Shown here one piece after another: positions 1 through 37,143 of a stretch of 37,143 nucleotides of DNA. Source of the stretch: Rubrivivax sp. GTDB lineage: Bacteria > Pseudomonadota > Gammaproteobacteria > Burkholderiales > Burkholderiaceae_C. Position 1 is the first letter of the stretch. Each line of letters starts with the position of its first letter. Under the pieces are notes generated by a model. That model was not told the origin of the DNA, did not search any database, and was given only the letters and a program-made list of their open reading frames with translations. A program made the translations under genes and the position numbers. The stretch is taken from positions 1-37,143 of the forward strand of contig JAIYCN010000268.1 in NCBI GenBank assembly GCA_027487995.1. Reading direction: 5' to 3'.

Positions 1-3000
1 AGATTCCCGAAGTTCAGGATGTCCAGCGTGAAGGTCGCGCGGTGGCTGGAAGCGAAGCCCGGCAGTTCCTGGCTGAAGCGCACGTCGAAGTTGTTCACCC
101 AGGGTGCGAAGGAGTCATTGCGACCGACCACACCACCCTTGGCATTGCGCAAGGCCGGGTTGGCTTCGACGATCTCCCAGAAGCGTGCCTCTTCGGCCGC
201 GCCACCGCGGAAGGCCACCTCGCCCGAGCCGGGCGCCTTCGGGATGTACATCAGGTCGTTGCCGCCGATGCCATCACCGTTGAGGTCGTTGATGAAGGTC
301 CAGCTGTAGGGCTTGCCGCGGCGGCCCTCATAGAACACGCCGACCGTGGTGCGCAGGTTCGGGATGAACGCGCGCGACCAGTTGAAGGCGGCGTTGAAGC
401 GGTCCTTCACCAGGTAGTTGGAGTTCTGGACCACCTCTTCGTTGGGGTTGAAGATGTTGCGGCCGTTCCAGTTGGAGTTCGCCACGGATGACGTGAGCGG
501 ACTGACTTCGGTGGCCGAGGTGCGGGTGTAGCCCACCGACCAGTTCATGCCACCCGGGACCACCTTGTTCAAGGACAGGGTGATGGCGTTGCCGCCGCCC
601 AGGCCCGTGCCCTTGGCCAGCAGCACGTTGTTGAAGGCTGGGTTGCTCAACGCGCGGGTACGGGACTGGCCCGAGGGCGTGGCACAGACACCGGTGGTGT
701 TGGTGGTGCCGTTGGCGTTCCAGCAGGCCGCGTCGAAACCCTCGGGGCGGTAGAACAGCTGGCGGCCGTCGGTGCCGGTGCGCGTGGCGGCGCCCAGGTT
801 GAGGTGCTCGTAGTAGATGCCGTTCTGCACCTGTGTGTTCAGCCATTCGACACCGGCCGATGTGCGGCCGATCAGGGGCAGATTGGGCAGATCGGTGTCA
901 AACGCGAGGTTGAACTTCCAGACCGAAGGTTGCTTCAGGCTGGGGTCCAGGAAGTCGACGTTGGCCGCCGGGATGGTGCCGCTGAGCAGGGGCTGCGCGT
1001 CGGGGTTGGCGCTGAAGCGGGCGTTGGCCGTGGCGCAGTTGGCAAACGTGGTGCAGCTGTAGGTGGCCACTGCACGGCCGGTGTTCGAGTAGGGGTTGGA
1101 CAACCAGACGTTGGCCGCCGCGCCCTGGAACAGGCCGAAGCCGCCGCGCAGCTGGCGCCGGGTGTCGCCCGAGCCCAGGTTCCAGTTGAAGCCCACGCGG
1201 GGCTGGAACAGGCGGGTGCCGTCCAGCGTGCGGGAGTTGTCCAGGCCGAAGCCGCCGCTGGCGCGCGTGCCAGAGGCCGCATTGCCCACCACCGGCGCGG
1301 CAGCTGCAGCGGGGTTGAACAAGGGCGAATCGGGCATGCCGACGCTGTCCAGCCGCAGACCCACCATCATGTTGAACTGGCGGTTGACCTTGATGGTGTC
1401 CTGCAGGAACAGGCCGGTGTTGGCGTAGCTCCAGATGGCCACGGCGTCGTTGAGCGCGCGACCGGGCTGGGCCAATTGCACTTGGTAGGCAGACGGGCGT
1501 CCCAGGCGGAAGTTCTCAAGCGTGGCGGCGGCCACCTGGTCTGCTGTGGCGGTGGCGCAGTTGATGGCGCCGAAGCTGTAGGTCAGGGTGGCGCTGCTGT
1601 TCTCGCAACGGAAGGTGTATTGGCCGTTGGTGTCCTGCAGGAAGGCGTTGTAGATGTCGTTGGCCGCGTGGTCCAGACCGAACTTCAGCTCATGGTCGCC
1701 CATGCGGTAGTTGCCGCCCAGGTAGGTGTCCAGGGTCTCGGTGCGCAGCACGTTGAAGTGGCGGCTGCGCTCGGTGCCCATGAACAGGGTCCGCGTATTC
1801 GCGTTGGTGCCCGCAGGCGCATCCGCGGGCAATGCACCGGAGAACTGCAGCGAGATCATCGGCAGGCGCACGCCGTTGACCGGGATGGGCGCGCTTTCAT
1901 AGTCGCGCTTGGAGATCTTGAATTCGGTGCTGAAGTTGTCGGTCCAGTCGGAGAAGACCTGGCCGACGACGCTCTTGAGCGACTTCTCCTGGTTGTACCA
2001 GTAGGAGCTCAGCGACAGGCTGGTGGGGGAGAAGCCCACCAGGAAGGGCTCGGTCTGGTCGGTTTGCGTGAAGCGGATGTTGGCCCGGTGGTTGTCGTTG
2101 ATGTTCCAGTCGAACTTGACCAGGGTGTCCTTCACGTTGACGGCCACGCCGTCCGGCACGGTGGGCGTGCCCAGGTCGACCTTGTAGGTATCGCGGCCGA
2201 TGCCGATGGCGCTGTTGATGGTGGACGGGCTGATGCCGACGATGGTGCCCGCACCGCCCACGGCTGCGAAATCAGGCCGGGTGCGGGAGCTGGTCAGGCG
2301 CTCGTGGTTGACGAAGAAGAAGAGCTTGTCCTTGATGATCGGACCGCCCAGGGTGAAGCCCTTGGTGTTCTCCTTGAACTTCGGTGCGTCGAAGTAGGTG
2401 TCGGTGGTGCTGTTGTAGCGCTGACCCACCAGACGGTCGTCACGGGTGACGTAGTAGACGCTGCCGCTGACTTCATTGCCGCCGCTCTTGGTGACGGCGT
2501 TGATGTTGGCGCCGGTGTAGCCCTTTTGCGTGACGTCGTAGTTGGAGATGTTGACCTGCACGCTCTGGATGGCGTCGATCGAAATCGGCTGCTTGATGGT
2601 GGGCAGGTTGTTCGACTCAAGGCCGAAGGTGTCGTTGGTGGTGACGCCGTCGATGGTGATGGAGTTGAAGCGGGTGTTCTGGCCGGCGGCGGAAATCTCG
2701 CCGCGTTCCTTGTCGGTTTGCGACAGGCGGGGGTCCAGGCGGGCGTAGTCCTGCAGGCTGCGCTGGATGGAGGCGAAGCCTTCGATCTCGCGGCTGCCGA
2801 TGTTGGTGCCGGCGCCCATGGCGCTGCTGTCGAAGCGCTGGTTGGCACCACGGCCGGTCACCGTCACGGAGGCTGCGCTGCCCAACATGGCGATATCCAG
2901 GCTGGCGGTTTCGGCCAGGGTCAGGAACACGTTGTCGCGCTTTTCGGTCTGGCCGCCTTTGGTGACCGTAACGGTGTAGGGGCCGCCCACCCGCAGGCCG

Positions 3001-3224
3001 CGGGCGCTGTAGCGGCCGTCGGCATCGGTGGTGAGGTTGCTGGCGGTGCGTGATTCGACGTGCAGCACGGTGACGGTGGCACCCGCGACAGGCTTGCCGT
3101 CGGCCCCGACCACGCGGCCCGCGACGCTGGCGGTGGTGTTCTGGGCAAGCGCGGGGGCCATGACCGCGGCCACGGCCAAGCCGATGGCGCTGCGGGTGAA
3201 GCCAAGCAGGCGGGACGAGTTCAT
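1..3224 (-). CDS. Oar-like TonB-dependent outer-membrane receptor (C-terminus cut by window edge)
   Basis: The frame is open from the ATG at 3224 to the window edge, giving 1074 residues without a stop, so the C-terminus is missing. Residues 1-27 form a Sec signal peptide (cleavage likely after APALA). Residues about 30-110 look like a carboxypeptidase-regulatory beta-sandwich (VAGRVVGADGKPVAGATV), followed by a plug region to about 230 (SITIDGVTTND, INAVTKSGGNEVSGS) and a long beta-barrel rich in aromatic strands. This layout is that of Oar-type receptors, which lack an easily recognised TonB box. A GGAG ribosome site lies 9 nt before the ATG. It follows the nucleotidase gene on the same strand after 217 bp, so a role in taking up nucleotides or nucleic-acid fragments is conceivable but only inferred from position. 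The substrate of most Oar-like proteins is unknown. Confidence 0.9.
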   Translation of the reverse strand, partial: MNSSRLLGFTRSAIGLAVAAVMAPALAQNTTASVAGRVVGADGKPVAGATVTVLHVESRTASNLTTDADGRYSARGLRVGGPYTVTVTKGGQTEKRDNVFLTLAETASLDIAMLGSAASVTVTGRGANQRFDSSAMGAGTNIGSREIEGFASIQRSLQDYARLDPRLSQTDKERGEISAAGQNTRFNSITIDGVTTNDTFGLESNNLPTIKQPISIDAIQSVQVNISNYDVTQKGYTGANINAVTKSGGNEVSGSVYYVTRDDRLVGQRYNSTTDTYFDAPKFKENTKGFTLGGPIIKDKLFFFVNHERLTSSRTRPDFAAVGGAGTIVGISPSTINSAIGIGRDTYKVDLGTPTVPDGVAVNVKDTLVKFDWNINDNHRANIRFTQTDQTEPFLVGFSPTSLSLSSYWYNQEKSLKSVVGQVFSDWTDNFSTEFKISKRDYESAPIPVNGVRLPMISLQFSGALPADAPAGTNANTRTLFMGTERSRHFNVLRTETLDTYLGGNYRMGDHELKFGLDHAANDIYNAFLQDTNGQYTFRCENSSATLTYSFGAINCATATADQVAAATLENFRLGRPSAYQVQLAQPGRALNDAVAIWSYANTGLFLQDTIKVNRQFNMMVGLRLDSVGMPDSPLFNPAAAAAPVVGNAASGTRASGGFGLDNSRTLDGTRLFQPRVGFNWNLGSGDTRRQLRGGFGLFQGAAANVWLSNPYSNTGRAVATYSCTTFANCATANARFSANPDAQPLLSGTIPAANVDFLDPSLKQPSVWKFNLAFDTDLPNLPLIGRTSAGVEWLNTQVQNGIYYEHLNLGAATRTGTDGRQLFYRPEGFDAACWNANGTTNTTGVCATPSGQSRTRALSNPAFNNVLLAKGTGLGGGNAITLSLNKVVPGGMNWSVGYTRTSATEVSPLTSSVANSNWNGRNIFNPNEEVVQNSNYLVKDRFNAAFNWSRAFIPNLRTTVGVFYEGRRGKPYSWTFINDLNGDGIGGNDLMYIPKAPGSGEVAFRGGAAEEARFWEIVEANPALRNAKGGVVGRNDSFAPWVNNFDVRFSQELPGFASSHRATFTLDILNFGN

Positions 3225-3441
3225 TCGAAGCATCTCCAATGAAAAATGGCGCTAAGCGGGCGGTTGGCCCGGATGCGCCCCAGGGGGTGTGGTGATCGGC
3301 TAAGTAATCCCGAGCGTCAAGACTGACTGACAGCTCCGGAGCTTGTACTGAACAAGCGACTATCGCGGAGGATCGGGGGCTTGCGCAACATCATCACCCG
3401 GCCAGATGACAGGACTGTGACACTGGAACAACACCGGCCGA
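3225..3441 (-). promoter_or_regulatory. Upstream region of the Oar-like receptor, with compound palindrome
   Basis: This 217 bp gap separates the nucleotidase stop from the receptor start. It contains a perfect 12 bp palindrome AGCTCCGGAGCT at 3332-3343, which overlaps a second inverted repeat GCTTGT-N5-ACAAGC at 3341-3357. On the minus strand a TTGACG hexamer lies at 3320-3315, but no convincing -10 sits at the right distance. The dyads could be an operator or a hairpin. No U-rich intrinsic terminator for the nucleotidase gene was seen. Confidence 0.4.
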
Positions 3442-5271
3442 TCAGTTCTCCAGCGTGATGCGTGGGTTGCCTCCTTCGCCAGGGCCCTTTCGGAGGTAGG
3501 CCATCATGGCATCCAGGTCCTGCCCGCCGCCCAGCCGGGCGCGGCCACGCTGAAGGACGGTGTAGCCGTCGCCGCCCTCGGCCATGAAGCTGTTGACGGT
3601 GACGCGGTAGGTGGCCTGCGGGTCCAGAGGCTTTCCGTCGATGCGGATTTCGCGGGCTCGCTGGCCGGGCGGCGCTTGGCGGCTCCAACGGTAGGTGAGG
3701 CCCGATGAGGGAGACATGAGCGGCGCGTTGGGCCCGCCGCGCTGCTGTTGCTCCAGCAACTCTCGCACTTCCGCGCCGGTGAGGCTCATCACCACGAGGC
3801 TGTTGCCGAAGGGCTGCATGCTGAAGAGGTCGCCATAGGTGACCTCGCATGGTGGCGTGCCTCGGCAGGCGAGGTCGGTGCGGATGCCGCCCGGGTTCAT
3901 CAGGGCGAATTGTGAGCCGCCCGTGGCCGGGCTGCGGGTGGCTTCCCATTGGGCCTGCGCCACCAGGCGACCGGCGGGTGAATCGCCCATGCCGCGGCGG
4001 TCCAGCGCGGTGGTGATGCGGCCCACCACGCGCTGCGCCTGGGGTTCGGCGGCCTGCGTGTAACGCTGCACGAGTTGGCTGATGGCGGGGTCGGGGCGCG
4101 CAGTGGCCAGCGCGGTGCGCAGGGGTTCGCTTTCCCCGGCGGCCAAGCGCTCGCGATGACCGGGTTCGGTGCGGGCATTCAGGACGGGCAGGTTGCGCGC
4201 CTGCGTTTGGCTGCGGATGACATCGGCAGAGCGGGGGTCGATGCGCAGATCGGCCACCGAAAGCCCGCGACCGTAGGAGACGGCCTGCATCACGGGGCGG
4301 CCGTCGACCATGCAGTTGTAGCCCTGGTGGGTGTGGGCGGTGAGGATGAGGTCCACGGCCGGGGTGATGCGTCGGATGATGTCGATGGCTTCCCCGCGCA
4401 AGCCGGGGCAGCTGGCGTCATTCCAATCGGCCGGCTTGCCCGGTGAGCCGATCTCCGCACCTTCATGCAGGGTGACGACGAGTGCCTGCACGCCTTGGGC
4501 CTGCAGGGCCGCGGCGGCTTCGTTGATGGCCTTCGCTTCGTCGATGAACTGCAGGCCTTCGACGCCCGAGGGCACGACGAGCTGGGGCGTTTGCCGCGTG
4601 ACCGCGCCGATCACGCCCACCTTCACCGGACCGGCCTTCATGACCCACGATGGCGGCAGCAGCGTGCCGTTGGCCGTGCGCACATTGGCCGAGACCATGG
4701 GAAACCGCGCGCCCTGGTAGCGCCCCAACGCACAGGACTTCACGGGGTCATCGGCCTTTTGATCGGCGCAGCCACCGCGCAGGATGCGCAGCAGTTCGGG
4801 TGTGCCGGCGTCGAACTCGTGATTGCCGGCGGTGGCCACGTTCACGCCCATCAGGTTGGCGGCTTCGACGGTGGATTCGTGCCGGAACAGCGCGGACACC
4901 AAGGGGGTGGCGCCGATCAGGTCGCCGCTGGAGACCACCATGCTGTGGGGCGCGCCGGCCCGCAGGCTGCGCACCAGGCCGGCCATGGCGTCGGCCCCGC
5001 CGGTGGCCACGCGCAGGGTGGCGCCTGGCTGGGTGGGGTCGGCCAAGGTGAGGGTGAGGTTGCCGGGTTCCAGGTTGCCGTGCAGGTCGTTGAAGGCGAT
5101 GACGCGGACGTGGATGGGCTCGCTGGTAGGGCTGGCGGCGGCTGTGGTGCGTTCGCCTGCCGGGCCGGTCGCCGTGCTGCAGGCGGCAAGGCCGAGCGTG
5201 GCGGCCAGGGCCGTGAGTGCGGCCAGGTTGATCAGCGCCCGAGGGGCGCGCAGGAGGGCGTTGGCGTTCAT
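3442..5271 (-). CDS. 5'-nucleotidase / UshA-like metallophosphoesterase, lipoprotein
   Basis: This 609-residue enzyme should hydrolyse nucleoside 5'-monophosphates (and perhaps UDP-sugars or 2',3'-cyclic nucleotides) to nucleosides outside the inner membrane. The N-terminus ends in a lipobox, LAAC, with Cys31, so it is probably membrane-anchored. The metallophosphatase domain carries the dimetal ligands in order: D62 and H64 (FNDLHGN), D117 (SSGDLIG), N150-H151 (AGNHEFD), H269 (TLHEG), and H313/H315 (TAHTHQG). The C-terminal nucleotidase domain has NPGGIRTDL, QPFGNSLVV (F488) and GGDGYTVL (Y570); the last two fit the pair of aromatic residues that stack on the base. Its start overlaps the adenosine deaminase stop by 4 bp (ATGA), so the two are translated together. 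The context supports supplying nucleosides to the divergent ABC importer. Exact substrate preference cannot be read from sequence. Confidence 0.92.
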   Translation of the reverse strand: MNANALLRAPRALINLAALTALAATLGLAACSTATGPAGERTTAAASPTSEPIHVRVIAFNDLHGNLEPGNLTLTLADPTQPGATLRVATGGADAMAGLVRSLRAGAPHSMVVSSGDLIGATPLVSALFRHESTVEAANLMGVNVATAGNHEFDAGTPELLRILRGGCADQKADDPVKSCALGRYQGARFPMVSANVRTANGTLLPPSWVMKAGPVKVGVIGAVTRQTPQLVVPSGVEGLQFIDEAKAINEAAAALQAQGVQALVVTLHEGAEIGSPGKPADWNDASCPGLRGEAIDIIRRITPAVDLILTAHTHQGYNCMVDGRPVMQAVSYGRGLSVADLRIDPRSADVIRSQTQARNLPVLNARTEPGHRERLAAGESEPLRTALATARPDPAISQLVQRYTQAAEPQAQRVVGRITTALDRRGMGDSPAGRLVAQAQWEATRSPATGGSQFALMNPGGIRTDLACRGTPPCEVTYGDLFSMQPFGNSLVVMSLTGAEVRELLEQQQRGGPNAPLMSPSSGLTYRWSRQAPPGQRAREIRIDGKPLDPQATYRVTVNSFMAEGGDGYTVLQRGRARLGGGQDLDAMMAYLRKGPGEGGNPRITLEN

Positions 5272-6392
5272 GGTGCAGTGGGTTCGTCTAGGTGTTCAGC
5301 GCGCCAGGCCGCAAGGCGGGCGCGGGCGTGGGCCTTGAGGGGTTCATGCAGGAAGGACGCCTCCAGGGCCAGGGATTGCATGCGGGCGAGGTCACCGAGG
5401 TTGAAGCCGCCCTCGTCCAGCAAGGCCTGCCCTTCCAGATTCATGTCGATGCAGGAGATGAGGTGGTTGTCCGTGTGGAAGGAAAGCGACACCCCCGCCT
5501 GCCAGAGGGCGCGGATGGGGTGCTCGGCGATGGAGTGCGCCGCACCGGTCTGCACGTTGCTGGTGGGGCAGACCTCCAGGTGAACCTGGTGTTCGCGAAG
5601 CGTGTGCAGGATCTCGTCAGCGTTGCTGCTGACCAGAAGGTCGGCCAGACGCACGCCGTGGCCAATGCGCCGTGCGCCCAGGGCCACGGCCTCCAGCACG
5701 CGCTGTCCTTCGTCCGCTTCGCCCGCGTGCAGGGTGATGGGCAGTCCCGCCTCGCGCACCTGTTGCAGGGCTGCGGCGTGTTGGGTGGCTGGCCATCCCC
5801 GCTCGGGGCCGGCCAGATCGAAGCCGACCACACCCACGGTCCGCTGCGGCCCGGCGCGATGGCGCAGCGCAAGTTGGGCCGCTTCAGCCACGCGTTCAGG
5901 CGCTTCATGGCGCATGCCGCACACGATGAGGCCGCAAGGCAGGCTGCTGCGCGCCAATCCGGCCAGCATGGCGGCCGTGGCCTCGTCGGGGTCCACGCCG
6001 CGGGCCTGCAGCAGCAGGGGGGCCATGCGGAATTCTGCCAATACACAGCCCTCGGCACGGGCGTCTTCGGCGGCCTCGAAGGCGACCTGTTCAATGGCCG
6101 CCAAGTCACCCATGGCCGCCACGGTCAGCGCAAAGCCTTGCAGGTAGCGCTCCAGGCTTCCGGCCATGGCGTTGTTCCGGAACCACTGCGCCAATTCGTC
6201 GGCCTGGGTGGTGGGCAACGCAATGCCGCGGCGTTGGCACAGCGCGATGAGGGTGCTGACGCGCAGGCTGCCGTCAAGATGGTCGTGCAGCAACACCTTG
6301 GGCATGTCTGCAAGCGCCTGGCCGATGGGGCGGCGCAGGGCGGAATGGACGATGCGTGGGGTGCCGGTTTCCGGTGGCGTCATGGGGTACAT
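5268..6392 (-). CDS. add: Adenosine deaminase
   Basis: This protein should convert adenosine and deoxyadenosine to inosine and deoxyinosine in the cytoplasm. At 374 residues it has the usual length. Zinc and catalytic motifs are visible: H36-D-H38 (LLHDHLDGSLR), H222 and E225 (TLHAGEADEG), H245 (RIGHGVRL), the CPTSNV segment at 275-280, and D308 (FHTDNHLIS). The residue after the zinc-binding Asp is Asn309 rather than the Asp seen in classic enzymes; this DN form also occurs in actinobacterial adenosine deaminases. The ATG at 6392 was chosen because a second in-frame ATG at 6383 has no better ribosome site. It is the first gene of an add-nucleotidase pair and is divergent from the nucleoside importer, 76 bp away. 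Its product inosine would feed the purine nucleoside phosphorylase encoded in that operon. Confidence 0.93.
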   Translation of the reverse strand: MYPMTPPETGTPRIVHSALRRPIGQALADMPKVLLHDHLDGSLRVSTLIALCQRRGIALPTTQADELAQWFRNNAMAGSLERYLQGFALTVAAMGDLAAIEQVAFEAAEDARAEGCVLAEFRMAPLLLQARGVDPDEATAAMLAGLARSSLPCGLIVCGMRHEAPERVAEAAQLALRHRAGPQRTVGVVGFDLAGPERGWPATQHAAALQQVREAGLPITLHAGEADEGQRVLEAVALGARRIGHGVRLADLLVSSNADEILHTLREHQVHLEVCPTSNVQTGAAHSIAEHPIRALWQAGVSLSFHTDNHLISCIDMNLEGQALLDEGGFNLGDLARMQSLALEASFLHEPLKAHARARLAAWRAEHLDEPTAP

Positions 6393-6468
6393 GCTAATCC
6401 CGCCGGCCGCATTGGCCCGCCGCGCCTTGCTATCCTTCCCTGTTTACCGTCTCGACCACAGGTGGCCC
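6393..6468. promoter_or_regulatory. Divergent promoter region between add and the nucleoside importer operon
   Basis: Only 76 bp separate the two divergent operons, so both promoters and any shared operator must lie here or inside the genes. A TATCCT hexamer at 6431-6436 is a possible plus-strand -10 without a good -35. A weak inverted repeat CCTGT-N14-ACAGG (6439-6462) overlaps the AGGTGG ribosome site of the importer operon. No operator can be named with confidence. Confidence 0.35.
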
Positions 6469-7485
6469 ATGACCGGCTTGATGTTGACCCACTCCTGTTT
6501 GCACAACGGCTGGCGCCACATGCGCCTGGCGCTGCTGTCCGCGGCCCTGTCCACCGTGTGCGTGGTGGAGGCGGTGGCGGCCCCGGCGGTCATCTTCGAC
6601 ATGGGCGGCAAGTTCGACAAGTCCTTCAACGAGGCGGCCTACCGGGGCGCTGAGGCCTGGAAGAAGGAGACGGGGCAGAACTACCTGGAATTCGAGATCA
6701 GCAACCCGGCTCAGCGGGAGCAGGCGATGCGGCGCATGGCCGAGCGCGGGGCCAACCCGATCGTGGGCGTGGGGTTCTCGCAAGGCACCCCGATGGAGAA
6801 GGTGGCCAAGGCACACCCGAAGCTGCAGTTCGCCTTGATCGATTCGGTGGTGACGCTGCCCAATGTGCAGTCCATCCTGTTCAAGGAGCATGAGGGCAGT
6901 TTTCTGGTGGGCATGCTGGCGGCCATGGCCAGCAAGACGGGCAAGGTCGGCTTCATCGGCGGGATGGACATTCCCCTGATCCGCAAGTTCGCCTGCGGCT
7001 ACGAGCAGGGCGCGCGCTACGCCAACCTGAAGGCGGAGGTGACCACGAACATGACGGGCACCACGCCCGCTGCGTGGAACGACCCCACGCGCGGCAGTGA
7101 GCTGGCCAAGGCGCAATTCGCCAAGGGTGTGGACGTGGTGTTTGCCGCGGCCGGCGGTACCGGCATCGGCGTGTACCAGGCGGCCAAGGACAGCGGCAAG
7201 TACGCCATCGGCGTGGACAGCAACCAGAACCACCTGCAGCCCGGCACCATGCTGACCTCGATGGTCAAACGTGTGGATGTGGCCGTGGCGCGGGCCATGA
7301 AGGGCGTGACGCCCGGCCTGACGGTGCTGGGCCTGGCGGAGAACGCGGTGGACTATGCGCTGGATGAACACAACGCCAAGCTGATCACACCCGAGATGAA
7401 GAAGCGGGTGGATGCAGCCAAGGCCGACATCATCGCCGGCAAGATCAAGGTGATCGACTACATGGCGGGCAACGCCTGCAAGTGA
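6469..7485 (+). CDS. BMP-family nucleoside ABC transporter substrate-binding protein
   Basis: This is a 338-residue periplasmic binding protein of the BMP/PnrA-like family, which binds purine and pyrimidine nucleosides. Family hallmarks are VIFDMGGKFDKSFNEAAYRG near the mature N-terminus, GFSQGTPMEKVAKAHP, GFIGGMDIPLIRKFACGYEQG, AAAGGTGIGVYQAAK and IGVDSNQNHLQPGTMLTSM. The ATG at 6469 is preferred because AGGTGG lies 7 nt upstream; ATGs at 6481 and 6520 are in frame but lack such a site. The signal peptide is Sec-type, with cleavage likely near AVA/AP and no lipobox, unlike many Gram-positive relatives that are lipoproteins. It overlaps the ATPase gene by 1-4 bp and heads the nine-gene run. 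Adjacency to deaminases and phosphorylases supports nucleosides as ligand. Confidence 0.9.
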   Translation: MTGLMLTHSCLHNGWRHMRLALLSAALSTVCVVEAVAAPAVIFDMGGKFDKSFNEAAYRGAEAWKKETGQNYLEFEISNPAQREQAMRRMAERGANPIVGVGFSQGTPMEKVAKAHPKLQFALIDSVVTLPNVQSILFKEHEGSFLVGMLAAMASKTGKVGFIGGMDIPLIRKFACGYEQGARYANLKAEVTTNMTGTTPAAWNDPTRGSELAKAQFAKGVDVVFAAAGGTGIGVYQAAKDSGKYAIGVDSNQNHLQPGTMLTSMVKRVDVAVARAMKGVTPGLTVLGLAENAVDYALDEHNAKLITPEMKKRVDAAKADIIAGKIKVIDYMAGNACK

Positions 7486-9068
7486 TGACGGCACCTGCCG
7501 TTCGGATGCGCGACATCCACAAGCGCTTTGGCGCGGTTCACGCCAACAAAGGCGTGAACCTGGACGTGGCTGCGGGCACGGTGCATGGCATCGTGGGCGA
7601 GAACGGCGCAGGCAAGAGCACGCTCATGAGCATCCTCTACGGCTTCTACCAGGCCGACGAGGGTTCGATTGAAGTGGACGGGCGCGTGGTGCGCATCCGC
7701 GATTCGCGCGAAGCGATGGCCGTGGGCATCGGCATGGTGCATCAGCATTTCATGCTGGTGGACACGATGACGGCTCTGGACAACGTGCTGCTGGGCGCGG
7801 AGCCGGATTGGAGGCTGGGCGCTGCGCGAACGGCCTTGCGTGAGCGGCTCAATGCCTTGATGGAGCAGACGGGGCTGCGCGTTCGGTTGGATGCCGCAGT
7901 GGAAGACCTGCCCGTGGGTGAACGTCAGCGGCTGGAGATCCTCAAGGCCTTGGTGCGCGGCGCGCGGGTTCTGATCCTGGATGAGCCCACGGCGGTGTTG
8001 ACGCCAGACGAGACCACAGCGCTGTTCGCGGCCCTGCGCGGCCTGCGCGAGCGCGGCACCACGCTGCTGCTGATCACGCACAAGCTCAAGGAGATCATGA
8101 GCTTGTGCGACCGCGTCACCGTGATGCGCGGTGGTGAGGTGGTGATGGAGCGCGACATTGCACAGACCAGCGTGGACGACCTGGCGCAGGCCATGGTGGG
8201 GCGCCGTGTGGCCACGGGGCGGCGGGTGCCGGTGGCTGCGGGCTCGGGTAATGAAGTGGGGGGCGTTGCAAGGCTTGACTTGCCGGATTCCGTCCCTTCC
8301 CGCCATCCCGCGCCTTTGATGCAGGCCGAGGGGCTGCGCTGGTGCGATGAATTGGGTGTGGCCCGCCTGGATGGCGTGAGCCTGAGCCTGCGGCCGGGCG
8401 AGATCGTCGGCGTGGCCGGCGTGTCGGGCAATGGTCAGACGGAATTGTTGGATGTGCTTTCGGGCTTGAAGGCGCCGCAGGCCGGAACGCTGAACGTGGA
8501 TGGGCAGCGGTTTTTGCCGGATGACTGGATCACGCCATCGCGTGCGCGCGAATTGCGTGTGGCGCATGTGCCCGAGGACCGGCTGCACCGAGCCTTGGTG
8601 CTGCCCTTTGCGGCCTGGGAGTCGGCTGCCTTGGGCTACCAGCACTGGACACGCTATGGGCGCTGGGCCTGGATGAAGCGCGGCGCAATGCAGCAGGCCA
8701 CGGTGCAGATGATGGAAACCTACGACGTGCGTCCGCGCAACCCCGAGCTGCGTTCCTCGAAGTTTTCCGGGGGCAACCAGCAAAAGCTGGTGCTGGCGCG
8801 GGAGGCCATGGCCGAACCCGGGGTGCTGCTGGTGGGGCAGCCCACACGCGGCGTGGACATCGGAGCCATTGAGTTCATCCACGCGCGGCTGCGGGCCCAC
8901 CGGGATGCGGGTGGTGCGGTGCTGGTGGTGTCGTCTGAGCTGGACGAAATCCTGGCTTTGTCGGACCGCGTACTGGTGATGAATGCGGGCCGCGTGGCCG
9001 GTGAGTTGCCCATCGAGGACTGCCATGAAGCGGCACTGGGGCGCTTGATGGGCGGCGCGGTTCATTGA
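7485..9068 (+). CDS. Nucleoside ABC transporter, twin ATP-binding protein
   Basis: Two fused ABC domains energise nucleoside import. The first has Walker A GENGAGKST (38-46), the family-typical degenerate signature LPVGERQRLEIL and Walker B VLILDEPTAVLTP. The second has the degenerate P-loop GVSGNGQTEL, signature FSGGNQQKL and VLLVGQPTRGVDIG in the Walker B position. This asymmetry is normal for the sugar/nucleoside (RbsA/NupO-like) class. A linker of roughly 40 residues joins the halves. The ATG at 7485 overlaps the preceding stop as TGATG; a GTG three bases upstream at 7482 is an equally possible start (527 or 528 residues). The two permeases follow 13 bp downstream. Confidence 0.92.
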   Translation: MTAPAVRMRDIHKRFGAVHANKGVNLDVAAGTVHGIVGENGAGKSTLMSILYGFYQADEGSIEVDGRVVRIRDSREAMAVGIGMVHQHFMLVDTMTALDNVLLGAEPDWRLGAARTALRERLNALMEQTGLRVRLDAAVEDLPVGERQRLEILKALVRGARVLILDEPTAVLTPDETTALFAALRGLRERGTTLLLITHKLKEIMSLCDRVTVMRGGEVVMERDIAQTSVDDLAQAMVGRRVATGRRVPVAAGSGNEVGGVARLDLPDSVPSRHPAPLMQAEGLRWCDELGVARLDGVSLSLRPGEIVGVAGVSGNGQTELLDVLSGLKAPQAGTLNVDGQRFLPDDWITPSRARELRVAHVPEDRLHRALVLPFAAWESAALGYQHWTRYGRWAWMKRGAMQQATVQMMETYDVRPRNPELRSSKFSGGNQQKLVLAREAMAEPGVLLVGQPTRGVDIGAIEFIHARLRAHRDAGGAVLVVSSELDEILALSDRVLVMNAGRVAGELPIEDCHEAALGRLMGGAVH

Positions 9069-9081
9069 GCGGGATGGGGCG

Positions 9082-10212
9082 ATGACGAATACCCTGCCGC
9101 GCTGGATCGACCTGGGGCTGCTGCCCTTGCTGAATCTGGCCATGGCCATGGCGGTGGCCAGCGTGGTGGTGTGGGCCATCGGGTTGGACCCCTCATTGGT
9201 GATGGCACTTTTGGTGAAGGGGGCCTGGGGCAGCGCTTCGGGCATCAGCTACACCCTGTACTACAGCACCACCTTCGTATTCACCGGGTTGGCCGTGGCC
9301 GTGGCCTTCCATGCGGGCCTCTTCAACATTGGTGGCGAAGGACAGGCCGCGATGGGGGGCTTGGGCACGGGCCTGGTGGCGCTGGCGGCGCTGCAATGGG
9401 CGCCAGGTTGGCCGGCGGCCGTGCTGGTGCCGGCCATGGTGCTGGGGGCCATGCTCTTCGGCGCGGCGTGGGCGGCGGTGCCTGGGGCCCTGCAGGCTTG
9501 GCGCGGCAGCCATGTGGTGATCACCACCATCATGTTCAATTTCCTGGCGGCGGCCCTGATGGGCTACCTGCTGGTGGAGGTGCTCAAGGAGCCGGGCACC
9601 ATGGACCTGCAAAGCCGTGCGTTCGAGCCTGCAGCGCGCATGCCGGCGGTGCATGACGTGTTCCAGGCGATGGGTATGGACTGGCCTGCGACGCCCTTGA
9701 ACCTGACCGTGTTCCTGGCCGTGGGTGCCTTGGTTGCGGTGTGGTGGCTGCTGTGGAAGTCCCGCAGCGGCTTTGACTTGCGGGCCAGCGGACATGCGCC
9801 AGCAGCAGCCCTGTACGCCGGTGTGGACCCGAGGCGACAGGTGATGATGGCCATGGTGGTGTCGGGCGCGCTGGCCGGGTTGGTGGGTGTCAATGAGATT
9901 GCCGGGGTGCACCAGCGCCTTTTGCCGGACTTCGTGGCCGGTGCCGGCTTTGCGGGGATTGCCGTCTCGCTGATTGGGCGCAACCACCCGTTCGGGATTG
10001 CACTGGCGGCGCTCTTGTTCGGCACCCTGTACCAGGGCGGAGCGGAACTGGCCTTCGAGGTTCAGGGCTTCAGCCGCGACATGGTGTTCACGTTGCAGGG
10101 ATTGATCGTGCTGTTTGCCGGTGCCTTGTCCACCGTGCTGGTGGGGCCGCTGGCGCGTGTGCATGCGCGGTGGAGCCGGCGCGCTTCCGCGGATTCGGAG
10201 CCGCGCGCATGA
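9082..10212 (+). CDS. Nucleoside ABC transporter permease 1
   Basis: This 376-residue integral membrane protein belongs to the branched-chain/ribose-type permease family (BPD_transp_2). Hydrophobic segments run through most of its length, and the family motif appears as HAGLFNIGGEGQAAMGG (about residues 77-93). A second conserved region, GFDLRASGHAPAAALYAGVD, sits about two thirds along and is followed by GVNEIAGVH. Nucleoside importers of this class have two different permeases, and the next gene supplies the second. It starts 13 bp after the ATPase gene and overlaps the second permease by 4 bp. The C-terminus ends in a basic, Arg-rich cytoplasmic tail. Confidence 0.9.
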   Translation: MTNTLPRWIDLGLLPLLNLAMAMAVASVVVWAIGLDPSLVMALLVKGAWGSASGISYTLYYSTTFVFTGLAVAVAFHAGLFNIGGEGQAAMGGLGTGLVALAALQWAPGWPAAVLVPAMVLGAMLFGAAWAAVPGALQAWRGSHVVITTIMFNFLAAALMGYLLVEVLKEPGTMDLQSRAFEPAARMPAVHDVFQAMGMDWPATPLNLTVFLAVGALVAVWWLLWKSRSGFDLRASGHAPAAALYAGVDPRRQVMMAMVVSGALAGLVGVNEIAGVHQRLLPDFVAGAGFAGIAVSLIGRNHPFGIALAALLFGTLYQGGAELAFEVQGFSRDMVFTLQGLIVLFAGALSTVLVGPLARVHARWSRRASADSEPRA

Positions 10213-11204
10213 TGGAACTGCTGCAGGAGATTGGGCTTCAGGCCGGCACGCTGTTGGGTTCAACCCTGCGCGGGGCCACGCCGCTGATCCTGTGCGCCTT
10301 GGCCGGGTGCCTGGCGGAACGGTCGGGCGTGGTGGACCTGGGGCTGGAGGGCAAGATGCTGCTGTCGGCCTTTGCCGCAGCCAGCGTGGCTGCCGCCACG
10401 GGGTCCTGGGTGCCTGCCGTGATGGTGGCCTTGGCGCTGGGCGTGGCCATGTCCATGGTGCAGGGCTGGGGTTGTGTGACGCACCGCGGCGATCAGGTGG
10501 TGATGGGCATGGCGCTGACCATGACGGCCGCGGGATTGACGGTGGTGCTGGGCGGTGCGTGGTTTGGATTGGGCGGGCAGACGCCGCAGGTGGGCGAGGG
10601 TGCGCGCTTGACCGGTTGGTTCACCGACGCCGCGCAGGCCGTGCAAGCCCTGCCGGTGCTGGGCCCGGTGCTGGGCCTGGGCCTGATGGGCCACAACGCC
10701 TTGGTGTACCTGGCCTTGCTGTGTGTGGTGCTGGTCTGGGCCTTGTTGTTCCACACGCGGCTGGGCCTGCGCCTGCGCGCGGTGGGTGAGAACCCGCTGA
10801 TGGTGGATGCGGCTGGTGTGTCGGTGCGCGGCCTTCGCTACCAGGCCCTGGCGATCAACGGCGTGCTGTCGGGTCTGGCGGGGACGTATCTGGTGCTGGC
10901 ACTGAATGCGAACTTCATTCCGCACATGACGGCCGGGCGCGGCTACATGGCGCTGGCTGCGCTCATCTTCGGCAAGTGGAATCCGGTGGGTGCGTTTGCG
11001 GCCTGCCTGCTGTTCGGTTTTCTGGATGCCCTGGCCATACGCCTGCAGGGCGCACCCTGGCCGGAGATGCTGGGCGGTGGTACCGTTCCGGTGCAGGCCA
11101 TTCAGGCGCTGCCCTACCTGATGACGGTGGTGCTGCTGGCGGGCTTCATTGGCCGCGCACGTGCGCCGGCGGCTCTGGGTGTGCCTTACCTGAAGGAACG
11201 GTGA
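10209..11204 (+). CDS. Nucleoside ABC transporter permease 2
   Basis: This is the second membrane subunit, 331 residues. The family motif is LAERSGVVDLGLEGKMLLSAF near residues 34-54, and the C-terminal half has LRLRAVGENPLMVDAAGVSV followed by GVLSGLAGTYL. The start at 10209 gives an ATGA overlap with the first permease. The frame is open further upstream to 10170, but that would run deep into the preceding gene and add a non-membrane, basic stretch. The stop overlaps the cytidine deaminase ATG by 1 bp (TGATG). It should pair with permease 1 to form the transmembrane pore. Confidence 0.9.
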   Translation: MMELLQEIGLQAGTLLGSTLRGATPLILCALAGCLAERSGVVDLGLEGKMLLSAFAAASVAAATGSWVPAVMVALALGVAMSMVQGWGCVTHRGDQVVMGMALTMTAAGLTVVLGGAWFGLGGQTPQVGEGARLTGWFTDAAQAVQALPVLGPVLGLGLMGHNALVYLALLCVVLVWALLFHTRLGLRLRAVGENPLMVDAAGVSVRGLRYQALAINGVLSGLAGTYLVLALNANFIPHMTAGRGYMALAALIFGKWNPVGAFAACLLFGFLDALAIRLQGAPWPEMLGGGTVPVQAIQALPYLMTVVLLAGFIGRARAPAALGVPYLKER

Positions 11205-11650
11205 TGCAATTGGAGCCGGGATTGAGTGCCGAGCAGGAGCGGCACCTGGTGCAGGTGGCGCGGGACGCGCGCCTGCGGGCGCATGCCCCGTATTCCCACT
11301 TTGCCGTGGGAGCCGCCCTGATGGATGAACATGGCCGTGTGCACGCCGGGGCCAACATTGAAAACGCCGCTTACCCACAGGGCCTGTGCGCCGAAGCCGC
11401 AGCGCTGGCGCACCTGGTGGTGGCCGGGGGTACGCGCATCACGGCTGCGGTGGTGGTGGGTGAAGGCCGCGCGCCGGTGACGCCCTGCGGCGGATGCCGC
11501 CAGAAGCTGCGCGAGTTCGCACGTGACGACCTGCCGGTGATCGTGGCCGACGGGCGCGAGGTTCGTTTGCGCACCACGCTGGGGGCCCTATTGCCGCACA
11601 GCTTTGGACCGGACCACCTGCATGCGGTTCCTGGGCGTGAGGGTGTTTGA
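11204..11650 (+). CDS. cdd: Cytidine deaminase
   Basis: This protein should hydrolyse cytidine and deoxycytidine to uridine and deoxyuridine. It has 148 residues, the size of the small tetrameric form. The zinc site is complete: C62-A-E64 (YPQGLCAEAAAL, with E64 the proton shuttle) and C95-GG-C98 (TPCGGCRQKL). The nucleoside-binding segment GANIENAAYP is at 49-58. The ATG at 11204 overlaps the permease stop (TGATG) and has AAGGA 7 nt upstream; extensions of this frame into the permease gene are spurious. Its products would be split by the pyrimidine phosphorylase DeoA encoded downstream. The GTG start of the next gene lies 3 bp after its stop. Confidence 0.95.
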   Translation: MQLEPGLSAEQERHLVQVARDARLRAHAPYSHFAVGAALMDEHGRVHAGANIENAAYPQGLCAEAAALAHLVVAGGTRITAAVVVGEGRAPVTPCGGCRQKLREFARDDLPVIVADGREVRLRTTLGALLPHSFGPDHLHAVPGREGV

Positions 11651-11653
11651 GCC

Positions 11654-12505
11654 GTGAGTGCCGATTCGAGCGTTCAGGCCAGCGCCGAGCGCCTGCGCGA
11701 CGCTTGGGGCGCGCGTCGGCCCAAGGCGGCGGTGGTGTTGGGCTCGGGCTGGGCTGGCATGGTGCAGGACCTGGAAGCGCCCATTGACGTGCCCTATGGC
11801 GAGCTGCCGGCCTTTCCGCCCCTGGGTATTGCCGGACACGCAGCCTGTGTGCGCTTGGCGCGGCTGCCGCGGCGGCCTGATGGTGGCGCTGAGGTCAGCG
11901 CCGGAGCAGATGTGATGGTGCTGATGGGCCGCCAGCACGCCTATGAAACCGGTGATGCCACGGCCATGCGGGGGGCTGTGCAGACCGTGGCGGCCTTGGG
12001 TTGCCCGGTGTTGGTGGTGACCAATGCCGCCGGCAGCCTGCACACACAGTGGCCGGCCGGCAGCTTGATGGCCTTGAGCGACCACCTGAACCTGGTGCAA
12101 CGCTCGCCTTTGCAGGGAGTGACGGGCAGCGCGCGATTTGTGGACATGGCGCAGGCCTATGACCCGCAGCTTCGTGCACGGGCCCTTGAGGCCACTGCGC
12201 GTGTGGGCGCAACGCTGCACGAGGGCGTGTACGCCTGGATGATGGGCCCACAGTTCGAGACGCCCGCGGAGATCCGCATGTTGCAGCGCTTGGGCGCCGA
12301 TGCAGTGGGCATGAGCACGGTGCCCGAGACCATCGCGGCGCGCCATGCAGGCTTGCGCGTGTTGGCGATTTCCTTGATGACCAACATGGCTGCCGGCCTG
12401 AGTGCCGAGACCCTGAGCCATGAGCAAACGTTGCGAGCTGCGGCGGCCAATGAGCAGCGTGCGGCGCAGGTGTTGTGCGCGATTCTTCAATCCATCGTTG
12501 ACTAA
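11654..12505 (+). CDS. Purine nucleoside phosphorylase (trimeric, PunA/XapA type)
   Basis: This enzyme should phosphorolyse (deoxy)inosine and (deoxy)guanosine to the base and (deoxy)ribose-1-phosphate. The 283-residue protein has the phosphate loop AVVLGSGWAG, a MGRQHAYE segment (equivalent to GRxHxYE), VTNAAGSL, and the strongly conserved GPQFETPAEIRML followed by GADAVGMSTVPE. These mark the trimeric class rather than the hexameric DeoD class. The start is GTG at 11654, because no ATG precedes the phosphate loop closely enough. The gene follows cdd after 3 bp and abuts the S9 peptidase ATG with no intervening base. In the pathway it takes inosine made by adenosine deaminase. Confidence 0.92.
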   Translation: MSADSSVQASAERLRDAWGARRPKAAVVLGSGWAGMVQDLEAPIDVPYGELPAFPPLGIAGHAACVRLARLPRRPDGGAEVSAGADVMVLMGRQHAYETGDATAMRGAVQTVAALGCPVLVVTNAAGSLHTQWPAGSLMALSDHLNLVQRSPLQGVTGSARFVDMAQAYDPQLRARALEATARVGATLHEGVYAWMMGPQFETPAEIRMLQRLGADAVGMSTVPETIAARHAGLRVLAISLMTNMAAGLSAETLSHEQTLRAAAANEQRAAQVLCAILQSIVD

Positions 12506-14746
12506 ATGAACCTCGACCTCTTGCAGCGCGGCCCGCGGGTTTCCCCATCAGCCGTTTTGGCGGCCCTCTCGGCTGCGGTGTGCGCCGCTCTGGTTCTTTC
12601 ACTGACCATGCCCCCATCCCACGCCAATCCGCCCAAGGCCCCTGCGGTGAACGCCATGGCCCCCGAGCCCGCTGACCCGCATGTGGGATTGGAGGATGTG
12701 ATGGGCGAGGCGGCACTGGCCTGGGTTCGCCAGCGCAACGCCCATTCCGAAGGGGTGCTGCAGGCCGATCCGCGGTTTGAGGCGCTGCGCCTTGAATTGC
12801 GCGAGGTGCTCGATGCCCGCGACCGAATTCCATCGGTGTCGCGTCATGGCGCCTGGCTCTACAACTTCTGGCAGGACGCGAACAACCCGCGCGGCATGTG
12901 GCGCCGCACCACCCTGGCTGAGTACCGCAAGGCCGAGCCGAAGTGGGAGGTGATGCTGGATGTGGACGCCTTGGGGAAGGCTGAGGGGAAAAGTTGGGTG
13001 TGGCAGGGCGGTGATTGCCTGTCGGCCGCCTCCACGCGTTGCATGGTGGCCCTGTCGCCAGGAGGCACGGATGCCAGCGTGGTGCGCGAGTTCGACCTAG
13101 GCACGCGTGAGTTCGTGAAGGACGGGTTCACGCTTCCCTTGTCGAAGAACCGGTGGACCTGGGTGGATGCAGACACCCTGTTGGTGGGTACTGCCGCCCC
13201 GGGCGATCCCGTGACCGACTCTGGATACCCCCGTGCCATTCGGCTGTGGAAGCGAGGCACACCCTTGGCTCAGGCACGGGTGGTGTTCGAGGGGGAGCAG
13301 CGCGACGCTTGGGCGGCTGTCGACAGCGACCTGACGCCTGGCCATGAGCGGCTCCTGGTGATTCGGGGCATGGACTTCTACCGCCACGAGCTCTTCTTGC
13401 TCCAGGGCACGACGCTCAAGCGGGTGCCCAAGCCTGACAACGCGCGGGTGGTCTTCTGGAAAGACCGCGCGCTGATGCGCTTGCGCTCGGATTGGGCGCA
13501 GGGTGGCCGTGTGTGGGCCGCCGGTAGCCTGTTGGTGATGTCGGCGGCTGATCTGATGGATGGCAAGCCCGAGCCGGTGGCGCTGTTCACGCCCACGCCG
13601 CAGCGCTCCTTGGCGGGTTTTGCGGCCACGGCCACATCGGTGGTGCTGAACGTGATGCAGGATGTGACCGGACGCCTGGAGGTGCGGCGGCCGGAAGGCC
13701 AGGGCTGGAGCACCCGCGCAATCCCGGTGCCCAACACCGGCACGGTGTGGTTCACCACGCTACACGATTCCACGGTGTTGGACGACGAACTGGGGGAGAG
13801 CCTGGTGGTGGGCTACACCGACTTGCTCACACCCGAAAGCCTGATGCTGGCGCGCGCGGACCGCGCCGGTCTTGAAAACCTGAAGGCGCGTCAGGGTCTG
13901 TTTCCGACGCAAGGATTGCGGCTGGAGCAACGGTTTGCAGTGTCGAAGGACGGCACACGGATCCCGTACTTCATCGTGACGCCTACCGGCCCGCGCACAT
14001 CGGGCCCCAAGCCCACGCTGCTGTATGGCTATGGAGGATTCGAGATTCCGATGCAGTCCACCTACTCGGGCGGCATCGGGCGCGGGTGGCTGGCGCGTGG
14101 TGGCGTGTACGTGCTGGCCAACATTCGCGGTGGCGGTGAATATGGTCCCAATTGGCACACCTCGGCCATTCGGGAGAACAAGCAGCGCAGCTACGACGAC
14201 TTCATTGCGGTGGCCGAAGACCTCATCAAGACCGGCGTGACCACGCCGGCGCAGTTGGGCATCCGCGGCGGCAGCAATGGCGGCCTGCTGGTGGGCGCGG
14301 TGATGACGCAACGGCCCGACCTGTTCGGTGCGGTGGTATGCCAGGTGCCGCTGCTGGACATGCGGCGCTTTCACCGGCTGTTGGCTGGGGCCAGTTGGAT
14401 GGCCGAGTATGGCAACCCGGACAAGGAGGAAGACTGGGCCTTCATCTCGCGTTACAGCCCCTATCACCACATTCCGCCTTCATCAGGCGAAGGTGCGAAG
14501 AAGCTGCCGCCCGTGCTGCTGGTGACCTCCACGCGGGACGACCGCGTGCACCCCGGCCATGCGCGCAAGATGGCCGCGCGCCTGATGGAGCGCGGGCAGC
14601 CGGTGCTGTACTGGGAAAACATCGAGGGGGGCCACAGCGGCGCGGCTGACAGTGGACAGCGCGCGCGCATGCAGGCTTTGGAATACACCTTCCTGTGGCG
14701 GCAGCTGGGCGCGCCGATGGCGGCTGCAGCCGAGATCAAGCGATGA
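12506..14746 (+). CDS. Exported S9 family peptidase (prolyl-oligopeptidase-like)
   Basis: This 746-residue serine peptidase has an N-terminal beta-propeller (about 60-470) and a C-terminal alpha/beta-hydrolase domain. The family start motif DPHVGLEDVMGEAALAWVRQ is at about 58-77. The catalytic triad is visible: S590 (RGGSNGGLL), D678/D679 (STRDDRVHPGH) and H710 (EGGHSGA). YGYGGFEIP and NIRGGGEYG support the oxyanion region. The first 41 residues form a long signal peptide ending SHA, so it should be exported. It would cleave short peptides, probably after proline, though specificity is inferred. It begins directly at the base after the purine nucleoside phosphorylase stop and overlaps deoC by 4 bp, an odd place for a peptidase among nucleoside genes. 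Confidence 0.9.
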   Translation: MNLDLLQRGPRVSPSAVLAALSAAVCAALVLSLTMPPSHANPPKAPAVNAMAPEPADPHVGLEDVMGEAALAWVRQRNAHSEGVLQADPRFEALRLELREVLDARDRIPSVSRHGAWLYNFWQDANNPRGMWRRTTLAEYRKAEPKWEVMLDVDALGKAEGKSWVWQGGDCLSAASTRCMVALSPGGTDASVVREFDLGTREFVKDGFTLPLSKNRWTWVDADTLLVGTAAPGDPVTDSGYPRAIRLWKRGTPLAQARVVFEGEQRDAWAAVDSDLTPGHERLLVIRGMDFYRHELFLLQGTTLKRVPKPDNARVVFWKDRALMRLRSDWAQGGRVWAAGSLLVMSAADLMDGKPEPVALFTPTPQRSLAGFAATATSVVLNVMQDVTGRLEVRRPEGQGWSTRAIPVPNTGTVWFTTLHDSTVLDDELGESLVVGYTDLLTPESLMLARADRAGLENLKARQGLFPTQGLRLEQRFAVSKDGTRIPYFIVTPTGPRTSGPKPTLLYGYGGFEIPMQSTYSGGIGRGWLARGGVYVLANIRGGGEYGPNWHTSAIRENKQRSYDDFIAVAEDLIKTGVTTPAQLGIRGGSNGGLLVGAVMTQRPDLFGAVVCQVPLLDMRRFHRLLAGASWMAEYGNPDKEEDWAFISRYSPYHHIPPSSGEGAKKLPPVLLVTSTRDDRVHPGHARKMAARLMERGQPVLYWENIEGGHSGAADSGQRARMQALEYTFLWRQLGAPMAAAAEIKR

Positions 14747-15684
14747 GTTCTTCCATGATCAATTCGATGACGATGGAGCAGGCCGCGCGGACCGCGCTGG
14801 CCTGCATGGACCTGACCAGCCTGGGTGAGGCCGACACGCCTTTGGTGGTGGGCGCCTTGATCGACCGCAGCCGCAGCGCCGTGGGTGCGCCGGCCGCGCT
14901 GTGCGTGTGGCCGCGCTTCGTGCGGCAGGTGGCTTCGGGCCTGGCTGCGCTGCATGGATCTGATGCGTCGACTCTGCCGCGCGTGGCTGCGGTAGCGAAC
15001 TTTCCCACTGGCACGCAGCCGCTGGCGCAGGTGCTGAATGACGTGCGCGGCATCGTGGCCGATGGCGGGCATGAAGTGGACCTGGTGCTGGATTGGCAGG
15101 CCGTTCGGCGCGGTAGCGCGTTGGACTTGGAGCGCGCAGCGCTGGGAGTTCGAGCCGTGCGGCAAGCGTGCAGGGGCGCCGCACTGAAGCTCATCATCGA
15201 GTCGGGCGAATTGAAGGATCCCGGACTGATTGCGCTGGCCAGCCGCATCGGGCTCAATGAGGGTGCGGACTTCCTCAAGACCAGCACCGGCAAGACGCCC
15301 ACGGGTGCCACGCCCGAAGCCGCGAGGGTGATGCTGGAGTGCATCGCTGCGCATCCGCGCGGGGCGGTGGTGGGCTTCAAGGCCTCTGGCGGCGTGCGCA
15401 CTGTGCGTGATGCGCAGGTGTATATCGATTTGGTCAGCCAGATCCTGGGGCCGCAGGCTTTGTCGCCGCTGCGCTTTCGCATTGGCGCCAGTGGTCTGCT
15501 GGCGGATGTCGAGGCGGTGCTGGCTTCAAAGGATGGTTCCGGGGCAGAGGCCGGCTTGATTCCTATGGTCGCGGGTTCGGCTGCGGGGGATGCAGGCAAG
15601 GCCGGCAAGGGGCACACGGGTGACGATGCCGGCTATGACGCTGGCGGTGGCTACGACGGTGGCGGTGCCGACGGAGGCGCCTGA
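14743..15684 (+). CDS. deoC: Deoxyribose-phosphate aldolase with Gly/Asp-rich C-terminal tail
   Basis: This enzyme should cleave 2-deoxyribose-5-phosphate to glyceraldehyde-3-phosphate and acetaldehyde, the last step of deoxynucleoside catabolism. Active-site residues are K179, the Schiff-base lysine (GADFLKTSTGK), K213 (VVGFKASGGVRT) and D113 (HEVDLVLDW). The usual proline of the FKPAGG motif is Ser here. The start at 14743 gives an ATGA overlap with the peptidase gene. The enzyme core ends near residue 265, but the protein continues to 313 with a low-complexity tail rich in Gly, Asp and Ala and containing Tyr298 and Tyr304. The E. coli enzyme ends in a flexible tail whose last residue is a catalytically helpful Tyr, so the tail may be an enlarged version. 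It overlaps deoA by 1 bp. Confidence 0.93.
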   Translation: MSSSMINSMTMEQAARTALACMDLTSLGEADTPLVVGALIDRSRSAVGAPAALCVWPRFVRQVASGLAALHGSDASTLPRVAAVANFPTGTQPLAQVLNDVRGIVADGGHEVDLVLDWQAVRRGSALDLERAALGVRAVRQACRGAALKLIIESGELKDPGLIALASRIGLNEGADFLKTSTGKTPTGATPEAARVMLECIAAHPRGAVVGFKASGGVRTVRDAQVYIDLVSQILGPQALSPLRFRIGASGLLADVEAVLASKDGSGAEAGLIPMVAGSAAGDAGKAGKGHTGDDAGYDAGGGYDGGGADGGA

Positions 15685-17078
15685 TGACGCCAACCCCAGC
15701 CGAAATCATCCGCACCAAGCGGGACGGCGGGGTGCACAGCGAGGCCGAGCTGCGCTCGTTGGTTCAGGGGATTTCTGACCAGAGCTGGGCTGACAGCCAG
15801 GTGGCGGCCTGGGCCATGGCGGTGTTGTTGCGCGGCTTGAACCCGCAGGAGCGGCATGGGTTGACGCGCGCGATGGCCCATTCAGGCCGCGTGCTGGATT
15901 GGTCTGCCGTCCGTGGATTGCACGGGCCGATCCTGGACAAGCATTCCACCGGCGGAGTGGGTGACAAGGTCAGCCTGATCGTGGCGCCGCTGGTGGCGGC
16001 CTGCGGCGGTGTGGTGCCGATGATTTCCGGGCGAGGCTTGGGGCATACCGGGGGCACGTTGGACAAACTGGAATCGCTGCCGGGTTTTCAGGTGCATTTG
16101 TCCGATGCAGCGCTGCATGAGACCTTGCGTGAAGCGGGTTGCGCCATCATCGGAGCAGGCCCCGATTTGGCGCCCGCCGACCGGCGGCTGTACGCGATTC
16201 GAGACGTGACGGCCACAGTGGAGTCGCTGGACCTGATCACGGCCAGCATCCTGAGCAAGAAGTTGGCTGCGGGCCTGCAGGCCCTGGTGATGGATGTGAA
16301 GGTGGGCAGCGGCGCGGTGATGCCCGAACTGCCGCGCGCCTTGGCCCTGGCCCGCAGCTTGGTGGAGGTGGCCACCGCGGAAGGCTTGCCCATTCGGGCT
16401 TTGATCACGGACATGGGCCAGGTGCTGGGCCGCACGGCCGGCCATGCCCTGGAAGTGCGTGAGGCGATGCAGTTGTTGAACGACCCGCCGCTGGTTTCGG
16501 AGTTGGCCTATTCACCGCATGGTGGCGATGCCCTGCAGGGCGGTGCGCGGCTGTTGTGGCTGAGTGTTCTGCAGGCCGCGCATTTGCTGGTGATGGGGGG
16601 TTTGCAGCCTGATCTGCCCACCGCATGGGAAGCAGCCTTGAAGGCCTTGAACAGTGGCGCGGCAGCCGAGCGGTTTGCGCGGATGGTGGCGCTGCAGGGC
16701 GGGCCTGCGGATGTCTGGCGGGACGCGGGCTTGGCTTCAGCGCCGTGCATGGTGGCCGTGTGGCCCGCGAACACAAAGTCTGGTCGGGTGATTGCGATTG
16801 ATTCGCGCGCCCTGGGCATGGCGGTGTTGCGCTTGGGCGGTGGGCGGGCGCGGCCGGGCGATGTGATCGACCCGCGAGTGGGCTTGAGCGACGTGCTTGG
16901 CGTGGGCGAGGCGTTCAGCCCTGAGCGGCCTTTGGCGGTGCTGCATGCGGCCGACGAGGCGCAGGCTACAAGCGTGGCGCGGGAGGTGGCCGAGGCCTTT
17001 GAGTGGGTCGAGGAGACTCAGACGGTGCCGCCGCGCGCCTTGGTGGTGCAGGAAGTCACGCCGCCCGCAGCGGCCTGA
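15684..17078 (+). CDS. deoA: Thymidine (pyrimidine-nucleoside) phosphorylase
   Basis: This enzyme should phosphorolyse thymidine and deoxyuridine, and possibly uridine, to base plus deoxyribose-1-phosphate. The 464-residue length is normal. The signature DKHSTGGVGDKVSL (85-98, with H87) and SGRGLGHTGGTLDKLES (115-131) are intact, and R173, S188 and K192 fit the known substrate-binding Arg, Ser and Lys. The ATG is part of a TGATG overlap with deoC, so the two are coupled, the common deoC-deoA arrangement. It is the last gene of the plus-strand run. Its stop is only 2 bp from the convergent upp stop, leaving no room for a terminator between them. Whether it prefers thymidine or also takes uridine is not clear from sequence. 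Confidence 0.94.
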   Translation: MTPTPAEIIRTKRDGGVHSEAELRSLVQGISDQSWADSQVAAWAMAVLLRGLNPQERHGLTRAMAHSGRVLDWSAVRGLHGPILDKHSTGGVGDKVSLIVAPLVAACGGVVPMISGRGLGHTGGTLDKLESLPGFQVHLSDAALHETLREAGCAIIGAGPDLAPADRRLYAIRDVTATVESLDLITASILSKKLAAGLQALVMDVKVGSGAVMPELPRALALARSLVEVATAEGLPIRALITDMGQVLGRTAGHALEVREAMQLLNDPPLVSELAYSPHGGDALQGGARLLWLSVLQAAHLLVMGGLQPDLPTAWEAALKALNSGAAAERFARMVALQGGPADVWRDAGLASAPCMVAVWPANTKSGRVIAIDSRALGMAVLRLGGGRARPGDVIDPRVGLSDVLGVGEAFSPERPLAVLHAADEAQATSVAREVAEAFEWVEETQTVPPRALVVQEVTPPAAA

Positions 17079-17080
17079 GC

Positions 17081-19214
<2,134 letters not shown>

Positions 19215-19222
19215 GGCTGGCC

Positions 19223-20050
19223 ATGAAGTTCACCGACATGCTCCATGCGGTGGCCCAGCGCCAGCAGTCCATGCTGTGCGTGGGGCTGGACCCCGAGCCC
19301 TCGAAGTTCCCGGCGCAGTGGAAAGGGGACCCGGCGCACATCTTCGACTTCTGCGCGGCCATCGTGGATGCCACGAAGGACCTGGTGTGCGCCTTCAAGC
19401 CGCAGATTGCCTACTTTTCGGCGCACCGCGCCGAAGACCAGTTGGAGCGCCTGATGGCCCAAATCAAGCGCAATGCGCCCGATGTGCCGGTGATCCTGGA
19501 TGCCAAGCGCGGCGACATCGGCAGCACGGCCGAGCAGTATGCGCGCGAGGCCTTCGTGCGCTACCAGGCGGATGCGGTGACGCTGTCGCCCTTCATGGGA
19601 TTCGACTCCATCGAGCCGTACCTGTCGTATGTGGACAAGGGCTTGATTCTGTTGTGCCGCACCTCCAACCCCGGCGGGTCGGACTTACAGGCGCAGCGTC
19701 TGGCCGATGGCAGTCTGCTGTACGAGCATGTGGCGCGGCTGGCCGCCGGGGCTTGGAACAAGACGGGCCAGATCGGCCTGGTGGTGGGGGCGACCTTCCC
19801 GCAGGAATTGGCCCGCGTGCGTGAGTTGGCGCCTACGCTGCCCTTGCTGGTGCCGGGTGTGGGCGCGCAGGGCGGTGACGCGGTGGCCACGGTGAAGGCC
19901 GCCGTGCGGCCTGAGGTGCCGGGTTGTGGCGCCTTGATCGTCAATTCTTCACGCGCGGTGCTGTACGCCAGCGCTGGCGAGGACTTCGCACAGGCTGCGC
20001 GTGCGGCGGCCCGGCAGACGCGTGACGCGCTGAACGCCGCGCGGGGCTGA
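19223..20050 (+). CDS. pyrF: Orotidine 5'-phosphate decarboxylase (type 2)
   Basis: This enzyme should make UMP from OMP, the last step of pyrimidine synthesis. The 275-residue protein has the catalytic motif D93-x-K95-x-x-D98 in [18 protein letters not shown], the form typical of the longer type 2 subfamily. Other conserved parts are [39 protein letters not shown] and [10 protein letters not shown]. The ATG lies 8 bp after the purB stop, so the two should share a transcript. The same product, UMP, is made by Upp upstream through salvage. A GC-rich hairpin follows the stop. Confidence 0.95.
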
Positions 20051-20058
20051 GCCATCCC

Positions 20059-20091
20059 GGGCGGGTGGCCCGTTGCGCCAGCGCACCGCCC
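20059..20091. terminator. Candidate hairpin between convergent pyrF and M14 peptidase
   Basis: GGGCGGGTG (20059-20067) can pair with CACCGCCC (20084-20091) with one bulged G, and the loop contains a further small GCGC dyad. It lies in the 57 bp between two converging genes, where a bidirectional terminator would be useful. There is no U-tract on either strand, so intrinsic termination is doubtful. Confidence 0.3.
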
Positions 20092-20107
20092 GCGGGGATC
20101 AAGGTCT

Positions 20108-21820
20108 TCAGGCCACCGTCACCGCCAGTTCCGTCCAGCCCACACGGCTGCTGCCCACCCGCACCTTCAGCGTGCCCTGGCCCTGCACCATCAGGGTCAC
20201 GAAACGCTCGTGCGCATTGCCGCGGGTCCAGGGGGCGAAGATGCCGGGGCCGCCGTGCAGGCCGTTGCCCCAGCCTTCCAGGTGACCCAATTCCACGACC
20301 TGGGTTTGGGGTGCCAGCACCGTCACGCCTTGGCCTTCATGGGTCAGCCGCAGCGGTTCACTCAGAGGCAGGTCTTGCGCGGACGGCACACCACCCGTGC
20401 CCAAATAACCCCCATTGGTGATGCACACCTCAATGCGTGTGTGAGCGCCTACTCGCTCTGAGCTCACGAGCCGAACAGATGGACGCGGCACCAATGCGGC
20501 CACCCGCAGGAAGGCCGCACTCTGCTGCTCGCAGGTCAGACCCAGGCGCTCGTAAGGGGGATTCCACACGCCCACGCGGGGGTCGTAGCCGTCGATCTCG
20601 ACTGCTCCGATCTGCGGATGCTGCACCTGGCGCCAACGCTTGAAGATGCGGCCGGCGTTGTGCTCGCGGTCGAAGGCGTGCAGCTTGCGCAGGTCATCGC
20701 GTGTGAGGCGGCTGTAGTGATCCACGAAGGGCTTCTTGCGCTCGATGCCCAACTGGTGGAACAGGTCCCACAACTCCACCACGTAGGCCAGCGCGCCGCG
20801 CTGGTAGTAGGCGTAATCGGATAGGTCGCCATGCAGCGGCTTGTCGGGCTCGTACAGGAACTCGTGATACCCGCTCACCGTGGCATAACCGGTGTGGTCG
20901 GTCATCCATTGCTCCACCTGGCGGAAGATGGCCAGGTCGCCCGGGTTCATCTTCGAGTCGGGCTTGTCGCCCAAGGGGCGGATGAGCACACCGCCGAAGG
21001 TGTGCAGGTTCAGCCACACCATGATCTCGGGGTGGCGCGTGGCGAAGTCCATCACCGCGCGGGTTTCCGGGGCACTGCCCGGGTAGTGCCCCGCTCCCAT
21101 CTGCTGCGGCTCGGGCGCCCAGTGGTAGGGGAAGTTGCGGTTGAAGTCGTAGAGGTTGTCGTCCAGGAACCGATGGCCGGGAATGGTGCGGCCGTCGAAG
21201 TTCTCGATCACGCCCTCGGGGTAGAGCTTGTAGTAGGGCCCTTCATCCTCGGCTTCGCGCGGCACCATCACCGGTGGGTCCAGCGGCACCCCGTGGTCGT
21301 CGCGCAGCTCCACCAGTTCACCGTGCGGGTCCTGCACCCGCATGTAGCCGCTGCGCCCATCGCCGTCGAGGTCCTGGTGCTTCCAGTGCGCGTGGCCCTG
21401 GTTGGTGCGGTCATTCACGGGGCTCGAGCGCACATAACGGCCGGTGGTGAGCACGGCTTCTGCCCCATCGGGCGAGATGCGCGGCACCACGTAGAAGAGG
21501 CTGTCTCGGATGGCCTGCGCCATGTGCGCGGGCAGGGGCTTGCCGCCGGCCACGTTCTGGCCCAGGTGGATGTGGATCACATCTTCGGCAATGGCCAGGG
21601 CCACGCTGGAGCCGCAGACCTCGCTGGCGTGCATGTTGCCGTCCACCCACACCGCAGGGCGGATGCGGTCGGGGTCGGGGCCGATGGTCAGCAGCGGTAT
21701 GTCGCGGCCTTCGGCGCTGGTGCCCAGGCTGGAGAGGCGGACCAGCCCCGGGTGGGCTTGTGCCCACTGCTGCAGTTGGGCAGTGAGTTCGGCGTGGGAG
21801 AGGTATTTCTGTCGGAACAT
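20108..21820 (-). CDS. M14 family zinc carboxypeptidase
   Basis: This 570-residue metallopeptidase should remove C-terminal residues from peptides or act on a related amide. Zinc ligands fit H64-x-x-E67 ([11 protein letters not shown]) and H273 (LNLHTFGG). The substrate-binding segment NRNFP is at about 227-231, and the catalytic Glu fits E349 (AYVVELWD). The insert with [14 protein letters not shown] and the extra C-terminal beta domain (about 440-570) are common in the larger bacterial M14 proteins. No signal peptide is visible, so it appears cytoplasmic. The ATG at 21820 is 13 bp after the stop of a Bug-type binding-protein gene, making a two-gene operon. This suggests the binding protein's ligand could be its substrate or a product, which is inference only. 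Confidence 0.85.
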
Positions 21821-21833
21821 GGGATTGAGGTGT

Positions 21834-22853
21834 TCAGTCGACCTTGGCGCCGGAAGCCTTCACCACCGCGGCCCACTTGCGGGTCTCGGCTTCGATGTGC
21901 TTGGCGAACTCGGCACTGGTGATGCCGCTGGGGATGGCGCCTTGCGCCTGCAGCCGCTCCTTCAACGCCGGCGTGCCCATGGCCTTGGCGGCTTCCTGCT
22001 GGATGCGGTTGACGATGTCCATGGGCGTACCGGCGGGGGCCAACAGGCCGAACCAGCTGGAGGCCTCATAGCCCTTCAATGTGGGGCCGCCCGCCTCCTC
22101 AACCGTGGGCACGTCGGGCAGGGCCGAGGACCGCACCGCGCTGGTGACGGCCAGCGCCTTGAGCTTGCCGCTGCGAATATGTGGCATGGAGGAGGGCAGG
22201 TTGTCGAACATCAGGTCCATGTTGCCGCCCATCAGGTCGATGAGAGCCGGGCCAGAGCCGCGGTAGGGGAAGTGGACCATGAAGGTGCCGGTCATGCTCT
22301 TGAAGAGTTCACCGGCCAGGTGGATGGAGGTGCCGTTGCCCGAGCTGGCCATGTTCAGCTTGCCGGGGTTGGCCTTGGCGTAGCGGATGAGGTCGGCCAC
22401 GCTGTTGATGTTGTGGCGTTGGGCCAGGGCCGGGTTGATGACCAGCACGTTGGGCACACCGGCCACCAGGGTCACGGGCACGAAGTCCTTGATGGGGTCA
22501 TAGGGCAGCTTGGGATAGAGCGAGGCGTTGATCCCGTGCGTGCCCACGGTGCCCATCAGCAGGTGGTGGCCGTCGTTGGCGGACTTCGCCACGTCGGCCG
22601 AACCGACGTTGCCGCCGGCGCCGGGCTTGTTCTCCACCACGAAGGGCTGGCCGAACACGCGCTGAAGTTCGGGCGCCATGGCGCGGGCCAGGATGTCCGT
22701 GGTGCCGGCCGCGGGGAAGGGGACGACGATGCGCACGGCTTTGCTGGGCCAGGCGGCTTGCGCGTGGGCACCTTGGCCCAGGGGCAGCATGGTAGACAGG
22801 GGCAGGGCAGCGGCAGCCAGCAGGAGGCGGCGGCGTGGGGTGGTGTTCTTCAT
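21834..22853 (-). CDS. Bug/TctC-family substrate-binding protein (A)
   Basis: This is a 339-residue periplasmic binding protein of the tripartite tricarboxylate transporter type. The signal region [14 protein letters not shown] is followed by the mature start [18 protein letters not shown]. The family blocks [15 protein letters not shown], the Y[11 protein letters not shown] segment, [40 protein letters not shown] and [11 protein letters not shown] are present. The ATG at 22853 has GGAGA 8 nt upstream; the frame is open further upstream but that part lacks signal-peptide character. It is followed after 13 bp by the M14 peptidase gene. Ligands of this family range over carboxylates, amino acids and aromatic acids and cannot be fixed here. 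No TctA or TctB gene is nearby. Confidence 0.88.
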
Positions 22854-23010
22854 GGGGGTCTCCGGCAGCGTTGGACATGCAAGCGAAGCAGCGCTCTGTG
22901 GGATGGGGTGGCGCCTGTTGCGAGTGTGCCCCAACAGGCAGGGCAAGCCCGGGTTGCAGGGTCTTGATCCGGGGACGATCCTCACGGGGTTTTCACTGAA
23001 GGAGCAGCAG
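22854..23010. promoter_or_regulatory. Divergent promoter region between Bug-type genes A and B, with inverted repeat
   Basis: This 157 bp gap contains a perfect 8 bp inverted repeat, GCCTGTTG (22913-22920) and CAACAGGC (22932-22939), separated by 11 bases. A dyad of this size roughly midway between divergent genes is a plausible operator for a regulator of both transcripts. TTGCAG-N17-GATCCT (22954-22982) is a weak candidate promoter for gene B. No regulator gene lies next to it in the window. Confidence 0.45.
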
Positions 23011-23982
23011 ATGATTCAACGACGGTCCCTGGTTCAAGCGGCGGCCGCAGCCATGGTGATGCCACTGGCGGGCATGGCCCGGTCGCAGGCGAACTGGCCC
23101 TCGCAAACCGTGAAGCTGATGATCGCCTTCCCGGCCGGAGGACCCACGGACATCACCATGCGGGTGCTGGCCGAGAACGCGTCGAAGCTGCTGGGCCAGC
23201 AGGTGATCATTGAGAACCGGCCCGGCGCGGGCGGCACTCTGCCGGCCCAGCAACTGCAGCAGGCGCGGCCTGACGGGCACACGCTGGCACAGGTGCCGCT
23301 GGGTGTGTTCCGCATGCCTTACACGCAGAAGATGACCTGGGATCCGCTGAAGGACCTCAGCTACATCATCGGCGTCACCGGCTATGCGTTCGGCCTGGTG
23401 GTGCCCAGCGATTCGCCCATCAAGACCTGGGCGGATTTCGTGGCCTATGCGCGCGCCAACCCGGGCAAGCTGAGCTATGGGTCCACGGGTGTGCTCACCA
23501 GCCCGCACCTGACCATGGAGGACATTGCGCAGCGCCTGTCCATTGAGCTCAACCACATTCCCTTCAAGGGCAGTGCGGACATGATGCAGTCCATCCTGGG
23601 CGGGCAGATCATGGCTGCGGCGGATTCCACCGGGTTTGCGCCGCACGTGGCCAGCGGCAAGCTGCGGGTGCTGAATACCTGGGGCGCGCAACGCTTGCCG
23701 AAGTTCCCCGATGTGCCCACGCTGACTGAATTGGGCATACCGCTGGTGCAGGCCTCGCCCTACGGCATTGCCGGGCCGCGCGGCATGGACGCTGGCCTGG
23801 TGCAGCGCATCCACGATGTGTTCAAGCAAGCGATGGAGCAGCCTTCGCATGTGGAGGCACTGGCGCGATACGACCAGGCGTTGATGCACATGACGCCGGC
23901 CCAGTACCTGCGGTTTGCGGAGGACACCTTCCGGCGCGAGAAGGCACTGGTGGAAAAACTGGGGCTGGCCAAGCCCAACTGA
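23011..23982 (+). CDS. Bug/TctC-family substrate-binding protein (B)
   Basis: This 323-residue periplasmic binding protein has an N-terminus [15 protein letters not shown] that combines a twin arginine with a hydrophobic stretch, so Tat export is possible. Family blocks are [79 protein letters not shown] and [11 protein letters not shown]. The ATG at 23011 has GAAGGAG 6-7 nt upstream. It is divergent from protein A and 13 bp ahead of protein C, so B and C should be co-transcribed. Sequence similarity among the three is moderate, which suggests different ligands. The substrate is unknown. Confidence 0.88.
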
Positions 23983-23995
23983 TGCGGGAGACGTG

Positions 23996-25021
23996 ATGAT
24001 GACTGGATGCTTGGTTGGAGCGTGGCGGCGCCGTGGCTTGTTGGGCCTGGGAATGGGTTTGGGCTTGAGCCTGGTTGTCGGTCTGCTGGCAGCACCGACA
24101 TCGGTACAGGCACAGTCAGCCTGGCCCACGGGCAAGCCGATTCGCTTTGTGGTGCCGTTTGCGGCCGGCAGTGCCACCGACCAAGTGGCGCGGGCCTTCG
24201 GGCAGAAGGTGGCGGAAAGCCTCGGGGCCACGGTGGTGGTGGAAAACCGCCCCGGGGCCAACGGCATGCTGGGTGCAGCCGAAGTGGCGAAGGCCGCGCC
24301 CGATGGCTACACGCTGCTGATCGGCACCAACAGCACGAATGCGGCGTTGAAATCCCTGGTGAAGAACCTGCCCTATGACCAGGACACGGCCTTTGCGCCG
24401 GTGGCCTATCTGGGGCAGGTGCCCTTGATCGTGGCGGTGAACAACGAGGTGCCGGTGAAGACGCTGCGCGAACTGGTGGACCTGGCCAAGGGCAAGCCGG
24501 CCGGCCACATCACCTTTGCCAGCGCCAGCACCTCGCAGTTGGTGTCTTCAGAAATGCTGGCCAGCATGGCGGGCATCAAGATGACGAACATTCCGTTCAA
24601 GAGCGGGCCTGATGCGATGACCAATCTGATTGGTGGGCAGGTGATGATGTTCACGGCGGACTTCGCGGTGACGGTGCCGCAGGTGCGCGCGGGTAAGATT
24701 CGCGGCTTGGCCGTGACGTCAACGAAGCGGTCGGCTGCCGTGCCGGACCTGCCCACGGTCAATGAGGCCTTGGGGATGAAGGACTATGAGCTCATCGCCT
24801 ACTTCGCTGCGTTTGCGCCGGCGGGTACGCCTGCGGATTTGATCCAGAGACTGAACACGGCCTTCAATGCGGGGGCTGCCGCGCGCGATGTGCAGGAGCG
24901 CTTCGCGAACATCGGCTTCATCACCGACCCTGGGCCTCCTTCCGCACTGGCTGAACGCACGAAGGTGGAGACGGCGAAGTGGGCGAAGGTGATTCGGGAC
25001 GCGAAGATCGAGATTCAGTGA
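23996..25021 (+). CDS. Bug/TctC-family substrate-binding protein (C)
   Basis: This is a 341-residue periplasmic binding protein with a long signal peptide (GAWRRRGLLGLGMGLGLSL to SVQAQ). Mature-part blocks are KPIRFVVPFAAGSATDQVAR, NRPGANGMLGAAEVAKAAP, NLPYDQDTAFAPVAYLG, IPFKSGPDAMTNLIGGQVM, AGKIRGLAVTSTKRS and PDLPTVNEALG. The start at 23996 is one of two adjacent ATGs; GGGAG lies 5-6 nt upstream, and a GTG at 23993 is also possible. The gene is second in the B-C pair and converges on the DUF3047-type gene, 43 bp away. No cognate membrane components are in the window. Confidence 0.88.
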   Translation: MMTGCLVGAWRRRGLLGLGMGLGLSLVVGLLAAPTSVQAQSAWPTGKPIRFVVPFAAGSATDQVARAFGQKVAESLGATVVVENRPGANGMLGAAEVAKAAPDGYTLLIGTNSTNAALKSLVKNLPYDQDTAFAPVAYLGQVPLIVAVNNEVPVKTLRELVDLAKGKPAGHITFASASTSQLVSSEMLASMAGIKMTNIPFKSGPDAMTNLIGGQVMMFTADFAVTVPQVRAGKIRGLAVTSTKRSAAVPDLPTVNEALGMKDYELIAYFAAFAPAGTPADLIQRLNTAFNAGAAARDVQERFANIGFITDPGPPSALAERTKVETAKWAKVIRDAKIEIQ

Positions 25022-25064
25022 TCGGGGCGCCAACTGGAAGCGATCGGGTGTCGCGCGTACGGCC

Positions 25065-25790
25065 TCAGTTCGATCGGCCGGTGTTCGACCAGATGATGTG
25101 GCCGTACCAGGCCTTGGCCTGGGAACGTGTGTTGTCGGAGTCCGTCATCTTGGCCACGGACAGCAAGGCTCCGGGCTCCTCCTCGAACGCACGGCGGTAG
25201 TCCTCGATCAGGTTGCGCCGGTGTTCTCGCCAGGTGCCCAAGTGTTGCGTGCCGGAGTCCACCACGATCTTGCGGATGCGGTCGGTGCGGTGGTTGACCA
25301 CCACCGTGCCCACCGGCAGCACCGGGTCCCACACGTACATCAGCGTGGCATAGGGCGGCAATTCACCGGTGAGCGTTTCGGCGAGGTCGAAAAGGGCCCG
25401 ATTGCGCGCGGACAGGCGCGAGCGGTCACCGTCGAAGCCGAAGATCACGCGCGCTGCCGCATCTTCAGCTTGCGAGTCGCCCACCGAGGCCTGGGGCATG
25501 AGGGCGTCGACGCGCCAGGTGAACACCACTTCGTTCGGCGCAGGCTGCGGGGGTGTGAGCTTGCGGCGAAGGAGGCTGGCCGATTGCTCGGACTGCGCTT
25601 CAATCACCGGGCGTCCGTCTTTCGTTGTGGATCGGTACTGCGTGGACTGCTTGCCCGGCAGGGTCTGTATGTGCCAGCCATCGGGTGTGGATGATGGTGC
25701 GGGTGATGTTGCGCACCCCGCCAGGCATGCTGTGACGACCATCGCGAAGGCCGCCACGCGGCCGCGTTCCAACATCAACGCCTTGTTCAT
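25065..25790 (-). CDS. DUF3047-type lipoprotein of unknown function
   Basis: This 241-residue protein has a lipoprotein signal ending LAGC (Cys26), so it should be anchored in the membrane. The mature part contains RVIFGFDGDRSRLSARNRAL, LTGELPPYATLMYVWD, VVNHRTDRIRKIVVDSG and SVAKMTDSDNT, which I recognise as the pattern of DUF3047 proteins. These are generally single-domain envelope proteins without an assigned role. No catalytic residues can be proposed. The gene stands alone; one copy of a 33 bp palindromic repeat lies just upstream of its start (25799-25831) and no clear ribosome site is visible. It converges on a Bug-type binding-protein gene. Confidence 0.75.
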   Translation of the reverse strand: MNKALMLERGRVAAFAMVVTACLAGCATSPAPSSTPDGWHIQTLPGKQSTQYRSTTKDGRPVIEAQSEQSASLLRRKLTPPQPAPNEVVFTWRVDALMPQASVGDSQAEDAAARVIFGFDGDRSRLSARNRALFDLAETLTGELPPYATLMYVWDPVLPVGTVVVNHRTDRIRKIVVDSGTQHLGTWREHRRNLIEDYRRAFEEEPGALLSVAKMTDSDNTRSQAKAWYGHIIWSNTGRSN

Positions 25791-25798
25791 GCCGGGAT

Positions 25799-25831
25799 GT
25801 TCGCAAATAAATGGGGTCAGACCCCATTTTC
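25799..25831. repeat. 33 bp palindrome-containing repeat, copy 1
   Basis: The core is the 21 bp palindrome AAATGGGGTC-A-GACCCCATTT (25809-25829), preceded by GTTCGCAAATA. Copy 3 at 26529-26561 matches it over 33 bp in the same orientation, differing only at the central base. It lies downstream of the LysE stop and upstream of the lipoprotein gene. Read on the minus strand, the stem is followed by a U-rich stretch, so it might also terminate the LysE transcript. It resembles REP-type palindromes spread by TnpA-REP transposases, but no such transposase is in the window. Confidence 0.85.
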
Positions 25832-25862
25832 CGACCCGGGCCTGTGGAGAAGCGGTGAGGCC

Positions 25863-26483
25863 TCAGCGTTGGAACACGGCCAACAGAACGCCTGCGGCCA
25901 CGAAGAGGGCGCCGAAGAGGTGGTTGAGTGCGCGTTGCTGTGCGGGGGACTTCAGGGCGCGCAGGACGCGTGCGGCCAGGGCGGTGTAGCCGGTCATCAC
26001 CACCAGGTCGGTGAAGCTGAGCGTCAGCCCGATCACCAGGTACTGCGGCAGCAGGGGCTGCTGCAGGTTGATGAACTGCGGCACCACGGCCAGGAAGAAG
26101 ACGGTGCCCTTGGGGTTGACCGCGTTGACCGCCCAGGCCCGGCCGATGAGCGCGCGGGCGCTGACCTGGCCGATTTCGGTGGGGGCGGTCCAATCACGCG
26201 GTGGTGTGCGCCATTGCTGGATGCCCAAGTACACGAGGTAGGCCACGCCGCACCAGCGCACCACTTCGAAGGCGGTGGTGGATGCCGCCACGAGGGCGCC
26301 CAAGCCGACGCCCACGATCAGCAGTTGCGTCCAGATGCCCAGGATGAGCCCCGGCACTGTGATGAGCCCGCGCCGAAGGCCGTGGTTCAGGCCCGAAGTC
26401 ATGGCCGCCAGGGCGCCGGCACCTGGCGAGATGCTGATGGCCCAACAGGCGGCGAAGAAGGCCAACCAGGTGGAGAGCGTCAT
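25863..26483 (-). CDS. LysE/RhtB-family amino-acid exporter
   Basis: This is a 206-residue inner-membrane protein with about six hydrophobic segments. Family features are the N-terminal ISISPGAGALAAMTSGLNHG (about 17-36), a central polar part near residues 90-110, and AVNAVNPKGTVFFLAVVPQFI. Members export amino acids such as threonine, homoserine or lysine, or small analogues; the substrate cannot be told. The ATG at 26483 is needed to keep the first membrane segment. Directly upstream, 2 bp from the ATG, is a 32 bp inverted repeat, and no Shine-Dalgarno sequence is visible. The whole gene lies between two near-identical 33 bp direct repeats, which suggests it moved in, or lost its original upstream region, through those elements. 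Confidence 0.88.
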   Translation of the reverse strand: MTLSTWLAFFAACWAISISPGAGALAAMTSGLNHGLRRGLITVPGLILGIWTQLLIVGVGLGALVAASTTAFEVVRWCGVAYLVYLGIQQWRTPPRDWTAPTEIGQVSARALIGRAWAVNAVNPKGTVFFLAVVPQFINLQQPLLPQYLVIGLTLSFTDLVVMTGYTALAARVLRALKSPAQQRALNHLFGALFVAAGVLLAVFQR

Positions 26484-26485
26484 GA

Positions 26486-26517
26486 CCGAAAAATGGGGTC
26501 AGACCCCATTTTTTCGG
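26486..26517. repeat. Palindromic repeat, copy 2 (abuts lysE-like start)
   Basis: The same GGGGTC-A-GACCCC core is extended here by A and T runs and by CCG/CGG ends (26486-26488 and 26515-26517), with one unpaired T. It lacks the GTTCGCAAATA flank of copies 1 and 3. Its end is 2 bp from the start codon of the LysE-type gene, occupying the place of a ribosome site. On both strands the stem is followed by a T-run, so it looks like an intrinsic terminator. Confidence 0.85.
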
Positions 26518-26528
26518 CCATGCGGCGC

Positions 26529-26559
26529 GTTCGCAAATAAATGGGGTCTGACCCCATTT

Positions 26560-26561
<2 letters not shown>
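26529..26561. repeat. 33 bp palindrome-containing repeat, copy 3
   Basis: This copy is identical to copy 1 over 33 bp apart from the central base (T at 26549 instead of A). The 21 bp palindrome is at 26539-26559, and its end touches the stop codon of the twin ATPase gene (26562-26560). It is 730 bp from copy 1 in direct orientation and 48 bp centre to centre from copy 2. On the minus strand it follows the transporter operon and could act as its terminator. Confidence 0.85.
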
Positions 26562-28271
<1,710 letters not shown>

Positions 28272-28272
<1 letters not shown>

Positions 28273-29330
28273 TATTCGAGCCCCCGCAGCTTGGGGTCCA
28301 GTGCGTCGCGCGCGGCGTCGGCCATCAGCGAGAAGGCGGTGACGAACACGCACATGAAGGCCGTGGCCGCCACGAGCTGCCACCAGTAGCCCAGGATCAG
28401 TTCCGCCTGCGCTTCGGACAGCATCGTGCCCCAGGACACGTCGTCGATTCCAACGCCCAGGCCCAGGTAGGACAGGATCACTTCGCTCTTGATGAAGCCC
28501 ACCACCAGCAGGCCCATGCGCACCAGGATGACGTGCGAGACGTTGGGCAGGATGTGCTTGAACATGCGCGCGAAGGATGAAGCACCGATGGCCTCGGCCG
28601 AGCGCACGTATTCGCGCGAGCGGTGCTTCATGAATTCGGCGCGTACCTGGCGGTACAGACCCGTCCAGCCGGTGAGGCCCAGGATGAGCACCACCGTGCC
28701 GATGCCGCGGCCGAACACGGCCGCGAAGGCGAAGATCAGCAGGATGCCCGGCACGGCCTCGAAGACGTTGTAGAGCCACTCGAAGAAGTCGCCCACCTTG
28801 CCGCCGAGGTAGCCCGACAGGGCGCCCAACAGCGTGCCCAGGAAGGTGGCCACCACGGCAGCCAGCACGCCCACGAACACGGAGATTTCCGTGCCCTTGA
28901 TGGCCTTGGACAGCACGTCGCGGCCCAGTCGGTCGCCGCCCAGGGGCAGGGTCTCGGCCTTCACGGTTTCGGCGGTGGCGTAGGCCTTGGACTTCTCCGC
29001 CCACTCGGCGTACTTCGGCGCCAGCGGGTCGATGGCCGAGATGTCCACGTTCGGGCCCTTGGGCTGTTCGATCACACCAGTGGCTTCGGGCGGCGCGGGG
29101 CCCAGGAAGGTGGGCGGCGCATTGGGCACGCCCACTTCCTTCTGCCAATCCTTGGCCACCAGGTTGAGCGCGGACGCCGCGATCAGCACCAGGAACAGCA
29201 GCACGATGACCAGGGACACCATGCCCACACGGTCGGCCTTGTAGCGGCGCCAGGCCGCGGCCCACACACCCTCGGAGCGCTCGGGCCCCACGCTGGCACC
29301 TTGGCCCGATGAAGTCAGGACTGCGCTCAT
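28272..29330 (-). CDS. Peptide-type ABC transporter permease (DppC/YejE-like)
   Basis: This is a 352-residue membrane subunit. A cytoplasmic N-terminus with RRYKADRVGMVSLVIVLL leads into the first membrane segment, followed by a periplasmic loop of about 85 residues, then GGDRLGRDVLSKAIKGTEIS and the remaining five segments. The long loop is typical of YejE-like rather than short DppC proteins. The ATPase-contact (EAA-type) loop is visible as YVRSAEAIGASSFARMFKHILPN. It overlaps the ATPase gene by 1 bp and the upstream permease gene by 4 bp. The C-terminus ends DALDPKLRG, the standard family ending. Confidence 0.93.
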
Positions 29331-30265
29331 TTCAGCACCACCCGCGGGTCAATGGCCTTGTACATCACGTCGGTGAGCAGGTTGATCACCATGGTCAGCA
29401 TCGCCAGATACACGGTGATGGCCTGGATGACGGGGTAGTCCGACCGGTTCACCGCCAGCAGCACCTCGCGGCCCAGGCCGGGAATGGAGAAGAAGGTTTC
29501 GATGAGGAAGGAGCCGATGAACACGCTGGGCAGGGCCAGGCCGATGTTCGTGATGATCGGGATCATCGCGTTGCGCATGACGTGCTTGAACAGCACCTTG
29601 TTCTCCGTGAGGCCCTTGGCGCGGGCGGTGCGCACGTAGTCCTGACCCAGTTCATCCAGGAAGAAGCTGCGGTACAGGCGCGTCTGCGGGCTGATGCCCA
29701 CCATCACCGCCAACAGCACCGGCAGCGGCGCGTAGGTGATGAGGTTCTTCCAGGTGCTGTCCGTCCAGCCCTGCACCGGGAACCAGCCCAGCACGAAGCC
29801 GAAGAAGTACTGGCCCACGATGATGTAGACCAGGAAGGAGATGGACAGCGCCACCGTCGTGATCACCATGATGGTGCGGTCGGTGAGCGACCCGCGCTTG
29901 TAGGCCACCCACATGGCAATGGGCAGGGCCAGCAGCACATCCAGGATGAGGATGGGCAGCATCACCGTGAGCGTGGCGGGCAGCCGCGTGGCGAACAGGT
30001 TGCTCACCGCTTCGTTTGTGGCCCAGCTCTTGCCGAAGTCGAAGGTGGCGATCGACTTGATGAAGATCCAGAACTGGACCCAGGCCGGCTCGTTGAGGCC
30101 GAGCTGCTGCCGGATGGCGTCGATCTGCTCGGGCGTGGCGTTCAGGCCGCCGAGGATTTCCGCGGGGTCACCGCCGAAGTACTTGAAGAGGATGAACACC
30201 AGCAGCACCACGCCCAACAGGGTCGGGATCATTTGCCACAGGCGCCGGATGAGGTAGGCCAGCAT
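29327..30265 (-). CDS. Peptide-type ABC transporter permease (DppB/YejB-like)
   Basis: This is a 312-residue membrane subunit starting MLAYLIRRLWQMIPTLLGVV, the typical beginning of this family. A periplasmic part with DPAEILGG and TPEQIDAIRQQLGLNEP is followed by the membrane domain, with the EAA-type loop YVRTARAKGLTENKVLFKHV and the ending AIDPRVVLK. The ATG at 30265 was chosen on homology, with GGAG 10 nt upstream; the frame is open further upstream but enters the promoter region. It is the first gene of the permease-permease-ATPase operon and is divergent from three binding-protein genes. Confidence 0.92.
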   Translation of the reverse strand: MLAYLIRRLWQMIPTLLGVVLLVFILFKYFGGDPAEILGGLNATPEQIDAIRQQLGLNEPAWVQFWIFIKSIATFDFGKSWATNEAVSNLFATRLPATLTVMLPILILDVLLALPIAMWVAYKRGSLTDRTIMVITTVALSISFLVYIIVGQYFFGFVLGWFPVQGWTDSTWKNLITYAPLPVLLAVMVGISPQTRLYRSFFLDELGQDYVRTARAKGLTENKVLFKHVMRNAMIPIITNIGLALPSVFIGSFLIETFFSIPGLGREVLLAVNRSDYPVIQAITVYLAMLTMVINLLTDVMYKAIDPRVVLK

Positions 30266-30566
30266 CGATTGCACACTCCAGAGAAGGGCACGCGGCGGCA
30301 GAGCTTGTGGCTTCCGGCGCCGCGGGCTGTCCCGACGTTTTTCGGGATGCGCGAGTCTAGCGGCCTCGGGACCACTTGGCCCCGGGCGTTTTCCCCTCGT
30401 TTCCCCCCGGGTTTGAAGGGGATTGAGCCCGAAACCCGCGTAAATGCGGTGTGCAGGGGGACTTCCAGGGTTCTCCCGCAGGCGCCGCACCGCTAGACTG
30501 CGCGCTCTGTTTTCGCCTGCACCAAACCCGGTGGCCCACGAAGCCAGCCGGGTGCAGCTTCAAATC
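30266..30566. promoter_or_regulatory. Divergent promoter region of the peptide-type ABC system
   Basis: This 301 bp gap has no credible gene. It contains two divergent copies of the decamer CCGCTAGACT: one on the plus strand at 30490-30499, 67 bp before the first binding-protein gene, and one on the minus strand at 30363-30354, 88 bp before the permease gene. TAGACT would be the -10 in each; no good -35 is seen. A small stem-loop, TCCCGA-N6-TCGGGA, lies at 30330-30347 in the leader of the permease transcript. The matching elements suggest that one sigma factor or regulator serves both transcripts. Confidence 0.5.
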
Positions 30567-32480
30567 ATGATGCGTTCGAACCTTGTGACGGTTGCCGGCC
30601 AGCGGCCCTTTCCTTCGCTTCTATCCTGGGGCCTGGGCCTGACCCTGGCGGCCTGCGTCGGCTCGATGGGCAGCGCCCTGCCCGCGATGGCCCAAAGTGG
30701 CCCGGCTGCTACTGCCGCGCCCAAAACGCTGCGCTATGCCTTCCCGATTGCCGAGACCGGCTTTGATCCGGCGCAGATTTCGGACGCCTACTCGCGCATC
30801 ATCGCGGCCAACATGTTCGAGTCGCCGCTGACCTACGACCCGCTGGCGCGCCCGGCCAAGGTGGTGCCGCAGACCGCGGCGGCGCTTCCGGAGATCAGCG
30901 ACAACTTCACCCGCTTCGTGTTCCGCATCAAGCCGGGCATCCTGTTTGCCGACGATCCGGCCTTCAAGGGCAGCAAGCGGCTCAATGCCCAGGGCAAGCG
31001 TGAACTGACGGCCGAGGACTACGTCTACACCGTCAAGCGCCACTACGACCCCAAGACCAAGAGCCCCAGCCTCTTCCAACTGGAAAACGCCCGCATCCTG
31101 GGGCTGTCGGAGTTGCGCAAGAAGACGATTGCCGAGAAGAAGCCCTTCAACTACGACACCGAGGTGGAGGGCATCCGCGCGTTGGACCGCTACACCTTTG
31201 AGGTGCGCCTGGCCAGCCCTGCGCCGCGTTTTTATTACACCTTCACCGACGGTGGCGTGATGGGCGCGGTGGCGCGCGAAGTGGCCGAGACCTACGGCGA
31301 CAAGATCATGGAGCACCCGGTGGGCACGGGCCCGTACCGCCTGGCCGCCTGGAAGCGTTCATCGAAGATCACGCTGGAGCGCAACCCCAACTACCGCGAG
31401 CGCTACTACGAAGCCGATCCGGCGCCCGATGATGCCGAAGGGCAGGCCATGCTGGCGCGCCTGAAGGGCAAGCGAATTCCCATGGTGGACCGGGTGGAGG
31501 TGAGCATCGTGGAGGAGACGCAGCCGCGTTGGCTGGCCTTCCTCAACGGTGAGCACGACATGATCGAGCGCCTGCCCAACGAGTTCGCCACCAGCGCCAT
31601 CCCCAACAACAAGCTGGCGCCCAATCTGCGCAAGAAGGGCATCCAGATGCAGCGCATGCCTGCGGTGGATGCCACGCTGAGCTACTTCGGAATGGAGAAC
31701 CCGGTGGTGGGCGGCTATGAGCCGCACAAGGTGGCGCTGCGCCGCGCGATTTCGCTGGCCTATGACGTGGAGCAGGAAATCAACCAGGTGCGCAAGGGCC
31801 AGGCCATTCCGGCCCAGGCCATCATCCCGCCCATGCTCACCGGCTTCGACCCGCAATTGAAGACCGAGATGAGCGACCACGACCTGGCGCGCGCGCGGGC
31901 CTTGCTGGACCTTTACGGCTATGTGGACAAGGACGGTGATGGATGGCGCGACCTGCCCGACGGCAAGCCGCTGCTGCTTGAGTATTCCAGCCAGCCCGAC
32001 CAGGCTTCGCGCCAGCTGCAGGAACTGTGGCGCAAGGCCATGAAGGCCATCGACATCCGCATGGAATTCAAGATTGCCAAGTGGCCCGAGCAGCTCAAGG
32101 CCAGCCGCGCGGGCAAGCTGATGATGTGGGGCGTGGCCTGGAGCGCGACCAACCCCGACGGCAGCTACTTCCTGGACCTGCTCTACGGGCCCAACAAGGG
32201 TCAGGCCAACCATTCGCGCTTTGACCTGCCGGCCTTCAACGAACTCTACAAGCAGCAGTTCGTGATGCCCGACGGCCCGCAGCGCGAGGCGCTGATGAAG
32301 GACGCCAAGCTGCTGGCCGTGGCCTACATGCCGTACAAGGTCACAGGCCACCGCATCATCACCGACCTCATGCACCCGCATGTGGTGGGCTACCGGCGCC
32401 ACCCCTTCATGCGGGACTTCTGGCGCTATGTGGATATCGACCACGCGGGGTCGGCACAGGTGGTGGCGGCTGCGCGATGA
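30567..32480 (+). CDS. Family 5 extracellular solute-binding protein (1 of 3)
   Basis: This 637-residue binding protein is of the peptide/nickel type (SBP_bac_5), longer than DppA and near YejA in size. The signal region has two readings: Sec cleavage after ALPAMA, or a lipobox LAAC with Cys30. Mature landmarks are ETGFDPAQISDAYSR, IKPGILFADDPAFKGSKRL, ELTAEDYVYTVKRHYDP, HPVGTGPYRLAAWKR, MVDRVEVSIVEETQPRWLAF and DKDGDGWRDLPDGKPL. The start is the first of two adjacent ATGs at 30567; upstream open frame is rejected because it lies in the promoter region. It overlaps the second copy by 4 bp. The ligand is probably a peptide or peptide-like compound, inferred from the family and the divergent importer. 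Confidence 0.88.
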   Translation: MMRSNLVTVAGQRPFPSLLSWGLGLTLAACVGSMGSALPAMAQSGPAATAAPKTLRYAFPIAETGFDPAQISDAYSRIIAANMFESPLTYDPLARPAKVVPQTAAALPEISDNFTRFVFRIKPGILFADDPAFKGSKRLNAQGKRELTAEDYVYTVKRHYDPKTKSPSLFQLENARILGLSELRKKTIAEKKPFNYDTEVEGIRALDRYTFEVRLASPAPRFYYTFTDGGVMGAVAREVAETYGDKIMEHPVGTGPYRLAAWKRSSKITLERNPNYRERYYEADPAPDDAEGQAMLARLKGKRIPMVDRVEVSIVEETQPRWLAFLNGEHDMIERLPNEFATSAIPNNKLAPNLRKKGIQMQRMPAVDATLSYFGMENPVVGGYEPHKVALRRAISLAYDVEQEINQVRKGQAIPAQAIIPPMLTGFDPQLKTEMSDHDLARARALLDLYGYVDKDGDGWRDLPDGKPLLLEYSSQPDQASRQLQELWRKAMKAIDIRMEFKIAKWPEQLKASRAGKLMMWGVAWSATNPDGSYFLDLLYGPNKGQANHSRFDLPAFNELYKQQFVMPDGPQREALMKDAKLLAVAYMPYKVTGHRIITDLMHPHVVGYRRHPFMRDFWRYVDIDHAGSAQVVAAAR

Positions 32481-34372
32481 AAGTGGATGGGTTGGGCCTG
32501 GTGCGTGGCGCGCTGCGCGTTGGGGTGGCTGCGGCGGCCGTGCTGGCGTTTGCTGCGGGGACTGCACAGGCGCAAGGTGGAACTGCAGCGGCTTCGCCCG
32601 ACGCCGCCAAACCGCAGGCCGCGGCTGCGCAAAAGGTGCTGCGCATTTCGTTTCCCACCGCCGAGACGGGCTTCGACCCCGCACAGGTCAACGACCTGTA
32701 TTCGCGCACGGTCACGCCGCACATCTTCGAAGGGCTGTACCAGTACGACCATCTGGCGCGCCCGGCCAAGATCCGGCCGCTGACGGCTGACGGCATGCCA
32801 CAGGTGTCGGATGACTTCCGCACCTGGACGGTGAAGATCAAGCCGGGCATCTACTTCATGGACGACCCGGCCTTCAAGGGCAGCAAGCGGTTGGATGCCC
32901 AAGGCCGGCGGGAACTGACCGCGGCCGATTACGTCTTCAGCTACAAGCGCTTTGCCGACCCGGTGAACAAGAGCCCGGTGTGGGGCGGCATGCTCGATAC
33001 GGGCTATGTGGGCCTGGAGGCCTTGCGCAAGAAGGCGTTGGAAACCAAGAAGCCGTTCGACTACGACACCGAGATCGACGGCATCCGCGCACTGGACCGC
33101 TACACCATCCAGTTCAAGACCATCAAGCCGCGGCCCACGCTGATCGAGACCTTTGCCACCGGCGACCTGTTTGGCGCGGTGGCGCGCGAGGTGGTGGAGC
33201 ACTACGGCGACAAGATCATGGCCCACCCGGTGGGCACGGGGCCCTTCAAGCTGGTGCAGTGGCGGCGTTCAAGCTTCATTGTCTTGGAGCGCAACCCGCA
33301 GTACCGCGAGGTGGTCTACGACTTCGAGCCTGCGGCTGATGACGCCGCTGGACAGGCCCTGCTGGCCCAGTTCAAGGGCCGGCGCCTGCCCATGGTGGAC
33401 CGGGTGGAGGTCAGCATCATCGAGGAGACGCAGCCGCGTTGGCTGGCCTTCCTCAATGGGCAACTGGATTGGCTGACGGTGCCGGGCGAATTCGTGAGCC
33501 AGGCGATGCCCAACGGCAAGCTGGCACCGAACCTGGCCAAGCGCGGAATCCAGGGTTTTCGCTCGCTGAACTCGGATTCGGCCTACCTCTACTTCAACAT
33601 GGAAGACCCAGTGGTGGGCGGCTACACAGCCGAGCGCGTGGCCCTGCGCCGCGCCATCAGCCTGGCCATGGACGTGGACCGCGAGATTCGTCTGATTCGC
33701 CGCGGGCAGGCCATCCCGGCGCAGTCGGCCCTGGTACCCAACACCACGGGTTATGACCCGCAGTACAAGAGCGAGATGAGTGCCTATGACCCCGCGCGGG
33801 CCAAGGCACTGTTGGACCTCTACGGCTATGTGGACAAGAACGGCGACGGATGGCGCGAGCAGCCCGATGGCAAGCCGCTGGTGCTGGAGATGGCCACGCA
33901 GCCCGACCAACTGTCGCGGCAGTTCAATGAGCTCAACAAGCGCAACTTCGAGGCCATTGGGGTGCAGGTGAAGTTCAATGTGGGCAAGTGGCCCGAGCAG
34001 CTCAAGGCGGCCCGCGCGGCCAAGCTGCAGATGTGGATGCTGGGTGGCTCGGCCGCCGCGCCCGATGGGCAGCAGTCGTTGGCGCGCTTCTACAGCCCGC
34101 AGTTCGGTGCGCAGAACTTCGCCCGCTTCAAGAACGAGGAGTTCGACCGCCTGTACGAGCGCATGGGCGAGATTCCGGATGGGCCCGAACGCGAAGCGCT
34201 CTTCCTGCAGGCCAAGAACATCGGCATGGCCTACATGCCCTACAAGTTCCTGGTGCACCGCATTTCCAGCGACCTCACACAGCCCCGCTTGCTGGGCTTC
34301 AGGCGCACACAGTTCTGGCAGGACTGGTGGCACCGGGTGGACATCGCGCCGGAGCGGCAGACCGAGCGGTGA
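32477..34372 (+). CDS. Family 5 extracellular solute-binding protein (2 of 3)
   Basis: This 631-residue paralogue of the first copy has a clear Sec signal peptide (LRVGVAAAAVLAFAAGTAQA). The same blocks recur: ETGFDPAQVNDLYSR, IKPGIYFMDDPAFKGSKRL, ELTAADYVFSYKRFADP, AREVVEHYGDKIMAHPVGTG, MVDRVEVSIIEETQPRWLAF, VGGYTAERVALRRAISLA and DKNGDGWREQPDGKPL. It begins inside the stop of copy 1 (ATGA) and ends inside the GTGA start of copy 3, so all three should be translated from one message. Differences cluster in the ligand-facing parts, for example FRSLNSDSAYLYFNME in place of MQRMPAVDATLSYFGME, which suggests different specificity. Confidence 0.9.
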   Translation: MKVDGLGLVRGALRVGVAAAAVLAFAAGTAQAQGGTAAASPDAAKPQAAAAQKVLRISFPTAETGFDPAQVNDLYSRTVTPHIFEGLYQYDHLARPAKIRPLTADGMPQVSDDFRTWTVKIKPGIYFMDDPAFKGSKRLDAQGRRELTAADYVFSYKRFADPVNKSPVWGGMLDTGYVGLEALRKKALETKKPFDYDTEIDGIRALDRYTIQFKTIKPRPTLIETFATGDLFGAVAREVVEHYGDKIMAHPVGTGPFKLVQWRRSSFIVLERNPQYREVVYDFEPAADDAAGQALLAQFKGRRLPMVDRVEVSIIEETQPRWLAFLNGQLDWLTVPGEFVSQAMPNGKLAPNLAKRGIQGFRSLNSDSAYLYFNMEDPVVGGYTAERVALRRAISLAMDVDREIRLIRRGQAIPAQSALVPNTTGYDPQYKSEMSAYDPARAKALLDLYGYVDKNGDGWREQPDGKPLVLEMATQPDQLSRQFNELNKRNFEAIGVQVKFNVGKWPEQLKAARAAKLQMWMLGGSAAAPDGQQSLARFYSPQFGAQNFARFKNEEFDRLYERMGEIPDGPEREALFLQAKNIGMAYMPYKFLVHRISSDLTQPRLLGFRRTQFWQDWWHRVDIAPERQTER

Positions 34373-36231
34373 AGCGCCGCGCCTTCATCGGCACGGCGGC
34401 TGCGGCGGTGGGGGCCGCCGCGGTGGCGGGTGGCTCGCCAGTGGCGGTGGGTGCTTCAAGCAAGGCTGAGCCCTACTCGTCCAAAGGCACGCGCACCCCG
34501 GCCAAGGAGAAGGTGCTGCGCATCGCCTTTCCGGCGCCCGAAAGCACCTTCGACCCGCCTTCGACGAACAGCGACTTCTACTCGTCCACGATCCTGTCGC
34601 AGATCCTGGAAGCACCGCTGACCTACGACTACCTGGCGCGTCCGGCACGCCTGGTGCCCAACACCGCGCAGGACCTGCCGCAGATTGAGGATGGTGGGCG
34701 GCGCATCACGCTGCGCATCAAGCCGGGCATCTACTTTGCGGATGATCCGGCCTTCAAGGGCAGCAAGCGCTTGGATGCCCAAGGCCGCCGTGAACTCACG
34801 GCCGAAGACTATGTGTATTCGATCAAGCGCTTTTACGACCCGCGTTATGCATCGAGCGACCTGTATGTGTTCGAAGGCGCCAAGCTGCTGGGCCTGAGCG
34901 AAGTGCGCCAGCGCGCGCTGAAAGAGAAGAAGCCCTTCGACTACGACGCGCCGGTGGAGGGCGTGAAGGCCCTGGACCGCTACACGCTGCAGCTTCGCTT
35001 GGGCGACCCGGACCCGCGTTGGCATTTCAACCTGGCGCTGCCGGCCATCACCGGTGCCGTGGCGCGCGAGGTGGTGGAGCACTACGGCAACGACATTGGT
35101 GCGCACCCGGTGGGGACCGGCCCCTTCAGGCTGGCGCAGTGGCGCCGCGCCTCGCGCATCGTGCTGGAACGCTCATCGAACTACCGGCGGCGCGTGTACG
35201 AAGGCACGCCCGCGGACGAGCCGATTGCGCAGTCGATTGCCGCTCAACTTCAGGGCAAGGCCCTGCCCTTGGTGGACCGCATCGTGGTGGACATCGTGGA
35301 GGAGGCGCAGCCGCGCTGGTTGTCCTTCCTGCAGGGCGATTTCGATTGGATGGCGGTGCCTGCGACCTTCACGCCGCTGGCGGTGCCGGGCGGGCAGTTG
35401 GCGCCTTTCCTGCGCAAGAAGGGCGTGCAGCTGCAAACCGAACTGCAGGCCGTGATGGCCATGCACTACTTCTCCATGGAAGACCCGGTGGTGGGGGGCT
35501 ACACGCCGGACAAGGTGGCCCTGCGCCGCGCCATCGCCCTGGCCTACGACGAGCCGGCCGACATTCGGCTGCTGCGCCACGGCATGGCCATTCCGGCGCA
35601 GTCCACGATCACGCCCCACACCTTCGGCTATGAAGAGGACTACCGCAGCGACATGTCCGCGCATGACCCTGCGCGGGCCAAGGCCCTGCTGGATGTCTAT
35701 GGCTACACCGACCGCAATGGCGATGGTTGGCGCGAGATGCCGGATGGCAAGCCGCTGGTGCTGCGCATCGCGTCTCTGGCTTCGCAGGAAGACCGCGCGG
35801 CCAACGAGCTGTGGAAACGATCGCTCAATGCGGTGGGCGTGAAGGTGGAGTTCGATGTGTCCACCTGGCCGGAGTTGCTGAAGAAGACGCGCACCGGGGG
35901 TCTGCAGATCTGGGGCTTTCGCTGGAGCGCAGGCTCGCCCGATGGCGGCTTCTTCCTGTCGATTGCCTATGGGCCGAATGCGGGGGACTCCAACGACCCG
36001 CGCTTTGCATTGCCAGCCTTTGATCGGGTCTACGAGGAGCAGCGGCGCCTGCCCGACGGACCGCAGCGCCTGGCGCTGATGCGGCAAGCCAAGGATCTGC
36101 TGGTGGCCTACATGCCCTACAAGGTGCACCGCCACGACATCGTGCCGGTGCTGCTGCAACCGTGGTTGCGGCACTACTGGCTGCACCCCTTCATGCGCGA
36201 CACGTGGCAGTATCTGGACACGGTGCGTTGA
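34369..36231 (+). CDS. Family 5 extracellular solute-binding protein with Tat-like signal (3 of 3)
   Basis: This is the third paralogue, 620 residues from a GTG at 34369 that overlaps the previous stop (GTGA). Its N-terminus, KRRAFIGTAAAAVGAAAVAGG, fits a twin-arginine (Tat) signal, unlike the first two copies. Shared blocks are APESTFDPPSTNSDFYSS, IKPGIYFADDPAFKGSKRL, ELTAEDYVYSIKRFYDP, HPVGTGPFRLAQWRRASRI, VGGYTPDKVALRRAIALA and DRNGDGWREMPDGKPL. The frame is open upstream within copy 2, but that part is not coding for this protein. Tat export would mean folding in the cytoplasm, perhaps with a bound ligand or cofactor; this is inference. The acetoacetyl-CoA synthetase-like gene follows 35 bp downstream. 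Confidence 0.88.
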   Translation: MKRRAFIGTAAAAVGAAAVAGGSPVAVGASSKAEPYSSKGTRTPAKEKVLRIAFPAPESTFDPPSTNSDFYSSTILSQILEAPLTYDYLARPARLVPNTAQDLPQIEDGGRRITLRIKPGIYFADDPAFKGSKRLDAQGRRELTAEDYVYSIKRFYDPRYASSDLYVFEGAKLLGLSEVRQRALKEKKPFDYDAPVEGVKALDRYTLQLRLGDPDPRWHFNLALPAITGAVAREVVEHYGNDIGAHPVGTGPFRLAQWRRASRIVLERSSNYRRRVYEGTPADEPIAQSIAAQLQGKALPLVDRIVVDIVEEAQPRWLSFLQGDFDWMAVPATFTPLAVPGGQLAPFLRKKGVQLQTELQAVMAMHYFSMEDPVVGGYTPDKVALRRAIALAYDEPADIRLLRHGMAIPAQSTITPHTFGYEEDYRSDMSAHDPARAKALLDVYGYTDRNGDGWREMPDGKPLVLRIASLASQEDRAANELWKRSLNAVGVKVEFDVSTWPELLKKTRTGGLQIWGFRWSAGSPDGGFFLSIAYGPNAGDSNDPRFALPAFDRVYEEQRRLPDGPQRLALMRQAKDLLVAYMPYKVHRHDIVPVLLQPWLRHYWLHPFMRDTWQYLDTVR

Positions 36232-36266
36232 CCGTGTGCTCGGCGCCCGAAGGAGAAGCGGCCCAC

Positions 36267-37143
36267 ATGAACCTCTACCCCTCGCTCCCACGCCCGCAGA
36301 TGGCCCGCTACACCGACTGGCTGCGCCAGCATCGCGGGCTTCAGTTCGACACCTATGAGGCCTTGTGGCAATGGTCGGTGAGCGACCTCGAAGCCTTTTG
36401 GATGTCGATCTGGGACTACTTCGACGTGCAATCGGAGACACCACCCACGCGGGCGCTTGCGCACGAGGCGATGCCCGGAGCGCAGTGGTTTCCGGGTGTG
36501 CGGTTGAACTTCACCGCACAGGTGCTGCGCCATGCTGCGGCCGCCCAGGCTGCCGGGCACCCGGCGCTGGTGTACGCCAACGAGGCGATGTTGAGGCAGG
36601 GCCAGGTGGGTGAGTTGGCGTGGGGCGAACTGCAGCAACAAGTGGCCACCGTGGCGGCGCATCTGCGCGCGCAGGGTGTTCAGCCGGGCGACCGTGTGTG
36701 TGCCGTGCTGCCACATGTGCCCGAGACCATCGTGCTGTTCCTGGCCACGGCGGCCATTGGCGCGGTGTGGAGCTTGTGTTCGCCAGACATGGGGCCGGTG
36801 GCCATCCTCGACCGCTTTCGGCAGATTGAACCCGTGGTGCTGGTGATGGCCGAGGGCTACACCTGGGGCGGGGTTGAGCATGACCGCCGCGCCTTGCGTG
36901 AGGAAGTGATGGCCGGCTTGCCATCGGTGCGCGTGGCCATGGGCCTGCAGGATTTGAAGCGCGTGGCCACGGACCCTGAGCGTGATGCCGCAACTGAAGG
37001 CTTCAAGCCCCTGCCCGTGGCCTTCGACCATCCGCTGTGGATCGTGTATTCCAGCGGCACCACCGGTCTGCCCAAGCCCATCGTGCACGGCCACGGCGGC
37101 ATCATGCTGGAGATGCTCAAGGGCGGGGCGCTGCACAACAACA
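36267..37143 (+). CDS. Acetoacetyl-CoA synthetase-like ANL ligase (C-terminus cut by window edge)
   Basis: The frame is open from the ATG at 36267 to the window end, giving 292 residues of a protein that should be about 650. AAGGAG lies 10 nt upstream. The N-terminal block RYTDWLRQHRG, the linker FWMSIWDYFDV and FPGVRLNFTAQVLRH match acetoacetyl-CoA synthetases and their relatives. The adenylate-forming P-loop YSSGTTGLPKPIVHGHGG falls near residue 260. The enzyme would activate acetoacetate (or a similar short acid) with ATP and CoA. With 35 bp to the binding-protein gene, co-transcription is possible. Substrate identity is uncertain because the rest of the protein is missing. Confidence 0.85.
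   Translation, partial: MNLYPSLPRPQMARYTDWLRQHRGLQFDTYEALWQWSVSDLEAFWMSIWDYFDVQSETPPTRALAHEAMPGAQWFPGVRLNFTAQVLRHAAAAQAAGHPALVYANEAMLRQGQVGELAWGELQQQVATVAAHLRAQGVQPGDRVCAVLPHVPETIVLFLATAAIGAVWSLCSPDMGPVAILDRFRQIEPVVLVMAEGYTWGGVEHDRRALREEVMAGLPSVRVAMGLQDLKRVATDPERDAATEGFKPLPVAFDHPLWIVYSSGTTGLPKPIVHGHGGIMLEMLKGGALHNN

Follow-up and report, generated by a model that had tools for sequence, protein, structure and literature searches.

Results

Organization of the locus

The 37,143-nucleotide stretch of Rubrivivax sp. DNA analysed here, referred to as the window, contains three tandem family-5 binding-protein genes that run divergently from a transporter operon (Table 1). As an earlier note on this DNA had described, the genes overlap by 4 bp, with ATGA and GTGA at the two junctions, and permease B, permease C and the fused ATPase all lie on the opposite strand. 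Relative to copy 1, copy 2 is 56% and copy 3 is 52% identical, and the blocks DPAFKGSKRL and GDGWR are invariant in copies 1-3. This level of identity together with the invariant blocks indicates that the copies are homologous, again as the note had it, and not alike by chance. A promoter scan of the intergenic stretch detected no sigma-70-like site.

Table 1. Coordinates of the features at the locus, in window positions.
Feature	Position	Strand	Remarks
Fused ATPase, two ABC domains	26560..28272	-	start inferred
Permease C	28272..29330	-	
Permease B	29327..30265	-	ATG at 30265, start inferred
Intergenic stretch between the divergent operons	30266..30566		
Binding protein copy 1	30567..32480	+	637 aa, family 5
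Binding protein copy 2	32477..34372	+	631 aa, Sec-like signal, ATGA overlap with copy 1
Binding protein copy 3	34369..36231	+	620 aa, GTG start, GTGA overlap with copy 2
Tat-type signal region of copy 3	34369..34455, end approximate	+	KRRAFIG motif, mild hydrophobic stretch
Acetoacetate--CoA ligase gene	36267..37143, truncated by the end of the window	+	about 36 nt after copy 3

Copies 1-3 score 203-224 bits against PF00496 (cut-off 32.4). The structure model of copy 3 (pLDDT 91.6) has the OppA/DppA fold, with Z scores of 36.1 to GbpA (3m8u) and 34.6 to 1dpp. PF00528 matches both permeases and PF00005 matches two stretches of the single fused ATPase, so that the locus has the two BPD_transp_1 permeases and two ABC domains of a PepT-type ABC importer. 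Membership in YejABEF was considered and rejected, as the NCBIfam scores for YejB (136.7 of 445 bits), YejE (112.2 of 439) and YejF (545.7 of 834) all fall below their cut-offs. The fused ATPase passes the single-ATPase models PRK11308, NikD, NikE, CntD and CntF, which conflict with one another. In the genome as a whole permease B occurs once at 100%, with a next best match of 36%, and there are three binding proteins of the copy 1-3 kind.

Binding-protein arrays are widespread and old

Arrays of one to seven binding-protein copies facing a single transporter are widespread in the family, copies being counted as ORFs above 250 bits, so that a split gene counts twice (L016). At the same 250-bit threshold for transporter genes, all three are present once in 59 of 79 loci, while 11 have part of the set and 9 have none; two transporter sets were found in 0/79. 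Permease B is divergent from the array in every locus that has it (70/70). All but one of the nine loci lacking transporter genes end near the first copy. The exception, L040, is a lone copy with no transporter gene in the 9.7 kb before or the 3.6 kb after it, and thus not every binding-protein copy adjoins a permease. The median gap between copies is -4, with a 4-bp overlap in 72 of 146 cases; 7 of 229 binding-protein rows were dropped as incomplete. At 1e-100, 110 of 299 family genomes match, as do 79 of 399 genomes in a draw from the order that includes genomes of the family itself. Copy numbers per genome are lower bounds, with at most four candidates scored in each.

The earlier note proposed a local triplication of the binding-protein gene, and the tandem order, the 4-bp overlaps and the shared blocks are what a recent event of this kind would leave behind. 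The trees say otherwise. Each of the three window copies clusters with the copies at the same array position in related genomes, and AU tests, under the model used, reject both a single clade of all three copies (p 7.7e-6) and a clade of copies 1 and 2 (p 1.5e-5). The mature parts of copy 1 and copy 2 show 93% and 92% identity, respectively, with their counterparts in the near relative L004, whereas identity between copy 1 and copy 2 is 56%. The copies therefore diverged well before the separation of the near relatives, and we give recent triplication practically no credence; a phylogeny of the three was the check that the note itself had named, with distance between them as the outcome against it, and they are distant. 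The clade to which copy 3 belongs appears to branch early, although its sister branch (support 94) is not starred and the outgroup does not form one clade; this rooted tree was computed without L141, which is also without a signal call, and without L146, which is from the window's own family.

The last copy carries a conserved Tat-type signal

Signal classes were assigned by our own rules, set after viewing the sequences, in place of a dedicated predictor. By these rules the signal of copy 2 is Sec-like and that of copy 3, VKRRAFIGTAAAAVG, is Tat-like, which agrees with the assignment in the earlier note. The Sec label that the note gave to copy 1 is less certain. Although there is no RR in the signal of the window copy, RR-x-[LIT] can be read at the beginning of copy 1 in 4/4 near relatives (L004-L007; the L007 row is incomplete). 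Because the rule missed this RR, the Sec/Tat split between the copies has to be regarded as leaky.

The Tat-type signal of copy 3, by comparison, is conserved in its clade, whose members are last in the array in 30/30 cases and carry RR in 30/30. The strict RR-x-hydrophobic-hydrophobic motif is found in all 30 members, compared with 13/59 and 15/71 in the other clades. Twenty loci were also picked by hand from genomes with multiple matches; 9 of them repeated loci of the first set and were excluded, and in the new loci too the strict motif is present in 9/9 copies of the copy-3 clade and in 14/51 others. The remaining two new loci differ, in that the last copy of L187 bears RR but falls outside the clade and L189 has none. 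The signal core of the copy-3 clade is also less hydrophobic (median 1.74 versus 2.34 in the 59-row first-copy clade) and is followed by more K/R residues (mean 1.27 versus 0.36).

Outside this clade the label is much less stable. The Tat rule also fires in 8/59 first-copy rows, the signals of 17/59 first-copy rows and 29/71 others contain an RR pair, and the strict motif is absent from 28/28 rows of a second clade labelled Tat. Over the whole tree the Tat label changes 24-25 times. A member of the copy-3 clade is absent in 21 of 47 multi-copy loci with more than 2.5 kb after the array. TatC is encoded in the genome of the window (G000 C252, 226 bits), and the sequence of copy 3 speaks against its export without Tat.

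Carrying a cofactor is classically why a protein is exported by Tat. Among the members of the fold family are NikA and proteins that bind haem or glutathione, and a cofactor was one of the reasons suggested in the earlier note for the separate route of copy 3. Cysteine does occur in the mature part of 20/30 copy-3 clade members, compared with 56/192 other copies, but 10/30 members have none there, no Cys column is conserved within the clade, and copy 3 itself lacks cysteine; the sole cysteine among copies 1-3 is C30 in the signal region of copy 1. No Cys or His column is peculiar to the clade, as its conserved His columns recur elsewhere (H606 in 29/30 members and in 33/192 others). We therefore hold it very improbable that copy 3 takes the Tat route on account of a cofactor or metal. 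The columns that are the clade's own are L503, F528, D543, D242, F168 and S541, along with a Gly column at which copy 3 has S531.

Joint change of the amino-binding aspartate and the permease scoop loop

In E. coli DppA, as PMC12136057 describes, D436 binds the amino group of the peptide and pairs with the scoop loop of DppB. The window proteins share fold and transporter class with E. coli DppABCDF, and DppB matches permease B at 3.1e-50. The D436 column, however, is occupied by Thr528 in copy 1, Ala527 in copy 2 and Gly522 in copy 3, and the DppB scoop residue E41 aligns with a leucine, Leu90 of permease B (P0004; codon 30143-30145). Across the family Asp is found at this column in 14/222 copies, whereas in 17 comparison loci, which belong to other families, 20/28 copies have it; the latter count omits seven rows with no Asp, from L151 and L152, which share the divergent layout, and from L165, which belongs to the window's own family, and becomes 20/35 if they are kept.

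The scoop-loop position is Lys in 13/17 comparison loci. All 13 of these loci have an Asp copy, whereas only 13 of the 73 loci without Lys have one, and in 14 family copies Asp is kept beside a non-Lys permease. The link between Asp and scoop loop is based on a single main split of the tree and on one additional locus (L164) rather than on many independent events. For the carboxylate-binding R383 of DppA we make no claim, as the comparison loci themselves show no clear Arg at this column and there is a gap in the alignment at that point. Since Asp has been lost with few exceptions and the scoop loop has changed too, the ligands are probably bound unlike ordinary free-amino peptides.

Acetoacetate--CoA ligase as a neighbour

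NCBIfam names the ligase half contained in the window, with a score below the full-length cut-off, as the gene is cut; the TIGR01217 cut-off is passed by 6/6 full-length ligase genes tested. Other conserved neighbours are weak (at most 13/79 loci) and include antisense ORFs. The recurrence of the ligase raises the possibility that the importer feeds a pathway ending in acetoacetate, in which the array would import oligomers or conjugates and the adjacent ligase would activate the acetoacetate released by their breakdown. A ligase gene lies within 300 nt downstream on the same strand in 25/65 loci with more than 900 nt after the array, and more commonly beside the copy-3 clade (19/28 loci with a clade member versus 6/37 without). 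Including L069, which also has a ligase downstream and only 810 nt after its array, the gene is within 60 nt of the array in 22/26. Loss of the Asp fits non-peptide ligands. On the other hand, 40/65 loci have no ligase in that place, although two of them (L014 and L047) have one 2.8-3.4 kb further on; none was found in 20 comparison loci of 13-20 kb each, and the adjacency may be mere inherited order. Nor does the window's own genome (83% complete) have a match to the polyester-esterase family PF10503, on which ground uptake of polyester oligomers was rejected as a candidate. We consider an acetoacetate pathway doubtful.

A 3-hydroxybutyrate dehydrogenase scores over its cut-off in the same genome, which is common and not telling. 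Among ten ORFs after the ligase, read from stop to stop and possibly spurious, Pfam matched aconitase, M13 and M48 peptidase in single loci, and seven had no match.

Discussion

We favour, with a probability of roughly two in three, a reading in which an old array of divergent binding proteins shares one PepT importer, its last lineage having been re-routed early to Tat and the amino-holding Asp and scoop-loop residue having been lost. In such a system one permease pair and a fused ATPase of the peptide/opine/nickel (PepT) type would accept cargo from several binding proteins, which are encoded in a single array with translational coupling; each copy presumably closes on its own set of ligands and hands it to the shared permease. 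The tree shows old duplications within the family as the origin of the copies and a later growth and shrinkage of the array by tandem duplication. The lineage of copy 3 has kept both its signal and its last place; its re-routing to Tat would have come early, and the probable reason is that the protein is already folded when exported. Such early folding is plausible, as is a wider ligand range of the array; the earlier note had suggested both. In the alignment the array has lost the amino-holding Asp with few exceptions and the permease scoop loop has changed alongside.

Alternatively, the locus might encode an ordinary peptide importer whose redundant copies widen the peptide range, with the missing Asp merely shifting the binding mode and the Tat signal a neutral relic. 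By fold and by closest solved structure most neighbours are proteins that bind peptides (GbpA, DppA, OppA), and comparison loci L148, L156 and L157 have a gene for an M3 peptidase located between those for the binding protein and the permease. Borrelia burgdorferi, with five OppA proteins and one Opp transporter, offers a precedent (PMC6719511), and Tat-like signals are reported on other ABC binding proteins (PMC3305326). However, loss of the Asp across most of the array counts against this explanation, and retention of the signal in 30/30 and 9/9 copies, while other clades change label often, is unexpected of a neutral relic. We regard it as possible but rather unlikely. Quite improbable, in our estimation, is a more elaborate proposal of an array of receptors using two export routes, which would have shed the Asp and the scoop charge and carry non-peptide cargo tied to acetoacetate metabolism. 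Its last-slot receptor would fold in the cytoplasm, perhaps already loaded with ligand, and leave through Tat, reporting or recycling ligand on the inner side, with its siblings scavenging outside.

That binding proteins can share one importer is known. Because the Tat-type member here forms a recognisable orthologous lineage that occupies one set place in arrays of 3-7 copies, the reason why one member of such a set would be exported folded becomes testable by comparison of siblings whose export routes differ and whose permease is probably a common one. The joint change of Asp and scoop loop offers a concrete hypothesis for coupled specificity shifts in receptor and permease.

Among the matches listed, open-access titles and abstracts contained no such array and no Tat member of a set sharing an importer. 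Borrelia Opp likewise has several family-5 binding proteins for one ABC peptide importer, but what we cite of PMC6719511 mentions no Tat signal, whereas the window has a single array with a Tat-type last member. The Brucella genes yejA1-yejA2-yejB-yejE-yejF, as presented in PMC4994006, also combine tandem binding-protein paralogues with a single pair of permeases and a single YejF ATPase; they form one operon, while the window has divergent operons and scores below the Yej cut-offs. PMC3305326 reports Tat-like signals on ABC binding proteins, including the oligopeptide type, in Rhizobium and other alpha-proteobacteria and in haloarchaea, with COG4166 predicted to be Tat-dependent in 5/10 alpha-proteobacteria. 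Compared with the Tat-type binding proteins described there, the one found here is a fixed member of an array whose siblings are more often Sec-like.

Gene layout of the importer locus

Three family-5 binding proteins lie head to tail in the window, with four-base stop/start overlaps (ATGA between copies 1 and 2, GTGA between copies 2 and 3), and stand divergent from one permease-permease-ATPase set, just as the earlier note had observed. Identity to copy 1 is 56% for copy 2 and 52% for copy 3. The binding proteins and both permeases fall below the cut-off of every NCBIfam model, while the fused ATPase exceeds those of several single-ATPase models that conflict with one another (dipeptide, nickel, staphylopine) and misses that of YejF. 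Because cut-offs are either missed or conflicting, the system has no fitting curated name. Two TctC-type receptors are also encoded close to the importer, on opposite strands.

Features of the window at and around the importer
Feature	Position	Strand	Remark
TctC-type receptor	21834-22985	-	PF03401
TctC-type receptor	23990-25018	+	PF03401
ATPase	26560-28272	-	two ABC domains fused in a single chain; divergent from binding proteins
Permease C	28272-29330	-	divergent from binding proteins
Permease B	29327-30265	-	divergent from binding proteins
Binding protein copy 1	30567-32480	+	PF00496 match
Binding protein copy 2	32477-34372	+	PF00496 match
Binding protein copy 3	34369-36231	+	PF00496 match
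Acetoacetate--CoA ligase	36267-37143	+	about 36 nt 3' of copy 3; outside the span of the earlier note

One importer and an expandable array

A scan of GTDB genomes matched 202 stretches, 147 of them encoding a relative, and the best 80 were kept, giving 78 loci. Permease B is divergent from the binding proteins in all 70 loci where it was found. With the window included and a threshold of > 250 bits, a complete transporter set is present exactly once in 59 of 79 loci, partially in 11, not at all in 9 and twice in none. Eight of the nine set-less loci start at most 0.6 kb from a fragment edge, where three of them show a cut permease B. The ninth, L040, shares its bin with L039 and has a lone binding protein (9755-11794, +); no transporter gene was found in the 9.7 kb before or the 3.6 kb after it. 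That each array would share a single importer, as had been proposed, is well supported by this comparison of loci.

Copy number was counted as ORFs (the count for L016 includes a split gene) in the 60 loci taken to have room 3' of the array, the window among them despite only 912 bases there. One copy was found in 12 loci, two in 10, three in 17, four in 13, five in 6 and six in 2; additional loci have up to seven. Since variable copy number is so widespread, the expandable array is a feature of the family and not a peculiarity of the window. In another genome of the family, a binding-protein match contains a single in-frame TGA (G053:C22:53329-55095).

The duplication that separates copy 3 is old

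The earlier note had read the three copies as a local triplication, for which their phylogeny was the check set beforehand. In a tree of the mature part only, built from 222 complete copies out of 229 rows, window copies 1 and 2 cluster with copies 1 and 2, respectively, of the related loci L004-L006, and copy 3 clusters with its L006 counterpart, all three at 100. The same grouping came from a mixture-model tree on 67 rows. Forcing all three window copies into one clade lowers the log-likelihood by 1058 units (AU p 7.7e-6), and forcing copies 1 and 2 together lowers it by 685 (AU p 1.5e-5). A recent local triplication is thus rejected; the copies are distant and group by position with their counterparts elsewhere. 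Against an outgroup of copies drawn from further families in the order, itself not one clade, the copy-3 clade made up one side (99) of the first split in the family array, the opposite side having 94 and not being starred. On the evidence of the trees and AU tests, the duplication separating copy 3 is old, perhaps the oldest.

A Tat-type signal on the terminal copy

The copy-3 clade comprises 30 rows from 30 loci, every one with RR and every one terminal in its array within the limits of the fragments (that of L008 stops 225 bases further on). By signal rules of our own, set after seeing the sequences, the strict Tat motif (RR-x-[FLMVIW]-[LIMVFAT] close to the N-terminus) occurs in 30/30 members, compared with 13/59 in the first-copy clade and, for the two parts into which the copy-2 clade falls, 15/71 and 0/28. 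Signal cores in the copy-3 clade are less hydrophobic than in the first-copy clade (medians 1.74 and 2.34) and are followed by more K/R (mean 1.27 vs 0.36); in 27 of 30 loci they are also less hydrophobic than the core of the array's own copy 1. Twenty more regions, nine already in the first set, supplied 11 new ones; nine contain a copy-3 clade member, all nine terminal and with the strict motif, which is found in 14 of 51 other copies there. TatC is encoded in the window's genome. The predicted Tat-type signal of copy 3, another claim of the earlier note, is therefore well supported by comparison.

Among the 47 multi-copy loci with room 3' of the array, 26 have a member of the copy-3 clade and 21 have none. 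One clade of 28 rows, made up of middle copies (L017 copies 3-5 among them), has uniform RR, mostly of RRxTL type, and failed the strict motif. In the comparison loci, drawn from other families in the order, three copies, all in L143, are Tat-like; the remaining called signals are Sec-like, with two rows ambiguous. In the near relatives L004-L007 an RR reading is possible at the beginning of copy 1, where window copy 1 has RS; the export route of copy 1 may flicker among near relatives. The copy 1 signal region (30567-30700, +) has a lipobox-like LTLAAC around Cys30, plus an AMA-Q Sec-type site.

As reasons for Tat export, a cofactor and early folding had both been suggested. Although mature-part Cys is commoner in the copy-3 clade (20/30) than in other copies (56/192), a cofactor is unlikely, because copy 3 itself has no Cys and the clade has neither a conserved Cys column nor a His column of its own. 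The clade is marked instead by L503 (29/30; 2/192 in other copies), F528 (28/30; 0/192) and D543 (30/30; 0/192), each lying no more than about 21 residues from the amino-binding column (522), and further by D242, F168, S541 and one Gly column (S531 in copy 3 itself). We infer that copy 3 would fold ahead of export, with an altered pocket alongside.

Ligand class

According to PMC12136057, E. coli DppA binds the dipeptide amino group by D436 and the carboxyl by R383, and E41/R42 of the DppB scoop loop pair with D436 and R383. In contrast to DppA, the D436 column is Thr, Ala and Gly in window copies 1, 2 and 3. Asp occupies it in 14/222 family copies vs 20/28 copies of 17 comparison loci (20/35 if L151, L152 and L165 are kept). 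Of the 17 comparison loci, 13 have Lys at the permease B residue aligned with DppB E41, and all 13 have at least one Asp copy; an Asp copy occurs in 13 of 73 loci without Lys. In three comparison loci (L148, L156 and L157) an M3 peptidase gene inside the operon separates the binding-protein gene from that of permease B, and all genes run in the same direction in 14 of the 17 permease-bearing comparison loci. On account of the Asp and the Lys, the comparison loci look more like ordinary peptide importers than the window's family does, and binding mode, permease and operon layout seem to have changed together in the latter. A link between Asp column and scoop residue is suggestive, as it comes down to one main event and a single independent case (L164).

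An acetoacetate--CoA ligase gene follows the array on the same strand, at most 300 nt away, in 25 of 65 loci with > 900 nt there, and also in L069, where 810 nt follow. It was found in none of 20 comparison loci. All six full-length ligase genes tested pass the TIGR01217 cut-off. By counts that ignore shared descent, the ligase is present, among those 65 loci, in 19/28 with a copy-3 clade member vs 6/37 without. It may belong to the array operon, and its adjacency may point to the ligand's fate or be inherited gene order.
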